Notes under the pieces: generated by a model | The model's input: the letters and a program-made list of their open reading frames with translations, nothing else | What the model was told of the DNA's origin: nothing | Databases searched by the model: none | Shown: piece by piece, positions 1 through 64,000 of the stretch | Layout: each line of letters opens with the position of its first letter | Numbering within the stretch: position 1 is the first letter of the stretch | Translations under genes and position numbers: made by a program | Source: Palleronia caenipelagi | Lineage (GTDB): Bacteria; Pseudomonadota; Alphaproteobacteria; Rhodobacterales; Rhodobacteraceae | DNA: 64,000 nucleotides | Assembly (NCBI RefSeq): GCF_007004065.1 | Contig: NZ_VFSV01000005.1 | Span: forward strand, 5,351-69,350 | Reading direction: 5' to 3'

Positions 1-763
1 ATGAGTGCGGGCGTCTTTCGTTGTAGTAGCTGATCCAGTCACCGATCCCGTCCCGGGCTTCGGAACCTGTTTCGAAGGCGTTCAAGTAGACGCATTCGTA
101 TTTGAGGGATCGCCAGAGCCGCTCGATCATCCGGTTGTCGATCCAGCGGCCCCGGCCATCCATCGAGATTTTGATCTTTGCGTCGCGCAGCACGTCGGTG
201 AAGTCGGTGCTGGTGAGTTGGGATCCTTGATCGGTGTTGAAAATCTCGGGGGTGCTGTATCGAGCCAGCGCTTCTTTCAAAGCCTCGACGCAGAACCCCG
301 CGTCCATGCTGTTCGAGAGCCGCCAGCTCAGCACCTTCCGGCTGTGCCAATCCATGATGGCCACGTGATAGAGAAACCCCCGGCGCATCGGGATGTAGCT
401 GATGTCAGCACACCAGACCTGGTTAGGTCGGGGGATGGGTAAGTCCTTCAGAAGATATGGATATATCTTGTGCTCCGGGTGCTTCTTGCTGGTCTTCGGT
501 TCCTGGTAGATAGGCACCAACCGCATGAGCTGCATCAGCCGCCGCACACGATGTCGGCCGCATTTATGTCCCGCGCGAGCCAAGTGCCGGACCATCTGGC
601 GTGAGCCATACCATGGCGTCTCGAGGAACTGACAATCGATGATTTCCATGAACTTCAGGTTCTCGGGGCTTTCCCCACGCGGCTGGTAGTAGAGGGTTGA
701 GCGTGCCAGTGACAGCAGGCTGCATTGCCGTCGGACGCTAAGATCGGGATGGTCTTTCTTCAC
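1..763 (-). pseudogene. IS3-family transposase OrfB, separated from orfA by an insertion and cut by the window edge
   Basis: Read on the minus strand from a GTG at 763, the frame begins VKKDHPDLSVRRQCSLL, then has IS3 OrfB landmarks: an IDCQFLETPWYGSRQM segment, WCADISYIPM (first catalytic Asp), FNTDQGSQLTS (second Asp) and, at the window start, the terminal GDWISYYNERRPHS. It encodes the DDE integrase half of an IS3 transposase, normally made as an OrfAB fusion by -1 frameshifting. The partner orfA lies 8.9 kb away on the same strand, so this copy can no longer make a fusion protein. The reading frame looks intact as far as the window shows; the C-terminal end is outside it. Confidence 0.9.
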
Positions 764-765
764 CG
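1..765 (-). mobile_element. 3' part of an IS3-family insertion sequence
   Basis: This holds the orfB half of an IS3 element whose orfA half is at 9674-10016. Joined across the intervening Mu-like element, the minus strand reads through GGCAAAAAGCGGTGAAGAAA. OrfA then ends in a TGA directly after GGKKR, and a -1 shift on the A5G run continues into OrfB as KKAVKKDHPDLS, as expected for this family. That exact restoration is the evidence for one interrupted IS rather than two unrelated fragments. The outer end lies beyond the window. Confidence 0.85.
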
Positions 766-857
766 TGCAGCTCGCCGTCGGAGAATTGCTCCACGACCGA
801 TGCGAGGTGCTGGGGCCGGGGGCGCATGGCGAGGGCTTGGGGGTTCTGTGAAGTGCC

Positions 858-868
858 ACTTAAGGATT
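858..868 (+). repeat. Terminal transposase-site-like motif, left copy
   Basis: ACTTAAGGATT lies about 92 bases inside the left end of the Mu-like element. The same 11 bases occur inverted near the right end, and both are followed by a TTCCC string. This arrangement suits MuA-type end-binding sites, which in Mu are asymmetric between left and right. Binding is inferred from position only. Confidence 0.45.
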
Positions 869-1031
869 TTCCCTCGCCGTCACCTATGGAATGTTCTTAG
901 ATCATCCATCTGGTGACGCAAGATGCTGATAAATATAAAACATCTAAAAAGTCGTGGTTCGTTAAAGCAACATTCTGGAAATTAACGTAAGCTATTGAAA
1001 ATATCAAAGTTATGGTCTGTTGTAAGGCTGT

Positions 1032-1547
1032 CTAGCGAACTGTGTCACGCAATCCATCCTTCGAGAAAAATTCGTCGTGAACCAACACCTGAAAAGCGCC
1101 TTCGATATCCTGATACATTTCTTCGTATTTAAACGCGGAATCTTGAAGGGAAATGTGCTCTGGTATTGTGTCATCAACTCTGACGTCTATGTCGCTTAAT
1201 TGTTTGAGCGCACTCTCATATCGCGCGTCAAACGCACTATTTAAGAACCTACCAACTGTAAAAAACACTCGTTGATCCTTTGTGACATTTTGAAAATCCC
1301 TTATCATACGCATCAATGCGAGACATTTAGCGAGCTCTTCTAGATAGCTTAGGCGTGCCTTCGGAATCTCTCTGTATTTTAACAGATCTTCATGATGCGC
1401 AGGTTGATATCTGTTAGGAACTCTGCCCCGTCTTCTCCAAGCGCCGATGGCGCTCTTACCGAGCTGTAATGCCGCAGCTAGATCTGTGTCTGTTTGGACA
1501 CTGTACAGCGCCTTCAATGCGGTAATAGTCTCTTCCACGTCGTCCAC
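1032..1547 (-). CDS. Phage CI-type repressor with N-terminal helix-turn-helix
   Basis: A 171-residue protein whose N-terminus (residues about 15-45, including TDTDLAAALQLGKSAIGAWRR) matches the CI-repressor helix-turn-helix pattern of 186/Mu-like phages. The C-terminal half is acidic, with no recognisable peptidase motif, and is probably an oligomerisation region. It is transcribed away from the Ner/MuA operon across an 80-base gap that contains inverted repeats, the standard lysogeny-switch layout. Expected role: repression of the transposase operon. Its base composition is clearly more AT-rich than the flanking chromosome, as is the untranslated stretch 870-1030. Confidence 0.75.
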   Translation of the reverse strand: MDDVEETITALKALYSVQTDTDLAAALQLGKSAIGAWRRRGRVPNRYQPAHHEDLLKYREIPKARLSYLEELAKCLALMRMIRDFQNVTKDQRVFFTVGRFLNSAFDARYESALKQLSDIDVRVDDTIPEHISLQDSAFKYEEMYQDIEGAFQVLVHDEFFSKDGLRDTVR

Positions 1548-1560
1548 TTTGTCACCTCTT

Positions 1561-1629
1561 GAATTCCACTTTGTAGACTGTTAGTGTTGCAAAGTGCAGA
1601 GTACGCACTGTAGCGGAAAAATGTGGAAT
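1561..1629. promoter_or_regulatory. Probable early operator region between repressor and ner-like gene
   Basis: This divergent gap holds two nested inverted repeats: ATTCCAC (1563-1569) with GTGGAAT (1623-1629), and CACTTTG (1567-1573) with CAAAGTG (1590-1596). They cover both start regions and are the natural candidates for binding by the CI-like repressor, the Ner-like protein or both. No convincing sigma-70 boxes could be fixed by eye. Confidence 0.5.
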
Positions 1630-1825
1630 GCAGAAGCCTTCGCCTGAACTTTTAAGAAGTGTGCGCGCGTCGTTGGTGGAACGCGGAACTTCGCTAAATG
1701 CGTTCTGCATTAAGCATGGGTTTGTTCGGCAGGCTGTCACGCAGGCTCTGTCCGGCGAGCGCTGTGGCCCAAAGTCAGTGGCATTGGCTCAGCGTTTCCT
1801 TACAGCCGTGGGCATGATCGAATGA
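1628..1825 (+). CDS. Ner/Cro-like small DNA-binding protein
   Basis: A 65-residue protein with one helix-turn-helix-like stretch (residues about 20-45: TSLNAFCIKHGFVRQAVTQAL), the size and position of Mu Ner. In Mu, Ner turns down early transcription and the repressor promoter; the same job is inferred here. Its stop overlaps the MuA start by four bases (ATGA), so the two are translationally coupled. The start codon overlaps the last arm of the operator-like repeat, suggesting autoregulation. Confidence 0.65.
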   Translation: MQKPSPELLRSVRASLVERGTSLNAFCIKHGFVRQAVTQALSGERCGPKSVALAQRFLTAVGMIE

Positions 1826-3828
1826 CAACGCCGGTAATCATACCGTTACGCGCTGTTGCAGACGCTTCACAAAGGTCCCTGCGCGGCCTTCAAAAGGCGG
1901 CAAAAAATGGACATCGATGGTCCGGTTTTGATCTCCCTTTCGTTCAAATGAACGATACTCAGCGAGACTCCTCGCGTCGTCGTTGGGCACTCGACCTATC
2001 GCGGGCTTCGTCAGAGTTTCTTGACGCATTTCCGGCACTGAGATCGCACCTCGCCCCTAATAATGTCGACGTTTCAAGAGACCGCTCATCCAAGGTCGAA
2101 CCTTGGCGGTTGCGGGTTCAATCAGAGCGCTTTGACATTATCCGACCTGCCATTGACACGCCGCCCCGCTCGGCAGAGCGGGCAGCCGCGCTGAAGCTGA
2201 TCGCCAGTAAACCGATCAATTATCGGGGCAAGCCACAAAAGCTGACCGTCAAGGCATTGCGGGGCTGGTTGCAAGCCTATGAGCAAGAGGGCCTGATCGG
2301 CTTGACGCCGAAGGCTAACGGCCAACCCGGCAAAGTCCGTGTTTTGGTTAGTCGAGCTTGGGATCATGAGATCGATTTACCAGACGATGTGCGGGTCGAG
2401 GTCGCCAAAAAGGTCGCCGCTGACGCCCGCAGTATGATGGCGAATGACGGGGTTTCGCAGCGCGAGGTTTTGCGGCTGTCCGGGCAGCGATTAGCGCGCC
2501 ATTGCGCGGAACACGGGTCAAAGCTGCCGTCTTCGAAGCTAAAGCAGATCTGTAGGCTGAATGCCAAATGGGCCGACCGTGCCGGTTTGAAACAGTACGC
2601 ACTGGTTGCAACCCACGACAAAGATCACAAGGCTTTTCAAGACGCCGAAGTCGCCCGCATTCGCCGGGATCTGCACTCTACTCCGATGGGATTGTTGATC
2701 GGGGATGTCCACTATGCGGACATTCTTGTCGAAGAGGAAGCCGAACCTGTCCGCGTTCGCCTGATTGCTTGGCTGGATGCGTCCAGCCTTTTCGCATGGG
2801 TCACACCGGTCTTCCTATCTAAAGGTAAGGGCATACGACAAGAGGATGTGGCAGCCTCGCTGGCGCAAGTTGCCATGTGCCCGCACGGTGGAATACCGCA
2901 GGAATTCTACCTCGATAACGGCTCCGAATACGGCCAGATCATGCCCTCAATGGGACGGCTTGCCGTCCTGGCTGACCGTGAATTCAAGGTTACGCTGGCC
3001 CGCCCATATAGCCCGACCTCGAAGGGAGAGATCGAAGGCTTTTTCGGCATCCTTGAGCCGATTTTCAAAGGCTTGCCGGGCTGGATTGGAGGCGACCGGA
3101 CCAACAAGAAGACCGCCAACAAAGGTAAGGTGGTCGAGCCTTACAAACGAGGGCTCGATCATTTGGCACAAGACATTCTGGCTGCGGTCGCAATCTACAA
3201 TGACAGGCCACAAACCGGGCGTTTAAACGGCCTCTCACCGATAGAAATGTTGGAGCGCCGAATAGATGAGACCGGCTTTGTCGCCCGCGTCCCCAGCGAG
3301 CGCGCATTCGATCTCATGTTCAGCAAATCCGAGACCCGCAAAATCCGGCAAAGCATGATCGAATATGATCACCGCCAGTGGTATTGTCGCGATCTGGCAA
3401 AGCTCCCGGCAGGAACGCGTGTCGAGATCCTCATTCCGCTACGCGGCGTCTCTGACCTTCTCTTCGTGCGTCACCGGGATCTGGGCGACGGCTGCTGGGT
3501 CCAGCCTGAGCAGATTTATCAGCATGGCGACAGAGATGGTGCACGCCGCCAGTCGGAGTTGGAGCGGCACAAGAAAGATGTCGTGCGCGCTCTGAGGCAG
3601 CAGATCGACCCGACAATCTCAACATTCGAGTTTCAAAAGCAGGCGATTGAGCGGATCGCGCCGAACGCGCCATCCCCTGAATTCTGGACGCAGGCCATCG
3701 ACAAGACGGCGGTGCCGCCCGGCCCGGCCGAGATTGAAGCCGATGAAGACCAGAAGCGTCGAGCGGAGATTGAAGACTTCCTTCGCCACTACCGCGCGGG
3801 AGAAGAGCGAAGGGCCGGTGAGACGTGA
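1822..3828 (+). CDS. Mu-type DDE transposase (MuA)
   Basis: A 668-residue protein, essentially the length of Mu A (663). The central catalytic core shows the DDE triad: Asp near 295 in LIGDVHYAD, Asp near 365 in YLDNGSEYG, and Glu near 405 in KGEIEGFFG. The N-terminal third is basic and should carry the end-binding domains; a Mu-type C-terminal domain follows, with a charged tail likely to contact MuB. The product cuts the element ends and joins them to target DNA. No frameshift or stop interrupts the frame, so the enzyme may be active. It is coupled to the Ner-like gene upstream and followed 55 bases later by MuB. Confidence 0.93.
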   Translation: MTTPVIIPLRAVADASQRSLRGLQKAAKNGHRWSGFDLPFVQMNDTQRDSSRRRWALDLSRASSEFLDAFPALRSHLAPNNVDVSRDRSSKVEPWRLRVQSERFDIIRPAIDTPPRSAERAAALKLIASKPINYRGKPQKLTVKALRGWLQAYEQEGLIGLTPKANGQPGKVRVLVSRAWDHEIDLPDDVRVEVAKKVAADARSMMANDGVSQREVLRLSGQRLARHCAEHGSKLPSSKLKQICRLNAKWADRAGLKQYALVATHDKDHKAFQDAEVARIRRDLHSTPMGLLIGDVHYADILVEEEAEPVRVRLIAWLDASSLFAWVTPVFLSKGKGIRQEDVAASLAQVAMCPHGGIPQEFYLDNGSEYGQIMPSMGRLAVLADREFKVTLARPYSPTSKGEIEGFFGILEPIFKGLPGWIGGDRTNKKTANKGKVVEPYKRGLDHLAQDILAAVAIYNDRPQTGRLNGLSPIEMLERRIDETGFVARVPSERAFDLMFSKSETRKIRQSMIEYDHRQWYCRDLAKLPAGTRVEILIPLRGVSDLLFVRHRDLGDGCWVQPEQIYQHGDRDGARRQSELERHKKDVVRALRQQIDPTISTFEFQKQAIERIAPNAPSPEFWTQAIDKTAVPPGPAEIEADEDQKRRAEIEDFLRHYRAGEERRAGET

Positions 3829-3883
3829 TTGGCGTCTACTCTCATCGGCCCTTCTGGATGCAACCCTGTCAAAGGATTGAGCC

Positions 3884-4669
3884 ATGACAGACTTACCAGA
3901 CATACCTACCATTGAAACGGCGGTTTTCGCAATATTGCGAGACGTCATTGGCGACGTTCTCACCGGTGCCGGGCTCGCAATTTGCCGTGGCCCGGTCGGC
4001 ATTGGAAAGAGCTTCGCGCTTCGTCGGGCCATCGCCGAGTGTGAAAAGGCCGGGGCACTTGTGACCAGCATCACGGCTGCTGGATCATGCCAAGGCAAGA
4101 TCGCAGAATTCCTGAGGGCGCTGCACGGTCGTGAGGGCGTATCGAGCGCCGAGGGCCTTGAACTCGCTTTCGGAATGCTCGCGGGCTATCCCTTCCGACC
4201 CTACGGGCAAAAATCGGTTCTGATCGTGGACGAAGCACAGGACCTTGCTGCTCCGATCATTGGGCAGCTCCGGGGTCTCTGGGATCGGGGCGATCTGGCA
4301 AGACTAGGCGACGAGTGGTGCCCTGCCTTCGGCATCGTCATGGTAGGCAACGACCAGTTTCTGAGCAATGGAACGCGCAAAGAGCGTGTCGATCTTCTGC
4401 CTCTTTGGGACCGTATCACACACAACATTCGCCTGCCCCGCCCATCGGCTGCTGAACATGCCGCCCATGCTGGTGCGCTCTTTCCGGGCGACAGCGCGGA
4501 GGTGAAAGACCTGCGAGCGATGGTCCAAGCCTTTGGAGAAGATCGCGGCAGTCTGCGCGCGGCTGCAAAGGCGGCGAGACAGGCCAAGATCCGGGCTGAG
4601 CAAGACGGCAAGCCCGTTACAGCCGATCACCTCGCTTTTGTCATTCGCATGATGGTAGGCCAGTCATGA
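3884..4669 (+). CDS. Mu-type transposition ATPase (MuB)
   Basis: A 261-residue AAA+ ATPase. Walker A is GPVGIGKS at residues 36-43 and Walker B is VLIVDEAQ with Asp116-Glu117. In Mu, MuB forms ATP-dependent filaments on target DNA, recruits MuA and mediates target immunity; the same role is expected from its place directly after the transposase. The stop overlaps the next start (ATGA). At 261 residues it is somewhat shorter than Mu B (312), as is usual for alphaproteobacterial relatives. Confidence 0.88.
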   Translation: MTDLPDIPTIETAVFAILRDVIGDVLTGAGLAICRGPVGIGKSFALRRAIAECEKAGALVTSITAAGSCQGKIAEFLRALHGREGVSSAEGLELAFGMLAGYPFRPYGQKSVLIVDEAQDLAAPIIGQLRGLWDRGDLARLGDEWCPAFGIVMVGNDQFLSNGTRKERVDLLPLWDRITHNIRLPRPSAAEHAAHAGALFPGDSAEVKDLRAMVQAFGEDRGSLRAAAKAARQAKIRAEQDGKPVTADHLAFVIRMMVGQS

Positions 4670-4998
4670 CCTTCAATGTGAACTCCGGACGCATGCTCGA
4701 TACTGATCGGGAGATTTTCGTGACGCTGACCTTGAAGGCTTCGGACCTTGAGAACCTTCGTAAAGTGGTGGGCGATCTTGAGGCCTACCCGGATGTGGTG
4801 CGGAGCCATATTGCCACGATTGCGGGTCTCTTTGAACCGACTGAACTCACGGCTGACTTCGGAACAAAGCTCGCTGAGGCGGTGAAAGCGCTGCAACTTG
4901 ATAACGAGCGCGCATCGACCCTCGCCACCATGCTCGTGCCTTACGTGCGGAGCGCGACGATCTCAGACCCTGCCGGACAAAAAGGGAGGCTGTCATGA
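4666..4998 (+). CDS. Small early-region protein of unknown function
   Basis: A 110-residue protein overlapping the MuB stop by four bases and the next start by four, so it belongs to one early operon. It is soluble and mostly helical in appearance, with no cysteine pairs or membrane segment. The central part (LKASDLENLRKVVGDLEAYP) could be a short coiled coil. I do not recognise the family. Mu-like phages commonly carry short accessory genes of this kind between B and gemA. Confidence 0.6.
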   Translation: MTFNVNSGRMLDTDREIFVTLTLKASDLENLRKVVGDLEAYPDVVRSHIATIAGLFEPTELTADFGTKLAEAVKALQLDNERASTLATMLVPYVRSATISDPAGQKGRLS

Positions 4999-5417
4999 CT
5001 GATGGACATCTCACGGATCACGAGTGGAGACTGAAAATGGCTGCCGACGAAAGCGCAAGCTACGTACCCGGAAAATCCTTCGAGCAGATCGAGATCGAAA
5101 GAAAGGCGGAGGCGAAGCGCGATGCTGAATTCGTCAGTCTGGAGCTGTCTCGCGGAAACGCGAAGACCGCAGCCCTCCACATCGACAGGCAACACGATCT
5201 TCTTTTTGAGGCGGGAGAAGCGATGCGGTTTCTCGAAAACGCGGTGCGGTGCGGGATTTCAACCGACTATGACGCAGGTTTCGCTGCAATCCTGTCACTT
5301 TGCAGCATGACGCTCCGTGATCGCTATGAAGAGATGGAACCGACCATGCGCCAGCTCACTCGCGCGCTTCAAGATTGCACTGCGTCTCGCAAAGAGAAGG
5401 AAGCAGAGCCATGCTGA
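4995..5417 (+). CDS. Small early-region protein of unknown function
   Basis: A 140-residue, charged, probably all-helical protein. The N-terminal half is rich in Glu, Lys and Arg (KSFEQIEIERKAEAKRDAEF) and looks like a coiled coil. It overlaps both neighbours, so it is co-translated with them. No motif identifies it; position between MuB and gemA suggests an accessory replication/transposition role, which is inference only. Confidence 0.6.
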   Translation: MTDGHLTDHEWRLKMAADESASYVPGKSFEQIEIERKAEAKRDAEFVSLELSRGNAKTAALHIDRQHDLLFEAGEAMRFLENAVRCGISTDYDAGFAAILSLCSMTLRDRYEEMEPTMRQLTRALQDCTASRKEKEAEPC

Positions 5418-5821
5418 GCAACAAGCAGAAGGCGGTGTTGCATATCGCCAAGACCAAGCTGAACCTCAACGATGCCGCGTATCGGTGTGTTCTGGTTGAA
5501 TTGGCGGGCGTGACGAGCGCGACTGAGATGGATCAGGACGGGTTCAACACCGTCATGGGGTATTTCGAATGGTGTGGCTTCGCGCCCATGACAGCCAAAG
5601 GGCAAGACTATGGGACCCGGCCCGGCATGGCGAGCTTCGCCCAGCTTGAGCTGATCCGCACGATCTGGCGGGAATACACTCATGGCAACTACGGGGGCGA
5701 GGCTGAGCTGAACAAATGGCTCTTTCGCACCTTCAAGCTGTCAAGCCTGCGGTTCATGACCAAATCGCAGGCACAGAAGGCCATCACCGCACTGAAGGCC
5801 ATGAAGGCGCGGGCAGCCTGA
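5411..5821 (+). CDS. gemA: Mu gp16-like regulatory protein GemA
   Basis: A 136-residue protein of the GemA/gp16 (DUF1018) family: N-terminal LSNKQKAVLHIAKTKLNLND, a central AELAG-like segment and a C-terminal helix bundle ending KAITALKAMKARAA. In Mu, GemA modulates expression of host genes, including those affecting supercoiling. The ATG at 5411 is chosen because the conserved family start MLSNKQK falls there and it overlaps the previous stop. It is the last gene of the early operon; a strong terminator follows within 25 bases. Confidence 0.82.
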   Translation: MLSNKQKAVLHIAKTKLNLNDAAYRCVLVELAGVTSATEMDQDGFNTVMGYFEWCGFAPMTAKGQDYGTRPGMASFAQLELIRTIWREYTHGNYGGEAELNKWLFRTFKLSSLRFMTKSQAQKAITALKAMKARAA

Positions 5822-5841
5822 TCGATACCAATTCGTCCAGA

Positions 5842-5868
5842 GGGCGGCGCATTTGCGCCGCCCTTTTT
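5842..5868 (+). terminator. Rho-independent terminator of the early operon
   Basis: A perfect ten-pair GC-rich stem (arm GGGCGGCGCA, 5842-5851, with its complement ending at 5863) around a two-base loop, followed by TTTTT. It closes the MuA-gemA operon, so the downstream cargo and head genes need their own promoters. Confidence 0.85.
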
Positions 5869-6184
5869 ACGTCTGGCGGGGCCATCCAATCCAACAGTGT
5901 TTAAATTCGCCGGAGCGCTTTCAAAAATGCCCTTCTTGCCTTGCAGTGCAGGGCAACAACCCTCGATCCTGATAGGCTCTCAGCGCGCCGCTCAGAGCCT
6001 CTGGCGAGCCCGATCAGCTTCTCTTGGCGCTATTTCGCTGAAGAAACATCTACCGGTCTCGGTAGCAGCATCACCCGTTATCATGACCGGCATCATTGTC
6101 GGTCGTGCGGACGAAGCTGAGTTTCCGACAGACGCGGACAATGAACGCTTTTCACCAAACGTCCGATGCCGTATTTCTCTATGC
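5869..6184. other. Gap between early terminator and the HNH cargo gene
   Basis: About 315 bases with no gene I can support. A GTG-initiated extension of the following frame runs through it, but it lacks a ribosome site and reads like low-complexity translated DNA. It probably holds the promoter of the cargo gene; no clear sigma-70 boxes were found. Confidence 0.4.
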
Positions 6185-6838
6185 ATGGAAAACCGTGACG
6201 ATTTTAGAGCTCCCGTTAAAAGAACAATTGCGCAACGTGCAGGTTACCGATGTTCAAATCAAACCTGTATGCGCCCTACCATTGGACCAGACGGCGCCGA
6301 CGAAAGTGCCAGCATTGGTGTTGCCGCGCACATTACTGCCGCTGCTGAAGGTGGGCCTAGGTATGATCCCAATTTGACTGCCGAGGAACGAGCCGCTGCC
6401 GAAAATGGTATTTGGCTCTGTCAGACTTGTAGTAGGCTGATAGACGTGGATGTCACCAGTCATTCCATTCATCAGCTTAGAGAGTGGAAAACCCTAGCCG
6501 AGATGCGTGCATATCTAGGCATACGCGGATTTGCAGTTGTAGTGTCTCGGAGCTTTCAGAAGCTTGAAAACATGATGCCAAACCTAGTAGCGGAAATGCG
6601 GGATGATTTAACTAACGAGCCATTCGTTCGTGAATTCATCATTGGTTCCAAGAACTGGTCCTACAATGGTGACCCGAAGAATCCCATTTTCTCTTATTAT
6701 TTTGAAGACCACGACAACTTGAAGTCGATGCTGAAAGTGATGCAAAATTACGACGCGATCATTGAAACTACGTACAACAATGCCGACCGATTTGAGTTTA
6801 CTGAAGACTTCGCAGAATTCCTCTTACTGCCCGTTTAG
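6185..6838 (+). CDS. HNH-type nuclease-like cargo protein
   Basis: A 217-residue protein from the ATG at 6185 (MENRDDFRAPVKRTIAQRAG). The N-terminal half has a zinc-binding HNH-like pattern: two cysteines in YRCSNQTC, a conserved IGVAAHITAA segment holding the likely catalytic His, GGPRYD, then NGIWLCQTCSRLID with a second cysteine pair. This arrangement is known from defence-associated and restriction-type HNH proteins. The C-terminal 100 residues are unrecognised. It stands alone behind the early terminator, is more AT-rich than its neighbours, and has no counterpart in Mu, so it is probably a moron that alters phage susceptibility. An upstream GTG at 5897 is possible but unconvincing. Confidence 0.7.
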   Translation: MENRDDFRAPVKRTIAQRAGYRCSNQTCMRPTIGPDGADESASIGVAAHITAAAEGGPRYDPNLTAEERAAAENGIWLCQTCSRLIDVDVTSHSIHQLREWKTLAEMRAYLGIRGFAVVVSRSFQKLENMMPNLVAEMRDDLTNEPFVREFIIGSKNWSYNGDPKNPIFSYYFEDHDNLKSMLKVMQNYDAIIETTYNNADRFEFTEDFAEFLLLPV

Positions 6839-7103
6839 CTCTATTACTCAAGATTCACATTCAGGCGGAGTTGCCCGCCCGTTGTATCTGTTTTCTGAAA
6901 GCGGCCTTTAGCTGGACCGGAGATAATCGGTAGTGAGCGCTCGCTGCCGCCATTCACCATGCTACCTCTGGTAATCTTATGCCCTGCCTTAGCATGGCAG
7001 ATGATCTGACTGCGACGGCATGATGCCTTGCTGAATACAGCACTCATGGTTTGCCCGTGTAGTCCTTCACCCGGCAGTCCGAGGACTCGGGGAATATGTT
7101 CCT

Positions 7104-7511
7104 GTGAAGAACAGCAGGAACAAGCCCGTGTCGTCATCCAACTGCATCACCGAGCACCTGATCGCGCTCAGGCAACAGCAAGGGCCTGACGCGGAGCGCT
7201 TGCTGATGGAGAATTTTGCGGGCGGACGGCACTACATCCCGCGTCGAGAAAGTGCGAAATTCGAGCGCCTGTGCGACCTCATCGGCGAGCCCGCCGCGAC
7301 CTATCTCGCGGATTGCTGTGGCGGCTTCGAATGGGACTTTCCTTCCCAAAGGACATACGATCTCCGAAAGCACCGTGCAGCGATCCTTTCTGATCTGCGA
7401 AACCCCGACCTCACCCTGAACGATGTGGCCTTGCGCAACGGCATTTCCCGCCGTTGGGCGAGTATTCTTCGTCAACGGGGCAACGTTTACCCACCCAAAC
7501 AGGACCCCTGA
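7104..7511 (+). CDS. Mor-like transcription activator
   Basis: A 135-residue protein resembling the Mor/C activator family of Mu. Residues about 50-75 (LCDLIGEPAATYLADCC) correspond to the Mor dimerisation region, and the C-terminus (TLNDVALRNGISRRWASILRQ) is a helix-turn-helix. Mu Mor switches on middle transcription, and C activates late genes. The stop lies one base before the start of the head gene, so regulator and capsid are one transcript. The start used is a GTG preceded by little ribosome-site signal. Assignment to Mor rather than another activator is moderate. Confidence 0.6.
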   Translation: MKNSRNKPVSSSNCITEHLIALRQQQGPDAERLLMENFAGGRHYIPRRESAKFERLCDLIGEPAATYLADCCGGFEWDFPSQRTYDLRKHRAAILSDLRNPDLTLNDVALRNGISRRWASILRQRGNVYPPKQDP

Positions 7512-7512
7512 C

Positions 7513-8406
7513 ATGCTCAACAACAATGCCGCAATTGACGCGCTCTTCACCAGCTTCAATGCAATCTTCAACGACATTCACAGTGCCGCACCGACCTATT
7601 GGTCGCAGGTTGCCATGGAGGTTAAATCCACGGGCTCGGATGAAGCCTACGGCTGGATGACCTCACTGCCGCAGCTTCGGGAATGGATCGGTGAACGACA
7701 TATCGCGACCGCACAGGCAGCCGCCTACGTGATCAGGAACCGCAAATTCGAGCAGACCATCCGGGTATCGCGAGAGGACATCGAGGACGATAAGGTCGGC
7801 ATATATGCTCCGATGGTTCGGATGATGGCTCAGGCGGCTGCCAGCCACCCCGACGAACTGATCTTCCAACTGATGCGGGACGGCTTTGAGAAACCGGGCT
7901 TCGACAATCAGCCGTTCTTTGATGCGGATCATCCCGTGCGGGACAAGGACGGAAATGTCGCTTCGGTCTCGAATTTCGGCGCAGGAACGGAACCCATGTG
8001 GTTCCTTCTGGACACGACGAAGGCGGTCAAGCCGTTTATATTCCAAAAGCGGATCGGCTACACACCGCAGCGCCTCACCAATGATAGTGACTCGCGGGTC
8101 TTCACCAAGGATGAATTCCTCTACGGCACAAGGGCGCGGGTCAATGCCGAGTTCGCGCTGTGGCAACTGGCATTCGGATCTAAGCAGGCTCTGACTGCGG
8201 AGACATACGCCGCAGCCCGGCAAGGGATGCAGTCGATCAGACACGATGGCGGGCGGATCATGGGTGTTATGCCGAACCTCCTAGTTGTCGGTCCGGAAAA
8301 CGAGACCGCCGCGCGCCAGATCCTGAAGGCCGCGCGGATCAACGGATCTGACAATATCTGGGCTGACAGCGCAGAGCTGATCGTCACGCCGCATCTGTCG
8401 GAGTGA
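7513..8406 (+). CDS. Mu-like major head subunit (gpT)
   Basis: A 297-residue protein of the Mu gpT capsid family. Recognisable segments are the N-terminal LNNNAAIDALFTSFNAIF, the GWMTSLPQLREWIGER block at about 45-60, DNQPFFDADHPV near 140 and the C-terminal PNLLVVGPENETAARQIL. It should form the HK97-fold shell of the phage head and is full length with no interruption. In Mu the protease/scaffold gene precedes gpT; here gpT comes first, directly after the Mor-like gene. Confidence 0.9.
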   Translation: MLNNNAAIDALFTSFNAIFNDIHSAAPTYWSQVAMEVKSTGSDEAYGWMTSLPQLREWIGERHIATAQAAAYVIRNRKFEQTIRVSREDIEDDKVGIYAPMVRMMAQAAASHPDELIFQLMRDGFEKPGFDNQPFFDADHPVRDKDGNVASVSNFGAGTEPMWFLLDTTKAVKPFIFQKRIGYTPQRLTNDSDSRVFTKDEFLYGTRARVNAEFALWQLAFGSKQALTAETYAAARQGMQSIRHDGGRIMGVMPNLLVVGPENETAARQILKAARINGSDNIWADSAELIVTPHLSE

Positions 8407-8410
8407 GCAG

Positions 8411-9079
8411 ATGTCCGACAGGATTGAAGCTCTCCCTTCTGATCTGCCCGCGTTACCGGCTGCGGGTGTGCCGGACGTATCCGAGGTTCAGCTCCTGCCC
8501 GCCGGACCAATCCGCCCGAAGGATGGGCGCGGCCCATGGTTTGTGCGCAATACGGCTGCCCTTCTGGCGGCGTCCAATGCCGCACTTGGCCGGGGCGTTC
8601 CTATCGATCTGGATCATGCCATCGACCTGGGAAAGAGCACCGCAGCGGCGGGCTGGGTCCGGCGCTTCCGGGCGAAGTCCGATGGAAGCATCTGGGCGGA
8701 TATTGAGTGGACCCCGATGGGAAAACGCAGGCTGGAGGACCGCGAATACCGTTACATCAGCCCGTCATTGGTGGTGAGCGAGCGTGACGGCACCGTCTTG
8801 CGGATTGACCGCGCAGGGCTGACCAACACGCCAGCGTTAGAAATGCGGGCGCTTTGCGCAGCCGGTCCTGAGGCCGAAAGCGATCAAGAGACAAGTGAGA
8901 ACCGCCGGGTTGTCTCAGAGCTGATTGCTGCGGGTCACATTCGTTCCGAAGACCGTCAGATGGCAATGGACCTCTGCGCAGTCAGTCGCGCTGCGCTAGA
9001 GGCTTGGGTCCGGTCCAAGCCCGGTGCACCGGCCAAGGATCTGTTTAAGGACTACCGCCGAAGCGGTGTTTTCGCCTGA
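8411..9079 (+). CDS. Mu-like head maturation protease/scaffold (gpI)
   Basis: A 222-residue protein matching the gpI family of Mu-like phages: early VQLLPAGPIRPKDGRGP, then VPIDLDHAIDLGKSTAAAGWVR with the His expected in the active site, EWTPMGKRRLEDREYRYISPSL (Ser) and ALEMRAL near the middle. It should cleave itself and the head proteins during procapsid maturation. Mu gpI is about 360 residues; the missing part corresponds to the C-terminal scaffold segment, which is short here. It starts four bases after the gpT stop. Confidence 0.85.
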   Translation: MSDRIEALPSDLPALPAAGVPDVSEVQLLPAGPIRPKDGRGPWFVRNTAALLAASNAALGRGVPIDLDHAIDLGKSTAAAGWVRRFRAKSDGSIWADIEWTPMGKRRLEDREYRYISPSLVVSERDGTVLRIDRAGLTNTPALEMRALCAAGPEAESDQETSENRRVVSELIAAGHIRSEDRQMAMDLCAVSRAALEAWVRSKPGAPAKDLFKDYRRSGVFA

Positions 9080-9181
9080 GGGCGGCGCGACGGAATACCG
9101 GGTGATCAGGGTGGAACCCGGTGCCCTGCGGCGGGATCATGGTCGGGCCTGTCGCAGGGCAAATTTGATCGGAGGGGCGTC

Positions 9182-9559
9182 ATGGACAACGCAGTAAACG
9201 ATGACATCGAGCTGCTGGAGCACCACTTGAAGGTCGCTCACACCGCCTTTGAACAGGGCTTTAAAGCTCTTGAAAAGGCTTCATCCGAATTGGCGAAAAT
9301 CAGGTCTGCGATTCGACAAGTGAATATTGGCAGTTTACCGCCTTGCTCTGTTCCTGTCACTGAACACCGACGCCAACACAAATCCGGGCGCCCCTCAAAG
9401 ATCAATAATGACCCTGAATTGCAGGCGTTTATACTTGCGCGAATAGACCGGATGACATTCGTTGAATTGGCCTCCGCTGTTGCAGACCATTTCCCGCCAT
9501 CGCGCCGGGTCGGGAAAAGCGCCATTCACGCATGGTACCGACGGCAGGCGCGTGACTGA
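9182..9559 (+). CDS. Small coiled-coil and helix-turn-helix protein at the right end
   Basis: A 125-residue protein preceded by a good ribosome site (GGAGGGG, 6 bases upstream). Residues 1-45 form a likely coiled coil; after a basic hinge (HKSGRPSKINNDPEL) the C-terminal 50 residues (MTFVELASAVADHFPPSRRVGKSAIHAWYRR) look like a DNA-binding helix-turn-helix. Similar small proteins occur in alphaproteobacterial Mu-like phages, with no settled function. As the last gene before the right end it might bind the end or regulate head genes. Confidence 0.6.
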   Translation: MDNAVNDDIELLEHHLKVAHTAFEQGFKALEKASSELAKIRSAIRQVNIGSLPPCSVPVTEHRRQHKSGRPSKINNDPELQAFILARIDRMTFVELASAVADHFPPSRRVGKSAIHAWYRRQARD

Positions 9560-9633
9560 TCTGCTGTCCTGCTATTGATCCAATGCCCGACCCGTCACGG
9601 ATCAGCGCGGGACTTCCGGGGTAGTCCGGGAAC

Positions 9634-9644
9634 AATCCTTAAGT
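9634..9644 (-). repeat. Terminal transposase-site-like motif, right copy
   Basis: The inverted counterpart of the ACTTAAGGATT motif at the left end, about 29 bases inside the right end. The unequal distances (92 and 29 bases) resemble the asymmetric L and R site layouts of Mu. Confidence 0.45.
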
Positions 9645-9673
9645 AACAGGCACAAAACATAGGTTACACCACA

Positions 9674-9980
9674 ACCGCTTTTTGCCTCCAGTGCCGGGGA
9701 TGAGACTGGAGGCTTCCAACAAAAAATCCCGTTCCACGACCAGCTGCCCGATTTTGACGTGCAGCTTTCCGACCTCTGCCGCCGATATCGTCGGCTCCGC
9801 GGTCGCCTGGCCGGTGAAGGCCTGTGCCATGTTCTCAATCGCGGTCCGTTTCCAGCCGCTGATCATGGTAGGCTGGATGTCATACTTCTTGGCCAGCTCG
9901 GCCGTCGTCAGCTCCTCGCGGATGGCTTCCAAAGCCACCTTCGCCTTGAACTCTGCAGAATAGCGTTTCCGTTTCGTCAT
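9674..9980 (-). pseudogene. IS3-family OrfA, cut off from orfB
   Basis: The minus-strand frame starts MTKRKRYSAEFKAKVALEAI, the canonical helix-turn-helix N-terminus of IS3 OrfA, and reaches the leucine-zipper region KLHVKIGQLVVERDFLLEAS and the slippery site in GGKKR. Real IS sequence ends there; in the present molecule the frame runs on for 12 residues into the Mu-like element and stops at 9639. OrfA normally binds the IS ends. Because orfB is 8.9 kb away, this half may act only as an inhibitor, if it is made. Confidence 0.85.
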
Positions 9981-10016
9981 TTCTGTGCGTTCTTCCTCAG
10001 ACACTACAGATTAGCA
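9674..10016 (-). mobile_element. 5' part of the interrupted IS3-family element
   Basis: This contains orfA and the upstream end of the IS. The outer end is placed near 10016, where the minus strand reads TGTAGTGTCTGAGG, a TG-starting terminus a short distance before orfA. The other IS terminus is outside the window, so the inverted repeat cannot be confirmed here. Confidence 0.65.
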
Positions 10017-10112
10017 CCCGGTCCGAAATCCCGCGACCACCTCTATATGAGGCGAACGGCCAAACGAAGCTGAGCAAATCGCGGGGTGCCCGTGCCAGCA
10101 CCCCGCAACCGG

Positions 10113-11462
10113 TCAGCCGGAGAGAGCCTCTCTGAACGCGTGCCAACTGCCTTTGGGTGTGCGGTCAAGAGTCTCGAAATCCACATGCACTATGCCAAAG
10201 CGCTTTTCATAGCCAAAGGCCCATTCGTAATTGTCGAGGAGGGACCAGTAGAAAAAGCCCTGAAGGTTTGCGCCGCCCTCCATGGCTTCGCGCGCAGCCG
10301 CGATATGGTCACGGATGTAATTGACCCGCGTCTCATCAGTCACGGCACCGCCGATCACCTCATCCGCCCAGGCCATGCCGTTCTCGGTGACCACGATAGG
10401 AAGATCACCGACATAATCCCGTGCCATACGGACCAGCAGGTTGCGGAGCCCCTCGGGATAAATCTCCCAGCCCATCTGCGTTTTCGGCAACGGCCCCTCA
10501 TGGTTTCGGGTTGAGGGCCAGGGAAGGTCCGGCGCGTCTGAGACGAGAGACCGGGTATAGTAGTTGACGCCGAGCCAGTCGATGGGAGTGGAAATCACCG
10601 CCATATCGTCCCTCCAGCCATCAGGCATGTGCCGTTCCAGCCCCTCGAGCGCGACCTCGGGATAGGTGCCCTTGGCGATCGATTCGATGAACCAGCGATT
10701 GGTCATTGCATCCGCGCGGTCGACGGCTGCTTCCTGACCCTCACCGAATGGCAGAATGTCCGCGAAATTCAGAACAACCCCAAGGTTCTGATACCCGGCG
10801 GCGCGCAACCGATGAACCGCGAGGCCGTGCGCGAGTTGCACATGGTGCATCGCGCGCGCTGTGGCGCGAATATCCCGCAAGCCCGGCGCATGTTCCCCGA
10901 TCAAATGCGACAATACACTGACGCACCAAGGCTCGTTAATAGTCGCCGTACGAACCACCCGGTCACCGATCCGGGCCATCACGACCTCTGCGTAATCGGC
11001 AAAGCGTTCTGCCGTCTCCCGGTTCATCCACCCACCGCGATCAGCGAGCGCCGACGGGAGGTCCCAATGATAAAGGGTGAGGTAAGGCTTCAATCCCCGG
11101 GCGAGGATACCATCGACAAGCTTGTCATAGAAGGCGAGCCCCTCCTCATTGACTGTGATCCCGTCCGGCATCACCCGCGCCCAACTCACCGAAAAGCGAT
11201 AGGCATCGAAACCACCATCCTTGAGCAAATCCAGATCCGTCTCCCAGCGATGGAAGTGATCGCATGCGAGCGCGCCGTCCTCATTGCGGACAACATTTGA
11301 GCCAGTGGCCGCAAAAGTGTCCCAATGGCTCGACCCTGCACCGCCAAATTTGTGACCTTCGATCTGATAGGCCGCGGTCGCCGCGCCAAAGACAAAGTCA
11401 TCGGGGAAGTCCGCGCGAGAAAACAGCGCCCTCTGAGGCTTGTTAGAAGGGGAATCTGACAT
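10113..11462 (-). CDS. Beta-glucosidase, glycoside hydrolase family 1
   Basis: A 449-residue protein of normal GH1 length. The acid/base Glu177 is in TINEPW and the nucleophile Glu360 in VVTENG; the family N-terminus FVFGAATAAYQIEG and the sugar-binding WSLLDNYEW near the C-terminus are present. It hydrolyses beta-linked glucosides or galactosides in the cytoplasm by a retaining mechanism. There is no signal peptide. No transporter lies beside it on this side; the left neighbour is the IS3/Mu-like insertion, so an original operon may have been disrupted. Substrate cannot be deduced. Confidence 0.92.
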   Translation of the reverse strand: MSDSPSNKPQRALFSRADFPDDFVFGAATAAYQIEGHKFGGAGSSHWDTFAATGSNVVRNEDGALACDHFHRWETDLDLLKDGGFDAYRFSVSWARVMPDGITVNEEGLAFYDKLVDGILARGLKPYLTLYHWDLPSALADRGGWMNRETAERFADYAEVVMARIGDRVVRTATINEPWCVSVLSHLIGEHAPGLRDIRATARAMHHVQLAHGLAVHRLRAAGYQNLGVVLNFADILPFGEGQEAAVDRADAMTNRWFIESIAKGTYPEVALEGLERHMPDGWRDDMAVISTPIDWLGVNYYTRSLVSDAPDLPWPSTRNHEGPLPKTQMGWEIYPEGLRNLLVRMARDYVGDLPIVVTENGMAWADEVIGGAVTDETRVNYIRDHIAAAREAMEGGANLQGFFYWSLLDNYEWAFGYEKRFGIVHVDFETLDRTPKGSWHAFREALSG

Positions 11463-11792
11463 ACTATTCTACTCCTCTCAAAATTGAGATGTTCACAGCA
11501 AAGCTGTCCGAATTTTCATTTGCCCGTCGCATGATGAACCTCACAATGGAAGTCCGGAATCGTCAGCGGGCGCCACAGTAAAACCGGTCCGATCAGGATT
11601 TAGCTGCTCGCGGTCCACCTCCTGACCCGGCACTGCATCGAGAGACAATGTTTTGTCTCAAAACTGCTCCCGGGTGTAATCGAGCGCTCTCCATAGTGCC
11701 GGGTCGCAGTCTCAGCCATTGTCTCAAAAAATAGCAATGTGTCGGCAGCAGATCGACGCTCTTGGGACTTATCGAGGGTTAGACGAAACAAA
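11463..11792. promoter_or_regulatory. Upstream region of the GH1 gene with two palindromes
   Basis: No gene is supported here. The region holds ACAGC-AAA-GCTGT (11495-11507), 33 bases upstream of the GH1 start, and GAGACAA-TGTT-TTGTCTC (11642-11659). The first is well placed to be a repressor operator for the glucosidase. The second could be an operator or a weak hairpin; it lacks a T-run. Confidence 0.4.
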
Positions 11793-11822
11793 AAAGAGCG
11801 CGCCAAAAGGCACGCTCTTTTC
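11793..11822 (-). terminator. Rho-independent terminator after hemY
   Basis: On the minus strand a stem of AAAAGAGCGTGCC with its near-perfect complement around a four-base loop ends in a run of T. It is 15 bases past the hemY stop and closes the hemD-mic60-hemY transcript. The A/T-flanked stem could also work in the other direction. Confidence 0.75.
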
Positions 11823-11836
11823 TTCAGCGAGGAAGC

Positions 11837-13423
11837 TCAGGAGTTGTCGGCAGCGACGATGATCTCGCCATCCGCGGCATTTTCGGCATCGGGTTTTTGA
11901 TGCCCTTTCTTATGCTCTACCGGTTGCTCGACGGAAACAGGCCCGGTCGGTTCCAGGGCAGACGTCACCTCGGTCGCCGTCACCTCTACCGCGTCATCCG
12001 CAACTTCGGACGGCGCCGTGCTCTCCTCGGCCACTGGCTGGCTTTCCAGTTGGCCGACGATCAAAGGCAGCATCGCCGTCCCTGCTGGCATAGCGACCGT
12101 GCCTTCCTTGGGTTCCTTCCAGGCCAAGGTGTCAAACGCGCTACAATTGTCGCAGACCGCCGCCCATTCGCCATGAACCGTGTGGCAGTTTTCGCAGACC
12201 CATTGAGGACCGCGCGGGACTGTCGCCGCTTTGGTGAGCCAACCGCGCACAATCGCGTCATCGGAGCCTTCGCCCCGCTCAACAGCCGCCATGATGGTGA
12301 CCGAGCGGGCCGTCGGGTGGCTGGTGGCCAGATCACCCAGAGCGCGCCGCGCGGCCGGGAAATCCTCGTTGGCAATGTGCAACTCAGCGAGCAGCATTCG
12401 CGTCTCGGGATGATCGGGGTGAATACGCGTCAAAGTGGTGAACCGGCGTACCCGCTGGGCGGCACTCTCCTCGGGCTGGATCTCGGCAAACGCTGCGGCC
12501 AGATCCGGATGCGGCTGGGCTTCCCAGGCTTTTTTCAGAACCCGGGTCGCGTAACGCTCCTGGTTGTTCTTGATATAACCACGGGCGGCCAGAACGGCTG
12601 CGGGGATCAGATCCGGCGACAAACGGTTGGCCTCGATCGCGCCTTCGCGTACCTCGGGCGTCAGGCTCTCATCAAGGAGTTCGCGGGCCCCGGACAGCGC
12701 CAGCACCGCGTCCCGGCGCTTGGCAACGTCGCGAGGCAGCGCGCCTTGTTTCGCCTTAGCGGCGAGGGTCTTGCGCGCGCCGTCCCAGTCCTTCGTGGCG
12801 GCCTGAAGTTTCAGGAGCGTATCCTGTGTCTCGCCGTGCTTGGGCTTTAGAGCGAAGGCTTCCTTGGCCAGCGCCAGTGCGGTTTCGGTGTTATCCTGCT
12901 CCATCTGATGTTTGAGCAGTCCGCGCACGCCGACAAAGCGGGTGCGTTCGTCTTGAACGAGTTGCTTGTAGACCTCTTCGGCCTTCTTCTTGTCGCCCGC
13001 GATTTCCGCGCCCTGCGCGAGCAACAGCCCCGTCACATCGGGCCGGCCCAGATAATGCTCGGCGCGTTCCGCTTTGGCCTGTGCCTCACGACCTTCGCCA
13101 GCCGCCACGGCCAGCATTGCATCACTGAGCGCCTTGAGGCCCTTCTTTTCGCGATTGCGCGCGAAATGCCGGGTCAGAGCTGTTTCATCGCCCGACAGGA
13201 ACCGGATGAACGCCACCAGCAGCCCCAGAAGTTTCAGCCCAAGCCAGACGGCCAGCACGGCCAGAACAGCCGCAATCGCTGCCCCGAGCGGACCAAGCGT
13301 AATTTCCATGTCGGCAAAGGCAACACGGATGGAGCCATCTGCGTTCAGAAGTTGCCCCGCTCCGATGGCCAGAAGACCGACGATGGCGATAAAGATGACG
13401 ACTTTGAGTAGGGACCAAAGCAT
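11837..13423 (-). CDS. hemY: HemY-like membrane-anchored TPR protein
   Basis: A 528-residue protein with two N-terminal transmembrane segments (about 5-25 and 42-70), then the HemY N-terminal domain and TPR-like helical repeats to about residue 390. A C-terminal zinc-ribbon-like part (CENCHTVHGEW then CDNC, near 405-425) and an acidic low-complexity tail follow. This is the HemY of the hemD operon, not protoporphyrinogen oxidase. It is thought to organise late heme-pathway enzymes at the inner membrane, but its role is not settled. It is ten bases downstream of mic60 in the same transcript. Confidence 0.85.
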   Translation of the reverse strand: MLWSLLKVVIFIAIVGLLAIGAGQLLNADGSIRVAFADMEITLGPLGAAIAAVLAVLAVWLGLKLLGLLVAFIRFLSGDETALTRHFARNREKKGLKALSDAMLAVAAGEGREAQAKAERAEHYLGRPDVTGLLLAQGAEIAGDKKKAEEVYKQLVQDERTRFVGVRGLLKHQMEQDNTETALALAKEAFALKPKHGETQDTLLKLQAATKDWDGARKTLAAKAKQGALPRDVAKRRDAVLALSGARELLDESLTPEVREGAIEANRLSPDLIPAAVLAARGYIKNNQERYATRVLKKAWEAQPHPDLAAAFAEIQPEESAAQRVRRFTTLTRIHPDHPETRMLLAELHIANEDFPAARRALGDLATSHPTARSVTIMAAVERGEGSDDAIVRGWLTKAATVPRGPQWVCENCHTVHGEWAAVCDNCSAFDTLAWKEPKEGTVAMPAGTAMLPLIVGQLESQPVAEESTAPSEVADDAVEVTATEVTSALEPTGPVSVEQPVEHKKGHQKPDAENAADGEIIVAADNS

Positions 13424-13433
13424 CAGCGCGTCC

Positions 13434-14660
13434 TCACTGGTTGCTGACGGTGTCGCTCATCCCGGCCAGAGCCGAGCGGGCGTCCAGACGCGCCTGAGCA
13501 CGGCTGGTCCAGTCAGAGAAGGTTTCTTGCCCGGCGGGGGACAGCTTGGCGATCTCGGCCAGCGTGCCCTCCAGATCGGACTCGGCGAGGCGGGCTTCGG
13601 CGCGGGACAGGACGGCGTCGGGATCGTCGCCTTCCTTTTCGCTCAGGGAGCGGACCCCGGCTTGCGCTTTCAGGAAGGCGCCAAGACGGTCCTGAACCCT
13701 GTCGCCTGCCGTTTCCGCGACCGAAGCAGACAGGGCCTGACGGGCCACAGCCGGGTAGGACGCCTGCAGCGCGGCCATCGTTGCCACACCGTCCGCAGCA
13801 GGAGCAGACAAAGCCTCAGGAACGTCCGCGCCGCTGGCACTTTGCAGTGCGCCGATAGCGTCGGCATACGGGTCGCCAATTTCCATCGCGGCGCGGATAT
13901 CGGCGAGAGCGGCCTGCACCGAAATCCGGTTTGCCTCTGCCCGCGCTGCCGATTCGGCGTCCGCGATGGCGGTTTCCTGCTGTGCCAGCGTCTGCTTCTG
14001 TTCGTCTATCAGAGCGGCTTGCTCAGCAAGTTTTTCGGACTGGTCCTGCGTCAGGGCGCTCAGTTCATCGATACGGGCGGAGAGCTTCGACACCGTATCC
14101 TGTAGTTTCTGCGTGGCATCGCTGCCTTCAAGCGTCGCCAACCGGACCGCAAGAGCCTCGGTGATGCCCTTCAGATCGCTGCCCTCAAGATTGGCCAGAC
14201 GTTCCTCCAGCGGCGAGAAATCGATCTCGGGCAATTCCGGCAAATCCGCTGGCAAACCATCCACGCGGGACATCAGCTCGTCCACACGGACCGCGACAGC
14301 GCCGATCAGCTCCTCGAAATTCGAGGCATCGGCAATCGGGGCTTCTGCGGTTTCCAACGCATCGATCCGGGCGCCAGTGTCGGCGGCAAACTGATCCAAC
14401 CGCTCGGACTGTGCCTCTACCTCCGCCTGTACGCTGGCGAGGGGATCTTCGCCCTCCCCAGAGTTCAAAAGCGAAAAATCGGTGTAATAGGCGGCGACAT
14501 ATCCGATTCCGCCGGCAACAACGCCCCCCAGAAGCGTCGCCACAAAGGACCCGCGCCCCGAGGGGGATCGGGAGGGTTCCGGCGAGGTCACCACCAGATC
14601 GGTGGCTGTCTCATCTTTGGGCTCAGTGTCAGCGCCCGGGTTTGTGTCGGTCTCGCTCAC
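13434..14660 (-). CDS. mic60: Mitofilin/Mic60-like inner-membrane protein
   Basis: A 408-residue protein with an acidic cytoplasmic N-terminus, one transmembrane segment at about 38-57 (FVATLLGGVVAGGIGYVAAY), a long coiled coil to about 240 and a C-terminal helical mitofilin-type domain. In alphaproteobacteria the gene between hemD and hemY is the homologue of mitochondrial Mic60, which shapes inner-membrane invaginations; in purple bacteria it is linked to intracytoplasmic membranes. The gene order hemD-mic60-hemY here supports that identity more than sequence detail does. Confidence 0.75.
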   Translation of the reverse strand: MSETDTNPGADTEPKDETATDLVVTSPEPSRSPSGRGSFVATLLGGVVAGGIGYVAAYYTDFSLLNSGEGEDPLASVQAEVEAQSERLDQFAADTGARIDALETAEAPIADASNFEELIGAVAVRVDELMSRVDGLPADLPELPEIDFSPLEERLANLEGSDLKGITEALAVRLATLEGSDATQKLQDTVSKLSARIDELSALTQDQSEKLAEQAALIDEQKQTLAQQETAIADAESAARAEANRISVQAALADIRAAMEIGDPYADAIGALQSASGADVPEALSAPAADGVATMAALQASYPAVARQALSASVAETAGDRVQDRLGAFLKAQAGVRSLSEKEGDDPDAVLSRAEARLAESDLEGTLAEIAKLSPAGQETFSDWTSRAQARLDARSALAGMSDTVSNQ

Positions 14661-14706
14661 GATGTCCTCTCTTCTCCAGCTCAGGTCTGCACCCTAAGCA
14701 GGTTGC

Positions 14707-15405
14707 TCAGGCGCAACAACCTGCAAGACGCGCCAGAACCGCGTTTGCGTTACTTTCTTTCGCAATTAGAGCGGTATCCCGCCAAGGCCAGTCCTCCAAC
14801 GCTGCCGCGCTGATGCCGACCACCCGGATAACCGACGGCAGGTCCGTTAGTTCCGCAGAAATAAGTCGCGCGGATCGTCGGGAAAAAAGCGGCAGAACCG
14901 CTGGTTTGCCCGAGGCGATCCAGTCGTGGACGGCTATGCTGAGAGGAACGGCCATCTGATCGTAGGCAACGACGCTGTCCGCCTCTATCCCGGCGCGGCA
15001 AAGGTCTGACCCGAGATCCCCGGTCACGTGCCGCCCGTGGACATGAAGATATGGCCCGCCGCCGCGGGCGATCAGCACCTCCGTCAAGGCGCTTGCCGAC
15101 CCGCCCAAAACCTCGCACTGCGCACCGGCCGCCTCGGCGACCGAAGCCGTGCGCGACCCGACCGCAATGGCGTGCCAGCCGTCGAGCCGCCCACCCGCTG
15201 CCCGCGCCGCCGCCCGCGCGCCATTCTCCGAGGTGAGGATCAGGGTGTGATGGGGCATTGGGCCGGTCTCGCACCATTCGATGTCCAACACGGGCGAAAA
15301 CAGCACCGGACCTCGCCATCCCGCCAGTCTGGCTTGCTCCGCGAAACGCCGACTTGCCCCCGCGGGGCGGGTGAGAATCAGTGCGGTTTCAGAGGCTGCG
15401 GACAC
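14707..15405 (-). CDS. hemD: Uroporphyrinogen-III synthase
   Basis: A protein of about 232 residues from the GTG at 15405 ([14 protein letters not shown]), matching the usual HemD N-terminus; an upstream ATG at 15459 would add residues with no family support. It cyclises hydroxymethylbilane with inversion of ring D to give uroporphyrinogen III, the branch point to heme, bacteriochlorophyll and cobalamin. HemD is poorly conserved; the call rests on TRPAG near the start, the [10 protein letters not shown] block, a [11 protein letters not shown] segment and the gene context. It is divergent from tsaD with an 80-base gap for both promoters. Confidence 0.82.
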
Positions 15406-15483
15406 GGCTGCTCCATGGACGGGCGGGCTGCGCGATGCTACGCAGTGGAGACATTCCATGCAACGCCAAGGCCTCTTCCGCGC

Positions 15484-16536
15484 ATGTCACAGATCCTCCT
15501 CGGTATTGAATCGAGCTGCGACGACACCTCCGCCGCCGTCCTCCGGGGCCGGGAGATCTTGTCAAACGTGGTTTCTTCGCAGACCGACCTGCACGCGCGC
15601 TACGGTGGAGTGGTCCCGGAAATCGCTGCCCGCGCCCATGTGGAGCGGCTCGACCTCTGCGTCGAGGCAGCGCTTTCAGAAGCCGGACTGGAGCTAACTG
15701 ACATGGACGCCATCGCCGTGACCGCCGGGCCGGGACTGATCGGCGGCGTTATGGCAGGCGTAACCTTTGCCAAAGCACTTGCGATGGCCACCGGCCTGCC
15801 GATGGTCGGGGTAAACCACCTCGCAGGGCACGCTCTGACACCGCGACTGACGGATGATGTCGCCTATCCCTATCTGATGTTGCTGGTCTCGGGCGGCCAC
15901 TGCCAGTTCCTGCGGGTCGGAGGGCCGGACCAGTTCGCCCGCCTCGGAGGCACCATCGACGACGCGCCTGGAGAAGCCTTTGACAAGGTCGCCAAACTCC
16001 TCGGCCTGCCCCAACCCGGAGGGCCCATGGTTGAGGCGGAGGCCCGGTCGGGTGATGCGACGCGGTTCGACTTTCCCCGGCCGCTCCTCGACCGGCCCGG
16101 CTGCGATCTGTCCTTCTCAGGTCTGAAAACAGCCGTTCTGCGCGCGAGGGATAAGTCGCTCATTGACGGTGCCCTCCCCGCACAAACCCGCGCCGATATT
16201 TGCGCCAGTTTTCAGACCGCAATCGCCGAAACGCTGGCGCGCAAGAGCCGTCGCGCGCTGGAGCTCTGCCCCGAGGCCACGGCATTTTGCGTCGCAGGGG
16301 GCGTGGCCGCGAACCAGACCATCCGCACGGCGCTCGAAGAGGTGACAGACCTGCCCTTCGTCGCGCCACCGCTGAAGCTCTGCACAGACAACGCCGCGAT
16401 GATCGCGTGGGCCGGAGCGGAGCGCCTGGCGTTGGGCTATCGCGACGGACCTGAACTCGCCCCCCGCCCGCGCTGGCCTCTGGACAGCAACGCCGCCCCC
16501 ATGCTCGGATCGGGTAAAAGGGGGGCGAAGGCTTGA
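15484..16536 (+). CDS. tsaD: tRNA N6-adenosine threonylcarbamoyltransferase
   Basis: A 350-residue ASKHA-fold protein (TsaD/Kae1/Gcp). It has the N-terminal [14 protein letters not shown] phosphate loop, the metal-binding NHLAGHAL histidines, the VSGGH and GEAFDKVAK blocks and a C-terminal [12 protein letters not shown]. With TsaB, TsaC and TsaE it makes the t6A modification on tRNAs reading ANN codons. The ATG at 15484 gives the conserved start. It is divergent from hemD, a conserved alphaproteobacterial layout, and overlaps the EVE-domain gene. Confidence 0.95.
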
Positions 16537-16949
16537 AATACTGGCTGTTGAAATCCGAACCATCCGACTGGTCCTGGGATGACCAGAAAGCCAAAGGAGC
16601 CGAAGGAGAGCCCTGGACCGGCGTGCGGAATTATCAGGCCCGCAACATGATGCGCGAGATGGCTTTAGGCGATCTGGCGCTGTTCTATCATTCCCAGAGT
16701 GAAAAGGCCTGCGTCGGAATTGTCGAGGTGATCCACGAAGCCCATCCCGATCCGACCGATGACAGCGGCAAATGGGATTGTGTGACGGTAAAGGCGGTGC
16801 GCGATCTGCTCCGTCCTGTGACACTGGCCGAGCTCAAGGACGATCCGAGATGCGCTGACATGCCGCTGGTCAACCGGCCGCGCCTGTCAGTGCAGCCGGT
16901 CAGTGCGGCGGAATGGGCGGTGATCGAAGAACGCGCCGCCGAAGACTGA
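16533..16949 (+). CDS. EVE-domain protein
   Basis: A 138-residue single-domain EVE protein (formerly DUF55): [17 protein letters not shown] at the start, [14 protein letters not shown] and LALFYHSQ in the middle. EVE domains are PUA-like and bind modified bases in nucleic acids; the cellular role of the stand-alone form is unknown. It appears to start at a TTG that overlaps the tsaD stop codon, with a purine-rich GGGGGGCGAAGG ahead, so it depends on translation of tsaD. Confidence 0.85.
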
Positions 16950-16953
16950 CGGC

Positions 16954-17295
16954 TCAGCCGTAGACCGATGATTTGCCGAAATGCACGACGAGCATGTAAT
17001 AGACGACGGCACGGTATTTGTTCCGGTTCGAGCGGCCATAGGTCTCGATCACGGAATTGATCGCCTCCATCAGCTGCGGACCGTCCGGCAGACCCAGCTT
17101 TTTCATCAGGAAATTGGCCTTCACACGCTCCAGTTCGGCATCGTCCGAGGCCGCGACGGTGGACGCGTCCGCATTGTAGATCGACGGGCCGCACCCGATG
17201 GTCACCTTGGTCAAGAGATCCATATCAGGCTCAATCCCGCACTTCTCCCGCAAATCGGCAGCGTAGGTCTGGATCAGATCGTCGCGTTTACTCAT
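16954..17295 (-). CDS. DUF2853 family protein
   Basis: A 113-residue soluble protein beginning MSKRDDLIQTYAADLREKCG after a good AGGAGAG site. Conserved parts are KVTIGCGPSIYNADA and the C-terminal NKYRAVVYYMLVVHFGK. The family (DUF2853) is common in alphaproteobacteria and has a small helical fold, but its function is unknown. It is convergent with the EVE gene, four bases apart. Confidence 0.8.
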   Translation of the reverse strand: MSKRDDLIQTYAADLREKCGIEPDMDLLTKVTIGCGPSIYNADASTVAASDDAELERVKANFLMKKLGLPDGPQLMEAINSVIETYGRSNRNKYRAVVYYMLVVHFGKSSVYG

Positions 17296-17481
17296 TCGAA
17301 CTCTCCTGTTGGCAGGCCCTGTTTCCGGGCATTCTGTTCCGCAGCCTAGTCGGCTGATTCGAGCCGATAAAGACATATTTGGCTCATGAGCGGCCATCAG
17401 CCGTTGCCTTTCCCGCGCACAAACCGTTCATTGCCCACAGTCGCGACACCTACGTCGCACATCACAGCAGTGGAGAAACAC

Positions 17482-17904
17482 ATGGGTCTTCTGAATTTCG
17501 TGAAGAACGCGGGTAAGAAACTCTTTGGCGCCGCCGAGGCCAGCGAAGCCAACGAAGATGCTCTGAAGAAAGAGCTCGATGATCTGGGCCTCGACGCCTC
17601 TGGCCTCGACATCAAGGTCGAGGGTGACAAGGTAAAGGTCTCCGGCAAGGCCGCCAGCCAGGAGGTGAAGGAGAAAGTCCTCATCGCCGTTGGTAATGTG
17701 GACGGTGTTGCTCAAGTCGAGGACGAAGTGGAAGGTGCCGAGCCCCGCACCCACACCGTCGAAAAAGGCGACACCCTCTGGGCTATCGCCGAAAAGGCAC
17801 TTGGCGCCGGCAACCGCTACAACGAAATCTTCGAAGCCAACCGCCCGATGCTCAGCGATCCGGACAAGATCTACCCCGGTCAGGTGCTCCGCATCCCCGA
17901 GTAA
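17482..17904 (+). CDS. BON-LysM protein (YgaU/Kbp type)
   Basis: A 140-residue protein with a BON domain (about 30-85, VKVSGKAASQEVKEKVL) and a C-terminal LysM domain (about 90-139, HTVEKGDTLWAIAEKALG). The E. coli counterpart Kbp binds potassium ions in the cytoplasm. No signal peptide is visible, consistent with that. ATG at 17482 is preceded by GGAG. It stands as a single gene, with 190 bases to the next start. Confidence 0.85.
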   Translation: MGLLNFVKNAGKKLFGAAEASEANEDALKKELDDLGLDASGLDIKVEGDKVKVSGKAASQEVKEKVLIAVGNVDGVAQVEDEVEGAEPRTHTVEKGDTLWAIAEKALGAGNRYNEIFEANRPMLSDPDKIYPGQVLRIPE

Positions 17905-18096
17905 AGCCATAATCGCCCGGTCTGTGAAATGCCTGCAGGCCGGGCATATTGCGCAACATTGCCCCCGAATTCAGTCGAATTTCCTGATTTTACCCTGCGA
18001 CCTGTTGACGCCGCTTGCCACAATGTGCACTCGGCCAGATGCTGCACGGATCTTCGGATCCTGCAAGCAACACGAAGACAGGGAGGTTCCCACGGT

Positions 18097-18534
18097 ATGG
18101 GACAAGAAGTTTACGTCGTCGCGCATGACGACGACATTACCCAGAACAGCGCATTGGATACGGCCATTGCCCGCGCCCAGAAATCGGGCGCAAGCATTGT
18201 TGTGGTCCATATCCTTGAGTGGTCGCCCTACAGCTTTCTGACGCCCGAAGAGCTGAACCAGCGCCACAAGCGCCGGAACGAAGAGCTGGGCCGTGCCGAA
18301 GAGCACGTGATCGCCCCCGCTCTGGCGCGCGCCAAAGCCGCTGGCGTCGAGGCCAAAGGCATCGTCAAGCACGGCAACGTCCCCGAGCAGATCGTCAAGA
18401 TCGCGGACACCGAAAAGGCCGATTTCATCATCGTGGGCCGCTCCGGTAACGGTGGCGCTGTGTCGCGCATCTTTGGCTCCGTTCCGCTGGCTATCGCGCA
18501 GATCGCCACTGTCCCGACCGTCATCGTCCCCTGA
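18097..18534 (+). CDS. Universal stress protein (UspA family)
   Basis: A 145-residue single Usp domain. The nucleotide-binding signature GRSGNGGAVSRIFGSV sits near residues 113-128, and the C-terminus runs VPTVIVP as usual. It probably binds ATP in the cytoplasm. It starts after a strong GGGAGG site and lies 15 bases upstream of the symporter gene, so the two are co-transcribed; Usp proteins paired with transporters often act as nucleotide-dependent regulators of the partner. Confidence 0.9.
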   Translation: MGQEVYVVAHDDDITQNSALDTAIARAQKSGASIVVVHILEWSPYSFLTPEELNQRHKRRNEELGRAEEHVIAPALARAKAAGVEAKGIVKHGNVPEQIVKIADTEKADFIIVGRSGNGGAVSRIFGSVPLAIAQIATVPTVIVP

Positions 18535-18549
18535 TCAGGAGAACCCCAG

Positions 18550-20082
18550 ATGCATAAGCTTCTCCCCGCAGCGGCGCTGCTGGCCTCGGCCAGTGCAGCC
18601 TCCGCACAATCCGTCGACGAGAAGGTCAACGAGATCTTTGCCAACTCGACCGGCTGGTTCGTCAACCTCATCTTCGCCCCCCTGCCCGGCACCAGCTTCC
18701 CGTGGATCGTGCTGTGGCTGGTGGTCGCCGCGACGATCTTCACCGTCTATTTCGGCTTCGTGCAGTTCCGCGCCTTCGCCCACTCCATCTCGCTGGTCAA
18801 AGGCGACTACTCCGACCCCAACGACGCCGGTGAAGTGAGCCACTTTCAGGCGCTCGCGACCGCCCTCTCGGGCACTGTGGGTCTCGGCAACATCGCTGGC
18901 GTGGCCGTGGCCATCGGCATCGGTGGCCCGGGTGCGACCTTCTGGATGATCCTCGCTGGGCTCATGGGCATGGCGTCGAAATTCACTGAATGTACCCTCG
19001 GCGTGAAATACCGCAACGAGTATGCCGACGGCACCGTCTCGGGTGGCCCCATGTACTACATGACCAAGGGCTTTGAGGAGCGCGGCATCCCGGCGGGTAA
19101 GTTCCTCGCCATCCTCTTCGCGATCTTCTGTATCCTCGGCGCACTCGGCGGCGGCAACATGTTCCAGGCCAATCAGGCCCATGCCATGATCTCCGGCACC
19201 TTTGGGGATTATCCGGGCTGGGTCACCGGCATCCTGCTGGCCGGTGTGGTCTTTGCTGTGATCGTCGGCGGTCTGAAGTCGATCGCGAGCGTCACAGAAA
19301 AGGTCGTGCCGTTTATGGGCGTCCTCTACGTGATCACCGCGATCATCATCATCCTGATGAACGCTGACATGATCGGCTGGGCCTTCGGCCAAATCTTTGC
19401 GGGCGCCTTTACCGGTCTCGGTGTCGCTGGTGGTATGGTTGGCGCCCTCATCCAGGGCTTCAAGCGCGCCGCCTTCTCCAACGAAGCCGGTGTCGGTTCT
19501 GCCGCGATTGCCCACTCCGCCGTCCGGACCAAGGAGCCGATCACCGAGGGCTTCGTGTCGCTCCTTGAGCCCTTCATCGACACCGTGGTGGTCTGCACCA
19601 TGACTGCTCTGGTGATCATCATCACCCAGCAGCTGCTGATCGACGAGACCACGGGCAACTACCTGCTGAACGAAGCCGGTTCCGCCATTGCCACCGTTGA
19701 TGGCAACTCTGGCGTGGCCCTGACCTCTGCGGCCTTCTCTTCGGCCCTGCCGTTTTTCAAGTACGTGCTGGCTCTGGCGGTGATCCTGTTCGCCTTCTCC
19801 ACGATGATCAGCTGGTCCTATTACGGCCTCAAGGCCTGGACCTTCCTGTTCGGTGAAGGCCAAACCAAGGAGCTGATCTTCAAGATCATCTTCTGCATCT
19901 TCGTGGTCATCGGTGCGGCCGCCAGCCTCGGCCCGGTCATCGACTTCTCCGACGCGGCGATCTTCGCCATGGCGGTGGTCAACATCATCGCGCTGTATTT
20001 CCTGATGCCGATCGTGAAGCGGGAACTGCAGAGCTACACCTCCCGCCTGAAGTCCGGCGAGATCAAGCGCTACAACGCCTGA
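18550..20082 (+). CDS. Sodium:alanine/glycine symporter (AGCS family)
   Basis: A 510-residue membrane protein with about eleven transmembrane segments. It carries the AGCS signature ATALSGTVGLGNIAGVAVAIGIGGPGA near residues 100-130 and GVGSAAIAHSA. It imports small neutral amino acids with sodium. The unusual N-terminus (ASASAASAQSVDEK, about residues 12-25) looks like a cleavable signal peptide ahead of the first membrane helix. It is in one transcript with the universal stress protein. Confidence 0.93.
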   Translation: MHKLLPAAALLASASAASAQSVDEKVNEIFANSTGWFVNLIFAPLPGTSFPWIVLWLVVAATIFTVYFGFVQFRAFAHSISLVKGDYSDPNDAGEVSHFQALATALSGTVGLGNIAGVAVAIGIGGPGATFWMILAGLMGMASKFTECTLGVKYRNEYADGTVSGGPMYYMTKGFEERGIPAGKFLAILFAIFCILGALGGGNMFQANQAHAMISGTFGDYPGWVTGILLAGVVFAVIVGGLKSIASVTEKVVPFMGVLYVITAIIIILMNADMIGWAFGQIFAGAFTGLGVAGGMVGALIQGFKRAAFSNEAGVGSAAIAHSAVRTKEPITEGFVSLLEPFIDTVVVCTMTALVIIITQQLLIDETTGNYLLNEAGSAIATVDGNSGVALTSAAFSSALPFFKYVLALAVILFAFSTMISWSYYGLKAWTFLFGEGQTKELIFKIIFCIFVVIGAAASLGPVIDFSDAAIFAMAVVNIIALYFLMPIVKRELQSYTSRLKSGEIKRYNA

Positions 20083-20110
20083 TCCTCGACCAAAGCTCGA
20101 AACCAAACAG

Positions 20111-20140
20111 GGGCGCCCCTCACCGGGCGCCCTTTCTTTT
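20111..20140 (+). terminator. Terminator of the usp-symporter operon
   Basis: Two copies of the self-complementary GGGCGCCC (20111-20118 and 20125-20132) form the stem, followed by TTTCTTTT. The T-tract itself is the target of the adjoining transposon and is duplicated at its far end (23023-23030). Confidence 0.8.
20133..20140. repeat. 8-bp target-site duplication, left copy
   Basis: TTTCTTTT immediately left of the transposon is repeated exactly at 23023-23030 immediately right of it. Eight bases is the duplication length of IS1595-family elements. The perfect match indicates a fairly recent single insertion event. Confidence 0.95.
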
Positions 20141-20164
20141 GGCGATTGTATATTTGACAAACCC
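20141..20164 (+). repeat. Terminal inverted repeat, left
   Basis: It begins GGCGATTGTATATTTGACAA and continues ACCC, 24 bases identical to the reverse complement of the right end. It includes a TTGACA hexamer, but on this side no -10 box follows at 17 bases. Confidence 0.95.
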
Positions 20165-20209
20165 CTCTGTTGATCGCAGGCTCCGGTTCTAGCATAAAGG
20201 GATTCGAGA

Positions 20210-20452
20210 ATGATTGGCGTTACAGTCAGCATTGAATATGATGATGACTACAGCAACCGTTACCGAAAGCTGCACGATAGGATGGCGGGATTCGGTATAT
20301 CCGAAGATAAGAGCACATCGTGCCTTTTCTTGGACACCGATGATGCGGAAGCCGTCCACACGGCTCTTTACGGAGCCTTAGACTTCCGCAAGGACAAGGT
20401 AATCGTATTCACGACCTACGCCCACACACTCAAGAGATTCGGTCCCACATGA
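20210..20452 (+). CDS. Small passenger protein, possibly ferredoxin-fold
   Basis: An 80-residue protein from the ATG at 20210. The order strand (MIGVTVSIEYDDD), helix (YRKLHDRMAGFG), strand (STSCLFLDTDDAEAVH) and C-terminal strand (KVIVFTTY) suggests a ferredoxin-like fold of the Cas2/VapD size class, but I cannot name a family. It is the first gene inside the left repeat and converges on the PIN operon, with a bidirectional hairpin between. Confidence 0.6.
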   Translation: MIGVTVSIEYDDDYSNRYRKLHDRMAGFGISEDKSTSCLFLDTDDAEAVHTALYGALDFRKDKVIVFTTYAHTLKRFGPT

Positions 20453-20551
20453 AACGCTGCTCCACTTGAACCGGGACACGGCAGATGCGGTAAGCGAACC
20501 ACATTGCCAATCTGATGCGAATATCTTTCATAGGTATTATTGTACCCCATC

Positions 20552-20577
20552 AAATGAGGTAATTCAATACCTCATTT
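20552..20577. terminator. Bidirectional hairpin between convergent passenger genes
   Basis: AAATGAGGTA and TACCTCATTT form a perfect ten-pair stem around ATTCAA. Its right arm covers the stop codon of the 48-residue gene. It lies where both transcripts should end; U-rich tails are short, so efficiency is uncertain. Confidence 0.55.
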
Positions 20578-20718
20578 AGAAGACGATTTACGACTTTTGG
20601 GCTTCGGCTTCACCAGACCGCGCAACTTTTCCTCAAACCGTTCGTCGTCGTCGTCCGTCCCGAGTTCGCGGGCGGCTTCCTTGAAGCGTTCCAGTTGAGA
20701 TTTCTTATCATCAGTCAT
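20572..20718 (-). CDS. 48-residue charged passenger protein
   Basis: It starts MTDDKKSQLERFKEAARELG, then four aspartates, ERFEEKLRGLV and a lysine-rich tail. Small proteins of this pattern are common next to PIN or other short genes in alphaproteobacteria; function unknown. Its ATG overlaps the PIN stop (TAATG), so translation is coupled. It could stabilise or neutralise the PIN protein; this is inference. Confidence 0.65.
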   Translation of the reverse strand: MTDDKKSQLERFKEAARELGTDDDDERFEEKLRGLVKPKPKSRKSSSK

Positions 20719-21239
20719 TAAACGTAGAACCCCGTTTGGGCATATTCAGGCGGGAGGTCCAAATCCCAAGTGTGAATCACTTTCAGGCCCAGTTTCTTTG
20801 CGAATGCAGCTTGATGCTCGTCATCCGTATACAAAATTTCAGCGCCGTTAACTTTTGCGATAACTGCAATCTGTCTATCAAACTTCACTTCGTTCCAAGG
20901 CGCTTTGATGCCGGATCGCTTGTCGCCGGAAGCAATAGCCGTTCTCACAACCTCAGCAAGATCGACTGCGCATCGCTCATCGAACGGTGCAAGGTCAAAT
21001 GCCGTCGACTGGTTGAGCGTTGCGGTCGCCCTCTGTAGATCGGGTACCGCGCAAAGCATTTCAGAGAAACAGGGGGTTGGAACTACCACGGTATCACCGC
21101 GCTTGCTAAGCCTATCCACAAGCGCCTCTACCCGTTCCTTGCAATGCTCTACCGGCTTCCCCGTTGCCGGGTTTGGTCTTGGCTTGCTGTCGGGGTTAAG
21201 AACAAGCGAAAGAAACGTATTGTCAAAAGCAACTATCAA
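20718..21239 (-). CDS. PIN-domain protein, putative ribonuclease
   Basis: A 173-residue protein. PIN hallmarks are Asp6 in MIVAFDNTFL, a central conserved Glu in FSEML, Asp in DRQIAVIAKVNGAEILYTDDEHQAAF and the final strand LKVIHTW. PIN proteins cut RNA with a metal site of clustered acidic residues and are usually toxins of VapBC-type systems or components of defence operons. At 173 residues it is longer than most VapC. It overlaps the upstream 244-residue gene (ATGA) and the downstream 48-residue gene, so three proteins are made together. Confidence 0.78.
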   Translation of the reverse strand: MIVAFDNTFLSLVLNPDSKPRPNPATGKPVEHCKERVEALVDRLSKRGDTVVVPTPCFSEMLCAVPDLQRATATLNQSTAFDLAPFDERCAVDLAEVVRTAIASGDKRSGIKAPWNEVKFDRQIAVIAKVNGAEILYTDDEHQAAFAKKLGLKVIHTWDLDLPPEYAQTGFYV

Positions 21240-21970
21240 CTCGCCGTACCGTTTCGTTCCTCAATTTCAATAATTTTCCCAAGTGGATCGTCGGGCCAAT
21301 CAATATTCATGTTACGCAAACGATTCACGCTTTCGCGAAGGCTCTCACGCGTAACTGGAGCAAAGTCAGTGATAACAAAATTGTCGATATTCCACTTGCC
21401 GGAATCCTCTTTAACCCACATTCCACGCCCACTGACCTTTACTTCTTCAAACAGAAAATCACGGAGGGCTTTAGCAATATCTTTGCTGGTTGTGCAGAAC
21501 ACAACTCCGTAAGCATCGGTGCTTATCCGAACTTTTGCATCATCTTTTGTTCCAGCGATGTGGTAAAGTTCTCCGACAAAGTTGGCTGCGCCTCTAACCC
21601 TCACTTGCTCACTGGTCTCGGCACGTTTACCCGGAAAGGCGATGATGTTGGCCCCTCTGGAGTCGTAGAAGCTTGCGCTGGTACCGTCTTCGCGAAGCAT
21701 CAAGTTGATGAAATCCCGCGCGCGAGATGCTTGCTGAGGTGCTGTTCCCTCTGCAAGTTCCATAAGTCGTTTTGTCAACGCGGACTCGTGATTCCGGTCA
21801 ATCTTGAACGCGCTCCCGTGACTGCTTTCGACCACGTCGACAAGGTGAAGGCTTTCTGCCACACCGAGCATCTTCTTTATCTCGGAGTAATACTCCACCA
21901 GCCTCCCGAAAGGCATACTTTCGGGAGTGAAATCATCGATCTTGAAAGTGTATATTGTCGTTTGCGTCAA
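21236..21970 (-). CDS. Unknown 244-residue passenger protein, partner of the PIN gene
   Basis: No family recognised. The protein looks two-part: an N-terminal helical half (residues 1-95, with HGSAFKIDRNHESALTKRLM) and a C-terminal beta-rich half (about 105-225) with VRVRGAANFVGELYHIAG, RISTDAYGVVFCTT, VKVSGRGMWVKEDSGKW and FVITDF, which may be a small barrel. It is the first gene of the three-gene operon, 23 bases after the transposase stop. Position suggests an antitoxin-like or adaptor role for the PIN protein, which the sequence does not prove. Confidence 0.65.
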   Translation of the reverse strand: MTQTTIYTFKIDDFTPESMPFGRLVEYYSEIKKMLGVAESLHLVDVVESSHGSAFKIDRNHESALTKRLMELAEGTAPQQASRARDFINLMLREDGTSASFYDSRGANIIAFPGKRAETSEQVRVRGAANFVGELYHIAGTKDDAKVRISTDAYGVVFCTTSKDIAKALRDFLFEEVKVSGRGMWVKEDSGKWNIDNFVITDFAPVTRESLRESVNRLRNMNIDWPDDPLGKIIEIEERNGTAS

Positions 21971-21993
21971 CTTCTGCGCCTCCAGCGCAGATT

Positions 21994-22953
21994 CTACGCG
22001 CCCAACGAGTCCCGGTAAAGCAATCTCTTACCGGTTACGCCGGATAGTGCCACAGAAGCCCTTTCGGCATCGTTTATGCCGTTGGCTTCGCGGTGGTTGT
22101 AGCGAAAGTCGAACTCAGCCGCGTAACGATGCAGGTGCTGCTTACCGCAGTGCTGATAGACGCCCTTCATGCCGCGCTTGAAGATGCTGTAGAAGCCCTC
22201 GACGGTGTTGGTGTGGACCTGCGGCTTCTCGCGCTTCACGTACTCGCCTGCGCTGTGCGTGGTGAAGTCGTGGTCGGCAAACTCGCCAGACAGGCTTGTA
22301 TACTGCTTGGCTTCGTCGGTGTAGATCGTAGCCTCTTTGGCGATGTTTTCGCGCAGGATCGGCACAAGCGTGTCCTTCTTGATATTGTCAACGACGATGG
22401 ACTTGGCGCGCTTGGTGTCGCGGTCCACAAGGGTCAGCATGGCGTTCTTGTGAGCGTAGCCACGCGCGCCCTTGGGCTTGTCGTGCTTCTTGCCGATAAA
22501 CGTCTCATCGACCTCCACAGCGCCGCCATTGCCGCCAAACGGGGCAAGTGCGCCATCACGCATACACTCGCGGATGCGGTGAGCCAGAAACCATGCTGTC
22601 TTGTAGGTGACTTCCAGAACGCGGTGAAGCTGGTGCGCGCTGATACCCTTCTTGCTGGACACCATCAGGTGAATAGCTTGCAGCCACTTAAACATCTCGA
22701 TGTGGCTTTCCTCGAGAATCGTATCTTTGCGCACGGTGAATTGTTTGCGGCATTCACGGCATTTCCACAGACCAAAGCGCTCTTTGCCTTCCGGGTTCTT
22801 CTTGCTCGGCTTAGTACGGACACCTTCCAGCTTGTAGGCGCGATCAACAACACCGCAGTGCGGGCAAACCGGACCATCGGGCCAAATAATGCCTTCGACA
22901 TGAGCGAAAGCGGCGGCTTCGTCGTGCATGTAGGGTTTGCTGAGAACGGACAT
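21994..22953 (-). CDS. IS1595-family transposase
   Basis: A 319-residue transposase. The N-terminal zinc ribbon has cysteine pairs in CPHCG and CREC; the DDE/DDN core is visible as VEVDETFIGKKHDKP, TIYTDEAKQY and the terminal NTVEGFYSIFKRG; the C-terminus FDFRYNHREANG is typical of the ISXO2-like group. It catalyses movement of the whole element. The ATG at 22953 follows a GAGG site, and a good promoter lies in the right inverted repeat. Confidence 0.95.
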   Translation of the reverse strand: MSVLSKPYMHDEAAAFAHVEGIIWPDGPVCPHCGVVDRAYKLEGVRTKPSKKNPEGKERFGLWKCRECRKQFTVRKDTILEESHIEMFKWLQAIHLMVSSKKGISAHQLHRVLEVTYKTAWFLAHRIRECMRDGALAPFGGNGGAVEVDETFIGKKHDKPKGARGYAHKNAMLTLVDRDTKRAKSIVVDNIKKDTLVPILRENIAKEATIYTDEAKQYTSLSGEFADHDFTTHSAGEYVKREKPQVHTNTVEGFYSIFKRGMKGVYQHCGKQHLHRYAAEFDFRYNHREANGINDAERASVALSGVTGKRLLYRDSLGA

Positions 22954-22980
22954 TGCGGAGACCTCTAACTTGTTGAGTTA

Positions 22981-23009
22981 GATATAGGTAATCCCCTTGG
23001 GTTTGTCAA
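22981..23009 (-). promoter_or_regulatory. Transposase promoter embedded in the right inverted repeat
   Basis: On the minus strand TTGACA (23009-23004) is followed after exactly 17 bases by TATATC (22986-22981), a near-consensus sigma-70 promoter 28 bases before the transposase start. The -35 box is part of the inverted repeat, so transposase binding to its own end should repress this promoter. It would also drive the PIN operon by read-through. Confidence 0.8.
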
Positions 23010-23022
23010 ATATACAATCGCC
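22999..23022 (-). repeat. Terminal inverted repeat, right
   Basis: Exact reverse complement of the left repeat over 24 bases. It ends at the duplicated TTTCTTTT. Confidence 0.95.
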
Positions 23023-23030
23023 TTTCTTTT
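23023..23030. repeat. 8-bp target-site duplication, right copy
   Basis: TTTCTTTT, identical to the left copy. Before insertion this was the T-tract of the symporter terminator. Confidence 0.95.
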
Positions 23031-23078
23031 TGTCTGGAAATACCCAAATCTGCGCCGCACCCGGCGGCGCTAGACACA

Positions 23079-23109
23079 AAAATCCCGCCCGGTCGCCAGA
23101 CCGGGCGGG
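23079..23109 (-). terminator. Terminator after ahcY
   Basis: A perfect eleven-pair stem CCCGCCCGGTC/GACCGGGCGGG around GCCA; read on the minus strand it is followed by ATTTTTG. It lies 25 bases past the ahcY stop. Confidence 0.85.
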
Positions 23110-23133
23110 CCTATTCCAAAAAGGTCGATCAGG

Positions 23134-24522
23134 TCAGTAGCGGTAATGCTCGGGCTTGAACGGCCCCTCAGGCGTCACACCGATATAGGCCGCTTGCTCA
23201 GGGTCGAGCTTCGACAGCTTCGCACCGATCTTCGCCAGATGCAGCGCCGCGACCTTTTCGTCGAGATGCTTGGGCAGGATGTAAACATCGTTGTCGTACT
23301 TCTCACCGCGGGTCCACAGCTCGATCTGCGCCAGAACCTGATTGGTGAACGAGGCCGACATCACAAAGGACGGATGCCCCGTGGCGTTGCCGAGGTTCAG
23401 CAGCCGGCCTTCGGAGAGGAGGATGATCCGGTTGCCTGAAGGCATCTCGATCATATCCACCTGATCCTTGATATTGGTCCATTTGTGATTGCGCAGGTTC
23501 GCGACCTGAATCTCGTTGTCGAAATGGCCAATGTTACCGACGATCGCCATGTCTTTCATCGCGCGCATGTGCTCGATGCGGATCACGTCCTTGTTGCCGG
23601 TGGTGGTGATGAAAATGTCGGCGCTGTCGATCACGTCTTCGAGCAGCACGACCTCGAACCCATCCATCGCCGCCTGAAGCGCACAGATCGGGTCGATCTC
23701 CGTCACCTTCACCCGGGCACCGGCGCCGCGCAGCGACGCCGCCGAGCCCTTGCCCACGTCGCCATATCCGCAGACCACGGCGACCTTGCCTGCCATCATC
23801 GTATCGGTGGCGCGACGGATGCCGTCCACGAGGGATTCTTTGCAGCCGTATTTGTTGTCGAATTTCGACTTCGTCACGCTGTCATTGACGTTGATCGCCG
23901 GGAAGGGCAACTGGCCCTGCTTCTTCAGCTCATAGAGACGATGCACGCCGGTCGTGGTCTCCTCGGAGACGCCTTTGATCTGATCGCGCATCTTGCTGAA
24001 CCAGCCGGGGCTCTCCGCCATGCGCTTCTTGATCTGCTTCTTGATGACGGCCTCTTCTTCGGAGCCGGGGACGGGGATGATGTCCTCACCCGCCTCGGCA
24101 CGGGCGCCAAGCAGGATATACAGCGTCGCGTCGCCGCCATCGTCGAGGATCAGGTTTGGCCCCTCGGGGAACTGGAACGAGCGATCCAGATAATCCCAAT
24201 GTTCCTCAAGGCTCTGCCCCTTTATGGCAAAGACCGGGATCCCAGCATCGGCAATCGCGGCCGCCGCGTGGTCCTGGGTCGAGAAGATGTTGCAGGAGGC
24301 CCAGCGCACATCCGCGCCCAGCGCCACCAGCGTCTCGATCAGGACTGCGGTCTGGATTGTCATATGCAGCGAGCCGACGATGCGCGCGCCGCTGAGAGGC
24401 TTGGTCTCACCGAACTCCTCGCGCAGGGCCATCAGGCCCGGCATTTCAGTTTCAGCGATATCCAGTTCCTTGCGGCCAAAGCTGGCCAGAGAGATATCCT
24501 TGACGATGTAATCTTCAGCCAT
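23134..24522 (-). CDS. ahcY: Adenosylhomocysteinase
   Basis: A 462-residue protein from the ATG at 24522 ([20 protein letters not shown]). It shows the NAD-binding [20 protein letters not shown] loop, the substrate region [16 protein letters not shown] and the C-terminal [24 protein letters not shown]. It hydrolyses S-adenosylhomocysteine to homocysteine and adenosine, relieving product inhibition of methyltransferases such as BchM. An upstream in-frame ATG at 24585 is unlikely to be used. It is divergent from the HD-domain gene. Confidence 0.97.
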
Positions 24523-24666
24523 GCTTGGCTCCCGCGATAAAACAGTTCGCGCCGTCCTATCAGCGGCGCCTCCCTCCGGCAACATTCAGCGCGTGCGCCG
24601 GGTTGGGTTGCATTGTCGCTAGGCAAGAGGGAAAACCGCCGGACCAACCCTTGCTCCGAGGTTCCG

Positions 24667-25260
24667 ATGTCCAAGCCCCCCCGTGCGTGGCAGCGTATGC
24701 TGTCCGGTCGCCGCCTCGACCTGCTGGACCCGACGCCGGTGGATATCGAGATCTGCGACATTTCTCACGGGCTGGCCTTCGTCGCCCGTTGGAACGGCCA
24801 GACGCATGGCGATTTCCCCTACTCGGTGGCCGAACATTCGCTGTTGGTGGAGACGCTCTACACCCGCCTCGTGGCCCGGCCTGACCCCCGATGGCAACTG
24901 GCTGCACTGCTGCACGACGCGCCGGAATATGTGATCGGGGACATGATCTCGCCGGTCAAAAACGCCGTCGGGCCCGATTATAAGGCCCTTGACGAACGGC
25001 TCACCGCAGCGATCCATATCCGCTTTGGTCTGCCGGCCGCACTGCCTGTTCGGGTGAAGCAGCAGATCAAGAAAGCCGACCGGATCTCCGCCTTTATGGA
25101 GGCCACGCAAATCGCGGGCTTTACCGAGGCCGAGGCAGCACGATTTTTTGGCCGCCCCGATCCGGCACTGATCGAGGGGCTGGACATCAGCCTTCGGCCG
25201 CCGAAACAGGTGCGCGAAGACTACGTCGCCCGCCACGCGGATCTGCTGGCGCAAATCTAG
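24667..25260 (+). CDS. HD-domain phosphohydrolase (YfbR-like)
   Basis: A 197-residue HD-superfamily protein. The metal-binding residues are seen in SVAEHSLLV, AALLHDAPEYVIGDM and the later KKADRISAFMEA. YfbR-type enzymes remove phosphate from deoxynucleoside monophosphates; the exact substrate cannot be read from sequence. The ATG at 24667 follows GAGG. It is a single gene, divergent from ahcY. Confidence 0.82.
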   Translation: MSKPPRAWQRMLSGRRLDLLDPTPVDIEICDISHGLAFVARWNGQTHGDFPYSVAEHSLLVETLYTRLVARPDPRWQLAALLHDAPEYVIGDMISPVKNAVGPDYKALDERLTAAIHIRFGLPAALPVRVKQQIKKADRISAFMEATQIAGFTEAEAARFFGRPDPALIEGLDISLRPPKQVREDYVARHADLLAQI

Positions 25261-25314
25261 AGTCAGGATCAGACGGGAGCGTATTCCTGACTGATCCTGA
25301 CATCTTGAAAGAAG

Positions 25315-25392
25315 TTACTTCCGCTTGGTGCCGGAATTGGCGGTGTCGTTGCGGGTGGCGACGCGCAGGGTGTTGGCAAAGATGTTCAGCAT
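25315..25392 (-). CDS. Possible 25-residue peptide
   Basis: An ATG preceded by CGGAGGG at a good distance opens a 25-codon frame reading MLNIFANTLRVATRNDTANS and ending GTKRK. The clear ribosome site is the only support. The rest of this 330-base gap between the HD gene and frcA shows no gene or strong hairpin. Confidence 0.25.
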   Translation of the reverse strand: MLNIFANTLRVATRNDTANSGTKRK

Positions 25393-25591
25393 TGGGGCGC
25401 CCTCCGATGGAGATATGGGGTGAGCCTGACGTGCAGGCGGTGCGATAAGCGCCCATGTCACCGAAGTCGCAATAGGACAATCCGGAATCGAATGACCTCT
25501 GATCATGTCCGCTATGCTTTTGAAGCATAAGGACAAAAAACGCGCCCAACCGGGGTCAGGCGCGTCGTTTCACTCAATCAGAATGTCGGTT

Positions 25592-26365
25592 TCAGGCCGC
25601 TTCCTGCCCCTCGGGCGCTTTGGCGCCGGTCATATAGGCCACCGCGTCGGACATGGTGTGCTCCTTCGGGTCCAGCACGCAGAGGCGGCTGCCCAGACGG
25701 TGCACGTGGATCCGGTCGGCCACCTCGAACACGTGGGGCATGTTGTGGCTGATCAGGATGATCGGAATGCCACGGGATTTCACGTCGAGAATCAGCTCCA
25801 GCACCTTGCGGCTTTCCTTGACCCCCAGCGCAGCGGTGGGCTCGTCGAGGATGATGACCTTCGATCCAAAGGCTGCGGCGCGGGCCACGGCCACACCCTG
25901 ACGCTGACCGCCCGATAGGGTCTCGACCGGCTGGCTGATGTTCTGAATCGTCATCAGACCCAGCTCACTGAGCTTGGCGCGGGCGAAGTCTTCCATCTGC
26001 TTTTTATCGAGCTTGCGGAAGTATTTGCCCATAAAGCCCTGCTGACGGATCTCACGCCCCATGAACATGTTGTCCGCAATCGACAGCGCCGGGGACATGG
26101 CAAGGGTCTGGTAGACCGTCTCGATCCCCTGCTCCCGCGCGTCCGTCGGGCTGCTGAAGGAAACCTTCTGCCCGTCCAGCGTGATCTCACCCTCGTCGGG
26201 GATCACGGCACCCGAAAGCGCCTTGATCAGGGTGGATTTGCCGGCGCCATTGTCACCGATTACCGCGAGGATCTCACCGGGATAGAGGTCGAAGTCGCAG
26301 CGGTCGAGGGCCGTCACCTTGCCGTAACGCTTGACGAGGCCGCGTCCTTTGAGAATCGGTTCCAT
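25592..26365 (-). CDS. frcA: Sugar ABC transporter ATP-binding protein (FrcA-like)
   Basis: A 257-residue single-cassette ATPase: Walker A GDNGAGKST near residue 37, signature ETLSGGQRQ and Walker B VIILDEPTAALG. Carbohydrate-type CUT2 ATPases often have two fused cassettes; FrcA of the fructose system has one, as here. Its ATG overlaps the permease stop (TAATG). It energises uptake through FrcC. The assignment to fructose rests on operon resemblance to rhizobial frcBCA. Confidence 0.87.
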   Translation of the reverse strand: MEPILKGRGLVKRYGKVTALDRCDFDLYPGEILAVIGDNGAGKSTLIKALSGAVIPDEGEITLDGQKVSFSSPTDAREQGIETVYQTLAMSPALSIADNMFMGREIRQQGFMGKYFRKLDKKQMEDFARAKLSELGLMTIQNISQPVETLSGGQRQGVAVARAAAFGSKVIILDEPTAALGVKESRKVLELILDVKSRGIPIILISHNMPHVFEVADRIHVHRLGSRLCVLDPKEHTMSDAVAYMTGAKAPEGQEAA

Positions 26366-27441
26366 TACGACGACACCTTTCTGATCCACTGGTCCACGGT
26401 CACGGCGGCGATGATCAGCGCACCGATCAGGAGGAAGGTCCATTGCGGGTTGGCGCCAGCCATCCGCAGGCCCAGTTCGAACACACCAACGATCAGCGCA
26501 CCGAAAAAGGCGCCCAAAATCGAGCCGCGTCCGCCAAAGAGCGAGATGCCCCCGATCACGACAGCGGTGATCGACTGGATGTTGCCCATCATGCCGGTCG
26601 AGGCCGAGGGCGAGATGGAGCCAAACCGGCCGATCATCACCCAGCCTGCCAGCGCGCAAATGAAGCCGACGAGCATGTAGACCGACATGATCGTGCGGTG
26701 AACATTCACACCCGCCAGTTCCGCCGCATCCGGGTCATCGCCGACGGCATAGACGTGGCGGCCCCAAGCGGTGGAGCGCAGCGCGTAAGCGAGGGCCAGG
26801 ATCAGTCCAAGCATCAGCAACACGCCGAGGGTAAATGTCGCGCCTCCGATCTGGAACTTGGCGCCCATGAGTTGCAGGAAGGCAGCCTGTTCCTCGATAT
26901 CCTGCGCACGGATGGTCTCGTTACGCGAATAGAGGTAGTTGGCGGCCAGAACGATCTGCCACATGCCCAGCGTGACGATGAAGGGCGGCAGCTTGACCCG
27001 GCTGACCAGCCAGCCGTTCAGAGCGCCGATGGCGGTGCCGATGGTCAGTCCAATGGCCACAGACATCACCGGCGGAACGCCGTAGCGAAAGCTGAACTGC
27101 CCCATAATGACCGAGCTCAGCACAGCCAGAGCACCGACCGACAGGTCGATGCCCGCCGTGAGGATCACGAGGCTCTGCGCAGCAGCCAGTACGCCCACGA
27201 TCTGCACCTGTTGCAGGATCAGCGTCATGGCAAAGGGCGAGAAGAACTTCGAGCCCAGCGTCAGGCCGAAAATCAGGATGGCCGATACGAGAACGATCAG
27301 CGGCACAAGGGATGGGTTGTGGTGGAGGGTGTCGTGGATGTGGCCCACGAGTCCTTTTTTGTGCGTTTCGAAGGAGGCAACCTCCTGCGATGCACCGGCC
27401 GTTGCGGCCTCATAATTATCTGTCGTGGTGTCCGACGACAT
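26365..27441 (-). CDS. frcC: Sugar ABC transporter permease (FrcC-like)
   Basis: A 358-residue inner-membrane permease of the BPD_transp_2/RbsC type with eight or more hydrophobic segments and the signature ILTAGIDLSVGALAVLSSV near 120. A hydrophilic N-terminus of about 50 residues precedes the first helix, as in FrcC. ATG at 27441 is used; a longer in-frame start at 27504 has no support. It is followed directly by the ATPase gene. Confidence 0.88.
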   Translation of the reverse strand: MSSDTTTDNYEAATAGASQEVASFETHKKGLVGHIHDTLHHNPSLVPLIVLVSAILIFGLTLGSKFFSPFAMTLILQQVQIVGVLAAAQSLVILTAGIDLSVGALAVLSSVIMGQFSFRYGVPPVMSVAIGLTIGTAIGALNGWLVSRVKLPPFIVTLGMWQIVLAANYLYSRNETIRAQDIEEQAAFLQLMGAKFQIGGATFTLGVLLMLGLILALAYALRSTAWGRHVYAVGDDPDAAELAGVNVHRTIMSVYMLVGFICALAGWVMIGRFGSISPSASTGMMGNIQSITAVVIGGISLFGGRGSILGAFFGALIVGVFELGLRMAGANPQWTFLLIGALIIAAVTVDQWIRKVSS

Positions 27442-27531
27442 GGCGTAGCTCCCGGAACAGGGTGTGACGACCTGCGGGGGCTCGCCGCGCCCCGCGCGAT
27501 ACATGGGATAGGGCGGCTAAAAGACGGATGA

Positions 27532-27551
27532 GGGGGCGCCGACGCGCCCCC
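27532..27551 (-). terminator. Hairpin between frcB and frcC
   Basis: GGGGGCGC/GCGCCCCC around a four-base loop, 20 bases past the frcB stop. On the minus strand TCTTTT follows a few bases later. Hairpins here usually lower expression of membrane components relative to the abundant binding protein, by partial termination or by protecting the upstream mRNA. Confidence 0.6.
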
Positions 27552-27570
27552 TCAAGCATCACAGAAGGGA

Positions 27571-28599
27571 TCAGCCCCAGCAGAGGTTCTTACCTTCTTC
27601 GACCGAGATCGACTCGACGCCATCGACGGGCTTGTCGGTGACAAGACCAACGCCAGTGTCGAAGAAGTTCTTGCCTTCGGTGGCTGCGGGCTTTTCGCCG
27701 GACTCGGCGAACTTCGCGATCGCTTCAATGCCCATGGAGGCCATCTTCAGCGGGTACTGCTGCGAGGTGGCGCCGATCACGCCATCGGCCACGTTGTCCA
27801 CGCCCGGGCAGCCGCCGTCGACGGAGACGATCAGCACGTCGTTCTCACGGCCCAGACCCTTGAGCGCCTCATAGGCACCGGCAGCGGCGGGCTCGTTGAT
27901 GGTATAGACGACGTTGATTTCGGGATCGATCGCCAGCAGGTTCTCCATGCCCTTCCGGCCGCCATCGGTGGCACCGTCGGAGACGTCCTGACCCACGATG
28001 CGCGGATCTTCTTCGTCGCCCCACTTGTTCGGGTCACCGAGGTCGATGCCGAAGCCCTGCAGGAAGCCTTGGTTGCGCAGCACGCCAACGGTAGGCTGGG
28101 AGATGTTGATGTTCAGAAGGCCGATCTTGGCGTTCTCGGCATCGTCACCCATCATGCCAGCGGCCCACTTGCCGATCAGCTCACCGGCCAGGAAGTTGTC
28201 GGTGGCGAAGGTCATATCGGCGGCGTCGATCGGGTCGAGCGGCGTATCGAGCGCGATGACCAGAAGACCAGCTTCGCGGGCCTGCTCGATGGTCGGGGCG
28301 ATACCGGCCGGGTCGGAGGGGGTGATCAGGATGCCCTTGGCACCATCGGCGATGCAGGTCTCGACCGCAGCAACCTGGGTCTCATTGTCGCCGTCGATCT
28401 TGCCGGCATAGGTCTTCAGCGTGACGCCCAGCTCCTCGGCCTTGGCGGCGGCGCCTTCGCGCATCTTCACGAAGAACGGGTTGGTGTCGGTCTTGGTGAT
28501 CAGACAAGCGGACACATCACCGTGGCCACCGGCATGGGCCATGGCGCCAAACAGCGACATGGCGGTCGCACCGAACAGAGCGGTTTTCGTCAGTTTCAT
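27571..28599 (-). CDS. frcB: Periplasmic sugar-binding protein (FrcB-like)
   Basis: A 342-residue protein with a signal peptide ([20 protein letters not shown], cleavage after AHA) and a type-I periplasmic-binding fold: [42 protein letters not shown], and [10 protein letters not shown] in the hinge. It binds the sugar, probably fructose, and delivers it to FrcC. It is first in the operon, divergent from frcR across a regulatory gap. Confidence 0.9.
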
Positions 28600-28864
28600 G
28601 CGTTTCCTCCCGATACAGCTCGGCATTGCGAGCCAAAATTAGAATTCGCCGGTCTCACCCGGTGCACGCAAAATGACGTTAGTTTTTCCACCTGTCAATA
28701 ATTCATTTTGTCAGATTTAATTAGCGAGGGCGACAGAATGCTTCGTGGATCCTCGCTGCAATGCGGCGTAAAATGCCTTTTTCTTGACAGCTAGTGCACC
28801 CCTGCTCTTAAATCACCTTTGCTGACAAAAGCCGCCAAGGCGTGTCAGCGAGGGAGGATATAGC
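28600..28864. promoter_or_regulatory. Divergent control region of frcBCA and frcR
   Basis: An AT-rich gap. Toward frcR, TTGACA (28784-28789) and TTAAAT (28808-28813) are 18 bases apart. Toward frcB, a TTGACA lies at 28698-28693 on the minus strand. TGTCA elements occur at 28693 and 28709, sixteen bases apart, with a TGACA in the frcR -35 box. They are candidates for FrcR operators. Confidence 0.5.
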
Positions 28865-30061
28865 ATGGCACCGAGTGAACACTCACTCAACCGTAACGCG
28901 CAGGATGCGACATTGCGCGGCACGAATCAGAGCGGGGTGCGCGACCATAACGAGCGGCTCGTGCTATCGCTGCTGCGCCGGGATGGCGCACTCGCGAAGG
29001 CGGAAATCGCCCGCGCCACGGGTCTGTCGGCGCAGACTGTGTCGGTCATCACCCGAAGCCTGGAAGACGAAGGGATCATCCTGCGGGACGCGCCGCGCCG
29101 GGGCCGAATCGGTCAGCCCTCCGTCCCCATGCGTCTCAATCCCGATGGTGCCTATTTTCACGGCGTCACAGTAGGCCGGCGCCATTCAGAGCACCTGTTG
29201 GTGAATATGGTAGGGGACGTGATCAGCCGACATCGCTTTTTGCATCCCTATCCCGATTATGACGACATCTTTGGATTTATCCGCAGCGCCGCCCACGACA
29301 TCCATCAAGGGCTCAGCGATGACGCACGAGGTCGTGTCGCCGGGCTCGGCATCGCCCTGCCCGGGGCGATGTGGGAATGGGCCGAGCATCTGGGTGTCAC
29401 ATCCGACGCGCTGGCCCCGTGGCGGACGCGCGACCTCGCAACGGATGTCGCCGCTGCCCTTGATATGGATGTTGATGTGCGCAACGACGCCTCCTGCGCC
29501 TGCGCCGGAGAACTGGTTTTCGGCAGCATCCCGGACATGCCGCCCGCGATGCTGCATATCTTCATCGACTATTTCATCGGCGCCGGGCTGGTGCTGGACG
29601 GACAACTCTTTACGGGCCGCACCGGCAACGCAGGCGCCATCGGCCCCATGCGGATCCCCCAAGCGGATGGGCGCACACGTCCGCTTCTAGCCGTGTCATC
29701 TTTATTCATGCTGGCGGACCGGCTTGAAACCGCTGGCAAGGACACCTCTGCCCTTTGGCGCATGCCCCCTGAATGGACGGACGCCGAGCCCCAACTCAGC
29801 GACTGGATCACTGAAATTGCGCCGGGTATGGCCCACGCGATCTCCGTGGTGGCGAGTGTGCTCGACATCGAGATGGTGGTGATCGACGGTCATATGCCCG
29901 AGGAAGTCCGCCAGCGAATCGTCGCTCATGTGGACAGGGCGGCGGATGGCATCAATTTTACCGGCAGTCTCAGACCAGAGATCCGCGCTGGGACCGTGGG
30001 TCCCGATGCGCGGTCGCTGGGCGCCGCGGCCCTGCCGCTCGCCCAACGCTTCATGCTGTAG
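28865..30061 (+). CDS. frcR: ROK-family transcription regulator (FrcR-like)
   Basis: A 398-residue protein: N-terminal winged helix (about 30-85, LAKAEIARATGLSAQTVSVI) and a C-terminal ROK sugar-kinase-like domain with GLGIALPG and NDASCACAGELVFG, but without full catalytic and zinc motifs. It is expected to repress frcBCA until a sugar or sugar phosphate binds. Divergent orientation supports that. ATG 28865 follows GAGGGAGG. Confidence 0.88.
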   Translation: MAPSEHSLNRNAQDATLRGTNQSGVRDHNERLVLSLLRRDGALAKAEIARATGLSAQTVSVITRSLEDEGIILRDAPRRGRIGQPSVPMRLNPDGAYFHGVTVGRRHSEHLLVNMVGDVISRHRFLHPYPDYDDIFGFIRSAAHDIHQGLSDDARGRVAGLGIALPGAMWEWAEHLGVTSDALAPWRTRDLATDVAAALDMDVDVRNDASCACAGELVFGSIPDMPPAMLHIFIDYFIGAGLVLDGQLFTGRTGNAGAIGPMRIPQADGRTRPLLAVSSLFMLADRLETAGKDTSALWRMPPEWTDAEPQLSDWITEIAPGMAHAISVVASVLDIEMVVIDGHMPEEVRQRIVAHVDRAADGINFTGSLRPEIRAGTVGPDARSLGAAALPLAQRFML

Positions 30062-30064
30062 CGT

Positions 30065-30670
30065 TCAGCGCCGACGGTCGCGGCGCGCGGACATGGGCTG
30101 GAAGGCCACGCCCACATGGGCCTCGCAGTAGGGCTTACCCTGCTGCACGGCGAGACCACAGAACCAGAAATGCTCGCTGGCGGGATCGCCGATCGGCCAT
30201 TTGCAGGTGCGCTCGGTCAGCTCCATAAGGCTGAGGCGCTTGGCGGTCTTTTCCACCTCACGCACATTTTCCAGCGCTTCGGGGCTGATCTCATTGGCCG
30301 AGGTTTGCGGCGGCAGGGGCTGACCCGCGGGAACGATCCGGCGACGCGCGGGAATGGCGGGCACCTGAGCCTCAACCGGCTCTTCCTCGACAGGTGCGGC
30401 GGCTGGCTCTTCGGCGGGCTCCGGCGCGGGCTTTGCAGCGGGCGCCTCCGCGACGGGCTCGGCCTTAGGCGCCTCGGGCGCAGGCTCAGCCTTGGCGGCG
30501 GGTTTGGCCGCATCCCCCGGGGTCACCCGATTCGACAGGCCCAACCGGTGCACCTTGCCGATCACCGCATTGCGGGTCACATCGCCCAGCTCCTTGGCGA
30601 TCTGGCTGGCGGAGTGACCCTCGTTCCACATTTGCTTGAGGCGCTCGACGCGCTCTTCGGTCCATGCCAT
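30065..30670 (-). CDS. gcrA: Cell-cycle regulator GcrA
   Basis: A 201-residue protein starting MAWTEERVERLKQMWNEGHS, the invariant GcrA N-terminus. Its DNA-binding domain (ASQIAKELGDVTRNAVIGKV) occupies residues 20-45. An Ala/Pro/Glu-rich linker leads to the C-terminal RNA-polymerase-binding part (CKWPIGDPASEHFWFCG). GcrA stabilises sigma-70 polymerase at promoters with methylated GANTC. It ends three bases past the frcR stop, convergent. Confidence 0.95.
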   Translation of the reverse strand: MAWTEERVERLKQMWNEGHSASQIAKELGDVTRNAVIGKVHRLGLSNRVTPGDAAKPAAKAEPAPEAPKAEPVAEAPAAKPAPEPAEEPAAAPVEEEPVEAQVPAIPARRRIVPAGQPLPPQTSANEISPEALENVREVEKTAKRLSLMELTERTCKWPIGDPASEHFWFCGLAVQQGKPYCEAHVGVAFQPMSARRDRRR

Positions 30671-30767
30671 ATCCGGATCCTCGATAACTGCGGCTGTTTG
30701 GAATCTCTGCCCTATTCTAAGCATGGCGCCGCCCGATACAAGGCAAGCACTCAGGAGAAGTCGCGCT

Positions 30768-31577
30768 GTGATCGATTCAAACGCTCCGGAAATGGGCGTC
30801 CGCCGCTTTGGACGCTGGAACTGGCTGGGCACGAAGACCCTCGCCCGCCGCGAATATCGCCGCTTTATGGCGATCTGGGCGCAGACCATCGTCGGCCCCC
30901 TGATCACCGCCGGCCTGTTCCTCGCGGTCTTCGCCATCGCCATCGGCCCGACCCGCGGCGATGTCATGGGCGTGCCCTATATCCAGTTCATGGCGCCGGG
31001 CCTGATGATGATGACGGTGATCCAGAACGCCTTTGCCAATACGTCGTCGTCGATCCTCGCGGCCAAGGTGCAGGGCAACATTGTCGATACCCTGATGCCC
31101 CCCCTCGCGCCCATCGAGATGACCATCGGCTATCTCGCCGGAGGCATAGCCCGGGGCGGTGTGGTGGCTCTTGTCATCGGTTTTGTGATGATAACCGTGA
31201 TCGGCACGGGGCTGGCCCATCCAATCATTTTCCTGCTCTTCGTGCTGACCGGCGCAACGATGATGGGCGCGCTAGGCATCCTCGGCGGCATCTATGCGGC
31301 AAAGTTCGACCAGATGTCCGCGATCACCAATTTCATCATCACGCCGCTCTCATTCCTCTCGGGCACCTTCTACTCCATCGAAGCGCTGCCGGCACCGCTC
31401 ACCGCCCTGTCGCACCTGAACCCGTTCTTCTACCTCATTGACGGCGCGCGCTATGGCACGCTCGGGGTCTCGGACGCCTCCCCGGTGCTGGGCCTGACGG
31501 TTTGTATTCTCGTCACCGCCGGGCTCGTGGCATGGTGCTGGCACTGGTTCCGCACAGGCTACCGCCTGAAGTCCTGA
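30768..31577 (+). CDS. ABC-2 type transport permease
   Basis: A 269-residue integral membrane protein with six predicted helices. It is of the ABC-2 (NodJ/YadH-like) group: a cytoplasmic N-terminus, then [22 protein letters not shown] and a C-terminal re-entrant [14 protein letters not shown]-like signature ([18 protein letters not shown]). It exports an unidentified lipid, polysaccharide or drug. The GTG at 30768 after AGGAGAAG is chosen. No ATPase partner is adjacent in this window, which is unusual. Confidence 0.82.
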
Positions 31578-31639
31578 CGATTGACAGCCCCGCCGCTTCT
31601 TGCCACCCAATTGCAACCGCTTTTTCACAGGAAAACACC

Positions 31640-32815
31640 ATGATCCCCGCTGTTCTCCCCACCTATGCCCGCACAACGCTCGCCTTCGAGCGCGGCGAAG
31701 GCTCCTGGCTCTGGACGGAGGATGGCACCCGATATCTCGATTTCGGGGCCGGGATCGCGGTGAACGCTCTGGGCCACGCCAACCCCGAACTGGTTGCGGC
31801 CTTGACCGAACAGGCGGCCAAGGTCTGGCACGTCTCGAACCTCTATGAGATCCCGGCGCAGGAACGGCTCGCCGAACAACTCGTCGCCCATACCTTTGCC
31901 GACACGGTGTTTTTCACCAATTCCGGCACAGAGAGCTGTGAACTGGCGATCAAGATGGCGCGCAAGTACTGGTCCGACGAAGGCGAGGGCCGGACGGAGA
32001 TCCTGACCTTCGCCGGGGCGTTCCACGGCCGCTCCACTGGCGCCATCTCAGCCGCCGGTTCAGAGAAACTGACCGCCGGATTCGGCCCGCTCCTGCCGGG
32101 CTTCACCCAGCTCCCATGGGGCGATCACGAGGCGCTGGAGGCCGCCGCCACAGATCAGATCGCCGCCATCGTGGTAGAGCCTGTTCAGGGCGAGGGCGGC
32201 ATCCGCCCCCTCCCCGATGCCTGCCTTAAAGGGTTGCGCGACCTTTGCGACCGGACCGGCGCGCTGCTGATCCTCGACGAGGTGCAGTGTGGGATGGGCC
32301 GGACCGGACGGCTCTTTGCTCATGAATGGTCCGGCATCACCCCCGACATCATGATGGTCGCCAAGGGTATCGGCGGTGGCTTTCCCCTCGGTGCTGTGCT
32401 CGCGACCGAAGACGCCGCCTCCGGCATGACCACGGGCACCCACGGTTCGACCTATGGCGGCAACCCGCTGGCCTGCGCCGTGGGCGGCAAGGTTCTCGAC
32501 ATCGTCACCGAGCCCGCCTTCCTCGACCGCGTCTCCGCCGCATCCGGGCGTCTTCGTCAGGGGCTGGAGGGCCTCGTGGCCAGTCACCCCGACATCTTCG
32601 AAGGTGTGCGCGGTCAGGGACTGATGGTCGGGCTCAAGCTTCGTGTCCCTCCCGCCGATCTCGTCGCCGCAGCCCGCGACCAGCACTTGCTGACCGTTCC
32701 CGCCGCCGATAACGTTGTTCGCCTCCTGCCGCCCCTCAACATCACCGACGAGGAGATCGACGCGGGCCTCAAGGCGCTCGACGCCGCGGCCAATGCTCTC
32801 AAGGCGACCGTCTGA
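31640..32815 (+). CDS. argD: Acetylornithine aminotransferase
   Basis: A 391-residue class-III PLP aminotransferase: [45 protein letters not shown] and the PLP lysine in [15 protein letters not shown]. It converts N-acetylglutamate semialdehyde to N-acetylornithine in arginine synthesis and may also serve in lysine synthesis. ATG 31640 gives the usual start. It is followed by argF, the conserved alphaproteobacterial pair, with a dispersed repeat in the gap. Confidence 0.93.
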
Positions 32816-32818
32816 GCC

Positions 32819-32849
32819 CTTCATCTTTCCTCAAATACCCCGGGGGAGC
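32819..32849 (+). repeat. Partial copy of a dispersed palindromic repeat, argD-argF gap
   Basis: CTTCATCTTTCCTCAAATAC followed by CCCGGGGGAGC matches the repeat at 54011-54060 and 55403-55452 over its first 31 bases with one mismatch and one extra base. The palindromic half is replaced by a different GC-rich inverted repeat (GCTGACC-AGC-GGTCAGC). Confidence 0.75.
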
Positions 32850-32905
32850 TGACCAGCGGTCAGCGGGGGCAGCGCCCCCTCCCCGCCCAGAACCGGATCC
32901 GACCC

Positions 32906-33811
32906 ATGCCAAGCTTTCTCGACATCCATAAAACCGACGCCGCCGACCTGAGGGCGATCATCGACGCGGGCCGTGCGATGAAGACCAGCCGTCAGGGCCG
33001 CCCCAAAGGCGCCCCGGATGATGACCAGCCGCTGGCCGGGCACATGGTCGCGCTGATCTTCGAAAAGCCCTCGACCCGGACCCGCGTTTCCTTCGATGTG
33101 GGCGTGCGGCAGATGGGCGGCGAAACCATGGTCCTGTCGGGCACCGACATGCAGCTCGGCCATGGCGAAACCATCGCCGACACCGCTCGTGTGCTGTCGC
33201 GCTATGTGGATCTGATCATGATCCGCACCTTCGAGGAGCAAACCCTCCTAGAGATGGCCGAATACGCGTCCGTGCCGGTTATCAACGGTCTGACCGACCG
33301 CACCCACCCCTGCCAGATCATGGCCGATATCATGACCTATGAGGAGCATCGCGGCCCCATCGCCGGGCGCAAGGTCGTATGGTCCGGCGATGGCAATAAC
33401 GTCTTCGCCAGCTTCGCCCATGCTGCGGAGCAGTTCGGCTTTGACCTGACCTTCACCGGCCCCCCGCCCCTCGACCCCGAACCGGATCTCCATGCCGGGA
33501 TCACCATCGAGCGCGATCCGCATAAGGCCGTGGAGGGCGCCGATCTCGTGGTCACAGACACCTGGGTGTCCATGCATGACCCGCAATCGGCCCGCGAGCG
33601 GCGCCACAACCAGCTCCGCCCCTATCAGGTGAATGCCGAGCTTATGTCAAAGGCCAAGCCCGACGCACTCTTCATGCATTGCCTGCCCGCCCATCGGGAT
33701 GACGAAGCCACGTCGGAGGTCATGGACGGCCCCCATTCGGTGATCTGGGACGAGGCCGAAAACCGCCTCCATGCTCAGAAAGCCGTCATGCGCTACTGTC
33801 TCGGGGTCTGA
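32906..33811 (+). CDS. argF: Ornithine carbamoyltransferase
   Basis: A 301-residue enzyme. The carbamoyl-phosphate site STRTR is near residue 52, with HPCQ in [11 protein letters not shown] and the ornithine site MHCLPAHR near 270. It makes citrulline from ornithine and carbamoyl phosphate, working after ArgD in the same pathway. Length is normal. Confidence 0.96.
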
Positions 33812-33816
33812 GGCCC

Positions 33817-34344
33817 GTGGCGCGGGACCAGATCTGTCTCGCGCCCCATGATCCTGCTTGGGCAGACGAGTTCGAGGTCGAAGCCAGATCCCTGACCCGC
33901 GCGCTCGCCCCTTTCGCCGTCCGGTTCCACCATATCGGCAGCACCGCCATCCCGGACCTTCTCGCCAAGCCGATCATTGACCTGCTGGGCGTCGCACCCG
34001 ATCTCGACGGGATCGACACTGGCGCTCTGCGGATCGAAGCGCTGGGATACGAGGCCATGGGTGCTTTTGGCATCGAAGGCCGCCGTTACTTCCGCAAGAT
34101 CTCCGCGTCAGGCAGGCGGACCCACCACCTGCATGTCTTTGCGGAGGGTTCGTCGCATATCACCCGCCACCTCGCCTTTCGCGACTATCTGCGGGCCCAT
34201 CCGGAAACCGCCGCGCGCTACGGCGCGCTAAAGACCCGCCTCGTAACCACGCCCAATCTCGATTGGGGCGGTTATCAGGACGGCAAAGCGGCTTTCGTCC
34301 AAAGGACCGAAGCAGACGCTCTGGATTGGTGGCATCGCACCTGA
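33817..34344 (+). CDS. GrpB family protein
   Basis: A 175-residue protein of the GrpB (UPF0157) nucleotidyltransferase-like family: FHHIGSTAIPDLLAKPIIDLLG, then RRTHHLHVF and HLAFRDYLRAHP. GrpB domains share the polymerase-beta-like nucleotidyltransferase fold, and some are fused to dephospho-CoA kinase; function is unknown. The GTG start lies five bases past the argF stop, so it is probably expressed with argF. Confidence 0.85.
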   Translation: MARDQICLAPHDPAWADEFEVEARSLTRALAPFAVRFHHIGSTAIPDLLAKPIIDLLGVAPDLDGIDTGALRIEALGYEAMGAFGIEGRRYFRKISASGRRTHHLHVFAEGSSHITRHLAFRDYLRAHPETAARYGALKTRLVTTPNLDWGGYQDGKAAFVQRTEADALDWWHRT

Positions 34345-34426
34345 AATCCGTACTTTCCTCAGCGCCCCCCATGGAATTCCGGGGACTCGCTGCGCATATG
34401 GCACCTGAATGACGACGGAGCCCCCC

Positions 34427-35206
34427 ATGAGCCCTGCCCGACAGCGAATCGCCGATGTCCTCGACCGTGCCGCCACCCGCAATGCAATCACCGCGGTCAT
34501 CATCCTGAACGCGATCCTGCTCGGGCTGGAGACCTCGGATACCGCCATGGCGGCGGCCGGGGGATTGATCCTCGCGCTCGACGCGCTCTGTCTCACAATC
34601 TTTGTCTTTGAGATCGCCGCAAAGCTATACGCCCACCGTATGGCCTTCTTCCGCAACGGCTGGAACCTCTTCGACTTCGCCGTTGTCGCCATTGCACTGG
34701 TCCCGGCCTCCGAGGGCTTCTCAGTCCTGCGAGCGCTCCGAATCCTTCGGGTCCTGCGCGTCATCTCCATCGCCCCCCGCCTGCGCCGCGTGGTCGAAGC
34801 CTTCCTCACCGCTCTGCCCGGCATGGCCAGCGTGTTCCTTTTGATGGCGCTGATCTTCTATATCGGCGCGGTCATGTCGACGAAGCTCTTTGGCGACGCC
34901 TTCCCCGACTGGTTCGGCACACTTGGCGAGTCGGCCTACACACTATTTCAGGTGATGACGCTGGAGAGCTGGTCCATGGGGATCGTCCGCCCGGTCATGG
35001 AGGTCTATCCGCTGGCCTGGGTGTTCTTTGTGCCCTTCATCCTGATGACGACTTTCGCGGTGGTGAACCTCGTGGTGGGTCTGATCGTAAACTCCATGCA
35101 GGACGCCCACGAGGAAGAAGACGCCGCCACCCGCGACGCCTACCGCGACGAGGTGCTTGCGCGCCTGGAGGCCATCGAGGAGCGGCTGCGCGCGCGCGAC
35201 AGTTAA
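34427..35206 (+). CDS. Voltage-gated sodium channel (BacNav, NavSp1-like)
   Basis: A 259-residue six-helix channel subunit that would assemble as a tetramer. S4 has arginines every third residue (R102, R105, R108, R111 in LRALRILRVLRVIS). The pore filter is TLESW at 178-182, the sodium-selective BacNav sequence. The C-terminal tail has an acidic neck and a coiled coil (RLEAIEERLRARDS). It is close in character to NavSp1 of Silicibacter. The ATG at 34427, six bases after GGAG, is preferred to one at 34409. Confidence 0.93.
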   Translation: MSPARQRIADVLDRAATRNAITAVIILNAILLGLETSDTAMAAAGGLILALDALCLTIFVFEIAAKLYAHRMAFFRNGWNLFDFAVVAIALVPASEGFSVLRALRILRVLRVISIAPRLRRVVEAFLTALPGMASVFLLMALIFYIGAVMSTKLFGDAFPDWFGTLGESAYTLFQVMTLESWSMGIVRPVMEVYPLAWVFFVPFILMTTFAVVNLVVGLIVNSMQDAHEEEDAATRDAYRDEVLARLEAIEERLRARDS

Positions 35207-35260
35207 ACGTGAGACACCTCTGTGACGTCCGGAATAGGAGTCTGGCCGAGGGAGGACGCA

Positions 35261-35644
35261 ATGACCGAAACACATGACGGAGGATGCCGTTGCCGACGGA
35301 TCCGCTTTGTCGCAACCGGCGCGCCGCAGCGGGTCGGGATCTGCCATTGCCTCGACTGCCGCAAGCAACACGGCGCGGTCTTCTACGCCGCCGCAATTTT
35401 TCCGCAGGAGACCGTCACGATCCGGGGCGAAACCAGCGCCTACAAAGATCGCCATTTTTGCCCGGTCTGCGGTTCACCAGTCTTTGCCCGTAGCGGTGAC
35501 GAGATCGAGCTCTATCTCGGCGCCTTCGATATGCCGAACCTGTTCACCCCGACCTATGAGCTTTGGTCTGACCGTCGCGAGGCATGGCTACCCCCATTTC
35601 CCGGTGTCGTTTCCTGCCTCCGGGGTCGGGACGAGCAGGCCTGA
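35261..35644 (+). CDS. GFA/CENP-V family zinc protein
   Basis: A 127-residue protein with the seven-cysteine GFA pattern: GCRCRRIRF, CHCLDCRK and CPVCGSPVF. It binds zinc and probably glutathione; the name comes from the glutathione-dependent formaldehyde-activating enzyme, but most members have no proven substrate. ATG follows GGGAGG. It is convergent with hrpB, four bases apart. Confidence 0.87.
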   Translation: MTETHDGGCRCRRIRFVATGAPQRVGICHCLDCRKQHGAVFYAAAIFPQETVTIRGETSAYKDRHFCPVCGSPVFARSGDEIELYLGAFDMPNLFTPTYELWSDRREAWLPPFPGVVSCLRGRDEQA

Positions 35645-35648
35645 CGCC

Positions 35649-38036
35649 TCAGCCCTTGCGCCGCTTGGCCCGAAGGGTCGGATCGGCCTCAGTCGGATCG
35701 TCGGGCCAGGGATGTTTGGGGTAGCGGGCGCGCATGTCCTTGGCGACATCGGCATAGCTCCCAGCCCAAAAACCCGGCAGATCCTGCGTGAACTGAACTG
35801 GTCGCCCCGCCGGGGACAGAAGACTGAGGCGCAGGGGGCGGCCTGCGACGGTGGGATGACGGGTCATGCCAAAAAGCTCCTGCACCCGCACCGCCACCTC
35901 GGGCGCTTCGCTGCTGTAATCAATCGGAACGCGCCGCCCCAAAGGCGTCTCCAGATGGCCTGGCACCTCCTGATCGAGCCGGGTTTGCGCTGCGTAGTCG
36001 AGCCGGGCGCGGAGCGCAGGCAGGATGTCGAAATTCGTCCAGTCTGAGGCAGTCCGCACACCGTCGAGAAACGGCAGCAGCCAGTCTTCGGCCTCAGCCA
36101 GCAGCGCCTCCTCAGAGGTGTCAAACAGCTCCAGCAGCGCGACCCGCGCTAGGAAGCGGCGCGCGGCGTCCGATGGGCGCAGCCCAAGCTCCCGCACGCC
36201 GTCCAGCATGGCCCGAGCGACCCGGTCGGGCGGCGCATCGGGCCAGGTGCGGTCGTCGAGCGCGATCGCCCCAAGGCGCTCTTGCCTGCGCGTCACCACC
36301 CGGCGATCGCGCCGCGACCATTCGCAAATCTCGACCCACCCCATGCGGTCCCCCAGCACAGCGCGCAGCTCCCCCTCCGAAATTGCGATGGCCTGCCGGA
36401 TCGTCGCGTCTCTCGGATGGCCGTCCGTGTCAGTCACCACCAGCAGCCGCTGCCCGGCCAGCGCATCCCCCTCGGCCATCTGTGCGCCCTTGCCGCCAGA
36501 TAACAGCCAGCGCGGCGCGTCTCCCGGTCGGCGCAAGCCAACGCGGTCGGGATAGGCCAGCGCGGCCATCTGGGCGGGGCTGAGATCCTGCGTAGGACCC
36601 GCATGACGGCGCAGACGTTTCGCCTCGGACCGCACGCGCTCCACCGCGCCTCGCGCCACGGCGAACTCAGCCGGATTGCGCAGCGCGCGGAGGCGCAGGG
36701 TCAGATCCGCGCCCCGGTCACGCAGGAGATCGCGCTCGGACAGGAGCGCGGCCAGATCGGTGGCGGCGGGTCCGGCCTTGGCCAGCATATGGCCCAGACG
36801 CGGATGCAGGGGCATTCGCGCCAGCGCCCGTCCGTGATCGGTGATCCGCCCGTCCTCCAGCGCCCCGAGTCCCGCCAGCAAGGCCTGCGCCTCGGCCAAC
36901 CCGCTGGGCGGCGGGGGCGTGAGAAAGGGCAGGCCCGACCCATCCGGATCGCCCCAGAGCGCCAGTTCCAGAGCCAGCGCAGTCAGGTCCGCCACCTCGA
37001 TCTCGGCCGGGGGGAAGGCCGGGAGTGCGCCCTCCTCGCCCTTCGTCCAGAGCTTCCACGCGGTGCCGGGCGCGACGCGGCCCGCGCGACCGGCGCGCTG
37101 GGCGGCTTCGGCGCGGGAGACGCGCTCGGTGACCAGCCGGGTCATGCCGGAGCCGGGATCGAACCGCGCCCGTCGCGCCCGTCCCCCATCGACCACGATG
37201 CGCACATCCTCGATGGTCAGGGAGGTCTCGGCGATGGCGGTGGCGAGGACCAGCTTGCGCCCGTCCGCAGGCCGGATCGCGCGGCGTTGCTCGGCAAAGG
37301 GCATGGCGCCGTAGAGAGGCCGGATCTCGACACCGGGCAGGTCGAGCTGCCCCATCACCCGGCGGATCTCGCCTTCGCCGGGCAGAAAGGCCAGCACCCC
37401 GCTTTCCTCCGTCATGATAGCCTCGGTGATCAGCCGTGCGATGGCGACCTCAAACCGCGTGCCCTTCGGCAGCGGACGGTCAAGCCAGCGCGGCGTCACC
37501 GGGTGAGAGCGCCCTTCGCTGGTGATCATCGGCGCATCGTCGAGCAAAGCGGCCACCGGAGCCGCGTCCAGCGTCGCGGACATGACGATCACCGCCAGAT
37601 CTTCGCGCAGGGCCTGCCGGACCTCCCAGACCAGCGCCAGCCCCAGATCGGCGTTCAGGGAGCGCTCGTGAAACTCGTCAAAGATCACACAACCGATGCC
37701 CCCAAGCCCCGGATCGCTCTGGATGCGGCGGGTCAGGATACCTTCGGTCACTACCTCGATCCGGGTGGCGTCCGAGACCACGCGTTCGCCGCGAATCGCG
37801 TAGCCCACTGTCTCGCCGACCTTTTCGCCCAATGTCGCGGCCATGCGCTCGGCGGCCGCACGGGCGGCGAGACGGCGGGGCTCCAGCATCACGATCCTGC
37901 CCTCGACCTCCTCCAGCAAGGCCAGGGGCACGCGGGTGGTCTTGCCCGCGCCCGGTGGCGCCTGCAGCACGGCGCGGCCATGACGGGTCACGGCACTCCG
38001 AAGGTCGGGCAGAATGGCATCGATAGGCAGATCCAT
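35649..38036 (-). CDS. hrpB: ATP-dependent helicase HrpB
   Basis: A 795-residue DExH helicase: motif [18 protein letters not shown] near 25-40, DEFH in [19 protein letters not shown] in [10 protein letters not shown], the HRx RAGRAGR box ([13 protein letters not shown]), and the HrpB-specific C-terminal domain ending PKHPWPDDP. Substrate and role remain unclear; loss is usually tolerated. The ATG at 38036 is divergent from meaB, 60 bases apart. Confidence 0.94.
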
Positions 38037-38096
38037 GGCGCTACCGTTAGCGCGCCCCGCTGGACAAGCCCAGCCCCGGACAGCAAGACAGATCCC

Positions 38097-39116
38097 ATGG
38101 ATATCGCAGACCTCGCCACCCGCCTCCGCTCGGGCAATCGTCGTGCTCTGGCCCGGGGGATCACCCTCATCGAATCGCACCGGCCCGATCACCGGGCGCA
38201 GGCCACCGAGCTGTTGGAGCGGCTGGCCGATCCGTCGCGGCAAACGCTGCGCATCGGGCTGTCGGGTACACCGGGGGTCGGCAAATCCACATTTATCGAG
38301 GCGTTCGGGCAGACGCTCATCGCAGAGGGGCACCGGGTCGCGGTGCTGGCAATAGACCCATCTTCAGCGCGGTCCGGAGGCTCGATCCTCGGGGACAAGA
38401 CGCGGATGGAGCGGCTCAGCCGCAACCCCGCCGCCTTCATCCGCCCCTCTCCCAGTCAGACGGAGCTGGGCGGCGTGGCGCGGCGGACCCGCGAGGCGAT
38501 CCTCCTCTGCGAAGCGGCGGGGTATGACGCGGTGCTGGTCGAGACGGTGGGCGTGGGCCAGTCCGAGACAATGGTGGCGCAGATGACCGACCTGTTTGTG
38601 CTCTTGCTGGCGCCGGGGGGCGGCGACGAGTTGCAGGGGGTGAAGCGCGGCATCATGGAGATCGCCGATCTCATTCTGGTGAACAAGGCCGATGGCGCGC
38701 TGAAACCGCAGGCCGAGGCCACCCGCGCCGATTACGCGGGGGCGCTGCGGCTCCTGCGGCGGCGCGAGGGCGATCCTGACGACTTTCCCAAGGCGCTGTC
38801 AGTCTCGGCGCTGGACCAGCGGGGGCTGGACGAGGCTTGGGAAGCGATGCTGGCCCTAACCACCCACCGCCGCGATTCGGGCTTCTTCGTCACCCGCCGC
38901 GCCACCCAGAACCGCGACTGGTTCGAGGAGGCCGTGCTCAGCGGCATTCTCCAGCGCTTGCGACAGGATCCCGCCCTGCGCGGCTCCATGGAAACACTGG
39001 GACACGCCGTGTCAGAGGGGCAGATGGCCCCCGGCGCTGCGGCAGATCGGCTGGTCGAGAGGTTTCTTGCCGTCACCGGCGGCCAAAGCCTTGACCTTTC
39101 CACGAACCCCCTCTAG
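38097..39116 (+). CDS. meaB: Methylmalonyl-CoA mutase-associated GTPase
   Basis: A 339-residue G3E-family GTPase (MeaB/ArgK): Walker [11 protein letters not shown] near 58-67, [30 protein letters not shown] and the base-specificity motif NKAD. It loads and protects the B12 cofactor of methylmalonyl-CoA mutase or ethylmalonyl-CoA mutase; neither mutase gene is in the window. Full length. Confidence 0.93.
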
Positions 39117-39186
39117 TGGCTCGCATCTTAGAACACTATCACCACGTCCCTGGGCGCATGCCCGGACCGCATAACGAGGACACAAC

Positions 39187-39474
39187 ATGTCACGCGTCTG
39201 CGAACTGACCGGCAAGGGCCCCGCCGTGGGCAACAATGTCAGCCACGCCAACAACAAAACCCGCCGTCGTTTCCTGCCCAACCTGAACGACGTTACCCTG
39301 ATGTCCGAGACCCTTGGCCGCACGGTCAAGCTGCGGATCTCCTCGGCCGCCCTGCGCACCGTGGACCACCGCGGCGGTCTGGACGGCTTCATGGCGAAGG
39401 CCAAGGATGCCGAGCTGTCGCCCCGCGCGCTCAAGGTGAAGAAAGAGATCCAGAAGGCCCAGGCCAGCGCCTGA
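39187..39474 (+). CDS. rpmB: Ribosomal protein bL28
   Basis: A 95-residue bL28: [20 protein letters not shown], the basic [12 protein letters not shown], and [19 protein letters not shown]. It is a large-subunit protein, of the length typical of alphaproteobacteria. Single gene with its own terminator. Confidence 0.97.
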
Positions 39475-39500
39475 CTGCGCTGCCGTCTTCTGAAAGATCA

Positions 39501-39534
39501 GGCCGGGTCACGAAAGTGATCCGGTCTTTTTCTG
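39501..39534 (+). terminator. Terminator of rpmB
   Basis: GGCCGGGTCAC-GAAA-GTGATCCGGTC pairs over eleven positions with two G-U contacts and runs into CTTTTTCT. It is 27 bases past the rpmB stop. Confidence 0.8.
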
Positions 39535-39618
39535 TGTGAACCATCCGTCTGGAGCGGTTGGATTTTCCGCCCCCGTCACGCAACAGCGGCCTGACGAGAC
39601 TGCCGAGGATAAACACCC

Positions 39619-40437
39619 ATGGACCTGCTGATGACCATCGCTGGCCCCGCCATCGCCGCCGGGATCGCCGGGGGTGTCCTCGCAGGACTTCTGGGCGTGG
39701 GAGGCGGCATTATCATAGTGCCCGCACTCTATTTTGCCTTGTCCCTGACGGGCATGGATCCGGCACTGGTGATGCAGGTCTCTGTGGGCACATCGCTGGC
39801 GACCATCGTGTTCACCTCGCTCAGCTCGGCATGGGGGCACCATAAAAGAGGCGCCATAGACTTCGCTCTGCTGCGCCTCTGGGGACCGGCGATCCTCGTC
39901 GGCGTAGTGGTCGGGGGAATCATCGGCGGGCTGGTCTCGGGGCTCTTCCTCGTCGGCGTCTTCGCCGTCACCGCGCTGCTGGTGGCCGCCGACATGATCC
40001 TGCGCAATCCAACACACAGCCCTACCCCGCGCAGCTTCTCCAAGCCTGTCTGGGCCACGCTGGGTGTGATGGCCGGGGCGATCTCGGCGATGATGGGAAT
40101 CGGCGGAGGCTCTGTCTGCGTCCCACTCCTGAGCCTCCTCGGCTATGACATCCGCAAAGCCGTCGGCACCTCGGCAGCCATCGGGTTCATAATCGGCTTG
40201 CCCGGCGCGATCACCTACATGCTGACGGGTCTTGGACAGGAGGGACTGCCGCCCTTTTCGTTGGGTTACGTAAACCTACTGGCAGCGGCACTGATCATCC
40301 CGCTGACGATCCCATTCGCGCGGGTCGGCGTGGCGCTGGCCCATCGCATTCCCCGTCGGACCCTGCGCCTCAGCTTTGGCCTGTTCCTGCTTATCACCGC
40401 CATTCGAATGATTGGCGACCTCGCCGCCGCATTCTAA
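39619..40437 (+). CDS. TauE/SafE family membrane transporter
   Basis: A 272-residue protein with seven to eight hydrophobic helices. It has duplicated family motifs GLLGVGGGIIIVPAL (about 25-40) and MGIGGGSVCVPLLSLLG (about 155-172). Members export sulfite, sulfoacetate or related organic anions; the substrate here is unknown. It is separated from rpmB by a terminator and is probably a single gene. Confidence 0.88.
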   Translation: MDLLMTIAGPAIAAGIAGGVLAGLLGVGGGIIIVPALYFALSLTGMDPALVMQVSVGTSLATIVFTSLSSAWGHHKRGAIDFALLRLWGPAILVGVVVGGIIGGLVSGLFLVGVFAVTALLVAADMILRNPTHSPTPRSFSKPVWATLGVMAGAISAMMGIGGGSVCVPLLSLLGYDIRKAVGTSAAIGFIIGLPGAITYMLTGLGQEGLPPFSLGYVNLLAAALIIPLTIPFARVGVALAHRIPRRTLRLSFGLFLLITAIRMIGDLAAAF

Positions 40438-40526
40438 CGATTGTAACAGATCGTCACGTTCCCGATAGCGCGATTGCGCGGCTTTCGTCGATCCTGCAAG
40501 ACGATGAAAGGACCGGAGAAACGCAC

Positions 40527-41135
40527 GTGCTGGACGCAAGACTGAGACGCTATATCGATCCCCCTCTGAACCGACTTGGCCATGGTCTCGCAGGGAGGGG
40601 CGTCACGGCCAATGGGGTGACGCTGGCCGGGCTGGTCGTGGGGCTGGCCTCTGCAGTGCTGATCGCCAGCCATATGATGGTCGCCGGATTGGCCCTGCTG
40701 CTACTCTCGCGGCTGGCGGACGGGCTCGACGGTGCCGTGGCGCGGGCAACGCGCAAAACCCACTTTGGTGGTTATTTGGATATTGTGGCGGATTTCGCCT
40801 TTTACGGCGCGATCCCGCTGGCTTTTGCCATCCACGCACCCGACGCAAATGCCATTCCCGCGGCCTATCTGCTGGTCAGCTTTTATGTGAACGGCACGAC
40901 GTTCCTTGGCTTCGCGATTCTCGCAGAAAAGAACGGCATGGAGACCACGTCGCAGGGGGAAAAGACCCTCTATTACTCAAACGGCTTGCTGGAAGGCACT
41001 GAGACGATCCTGTTCTTTGTCCTGCTCTGTCTCTTCCCCGCGATATTCCCCATCGCGGCCGCGGTGTTTGGGACGCTCTGCTTTGCCACGGCCACCCTGC
41101 GGGTCATAGCGGCGTGGCGGATCTTCGGCGACTAA
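40527..41135 (+). CDS. CDP-alcohol phosphatidyltransferase family enzyme
   Basis: A 202-residue membrane enzyme with the catalytic pattern DxxDGxxAR...GxxxDxxxD as Asp65, Asp68, Asp85 and Asp89, at the cytoplasmic end of the second helix. It moves a phospho-alcohol group between CDP-alcohol and acceptor; which lipid is made cannot be told. The start used is GTG at 40527 after CCGGAG. It is convergent with the cytochrome gene. Confidence 0.87.
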   Translation: MLDARLRRYIDPPLNRLGHGLAGRGVTANGVTLAGLVVGLASAVLIASHMMVAGLALLLLSRLADGLDGAVARATRKTHFGGYLDIVADFAFYGAIPLAFAIHAPDANAIPAAYLLVSFYVNGTTFLGFAILAEKNGMETTSQGEKTLYYSNGLLEGTETILFFVLLCLFPAIFPIAAAVFGTLCFATATLRVIAAWRIFGD

Positions 41136-41143
41136 GCTGCCAA

Positions 41144-41171
41144 CGAAAAAGGCCGCCCCGAAGGACGGCCC
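41144..41171 (-). terminator. Terminator of the cytochrome c gene
   Basis: On the minus strand GGCCGTCC-TTCG-GGGCGGCC, one mismatch, is followed by TTTTTCG. It lies between the convergent ends of the phosphatidyltransferase and the cytochrome and may serve both. Confidence 0.75.
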
Positions 41172-41194
41172 CGTTCGCTGGAAGTGCAAACCGA

Positions 41195-41662
41195 TCAGCC
41201 GTCGGCTTTCTCTTCCATCATCTCTTCAACGCCGCCCAGCGACTTGATGTAGGCGTAGACGTTGGCCGCGTCCTCGTCGGAGCGCAGCTTAAACGACATT
41301 TTGCCGCGCGCGCCTTTGTCGTCGAGATACTCACGCAGGAAACCGGTCGGGTCCTGCACATAGGCCACAAACTGCTCCTGATCCCACATCAGGCCAGCCT
41401 CGCCAGCCTCGACCATGGATTTGGAGTAGCGGAAGTCCTCAACGGTGCCTGCCGTACGACCCGCGATGCCGTAGAGGTTCGGCCCGGTGCGACCCGCGCG
41501 ACCGGCCAGCGTTTCGCCCTCGTCATTCACGACAACGTGACAGCTCTGGCACTGGTTGAATACCGCTTCACCGGCGGCTGCGTCGCCTTCGGCCATATGC
41601 TCGGCCGCCATCGCAGGGACGGCCAGCAGACAGGCGGCCGCAAAAGTCATTTGAAACTTCAT
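41195..41662 (-). CDS. cycA: Cytochrome c2-like periplasmic cytochrome
   Basis: A 155-residue class-I cytochrome c. The signal peptide (MKFQMTFAAACLLAVPAMAA) is followed by the heme site CQSCH, GRTGPNLYGIAGR and a distal methionine candidate in GKMSFKL. Insertions typical of alphaproteobacterial c2 are present. It shuttles electrons from the bc1 complex to the reaction centre or oxidases; position beside hemA and the puh genes supports the photosynthetic role. An acidic tail (EEMMEEKADG) is added at the end. Confidence 0.85.
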   Translation of the reverse strand: MKFQMTFAAACLLAVPAMAAEHMAEGDAAAGEAVFNQCQSCHVVVNDEGETLAGRAGRTGPNLYGIAGRTAGTVEDFRYSKSMVEAGEAGLMWDQEQFVAYVQDPTGFLREYLDDKGARGKMSFKLRSDEDAANVYAYIKSLGGVEEMMEEKADG

Positions 41663-41763
41663 AGTTATCTCCCGTCATTAATACCATTCTTTGAGTGGCA
41701 TCCCTAAGCAACATAATGTCGCTGCGCGACGTGGCAATAGGCCGCGTCGATCCCCTCCGTCTG

Positions 41764-42975
41764 TCAGGCAACCGCTCGCGCAAGAGCACATTGTTTCCAC
41801 AACCCGTTCAGCGCCGCCACCAGATGGTCGATATCCGCGTCGGTATGCAGCGGTCCGGGGGTAAAGCGCAGTCTTTCCGTCCCTTTCGGCACGGTCGGAT
41901 AGTTGATCGGCTGCACGTAAATCCCATGCTCCTGCATTAGCACGTCAGCGATAAAGCGACATTTCACCGGATCGCCGATCATCACCGGAATGATATGGCT
42001 GGGATTATCCATGTGCGGGATACCATGGGCATCAAGCAGCCGCCGCAGCCGCGCCACCTGCCGCCGCTGCCGCATCCGCTCGATCTCCGAACTCTTCAGG
42101 TGCTTTACCGCCACCCGCGCCGCCGCCGCAACAGCGGGCGGGATCGCGGTGGTAAAGATGAACCCGCTAGCAAAACTACGGACAAAATCGCACAGCGCCG
42201 CCGAGCCGGTTATATAGCCCCCAAAGCAGCCATAAGCCTTGCCCAGTGTCCCCTCGATCAGCGTAATGCGATCCATCAGCCCCAGCTCTTCGGCCACACC
42301 GCCACCGCGCGGGCCATACATGCCCACCGCGTGCACCTCGTCGATATAGGTCATCGCCCCATGGGCATCGGCCACGTCGCAGATCTCCTCGATAGGTGCG
42401 ATGTCTCCGTCCATGGAATAAACGCTCTCAAAGGCCACGATCTTCGGCACTTCAGGTCCATAGGCGGACAGCCGGCGGTCCAGATCCTCCGGATCGTTAT
42501 GGGTCCAGATCTCGCGCCGCGCCCGCGAATGGCGCATCCCCTCGATCATCGAGGCATGATTGAGCGCGTCGGAAAAGATCACAGCCCCCGGCAGCCGCGA
42601 CCCCAGCGTCGAGAGCGCAGCCCAGTTTGACACGTAGCCTGAGGAGAACACCAGCGCGTCCTCCTTGCCATGGAGATCTGCAAGCTCCTCTTCCAGCGCA
42701 ACATGCTGATGGGCGGTGCCGGAAATGTTCCGCGTTCCCCCGGCGCCCGTGCCAGAGGCCCGCGTCACATCGACCATGGCGCCGATCACATCCGGGTGCT
42801 GGCCCATACCCAGATAATCATTCGAGCACCACACGGTCACCTCATCCGGGCCGGACCCGTGATTGCGCACCTTCGGGAACTGACCCACCTGCCGCTCCAG
42901 ATCCGCGAAGATCCTGTAATTGCCCTCATCCCTCAGAGCATCAAGCTGCGCGCGAAACCGCGTTTCAAAATCCAT
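41764..42975 (-). CDS. hemA: 5-aminolevulinate synthase
   Basis: A 403-residue alpha-oxoamine synthase. It has [16 protein letters not shown], the [17 protein letters not shown] block and the PLP lysine in [16 protein letters not shown]. It condenses glycine and succinyl-CoA to 5-aminolevulinate (Shemin pathway). The ATG at 42975 overlaps the 3' end of puhE, placing hemA as the last gene of the photosynthesis superoperon and tying precursor supply to pigment demand. Confidence 0.96.
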
Positions 42976-43729
42976 GGGTCTTCTCCCCCTCGACATAGTC
43001 CGGTTTCGGCGCAGGCATGGCCCAGCGCCAAAGTTTTTCGTCGGGCAATGGTAGAACCATCAGCCAATGCTCCAACAACGCCAGCCCGGTCAGCGTCGCC
43101 AGCAGAGCGAATTGCACCTCCCCGGTGACCATCGCCCGCTCCAGCCAGCAGAACACCGCCGCCGTCAGAACAAGTACCGAGAGCGGGAAAAACCAGCTCA
43201 CCGGGCCGCGGCGGAAATAGCTTGGCAGATGGGACAAGCGTTCGGGCAGGAACTCCGCATTGATCCGCGGCACACCTAAAAAGATGTTTAGCTTGGCTGA
43301 GATTCGTGCCCCGAAAAGAACCGAATAGGTGAGCCGCGCCGTCTCATCCCCGGCCGCCCAGACCAGCACAAGTCCCGTCGCCAGCAGCAACTCATGCCAC
43401 ATCAAAACCGACCAGGCCGCCCGAAACCGCTGCGCTTCGGTCAGACAGAACGGCATCTCGCCGCGCACCGGACCAGTCACACAACCCGTCAGGAATGCCA
43501 GCTCGATCCAGCCCCAGAGCGCCAGCGCCGAGACGAACCCGCCATAGGCCCCGTCGCTCAGGATCACCCCGCCGATTCCCGCCACAAGCAATGGCAGCGA
43601 CCACAGCAACACCCGACCATGGGCGCCCGCGCTGCCCCGGTCGGCCCGCTGCACAACCCACAAGATGGCGCCGGTGGAAAACCACCACAGAAAGAGCGCG
43701 GCCAGTGCGGCCACTGCCGGATGTTCCAT
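42965..43729 (-). CDS. puhE: Photosynthetic complex assembly protein PuhE
   Basis: A 254-residue polytopic membrane protein (DUF3623) with seven or so hydrophobic segments. Conserved parts are [30 protein letters not shown] and [11 protein letters not shown]. PuhE is needed for normal assembly of the reaction-centre/LH1 core in purple bacteria. The gap to acsF (43730-43799) carries a weak relative of the dispersed repeat. Confidence 0.9.
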
Positions 43730-43799
43730 CTCGCGCCCTCCCTTCTTTGTGTTCTCAAATACCCGTGGCGCCCGGCCGGCGGAGCCGCGCGCCTCTTGC

Positions 43800-44927
43800 T
43801 TAGTAAACCGGCTCCAGCCGCACGCTTTCGGGCAGCTCCTGCCGCTTCACCGGCATGGTGTAGACGGAGGCAAAAGCCAGCGCCGCGCGAGTGCCCCCCG
43901 AAATCCGGCCCCAGAGCCCGCCCAGACCGCCTTTGGCCCGCGCTGCATCCATGTCGCGCATCGCGCGCTCAAGCCGGCGGCATCCGGCGACAAAGCGCGG
44001 ATTGTCGATGTCGAGTTCCACCGGGAACACCTGCCGCGCGATGGTCGAGGTCTTGCGGAAGACCTCCAGATCGTACCATTCAATATCGACCCCCAGCGCC
44101 TCGTGGAATCGTGGCCGGGCGTGATCGCGCACCCACATGGTCATGTAGACGGCGGTCAGGAAGAACCGGATCCATAGCTTGTTCGTCCGGGTCTCAACCA
44201 GTTCCGGGTTCGCCCGCATCAGGAGCGCGAAGGCCTCGCCATGGCTGAACTCGTCATTGCACCACTCCTTGAACCACTTGAAAATCGGGTGGAACCGATG
44301 CTCCGGGTTCGCCTCCAGATGGCGGAAGATGGTGATGTAGCGGGCGTAGCCGATCTTTTCCGACAGATAGGTGGCGTAATAGATGAATTTGGGCCGGAAA
44401 TAGGTGTATTTCTTCTCCCGCGTGAGAAAGCCCAGATTGACCGCCACCCCCGCCTCACGCAGGGCATCATTGATGAACCCTGCATGGCGCGCCTCGTCGC
44501 GGGACATGTAGCTGAACAGCTCCTTGATGTCGGGATTTGTGCCCCGGCGCTTCATCTCCTTGTAGAGCACGCAGCCCGAAAACTCGGCGGTGCAGGAGGA
44601 GATGAGGAAGTCGAGAAACTCGGCCTTCAGCTCCGGATCCATACCTTCCCAGTCGATCTGGTCCCAGTCTTCGGTCTTGCGGAAATGGCCTTTATTAGGG
44701 TCGGCGCGCATCCGCTCCATCAGCTTATCCCAGTCCGCGCGAACCGGCATCACGTCGAGCGCATCAAGCTCCTCGAAATCCGTCGTGTAGAATCGCGGCG
44801 TCAGCAGGGTGTTCTGCATGGCGATGGCAGTGGCCGCCTCGCTGTCGAACTTCGCCTGCTCCTGCTGGATGGCAAGGCCTTCTTCGACGGTGGTGGCGTC
44901 GGCGGTGTGTCTGGCCTGAACGTTCAT
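43800..44927 (-). CDS. acsF: Aerobic Mg-protoporphyrin IX monomethyl ester cyclase
   Basis: A 375-residue diiron oxygenase of the AcsF/BchE-independent type, with iron-ligand segments MSRDEARHAGF and FSHGEAFALLM plus flanking glutamates. It forms ring E of bacteriochlorophyll using oxygen. No anaerobic bchE gene is present in this window, consistent with an aerobic phototroph. The ATG at 44927 overlaps the bciE stop. Confidence 0.96.
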   Translation of the reverse strand: MNVQARHTADATTVEEGLAIQQEQAKFDSEAATAIAMQNTLLTPRFYTTDFEELDALDVMPVRADWDKLMERMRADPNKGHFRKTEDWDQIDWEGMDPELKAEFLDFLISSCTAEFSGCVLYKEMKRRGTNPDIKELFSYMSRDEARHAGFINDALREAGVAVNLGFLTREKKYTYFRPKFIYYATYLSEKIGYARYITIFRHLEANPEHRFHPIFKWFKEWCNDEFSHGEAFALLMRANPELVETRTNKLWIRFFLTAVYMTMWVRDHARPRFHEALGVDIEWYDLEVFRKTSTIARQVFPVELDIDNPRFVAGCRRLERAMRDMDAARAKGGLGGLWGRISGGTRAALAFASVYTMPVKRQELPESVRLEPVY

Positions 44928-45250
44928 CCCCGTGCCTCCTCGCCGCCGGTGCCCGTGGCCGCGATCTCGTCTGAGAACGAGAATTCGCAAAGCTCCATGA
45001 ACTCCAGATCGCCCGTCGCGCGGGTCCAGAGCCGCTCCAGCTTGCTGGCGCGGGTGATCGTGGCGGTGCGCTGCTCGGTGACATGCTCCCCCCAGGGCGC
45101 CATGACCGGCGCACCATGGACCATCACCGTATCTCCGGGATGGATCACGGCACCATTATCGAGCCGCACATGGGCCGACAGTTCCTCGAATTTATGCACA
45201 ACCTCGACCGTGCAGGGCGCGGTCTCCGTCTCCCTCGTGAAAAATCCCAT
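44924..45250 (-). CDS. bciE: Cyclase auxiliary subunit BciE
   Basis: A 108-residue soluble protein: MGFFTRETETAPCTVEVVHK, then HPGDTVMVHG and WTRATGDLEFMELCEFSFSD. A small gene directly before acsF in alphaproteobacterial phototrophs was shown in Rhodobacter sphaeroides to be BciE, required for the O2-dependent cyclase. Size, position and the four-base overlap with acsF fit that identity. Confidence 0.8.
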   Translation of the reverse strand: MGFFTRETETAPCTVEVVHKFEELSAHVRLDNGAVIHPGDTVMVHGAPVMAPWGEHVTEQRTATITRASKLERLWTRATGDLEFMELCEFSFSDEIAATGTGGEEARG

Positions 45251-45288
45251 GACTTGTTCCCTTCTGTTATTGTTTTGGCCATCCGATC

Positions 45289-45759
45289 TCAGTCGAACAG
45301 CACCTCCCAGTGCCGGGCGTTGCCGGCCCCAAAGGAGGTCATTTCCGCCGACCAGCCCGTGGCAGGGTCGATCAGCGTCAGCCGCCCGTTGGCGAGACGG
45401 GCGAGTGTGACGGGCGGATTGCCCTCTGTGCGGTTGACCGTGCGCACCCGGCGCAAACCATCGGCCACCACGGCGATAAAGGCGCCGTTGGCACTGTCGA
45501 GCAGCACCTCCCCATCAGGTGCGACGACGCTGACCGCGACGCTGTCCCCGGACAGCACAAAAGTCCGGCTCTCGACGATCTCTGCGGGTTGCGGCACGCC
45601 CGCATGGGGCTTTTGCGACAGCGCGCTGTAGCCCGCGAGGGACAGCGCCCCCGCCACCAGAACCCCCATCCAAAGGAGCAGCGGGCGCGGGATCAGCTCG
45701 CGGTCCCGCTCCTGCATCTCGCGCTGTTCGGCGTCGTAGTAGAGACCAGTGCCTCGCAT
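45289..45759 (-). CDS. puhC: Photosynthetic complex assembly protein PuhC
   Basis: A 156-residue protein with a cytoplasmic N-terminus, one transmembrane helix at about 27-45 (LLLWMGVLVAGALSLAGYSA) and a periplasmic domain with FIAVVADGLRRVR. PuhC helps organise the LH1-reaction-centre unit. It lies between puhB and bciE in the superoperon. Confidence 0.88.
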   Translation of the reverse strand: MRGTGLYYDAEQREMQERDRELIPRPLLLWMGVLVAGALSLAGYSALSQKPHAGVPQPAEIVESRTFVLSGDSVAVSVVAPDGEVLLDSANGAFIAVVADGLRRVRTVNRTEGNPPVTLARLANGRLTLIDPATGWSAEMTSFGAGNARHWEVLFD

Positions 45760-45771
45760 GGGTCCGTCCTC

Positions 45772-46407
45772 CTATTCCGCGGCCATGGCAGCCGCCGACA
45801 ACTCCGGTCGGGACTGGCGAGCGGTGGCTGCATCGCCGAGCAGGGCGGCCACCTTTTCCGCGCCTTCGATGCAGCGCAGGGTCGGCTGCGGCTCGCGCAT
45901 CCGCCAAGGCCGGATGTGGGGCCAGAGGACAGCGTAGCTCAGCCGCGAGCCCTCGGCGGGGGTCAGAGAGATGCTCCCCGTGCCCCCCGGCCCCGGCCCG
46001 AGATCCGCAGACACGATGCGGGTCAGGGGCAGGTTCACTGTCAGGGTCAGCGCCGCCCCGATGCGCATAGCCACCCGCTCCGTGGTAATCGTGTAGACAG
46101 TTGCCCGCGCCTGCACATAGGCCACGAGGTAAAGCATCCCGCAGGCGAGGAGACCCAGCCCCAGGAACGGCAGCGCGTAGGGCATCGCCCCAGCCCAGCC
46201 GAGATCGGCGGCCAGCGAGCCCACCCGCCAGACCGCCAGCAGGGCGAAGTACCCGGCCACCCAGGTCAGACCGAGGGAAGCCCGCGCCAGCGCCAGAGGC
46301 TGAGGCCGCCCCTGCCACAGGATCGTTTCACCGCGCGGCAGCGCCCCCGGCAGGCCCGGGATCGGCTCGATGGTGATGTCCGGATCGTCGCGATAATCCC
46401 TCGGCAT
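45772..46407 (-). CDS. puhB: Photosynthetic complex assembly protein PuhB
   Basis: A 211-residue membrane protein: two to three hydrophobic helices (about 45-65 and 78-100) followed by a PH-like domain with YTITTERVAMRIG. The N-terminus MPRDYRDDPDITIEPIPGLP is typical. PuhB assists reaction-centre assembly. It starts five bases after puhA on the same strand. Confidence 0.9.
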   Translation of the reverse strand: MPRDYRDDPDITIEPIPGLPGALPRGETILWQGRPQPLALARASLGLTWVAGYFALLAVWRVGSLAADLGWAGAMPYALPFLGLGLLACGMLYLVAYVQARATVYTITTERVAMRIGAALTLTVNLPLTRIVSADLGPGPGGTGSISLTPAEGSRLSYAVLWPHIRPWRMREPQPTLRCIEGAEKVAALLGDAATARQSRPELSAAAMAAE

Positions 46408-46412
46408 GGTCC

Positions 46413-47168
46413 TCAGGCTCCTCTGCAGTACATTTCACCACCACCGTAGAATGCGGTGATCTTCTCTTCTTCGAGGAGCGTGATCTGGCTGTCCGACGCC
46501 GTCCGCGGGACCTGCGCCATGCGCTCGGTGTTCAGCGTGCGGATATCCACGTAGCGCGACTTGACCCGCACGAGCTGCATGGGCGCAAGGCGGCGGCCAC
46601 CACCGTTCTCCAGTTCAATCTCCAGATAGCGGATCAGCTGCTCGGGCTTGTCGATCCACAAATCGACCACCTCGCCGACCACATGATCATCGCAGCAGAC
46701 CACCGGCATTCCACGCGGATCATGCCCGGCGGAGATAAAGAACGCCTCATTCTTCCGCATGGGTTCGATCTTGATATGGCCGTGGCCGTCGCGTTCCGGC
46801 TCATCGACGCGCGGCGCCCAGCTCGCGGGCCCCACGCCGTCCACCAGCGGATCGCCCGTCGGCTTGTGCGGGAAGCCTTCGGAGACCGAGGTCCGGGCCA
46901 GCGCCAGATCCTCGCGGCGGTGCGCGGCCTCGTGCTCCGGCGACGGTACGACGACTTCCTTGCCGCCGGCCATTTTGAAGGTCTTGGGCTTCGGCACCGG
47001 GAACGGCCCCTGATTGGGGCTCAGGCTGCCGTCATCTTTCTCCAGCGGATAGCCCTCGCGCATATTTTCTGTTTGCAGGTAGAAAATCAGCAGCGCGAAG
47101 AAGATCCAAAAGCCCCAGATGGCGATGGACGCCAGATCTGTGTTTCCGAAAAACTCTACTCCGACCAT
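46413..47168 (-). CDS. puhA: Photosynthetic reaction centre H subunit
   Basis: A 251-residue protein with one N-terminal transmembrane helix (ASIAIWGFWIFFALLIFYLQ, about 13-32) and the large cytoplasmic H domain: REGYPLEKDDG, GPASWAPR and VVDLWIDKPEQLIRYLE. It caps the L and M subunits and controls proton entry to QB. Normal length. Confidence 0.96.
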   Translation of the reverse strand: MVGVEFFGNTDLASIAIWGFWIFFALLIFYLQTENMREGYPLEKDDGSLSPNQGPFPVPKPKTFKMAGGKEVVVPSPEHEAAHRREDLALARTSVSEGFPHKPTGDPLVDGVGPASWAPRVDEPERDGHGHIKIEPMRKNEAFFISAGHDPRGMPVVCCDDHVVGEVVDLWIDKPEQLIRYLEIELENGGGRRLAPMQLVRVKSRYVDIRTLNTERMAQVPRTASDSQITLLEEEKITAFYGGGEMYCRGA

Positions 47169-47182
47169 GGGAAGTCCTCCTC

Positions 47183-48613
47183 TCAGGTTGGAAAGTCGGC
47201 AAGACCAATCCTGCCGCTGTCCCGGGTCTCTGGGATGGGGTGAACGAGGCTGAGGCGGACCAGAGGCCCAAGGACCGCCAGCGTCGTGAACAGTAAAACA
47301 ATCTCAATGTGGTAGACGGCGGTGTAGCCGATGGCGGCCGTGTCGAGCGTGCTGCCGGGCAGGGTCGCGCTGACCAGCGTTTGCATCCCGTCGCGGATGA
47401 TCCCGCCCAGCGCGATGGAGAGCCCGGCCGCCGTCGCCTGCGCCGCGCCCCAGGCGCCCAGCGCCAGACCACGACCGGCAAGGCCCCGCGCGGGCAGCGT
47501 CATGGCCGAGGTCAGCGTTGAAACCGCAAACAGCCCACCGCCAAACCCGATCCCCATGGCGCCCGCGTAGAACAGGAGCGCCGATTGCATGGGCGCGGCA
47601 AAGACCACGGCGGAGAAGGCGCAGATGCCAAACAGCAGCCCCGCCGCCGCCAGCCGCACCGGATCGCGGCCCCGCGCCATGGCCCTTGCGGCAAAGGCAA
47701 AGGCCACCAGCGCCCCCACGGCCCAGAGCGCCGAGAGCCGTGTGGTCTCAGCCACCGCGAGGCCGAGGATCTCGCCGCCATAGGGCTCCAGCAGCACGTC
47801 CTGCATGTTAAAGGCCAGCGTGCCGAGGAACACGACCGCCAGCAGCCGCCCCGCATCCCCACCCGAGGCCAGATCAGCCCACGCATCACGGAAGCTCGGG
47901 CGCGGCGCGGCGCGCTCGGTGGGGGTCATGGGGCGGAAGCTCTCTTGCTTCCACAGTGCCACAATGTTCAGCAGCACCGTCACCAGCGCCGCCCCCTGCA
48001 CCACGCGGATCAGCCGCAGGGGCGAGAATTCCGACAGGAGCCATCCAAAGATCAGCGCCGAGACCGCCATGCCTGCAAGGAACATCACATAAAGCAGCGC
48101 CACCACGCGGGGTCGGGTCGCGTCATCGGCCCGGTCCGAAGCCAGCGCCAGCCCCGCCGTCTGGGTCATATGCAGCCCCACGCCGGTCATGATGAACGCG
48201 CCAGCCGCCAGCACTTCACCGGCAAATGGCACGTCATGGACAGTGTCGCCCCCCAGCACCAGCAGGGCGAACGGCATCAGCGCCAGCCCCCCCATCTGCC
48301 AGAGGGTGCCGAACCAGAGGTAAGGCACCCGCTTCCACCCCAGCGCGCTGCGATGGGTGTCGGAGCGGTGGCCGAGCAGCGCCCGGAACGGCGCGATCAG
48401 CACCGGCAGAGCGATCATCGCCGCGACCAGCATCGCACCGAGGCCCAGCTCCACGATCATCACCCGGTTCAGGGTGCCCAGCAGCAACACGCTCGCCATG
48501 CCGACAGACACCTGAAACAGCGACAGCCGCAGGAGTTGTGGCAGGGGCAAGCCCTCCGATCCGGCATCGGCGAAGGGCAGGAATTGCAGCGGCAGACGAG
48601 CGACTCGCTTCAT
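47183..48613 (-). CDS. lhaA: Light-harvesting 1 assembly factor LhaA (PucC family)
   Basis: A 476-residue twelve-helix MFS-like protein. It has PucC/LhaA family marks such as RLSLFQVSVGMASVLLLGTLNRVMI, ALGWKRVPYLWFGTLWQMGGL and GIGFGGGLFAVSTL. It promotes LH1 assembly, perhaps by delivering bacteriochlorophyll. Its start overlaps the bchM stop. Confidence 0.93.
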   Translation of the reverse strand: MKRVARLPLQFLPFADAGSEGLPLPQLLRLSLFQVSVGMASVLLLGTLNRVMIVELGLGAMLVAAMIALPVLIAPFRALLGHRSDTHRSALGWKRVPYLWFGTLWQMGGLALMPFALLVLGGDTVHDVPFAGEVLAAGAFIMTGVGLHMTQTAGLALASDRADDATRPRVVALLYVMFLAGMAVSALIFGWLLSEFSPLRLIRVVQGAALVTVLLNIVALWKQESFRPMTPTERAAPRPSFRDAWADLASGGDAGRLLAVVFLGTLAFNMQDVLLEPYGGEILGLAVAETTRLSALWAVGALVAFAFAARAMARGRDPVRLAAAGLLFGICAFSAVVFAAPMQSALLFYAGAMGIGFGGGLFAVSTLTSAMTLPARGLAGRGLALGAWGAAQATAAGLSIALGGIIRDGMQTLVSATLPGSTLDTAAIGYTAVYHIEIVLLFTTLAVLGPLVRLSLVHPIPETRDSGRIGLADFPT

Positions 48614-49334
48614 GGGGTCACCTCGCAGGCGGTGGAGATGTAGAACCCGGAATGGACCCGCACGACCGGGGTGAGGCTTCGGGGACAGCCAGCACCGGCC
48701 AACGCGCGGGCAAGCCGTGCCGGGTCATGGGGCACCATGGTGGGCGAGCGGTCGCCGCGCGGAAACAGCTGCCCCATCCCCCACATGGCCATCAGGAGCG
48801 GCGTGCGGGGCGCGACGGTAAAGACGATCTTGCCCGCCGTGCGCCGCGCGAGCCCGGACAGTGCGGTGCCGATCTGCGACGCGCGGTAATAGATCAGGCT
48901 GTCCATGGCGATCACGTGGTCAAAATGGCCAAAATGAGGGTCGAGCATGTCACCCGGCGCAAACAGCACCCGACCGGGCAAACCGCCGGGCAAACGCTTT
49001 TGCGCGATCTCCAACAGACGCGGCGAGACGTCCACCGCCAACACATCCGCCCCGCGTCGGGCGAGCTCTGTGGTCAACTGACCCGGCCCGCAGCCCGCGT
49101 CCAGCACCCGCGCGCCGCTCAGGTCGTCAGGCAGACGGCTGAGCAGGATCTGCCGCATCCGGTCGCGCCCGGCCCGGACCGTCTGGCGGATCCGGCTCAC
49201 CTCATGATCCGAAGTCAGCCGCTCCCAGGTTTCGGTCGCATGGCTGTCGAAATAATCCGTCACCCGGCTCCGGGTGGCGCCGTAGTCAAGCTCCGCCGCG
49301 TTAGGCGGGCTCTGGATATGCTCCTGCACGCCCA

Positions 49335-49335
<1 letters not shown>
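48610..49335 (-). CDS. bchM: Mg-protoporphyrin IX methyltransferase
   Basis: A 241-residue SAM-dependent methyltransferase with motif I VLDAGCGPGQLTTELARRGA near 75-95 and VLAVDVSPRLLEIA. It methylates the ring-C propionate of Mg-protoporphyrin IX, giving the substrate for AcsF. Stop and start overlap with lhaA and bchL. Confidence 0.95.
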
Positions 49336-50267
<932 letters not shown>

Positions 50268-50307
50268 CTAATTCCTGTTCACCCCGCGTTTGCCGCGAGG
50301 TGTCGTG

Positions 50308-53300
50308 TCATTCGGCCGCGATGCCCTCCATCCGGTCCTCAAGCTCATCGGCCGCGCCTTGCAGGGCCGCGAGGGTCTCTTCGTCGGGCTGCCAATATGC
50401 GCGGTCGGAGGCTTCCAAGAGCCGCCCGGCCATCCGCGCCGACGCGGTCGGGTTCAGCTCCGACAGGCGGCGGCGCATGGTCTCGTCGAGCACAAAGGTC
50501 TCGCTGAGGCGCTGATAAACCCAGGGCTGAACCTCGCCCGTGGTGGCCGACCAGCCCATCGTGTTGGTCACATGGGCTTCGATCTGGCGCACGCCCTCGT
50601 GGCCATGCTCCAGCAGCGGTTCGTAAAAGCGGGGGTTGAGCGCACGGGAGCGCGTCTCCAGCGCGACCTGCTCACTCAGCGTCCGCACCTTGGCCGCGCC
50701 TCGGGTCTGGTCACCGATGTAGACCGGCGCCGCCTCGCCCCGCGCCCGGCGTACAGCCCGGCTGATGCCGCCCAGCGTGTCGAAATAATGATCGACGGTG
50801 GTCACACCCAGCTCGACCGATTCGAGGTTCTGATAGGCCAGATCCACCGAGGCCAGCGCGCTTTGCAGCAGCTCGGGCTGCGCGGCGGATTTGCCGTCGC
50901 GCCCATAAGCGAAGCCTTTGCGGGTTTGATATGCGTCCGCCAGCTCGTCCTCATCGCCAAAGGCGGAGGTGTCGACCAGCTGGTTCACGTTCGAGCCATA
51001 GGCCCCCTCGGCGTTGGAGAAGACCCGCAGCGCGGCAGTGTCCATGTCGCAACCCGTCGCCGCCACATGGGCCAGCGCATGGGCGCGGATGTAGTTCTGC
51101 GCAGGGTCCTCGTCCGCTGTGGCGGCTTTCCACGCGGCTTCGGCCAACATCTTCGTCTGCAACGGCAGGAGATCGCGGAAGATCCCCGACAGCGTCATGA
51201 TCACGTCCACCCGCGGCCGCCCCAGTTCGGAGAGCGGGATCAGATCGGCCCCCGACAGCCGCCCGTAGCTATCAAAGCGCGGTTTCGCCCCCATCAGCGC
51301 GAGCGCCTGCCCGATGGGACCGCCATCGGATTTGATGTTGTCAGAGCCCCAGAGCACCAGCGCCACCGAGCGCGGCACCTCGCCATGGGTGTCGAGCAGG
51401 AGTTGCGCCTGCCGCGCGCCCTCGGCCATGGCCCAGGCGGTCGGCATCCGGAACGGGTCAAATGCGTGGATGTTGCGCCCGGTCGGCAGGATCTCCGGCG
51501 CGCGGATCAGATCACCTCCGGGCACCGGCGGCGTGTACCGGCCCGCCAAAGCCCTCATCAGCGCGGGCAGTTCGGTCTCGCGCGCCAGCGCAGCGTCGAT
51601 CTCGGCCCGCGCCTCCGCTGTCATCACCGGCATGGTCTCGATTAACCGCGCCCGCTGATCCGCATCCATGGGGCGACCCACGATGTGAAGCCCGTCCGTG
51701 ATCAGTGCTTCCTCCGCCTCGATCAGCGCCAGCCACAGATCGTCCGGCGCCACGCCGCCCATATCCACCGCAGCCGCTTGGTCGGCGATCAGCGCCTCCA
51801 TCTCGGAGCGATCCTCTGCCGGTCCCAGATTACGCCAGCGCCCCAGCGTATCCTTCAGTTCAGCGAGCCCCTTATAGAGCCCGGCCTGCGCCAGCGGCGG
51901 GGTCAGGTGCGTCACGCAGACCGCGTTGGACCGCCGCTTGGCCAGCGTCGCCTCGGAGGGATTGTTGGCCGCATAGAGATAGACATTGGGCAGGTTGCCG
52001 ATCAGCCGGTCGGGCCAATCCGCGGGACCCATCCCCACCTGTCGCCCGGGCATGAACTCCAACGCCCCGTGCATCCCGAAATGCAGCAGCACATCGGCCC
52101 CGAACCGCTCTTTCACCCACCGATAGAAGGTCACAAAGGCATGGGTCGGCGCAAAGCCATGCTCAAAGAGCAGCCGCATCGGGTCGCCCTCATAGCCAAA
52201 GGCCGGCTGCACCCCGACAAAGACATTGCCGAACTGCGCGCCCAGAACGAAGACGCCGCGCCCGTCACTCTGATGACGGCCCGGCGCTGGCCCCCAGGCG
52301 GCCTCGACCTCGGCGAGCCACGGACACTCGCGCACCATCTCGTCGGCGGGGACAAAAGCCGCCACATTGGCCTCCTGGCCGTATTGTGCCGCGTTGCCGC
52401 CCAGAACCGCCTCGCGCAGGGCCTCGACACTCTCGGGCGGGGTCAGGTCGTAACCCTCGTCCCGCATACGGTTGAGCGTGTTGAACAGGCTCTCAAAAAC
52501 CGAAAGGTAAGCCGCGGTGCCGACCGCCCCCGCGTTGGGCGGAAAGCCGTAGAGAATCACCGCCGCTTTGCGCTCCGCCACCCCGGAGCGGCGCAACCGC
52601 GCCAGCCGGGTAGCCTTCTCCGCCAACGCGTCGATCCGCTCGGGGCAAGGCTGCATCGCCGTGCTTTCGTCCGCAATCCGACACGCCCGCGCACATCCGT
52701 CACACCCACCGCCACCGTGCCGTCCGGCAAAGACGGTGGGATTCGTGGCGCCATCCAGCTCGGGCAGCGCCACGAGCATGGTGGTCTCGACCGGCCCAAG
52801 ACCCCGCGTGGACCCGGCCCATTGGCCAAGTGTCTGAAACTCCAGCGGATGCGCGGCGAGATAAGGCACATCCAGCGCCTTCAGCACCTCTACGGCCGCG
52901 TCACTGTCATTATAGGCCGGACCACCAATCAGCGAGAACCCGGTCAGCGAAATCAATGCATCGACTCGGCCGCCGGAGAAATACGCCTCAATGGCAGGTC
53001 GCCCATCGAGCCCCCCGGCAAAGGCCGGCAGCACCCGCGCACCCTCTGCCTCGAGCCGCCGGATTACCGCATCGTAATGAGCCGTATCGCCGGAGAGGAT
53101 ATAGCTGCGCATCATCAACAGCCCGATCACCGGCGCATCCTCTTGTCCCCGGGGCAACGCCTCGGGATCGTCGGTGATATGGGTGTCGGGGTGGTAGAGC
53201 CCCACATCCGGGTAACTCACCGGCAATGCCGCCTCAGCCCCGCGCCACTCAACCCGGCCGGCATAGCGGGACAGGATGAACCGGATCATCTGTTCGATGT

Positions 53301-53842
53301 TATCGTCCGAGCCACCCAGCCAGTATTGCATCGTCAGAAACCAGGCCCGCAGGTCCTGCGCCTTGCCGGGGATGAACCGCAGGATCTTTGGCAACCGCCG
53401 CAGCATCGCCATCTGCTTTTCACCGCTGGCCTGCCCGGGCTTCGACCCGCCCCGCAAGCGCCGCATCAGCTTGGCTAGCCCCGAGGGCGGCGCGCCCATA
53501 TCCAGCTCACCCATCCGCGTCAGCCGCACGATGGCCGCATCCGACACCATGCCGATCACCGCATCAGCCCGTTCCCTCGCTGCCTTGAGATTGGGCAGGA
53601 CGGCCTGCACATGCTCCTCAAGGAACAACAACGAGCTGATCACCAGATCCGCCTGATCGATCGCCTGCCGCGCCGCTTCCGCGCGATCAGGCTCCTCCGC
53701 CCATCGCGCCGCCGCATGGACCGAAATCTCGAGCCCCGGAAAATCCTGCACGAGACGTGGCAACACCCGCGCCGCCGGCCCCGCTGCATGGGCGTCAAGC
53801 GTTACGATCACCACCCGATAGGCGGGGGTCACATATCCCAGC

Positions 53843-53853
<11 letters not shown>
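50308..53853 (-). CDS. bchH: Magnesium chelatase, large subunit
   Basis: A 1181-residue protein of normal BchH length, starting [20 protein letters not shown] and containing CobN-type blocks such as [20 protein letters not shown]. It binds protoporphyrin IX and inserts Mg2+ with BchI and BchD, neither in this window. The start overlaps the bchB stop by eleven bases. Confidence 0.97.
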
Positions 53854-57203
<3,350 letters not shown>

Positions 57204-57233
57204 AAGGTTAACTGAACCATTCCGATTTTAATG

Positions 57234-57251
57234 TGTCAACTCAAACTTACA
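57234..57251. promoter_or_regulatory. PpsR/CrtJ binding site, bchF-proximal
   Basis: An exact TGT-N12-ACA palindrome. On the minus strand its distal half forms part of TTGACA, a -35-like box 31 bases upstream of the bchF start, so a bound PpsR would block polymerase. This is the standard arrangement for PpsR-controlled bch promoters. Confidence 0.82.
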
Positions 57252-57303
57252 TCTTGAACATCTATTTTACGTGACAGATTTCGCCGAAAAAGCGACTGAG
57301 TGC

Positions 57304-57321
57304 TGTCAATTTTAGATGACA
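57304..57321. promoter_or_regulatory. PpsR/CrtJ binding site, aerR-proximal
   Basis: A second exact TGT-N12-ACA, 70 bases from the first and 66 bases before the aerR start. Paired sites bind PpsR cooperatively. This one could autoregulate aerR-ppsR as well as help repress bchF. Confidence 0.8.
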
Positions 57322-57386
57322 TCAGTTACGATCAAGACAGGCGCAGGTATTTCCCGGTGCCCCATCACAGGAAGGACCGGACTTCC

Positions 57387-58145
57387 ATGGCGCCCACCAA
57401 GACCGATTCTGGAACACCCCTCTCCGCGAATGCGGCGAATCTGGCGCAGCATGCGCTCGGACATCTTGTCTCGCGGAGGCAGACCCAGATCGTTCCCGCG
57501 TTGGTTGATGCGCTAGAGTTGGCCGTGACTGACCGTAGTGCTGAGGCGTGGCGGGACGTCAGCGATCAAATGCAGCGCGAAGGGATTCATCCGACACAGA
57601 TCTGTGACGACTACGTTCCAGAGGTCGCGCGCAGGCTCGGTGAACTCTGGACCGAAGACGAATTGAGCTTTGCCGGCGTCACCATCGCATGTTCGCGGCT
57701 GCAGGCCATGTTGCGCGACTTGTCACCTGAGGAACCGCCAGACACGAGTGCGACCGGTACGCGACTACTGCTCGTAGTGATCGCCGATACCATGCATACG
57801 CTCGGCGCAATGGTCCTCACGGGACAGCTCAGACGGCAGGGTGCATCGGTCAAGCTGATGCTCGGGCGCTCACTCCAAGAGATTTCGGCGACACTCGGGT
57901 CCGGCAGCTACCACGGCGCTCTCCTTTCAGTTGCTTTGCGAGACGAACTTTCGGACTTGCAGGCAACTATAAAAGACTTACGTGGTGCCAACGGAAACAG
58001 GATACCAATCATCGTTGGGGGCAGCATTACAGAACTCGGGATAAACCGGGTGAAGGTTGCGACCGGAGCAGATCTGGTGACAAACGATATCAGAGAAGCT
58101 TTACGGTTCGTTTTGAAGGAGATGTCGGGGGAAGCGGCCGGATGA
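57387..58145 (+). CDS. aerR: Cobalamin-binding antirepressor AerR/PpaA
   Basis: A 252-residue protein with an N-terminal helical bundle (GELWTEDELSFAGVTIACSRLQ, about 92-113) and a C-terminal B12-binding fold whose DTMHTLGAM near 138-146 supplies the candidate cobalt-ligating His. AerR senses light through B12 and counteracts CrtJ/PpsR. The ATG at 57387 follows AGGAAGGA. An in-frame GTG at 57300 would give a longer form; long and short AerR isoforms are known in Rhodobacter capsulatus, but here that start overlaps the PpsR site. Confidence 0.88.
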   Translation: MAPTKTDSGTPLSANAANLAQHALGHLVSRRQTQIVPALVDALELAVTDRSAEAWRDVSDQMQREGIHPTQICDDYVPEVARRLGELWTEDELSFAGVTIACSRLQAMLRDLSPEEPPDTSATGTRLLLVVIADTMHTLGAMVLTGQLRRQGASVKLMLGRSLQEISATLGSGSYHGALLSVALRDELSDLQATIKDLRGANGNRIPIIVGGSITELGINRVKVATGADLVTNDIREALRFVLKEMSGEAAG

Positions 58146-58176
58146 GATCACTCACTCAAGAATTGCAGATAAGGCG

Positions 58177-59583
58177 ATGAGTAGTGGCGGGTCCAGATAC
58201 TGGTCGAGCGGTGCCATTCCGCTGATCGGGCCAGATGTCCTGGGGGATATTATCGCCGCGTCGGCGGATCTGGCCCTTGTGATCTCTGATCTGGGTCAAA
58301 TCCTGTCGGTCATGGTTAACCCTGACACCGAGGGCTTTGACGGGCTGGAAGCTTGGCAGGGACAGAACCTGACCAGTCTTCTGACAACCGAGAGCATTCC
58401 AAAGCTGCAGTCCCGTCTGGCGGAACTGGGCGCCGGAATCGCCCATGTCCGTGGCGTCGAGCTGAACCACTCCGCCGACACATCGATCGAATTCCCCATT
58501 CGGTACAGCTTTCATCCGATTGGCCCCGATGGGGCGATCCTCATGCTGGGTCAGGACCTCAAGCACATTGCGCAGCTTCAACAGCAGCTGGTCGAAGCGC
58601 AGATGGCCCTTGAGCGAGACTACGAAGGCCAGCGTGAGTCTGTGACACGAATGCGGGCGCTTATGCAGACGATGCAGGAGGCTGCGCTGTTTGTGAACGT
58701 CACAACAGGTCGTATCGTAGAGGCAAACCCGGCCGCCGGCCGGTTGCTTCAAACCAACCCCGACGAGCTGCCCGGTACTGCGCTAAAACGCTTGTTGCGG
58801 CATGGCAGTGAGCCGGTGGATGTGGATCAACTGGTCGAGGCGGCTCGCGATGGACGCGCTGCGCCGGCGACACTCTCGTCGAATAACTGCGCCACCCCGC
58901 TCCGGTTGCGCCCCATGTCGTTCCGTGCAGCGGGGCAGCGAGTGCTGTTGTGCCTGCTGACCCGCCACGAGCAACCGGACGAGACGCCTCCCGGTTCGGA
59001 CGCCCACATGGTCCAGCTCTATGCTCAGGCGGCTGATGCTATTGTCTTTTCGGATCGCAGTGGGATCATTTTATCGGCCAACCCCGCGTTTGAGAAACTC
59101 GTGGATATTGACGGTCCCAACGCCGCGCGTGGCCACTCCTTTGCCGAGTTTCTGGGCCGGGGCAGCGTCGATCTGAAAGTTCTGATCGACAATTCTCTTC
59201 GCAGCGGGCAAATGCGGCTCTTTGCGACACGTATGCGCACGGCTCTCGGAGTGGAAACTCCTGTGGAGATCTCCGCCGCGTTCCTCGAAGATCCCAAGCA
59301 CCCTGCCATCGCCTTTGTCATCCGGGATGTGAGTCTGGCTGACGCCATGCGCCCCGGAACAACCATGGGTGAGGACATGCGACCGACGCGCGAGCTCGTT
59401 GGATCCTCGACACTCAAGGAAATCGTCACCGAAACCACCGATGTCATCGAGAAAATGTGCATCGAGACGGCGCTTGAGCTGACCTCGAACAACCGCGTTG
59501 CGGCCGCCGAAATGCTCGGCCTGTCGCGCCAGTCGCTCTATGTGAAGCTGCGCAAATACGACATCCTCGGCCGCGACGACTGA
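58177..59583 (+). CDS. ppsR: Photosynthesis repressor PpsR/CrtJ
   Basis: A 468-residue protein: N-terminal domain and Q-linker helix (IAQLQQQLVEAQMALERDYE), two PAS domains (about 160-270 and 280-385), and a Fis-type helix-turn-helix at the C-terminus (NRVAAAEMLGLSRQSLYVKL). It represses bch, crt and puc genes under oxygen by binding TGT-N12-ACA. Cysteines near residue 425 in IEKMCIETAL match the redox-active Cys before the helix-turn-helix. Confidence 0.95.
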   Translation: MSSGGSRYWSSGAIPLIGPDVLGDIIAASADLALVISDLGQILSVMVNPDTEGFDGLEAWQGQNLTSLLTTESIPKLQSRLAELGAGIAHVRGVELNHSADTSIEFPIRYSFHPIGPDGAILMLGQDLKHIAQLQQQLVEAQMALERDYEGQRESVTRMRALMQTMQEAALFVNVTTGRIVEANPAAGRLLQTNPDELPGTALKRLLRHGSEPVDVDQLVEAARDGRAAPATLSSNNCATPLRLRPMSFRAAGQRVLLCLLTRHEQPDETPPGSDAHMVQLYAQAADAIVFSDRSGIILSANPAFEKLVDIDGPNAARGHSFAEFLGRGSVDLKVLIDNSLRSGQMRLFATRMRTALGVETPVEISAAFLEDPKHPAIAFVIRDVSLADAMRPGTTMGEDMRPTRELVGSSTLKEIVTETTDVIEKMCIETALELTSNNRVAAAEMLGLSRQSLYVKLRKYDILGRDD

Positions 59584-59593
59584 CCCCGCGGCT

Positions 59594-60706
59594 TCACCGC
59601 GGCAATGGGTTCAACGCCTTGTTGTAGGGGTGCCAATCCTCAATGTCGGGATAGAAGCGGCGGCGCCAGGCCTTAACCCGCCGATTCATGACGCGCTTCC
59701 ACAAGGGCGGGATCATCGCGGCGACAGTCATTGCGGGATAACTTGCGGGGAGCTGCGGTGCCTCATCATCATCATAGGTCTGCAACAAAGGATAGCGGCG
59801 GTCAGGCTTGTAGTGATGGTCCGAATGTCGCTGGAGGTTGATGAGCAGCCAGTTCGAGGCACGATGGCAGTCGTTCCACGAATGGTGGGGTTTCACGTGC
59901 TCATATTTGCCATCCCCCAGATGGCGACGGGTCAGGCCGTAATGCTCCACATAATTGGCCAGCTCCAGCTGCCAGATCGCAACGCCAGCCTGTAACAGAA
60001 GGAGGCCAATCCCCTGCCAGCCACCCAAGGCAAAGGCCACGATCAGAAAAACAGCTTGTAGTGCCCAGTAACGCCAGAACGGGTTCGAGCGGTGGGTCCA
60101 AGACAAACCCTTGCGCGCAAGCATCGCCTTTTCGGCCCGGAACGCCGAATGCCAACACTGGTGCAGCACCCGCGGATAGAAGCGATGGAACCCCTCGTTG
60201 TAGCGCGCCGTCACAGCGTCACGGGGCGTGCCCACATAGCGATGGTGCACCAGAAGATGCTCTGAACGGAAATGGGAATAGAACACCACGGCCAGCAGCA
60301 GATCCGCCATCCAGCGCTCAAACCTGCTGCGCTGATGCATGAGCTCGTGAGAATAGTTGATTCCGACTGTTCCGCTCATGACGCCGACACCAAAGAAAAT
60401 GCCGACCTTTTCCCACACCGTGTAATCGTGGCGCGTCACATACCAGATCAGGAAAAACGTCACCCCCGCCTGAATCGGAAACCAGATCCTCGTGATCAGT
60501 TCGTACCAGAATAGCTGGCTATCCGGCGTGTCGGGGTCCGCATTAGCTTCGTTGAGCCCGACAAACGCGTCGATCACCGTGAACAGCCACCATGTGCAAA
60601 ACGGGACCAGCAGCACCCAGAGACCACCCATTGCCACAGCAAAGCCGAGGATCGGCAGAATCAGAAGCGAAAGCCAGAACGGGAGGGCTTTGGCGAGGGA
60701 TTGCAT
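59594..60706 (-). CDS. alkB: Alkane 1-monooxygenase (AlkB family)
   Basis: A 370-residue membrane diiron enzyme with six hydrophobic helices and the histidine boxes HELMH (120-124), EHLLVHH (149-155) and LQRHSDHH (291-298), plus NYVEHYGL (251-258), which separates AlkB from XylM-type enzymes. It oxidises medium-chain alkanes at the terminal carbon. No rubredoxin gene is adjacent. It is convergent with ppsR. Confidence 0.92.
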   Translation of the reverse strand: MQSLAKALPFWLSLLILPILGFAVAMGGLWVLLVPFCTWWLFTVIDAFVGLNEANADPDTPDSQLFWYELITRIWFPIQAGVTFFLIWYVTRHDYTVWEKVGIFFGVGVMSGTVGINYSHELMHQRSRFERWMADLLLAVVFYSHFRSEHLLVHHRYVGTPRDAVTARYNEGFHRFYPRVLHQCWHSAFRAEKAMLARKGLSWTHRSNPFWRYWALQAVFLIVAFALGGWQGIGLLLLQAGVAIWQLELANYVEHYGLTRRHLGDGKYEHVKPHHSWNDCHRASNWLLINLQRHSDHHYKPDRRYPLLQTYDDDEAPQLPASYPAMTVAAMIPPLWKRVMNRRVKAWRRRFYPDIEDWHPYNKALNPLPR

Positions 60707-60731
60707 GGTCACGTCCTTCTTATCTGACCCG

Positions 60732-61805
60732 TCATACGCCCGGAGCGGGCGCAGGCTCAAGCGCTTCTGCGCCTGCCGCCAGCGCGTGGGCCTTGCGCAT
60801 CAGGGTGGGCAGGTCATTCGGCGAAAACGCCTCCGGCCCGATCCAGAGGCCGTCGACAGGGCGCGCCGCAACGCGGGTGGCGTGGACCGTCAGGCGCAGG
60901 TGGAAATGGGTGAAGGTGTGGCGCACTTCGCCCAGCTCCTGCCACGTCGCCGGAAAGGGAGGCTGGGCTTCGGGCGCGTCCTCAGACCAGTCCGTCCCCG
61001 GCCAGCCCAGCATTCCACCGAGCAGCCCTTTGGCCGGGCGCCGCTCCATCAGCCACGCTCCATCGCGATCTCGGGCAATCCAGACATGGCCATGGCGGAC
61101 GGGTTTCGGCTTCTTACGGGTCTTTCGCGGCAGATCAGAGGCGATCCCAAGGTCACGGGCGCGGCAGCCCCCCATCCAAGGGCAAATCCCGCAGGCCGGA
61201 TTGCGCGGCGTGCAAATCGTCGCGCCCAGATCCATTACCGCCTGCGCGTAATCGCCGGGACGCTCGGCGGGCGTGCTTTGCCCGGCCAGTTCGTGGAGTT
61301 GCGGTTTCGATCCGGGCAGTGGATCTTCGACCGCATACATCCGCGCCATGACCCGCTCCACATTCCCGTCAAGCACCGTTTCAGGCCGATCAAACGCGAT
61401 GGAGGCCACCGCCGCCGCTGTGTAGGGACCAATGCCGGGTAGCGTCAGAAGCGCCTCGCGGGTATCGGGAAACGCCCCGCCATGCTCCGTCGCGACCACG
61501 CGGGCGCATTTCAGGAGATTGCGGGCGCGGGCGTAATAGCCCAGCCCCGCCCATTCCGCCATGACGTCCTCATCCGCAGCCGCGGCCAGATCGCTGACAG
61601 TCGGCCAGCGCTCGGTGAACCGCAGGAAATATGACTTAACCGCCGCAACAGTGGTCTGTTGCAGCATGATCTCCGACAGCCAGACCCGGTATGGATCTGG
61701 GCGCACACCGGCCTGCCGCGCCTCGGGGCTCACGCGCCATGGCAGTACCCGGGCATGGCGATCATACCAGTCCAGAAGGCGGTCACTCAGATCCGTGTCA
61801 CACAA
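60732..61805 (-). CDS. mutY: A/G-specific adenine glycosylase
   Basis: A 357-residue protein. The helix-hairpin-helix LTLPGIGPYTAAAVASIAF and catalytic Asp follow the family; the [4Fe-4S] ligands are C-x6-C-x2-C-x5-C in CTPRNPACGICPWMGGC, and a C-terminal NUDIX-like domain checks for 8-oxoG. It removes A mispaired with 8-oxoguanine. Divergent from the DUF721 gene. Confidence 0.95.
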   Translation of the reverse strand: MCDTDLSDRLLDWYDRHARVLPWRVSPEARQAGVRPDPYRVWLSEIMLQQTTVAAVKSYFLRFTERWPTVSDLAAAADEDVMAEWAGLGYYARARNLLKCARVVATEHGGAFPDTREALLTLPGIGPYTAAAVASIAFDRPETVLDGNVERVMARMYAVEDPLPGSKPQLHELAGQSTPAERPGDYAQAVMDLGATICTPRNPACGICPWMGGCRARDLGIASDLPRKTRKKPKPVRHGHVWIARDRDGAWLMERRPAKGLLGGMLGWPGTDWSEDAPEAQPPFPATWQELGEVRHTFTHFHLRLTVHATRVAARPVDGLWIGPEAFSPNDLPTLMRKAHALAAGAEALEPAPAPGV

Positions 61806-61870
61806 GTTTTATGCCTTTCACCGCGATTCCGACTTTCACGCGGACGACTTGAGTTTAAGTTAGGGCCAAG

Positions 61871-62395
61871 ATGAAGACACAGACGCCATATCGACGCAGA
61901 TACCGCAAGTCCGCCGTGCGCGCCGCCAGCCTGCTGGAAAAGGACATCCGGCGGATCGGCGAGAGTCGTGGCTTTGCCGCGTCGAAGGTGCTGGTGCATT
62001 GGGATGAGGTCATAGGCCCGGAGATCGCCGCTCTGGCCCGCCCGGTCGATATTTCCTATGGGCGCGGTGGGCTCGGTGCGACGCTGACACTGCTGGTCAA
62101 GGGGGCCGATGCGCCCGTGGTGGAGATGCAAAAGGAGCAGATCCGCGCCCGCGTCAACGCTTGCTACGGCTATGAGGCAATCCGTCGGATCCGCCTGACC
62201 CAGACCAGCGCCACCGGCTTTGGCGAGGAGGCCACGCCCTACAAATCGCCTGAACGCCAGCCCCCGTCACCCGACATCACCCGCCGCGCCGGAGAGGCCG
62301 CGGCCGATGTGCAGGACCCAGAATTGCGCCGTGCGCTGGAGGCCCTCGGGACCAATGTGCTGGCCCAAACCCCCCTCAGGAGAAAACCTTCATGA
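61871..62395 (+). CDS. DUF721 (DciA-like) protein
   Basis: A 174-residue protein with a DUF721 domain in the first 115 residues (LVHWDEVIGPEIAALARP, LTLLVKGADAPVVEMQKEQI) and a disordered tail. DciA proteins with this domain load the replicative helicase in bacteria lacking DnaC; alphaproteobacterial short forms are plausible relatives. It overlaps the DsbA-like gene by four bases. Confidence 0.82.
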   Translation: MKTQTPYRRRYRKSAVRAASLLEKDIRRIGESRGFAASKVLVHWDEVIGPEIAALARPVDISYGRGGLGATLTLLVKGADAPVVEMQKEQIRARVNACYGYEAIRRIRLTQTSATGFGEEATPYKSPERQPPSPDITRRAGEAAADVQDPELRRALEALGTNVLAQTPLRRKPS

Positions 62396-63072
62396 AGAAA
62401 TTGCTGTTCCCCGCTCTGGCTTTGGCCGCTGTGATCGGCGGTGGTGTCTGGTACTCGGGCCAGTCCGGGTCCCCGGCGATCGAGCTGCCCAACGTCGTGC
62501 CCCCTGCCGTGGCACAGGAAAGCGCCGACGCGGCGGATATCGAAATCGCCGATTTCCAGATGGGGAACCCGGAGGCCAGCGTCGAGGTCATCGAATACGC
62601 CTCCTTCACCTGCCCGCACTGCGCAACTTTCCATGACTCCGTCCTGCCGAAGCTGAAGGCCGACTACATTGACACGGACAAGATCAACTTCGTCTATCGC
62701 GAGGTGTTCTTTGATCGCTACGGGCTCTGGGCCGCCATGGTGGCGCGGTGTGGTGGCGAGGAAAAATATTTCGGGATTTCCGACCTGCTCTACGACAAGC
62801 AGCGCGAATGGGCACAGGGTGAGCCCGCCGAGATCGCCAATAATCTGCGCCGGATCGGCAAGACTGCTGGTCTGAGCGACGAGGCGCTGGACGCATGTTT
62901 CGGCAATGCGGCGCAGGCTGAGGCCATGGTCGCCTATTCGCAGGAGAATATGGAAGCCGACAAGGTGACCGGCACCCCGAGCTTTGTCATCGACGGCAAG
63001 ACCTACTCGAACATGAGCTACGAGGACCTGAGCGAGATCCTCGACGAAAAGCTCGAAAAGGCAGACGGCTAA
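62392..63072 (+). CDS. DsbA-family periplasmic thiol oxidoreductase
   Basis: A 226-residue protein with a signal sequence or anchor (MKKLLFPALALAAVIGGGVW), an active site CPHC at residues 74-77 and the cis-proline loop GTPSFVIDG near 203. It forms or shuffles disulfides in exported proteins. It resembles the BdbD/DsbA-thioredoxin-4 type common in alphaproteobacteria. It is convergent with lpxK and overlaps its 3' end by four bases. Confidence 0.9.
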   Translation: MKKLLFPALALAAVIGGGVWYSGQSGSPAIELPNVVPPAVAQESADAADIEIADFQMGNPEASVEVIEYASFTCPHCATFHDSVLPKLKADYIDTDKINFVYREVFFDRYGLWAAMVARCGGEEKYFGISDLLYDKQREWAQGEPAEIANNLRRIGKTAGLSDEALDACFGNAAQAEAMVAYSQENMEADKVTGTPSFVIDGKTYSNMSYEDLSEILDEKLEKADG

Positions 63073-64000
63073 GTCGTCCCCAAAACCCGGTCGAGGGCGT
63101 CGTCGAGCGCCCCGGCCTCCGGGATCTGAAGGCGCACCGGAACCGTCAGGACCGAGCGGCGATAGGCGTCAGGCAGGCGCACCGCGTCCTTTTCCGTCGT
63201 CACCATCTGCGCATTCATCGCCGCCGCCTCGCGGCTCATCCGCTCCAAGAGTCGTTCGGACAGACTCTGGTGGTCATCGAGCGCTCGTGTCGCGGCCAGC
63301 TCGACCCCCAGCCCCTCCAATGTCTCGAAGAACTTAGAGGGTCGTCCGATACCCGCAAAAGCATAGGCCCGCAGCCCCGCCCAAGGCATGCCGGTCTGCA
63401 AGGGCTCCAGCGTGCCGCGCAACACCGGCAACGCGATCTTTGCGCCCCACGCTTCGGTGAATCTCTGCTGCGCGGCCTCCGGTCCGATGGCCAGCATCAG
63501 ATCGGCGCGGGCCAACCCTTTGGTAACCGGCTCGCGCAAGGGACCAGCCGGGATCACCCGACCGTTGCCAAAGCCCACACCCGCATCGACGACGATCAGC
63601 GACAGGTCCTTGGCGAGACCCGAGTTTTGAAATCCATCATCCATTACGATGACCTCCGCGCCCGCAGTGGCAGCCGCCTTGGCCGAGGCAACCCGGTCCG
63701 AACCGATCCAAACCGGCGCGAACGCGGAGAGCAGCAGAGGCTCGTCCCCAACCCGCGTCGCACTGTCGCCCAGCGGGTCCACCCGGTGGGTCTCTGACTG
63801 GCTTCCGCCATAGCCCCGGCTCACCACATGCGCTGCCAGACCCCGCGCGGAGAGCCGTTGCAGGAGCGCGATCACCGTGGGTGTCTTTCCCGTCCCCCCG
63901 GCATTGAGATTGCCCACACAGATCACCGGCACACCAACGCGCGCGCCGGGCTGGCTGACGCGTCGTGCGGTCACCCCGGCATATAGCGCGCCCAGTGGTG
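63069..64000 (-). CDS. lpxK: Tetraacyldisaccharide 4'-kinase (5' end outside window)
   Basis: The minus-strand frame enters from the window edge as PLGALYAGVTARR and has the P-loop GNLNAGGTGKTP, VVSRGYGG, VGDEPLLL and VIVMDDGFQN, then a C-terminal half with VTTEKDAVRLPD. It phosphorylates the lipid A disaccharide. About 20-30 N-terminal residues are missing beyond the edge. Confidence 0.94.
   Translation of the reverse strand, partial: PLGALYAGVTARRVSQPGARVGVPVICVGNLNAGGTGKTPTVIALLQRLSARGLAAHVVSRGYGGSQSETHRVDPLGDSATRVGDEPLLLSAFAPVWIGSDRVASAKAAATAGAEVIVMDDGFQNSGLAKDLSLIVVDAGVGFGNGRVIPAGPLREPVTKGLARADLMLAIGPEAAQQRFTEAWGAKIALPVLRGTLEPLQTGMPWAGLRAYAFAGIGRPSKFFETLEGLGVELAATRALDDHQSLSERLLERMSREAAAMNAQMVTTEKDAVRLPDAYRRSVLTVPVRLQIPEAGALDDALDRVLGTT

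Follow-up and report, generated by a model that had tools for sequence, protein, structure and literature searches.

A compact Mu-type transposable element with capsid and protease genes, probably a helper-dependent satellite of Rhodobacterales

The window, the 64,000-nucleotide stretch of Palleronia caenipelagi DNA analysed here, contains a Mu-like element that encodes a major capsid protein and a protease beside its transposition genes, raising the question of what such an element does with a coat. A preliminary description offered two answers: a transposable satellite with a small capsid of its own that exploits a helper Mu-like phage, or a transposon using a capsid-like shell. We consider it probable that the element belongs to a group of compact, helper-dependent satellites of Rhodobacterales, about 7.5-9.3 kb long and transposable in the manner of Mu, which would build their own, probably small, heads and borrow the rest.

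The element is a single Mu-type insert with TG...CA termini that interrupts an IS3-family copy, the two halves of which form its left and right flanks. Two intact relatives of this IS, one from genome G005 and the other from the window's own genome, match the window up to position 765 and resume at 9674, and remain continuous across the insertion point (84-83% and 77-78% identity to the flanks). Because their alignments to the flanks overlap by exactly ACCG, positions 766-9673 (8,908 bp) represent the insert and ACCG its 4-bp target duplication, which confirms to the base the boundaries of the preliminary description. Ends near 851 and 9640, chosen by eye and lying inside the element, were overruled by the same intact IS copies. 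No near-identical plasmid-borne copy of the element was found by megablast.

The gene order is repressor (on the minus strand), Ner-like, MuA, MuB, two small ORFs, GemA, HNH, Mor-like, gpT, gpI, and o125 (Table 1). Pfam and PHROGs bear out the repressor, Ner-like, MuA, MuB, gemA, Mor-like, and full-length gpT genes recognised previously, with weak matches in the case of the repressor and the Ner-like protein. Pfam rve also matches MuA, below its cut-off, and the 110-aa ORF has no match in Pfam or PHROGs. The HNH gene and the HTH protein o125 are additions to the earlier gene list.

Table 1. Features of the compact element in the window.
Feature	Positions	Strand	Basis
Whole element, TG...CA ends, 8908 bp	766..9673	+	Intact IS3-family copies stop/start at 765/9674
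Target duplication ACCG, left copy	762..765		Overlap of intact IS alignments
Target duplication ACCG, right copy	9674..9677		Overlap of intact IS alignments
CI-like repressor, 171 aa	1032..1547	-	PF07022 0.002, below cut-off; position
Ner-like HTH, 65 aa	1628..1825	+	phrog_925 8.2e-6 (weak)
MuA-type transposase, 668 aa	1822..3828	+	phrog_310 E=1.1e-30
MuB-type ATPase, 261 aa	3884..4669	+	phrog_296 1.7e-20, AAA_22 4e-9
Small ORF, 110 aa	4666..4998	+	Weak relative in L089
Small ORF, 140 aa	4995..5417	+	Weak relatives in L029, L087, L097
GemA, 136 aa	5411..5821	+	PF06252 1.5e-22
HNH nuclease, defence type, probable cargo, 217 aa, low G+C	6185..6838	+	PADLOC PDC-M68A 4.4e-23, SAVED-HNH 4.5e-16
Mor-like late activator, 135 aa	7104..7511	+	phrog_836 1.7e-9; PF08765 below cut-off
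gpT major capsid protein, complete, 297 aa	7513..8406	+	PF10124 1e-112 over 2-289 of 289; phrog_371 2e-111
gpI protease, scaffold part shortened, 222 aa	8411..9079	+	PF10123 6e-36, first half only; phrog_328 2.8e-41
o125, N-terminal long helix and C-terminal HTH	9182..9559	+	Relatives in 32/394 family genomes; AlphaFold2

The same gene set, which the preliminary description proposed to look for at other loci, is present in the same order in many of them. A gpT search of 146 relatives found it at L028 and L029, two loci in other genera, and 34 further stretches were examined after a profile search with o125. The layout ner-MuA-MuB-small ORFs-GemA-(Mor)-gpT-gpI-(Mor)-o125 was seen repeatedly, and the set looks complete in the window and at L028, L029, L087, L088, L089, L092, L093, L094, L095, L097, L098, L196, L206, and L208. 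Strains with complete-looking elements include Maritimibacter fusiformis HY14, Ruegeria sp. PrR005, and Roseobacter sp. HKCCD6576-2. Other copies have deteriorated: L096 has a stop codon inside gpT, MuA is split in L102 and L107, L082, L084, L085, L100, L101, and L103-L105 are damaged or internally deleted, and genome G009 holds several decayed copies, whose gpT was set aside as a candidate divergent half-length coat. Hosts are named for 24 loci and include Roseobacter, Maritimibacter, Ruegeria, Marivita, Rhodovulum, Sulfitobacter, Paracoccus, Cereibacter, and Pseudogemmobacter, together with other Rhodobacterales; two metagenome bins with compact loci carry the labels Erythrobacter and Verrucomicrobiales. 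When the 394 family genomes were scored with a profile built from 14 compact gpTs, 20 places, spread over 18 genomes, reached at least 455 bits; the next score below this gap is 412.

These relatives are also discrete transposable units, with exact ends and target duplications of their own. Their ends were located exactly by pair alignments and by an end motif, TGA.GG..TTCA... on the left and TG......TTCA... on the right strand. Both motifs occur in seven elements, all seven of which are flanked by a perfect 5-bp duplication, and the addition of L095, L203, and L212 brings to ten the other elements with exact ends and perfect 5-bp duplications, compared with 4 bp in the window. Since each element offers between 2 and 13 candidate 5-bp duplications (none in L116), the ends were chosen by the motif that the elements have in common or, for L203 and L212, by pair alignment. 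L085 has no clean duplication, L089 has the left motif only, and L221 (like L116, from an IMG/VR sample) and L222 were left out of the end-motif analysis for want of MuA. Element sizes range from 7,496 to 9,274 bp. Two elements fall outside this range: L102, which contains transposase-like genes and measures 10,815 bp, and L203, which lacks gpT and gpI and measures 6,716 bp.

The order of the two head genes separates the compact elements from phages. At 455 bits or above, gpT precedes gpI in all 18 loci examined, one per genome, whereas gpI precedes gpT in all 10 resolved loci of the lower-scoring group (the order in one further locus was not resolved). Among 385 genomes of the class the window is the sole locus with gpT first; gpI comes first in each of the remaining 12 resolved loci, which include two in the window's own genome. 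The phage order is likewise found in 74 of 75 resolved viral contigs; of the 80 inspected, five have no gpI and one, L116, is itself a compact element with o125 on a 7,766-bp contig. A gpT tree was built from 24 compact rows and 96 others, the latter being every row without a compact label and many coming from cut contigs. In it the compact rows form one side of a branch with support of 91/93, present in 92% of 200 bootstrap trees; the value of 91 falls short of the 95 conventionally required of ultrafast bootstraps. Identity between compact gpTs and known phage gpTs is only 40-47%.

The protease half of the window gpI is complete and retains His69 and Ser117, and the protease His and Ser are invariant in all 107 aligned gpI rows (rows beginning after model position 45 were left out). 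The scaffold part is another matter: approximately 62 consensus columns that relatives keep are absent in frame, so the preliminary description was mistaken in calling this 222-aa protein full-length. Because relatives keep these columns, the window copy of the element may be impaired. Compact relatives mostly have a gpI of 290-316 aa, as against a phage median of 337.5 (range 292-384, n=82, gpT rows below 85% of the model left out), with overlap between the two ranges. The short scaffold suggests small heads.

Rough Nei-Gojobori estimates of dN/dS were 0.12-0.30 for gpT (seven pairs), 0.29-0.39 for gpI (five pairs), and 0.15-0.40 for MuA (five pairs, a sixth being saturated); for the window against L089 they were 0.22 for gpT and 0.33 for gpI. 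The values are approximate because dS is high in most pairs. Purifying selection on gpT and gpI is no weaker than on MuA, and the compact relatives recur, which is contrary to the finding that the preliminary description had named as fatal to its reading, namely homologues that are all full-length prophages, with this element unique and its head genes under relaxed selection. The transposition module is swapped more freely than the coat: between L089 and L093, gpT is 80% identical and MuA 35%.

These observations bear on whether the element is simply what deletions have left of a Mu-like phage. Some copies are clearly decayed and the window gpI is shortened, as that reading would have it, but the recurrent intact layout already contradicts it, and the common derived order of gpT before gpI, the common o125, the narrow size range, the exact ends, and the constraint on gpT and gpI speak against it. 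In addition, a tblastn search of 50,697 phage records at 1e-5 gave no match to the window MuA, which is nevertheless matched by the PHROGs profile phrog_310. We regard a deletion remnant as highly improbable.

Which virion genes are kept was assessed with 29 gene-family HMMs built from full-length Mu-like phages, a set that does not cover every tail or lysis gene. Across 23 compact elements they detected gpT in 22, gpI in 21, a decoration protein in five, and gpG in four, and found portal, large terminase, gpF, adaptor, sheath, tube, and small terminase in none; applied as a positive control to 86 phage contigs, many of them truncated, the same HMMs recognised portal in 46 contigs and large terminase in 44. 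In the window element gpT and gpI alone match, and inspection of all ORFs leaves no room for further tail or lysis genes, in agreement with the absence of portal, terminase, tail, and lysis genes initially reported. Judged from ORF lists, lysis and remaining tail genes are absent from the compact elements generally. L203 and L212, both from Rhodovulum, encode a tape-measure protein (PHROGs 4.9e-61 and 1.6e-59) that at 627 aa has half the length of its 1231-aa counterpart in phage RS1; L212 retains gpT. The structural genes retained are thus those that shape the head, the head-tail joint, or the length of the tail.

The presence of gpT and a protease without portal or terminase could also be explained if gpT formed an encapsulin-like compartment for a transposon. 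An encapsulin, however, is an HK97-fold shell without phage maturation genes, and here a protease with invariant His and Ser adjoins gpT, while the Mor-like late activator has been retained. The second proposal of the preliminary description, a capsid-like shell, also sits poorly with elements that combine protease/scaffold genes with those for decoration protein, gpG, and tape measure, and we give this explanation very little credence. The first proposal, a transposable satellite with its own small capsid and a Mu-like helper, is supported in part: the recurrent gene set, the exact ends, and the constraint on the head genes make it the best reading, while capsid size, packaging, and use of a helper are inferred.

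Several known systems resemble the compact elements in part. Rhodovulum phage RS1 and Thiobacimonas phage vB_ThpS-P1 share with them the repressor, MuA/MuB, GemA, Mor/late activator, gpI, decoration, and gpT families, but are about 39-40 kb, encode terminase, portal, tail, and lysis proteins, and have the order gpI-decoration-gpT. The compact elements thus have the MuA/MuB, TG...CA ends, and short duplication of a Mu-like phage and lack the virion genes and the gpI-before-gpT order. cf-PICIs, which use a site-specific integrase, and cf-PISP satellite-plasmids are likewise small, encode their own capsid and head maturation protease without tail genes, have a capsid clade separate from phages, and carry defence-like or HNH genes. 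cf-PICIs and cf-PISPs are described as carrying capsid, protease, portal, head-tail adapter, and terminases (PMC13230959, PMC12409344). The compact elements encode no portal, adapter, or terminases (0/23) and have a Mu-type transposase in place of the site-specific integrase; the family is not cf-PICI, although it may work similarly. SaPI, P4, PLE, and EfCIV583-type satellites, which remodel helper heads, are also small and alter head assembly. Satellites of this kind are described as acting on the helper coat by one or two redirecting proteins (PMC12409344), whereas the compact elements encode a complete coat and protease. The Streptomyces satellites Mulch and Flayer, like the compact elements, encode encapsidation machinery; they are described as phage-like and without replication genes (PMC10690885), whereas the compact elements retain transposition genes. 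As a discrete, conserved mobile element without a full virion gene set, the window element fits the general description of a phage satellite. Full-text literature searches, mostly outside subscription papers, found no precedent for a Mu-type satellite, and the phage satellites described in the papers cited here take the form of chromosomal islands or of plasmids. If this reading is correct, a Mu-type transposon that has coat and protease genes and lacks portal and terminase would be a new way of being a satellite. It would offer natural tests of which head parts phage and parasite can swap and of the influence of scaffold and tape-measure length on the size of the virion.

Since the same type of element recurs in many related bacteria, it probably spreads with the parts that it lacks supplied by a helper virus. 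With portal and large terminase absent, these would have to be borrowed from a phage together with tail and lysis functions, most plausibly from a Mu-like siphophage. The window's own genome contains two phage-type gpTs by gpT search. Phage-type gpTs are commoner in genomes where a compact element is present (5 of 18) than in those where it is absent (29 of 376; Fisher p=0.013, relatedness ignored; G247, a deletion derivative, was excluded from the phage-type count), and no full-length phage-type gpT was found in the other 13 of the 18.

We propose that the element integrates by its own MuA and MuB, which by analogy with Mu probably also replicate it, and would be kept quiet by its repressor. 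After induction, gpT and the gpI protease/scaffold would form the head, while portal, large terminase, tail, and lysis proteins would be taken from a Mu-like phage that either resides in the same cell or infects it. Judging by the shortened scaffold of the window and by the decoration protein, gpG, or half-length tape measure of its relatives, such elements may remodel the size of the head, its joint with the tail, or the length of the tail. We put forward more tentatively that the compact elements are a separate old family that transposes replicatively, makes its own small heads, and hijacks only the portal, motor, and tail of a Mu-like siphophage, with some sub-lineages instead resizing the helper tail through a short tape measure.

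Two other relationships with a helper can be envisaged. In one, gpT and gpI would form no head by themselves; they would instead enter the coat or scaffold of the helper and either poison it or make it assemble into small heads of mixed composition, the HNH nuclease adding a further defence. Satellite coat proteins acting as pentamers with helper hexamers have been described (PMC10945586), and the scaffold-shortened gpI and the lone half-length tape measure of L203, which has neither gpT nor gpI, would suit such interference. Compact gpT is nevertheless distant from known phage gpTs, and protease, scaffold, and decoration protein together exceed the needs of a poison; we judge this unlikely. 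In the other, the satellite would travel with host DNA in full-size, helper-like heads, its own gpT serving to evade helper control. Mu packages by a headful mechanism that includes host DNA at the ends, but the gpI scaffold part, shorter in compact elements than in phages despite the overlapping ranges, would fit small heads, leaving this a slim prospect beside the small-headed satellite that we favour.

o125, with relatives in 32 of 394 family genomes by profile search, is the marker gene of the compact family. Its AlphaFold2 model has a long N-terminal helix and a C-terminal HTH (pLDDT 91.7, pTM 0.47). All 29 phage families returned a score against it, the best being small terminase (31.3, E 3.6e-4, probability 36.8%; next 19.8), a weak match with a probability of 29-37%, against HTH controls of 29.7 for MuA (probability 9.3%) and 22.3 for the repressor set. 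Foldseek found no match to the model at E 0.001 or less in PDB and BFVD, and tblastn with an o125 found no relative in the 50,697 phage records. Identification of o125 as a proven small terminase was set aside in view of the MuA control and the lack of a structure match. That o125 may direct the helper terminase to satellite DNA is a lead only, towards a role in packaging specificity that is possible but that we lean against.

The HNH gene lies in a region of local G+C of 0.46-0.52, has no NCBIfam match, and is absent from the other compact elements searched; its similarity to defence-type nucleases suggests that it is probably anti-phage cargo. Public annotation labels elements of this type as prophage pieces, under gpT family names. 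The order of gpT before gpI, taken together with o125, provides a simple marker for finding them.

The compact element in the window interrupts an IS3-family element, of which approximately 12 further close copies are present elsewhere in the same genome. Contig C106 of this genome (stretches L036-L038) carries two loci for the major capsid protein gpT in phage-type order (gpI before gpT), spaced approximately 41.7 kb apart. These are likely Mu-like prophages and possible helpers.

Features and their coordinates
Feature	Location	Context
Half-length tape-measure protein gene	L203 7496-9379	Rhodovulum compact-family element
Half-length tape-measure protein gene	L212 7504-9387	Rhodovulum compact-family element
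IS3-family element halves	Window 1-765 and 9674-10045	Interrupted by 766-9673 insert

The Rhodovulum element L203, which encodes a half-length tape-measure protein (627 aa vs 1231 aa in phage RS1), lacks both the capsid and protease genes, suggesting a tail-remodelling sub-lineage within the compact-element family.

G009, a genome from the same genus as the window host, contains multiple decayed compact-element copies (85-97% similarity; L030-L035, L108, and L109), the product of an earlier transposition burst followed by decay. Another genome, G455, has compact-type gpT at four places (L084, L102, and L103); at L102, the MuA region is interrupted by IS21-type genes for transposase and ATP-binding functions. 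Two metagenome bins, one assigned to Erythrobacter and the other to Verrucomicrobiales, also contain compact elements (L198 and L208), which may reflect either a host jump or misbinned contigs.
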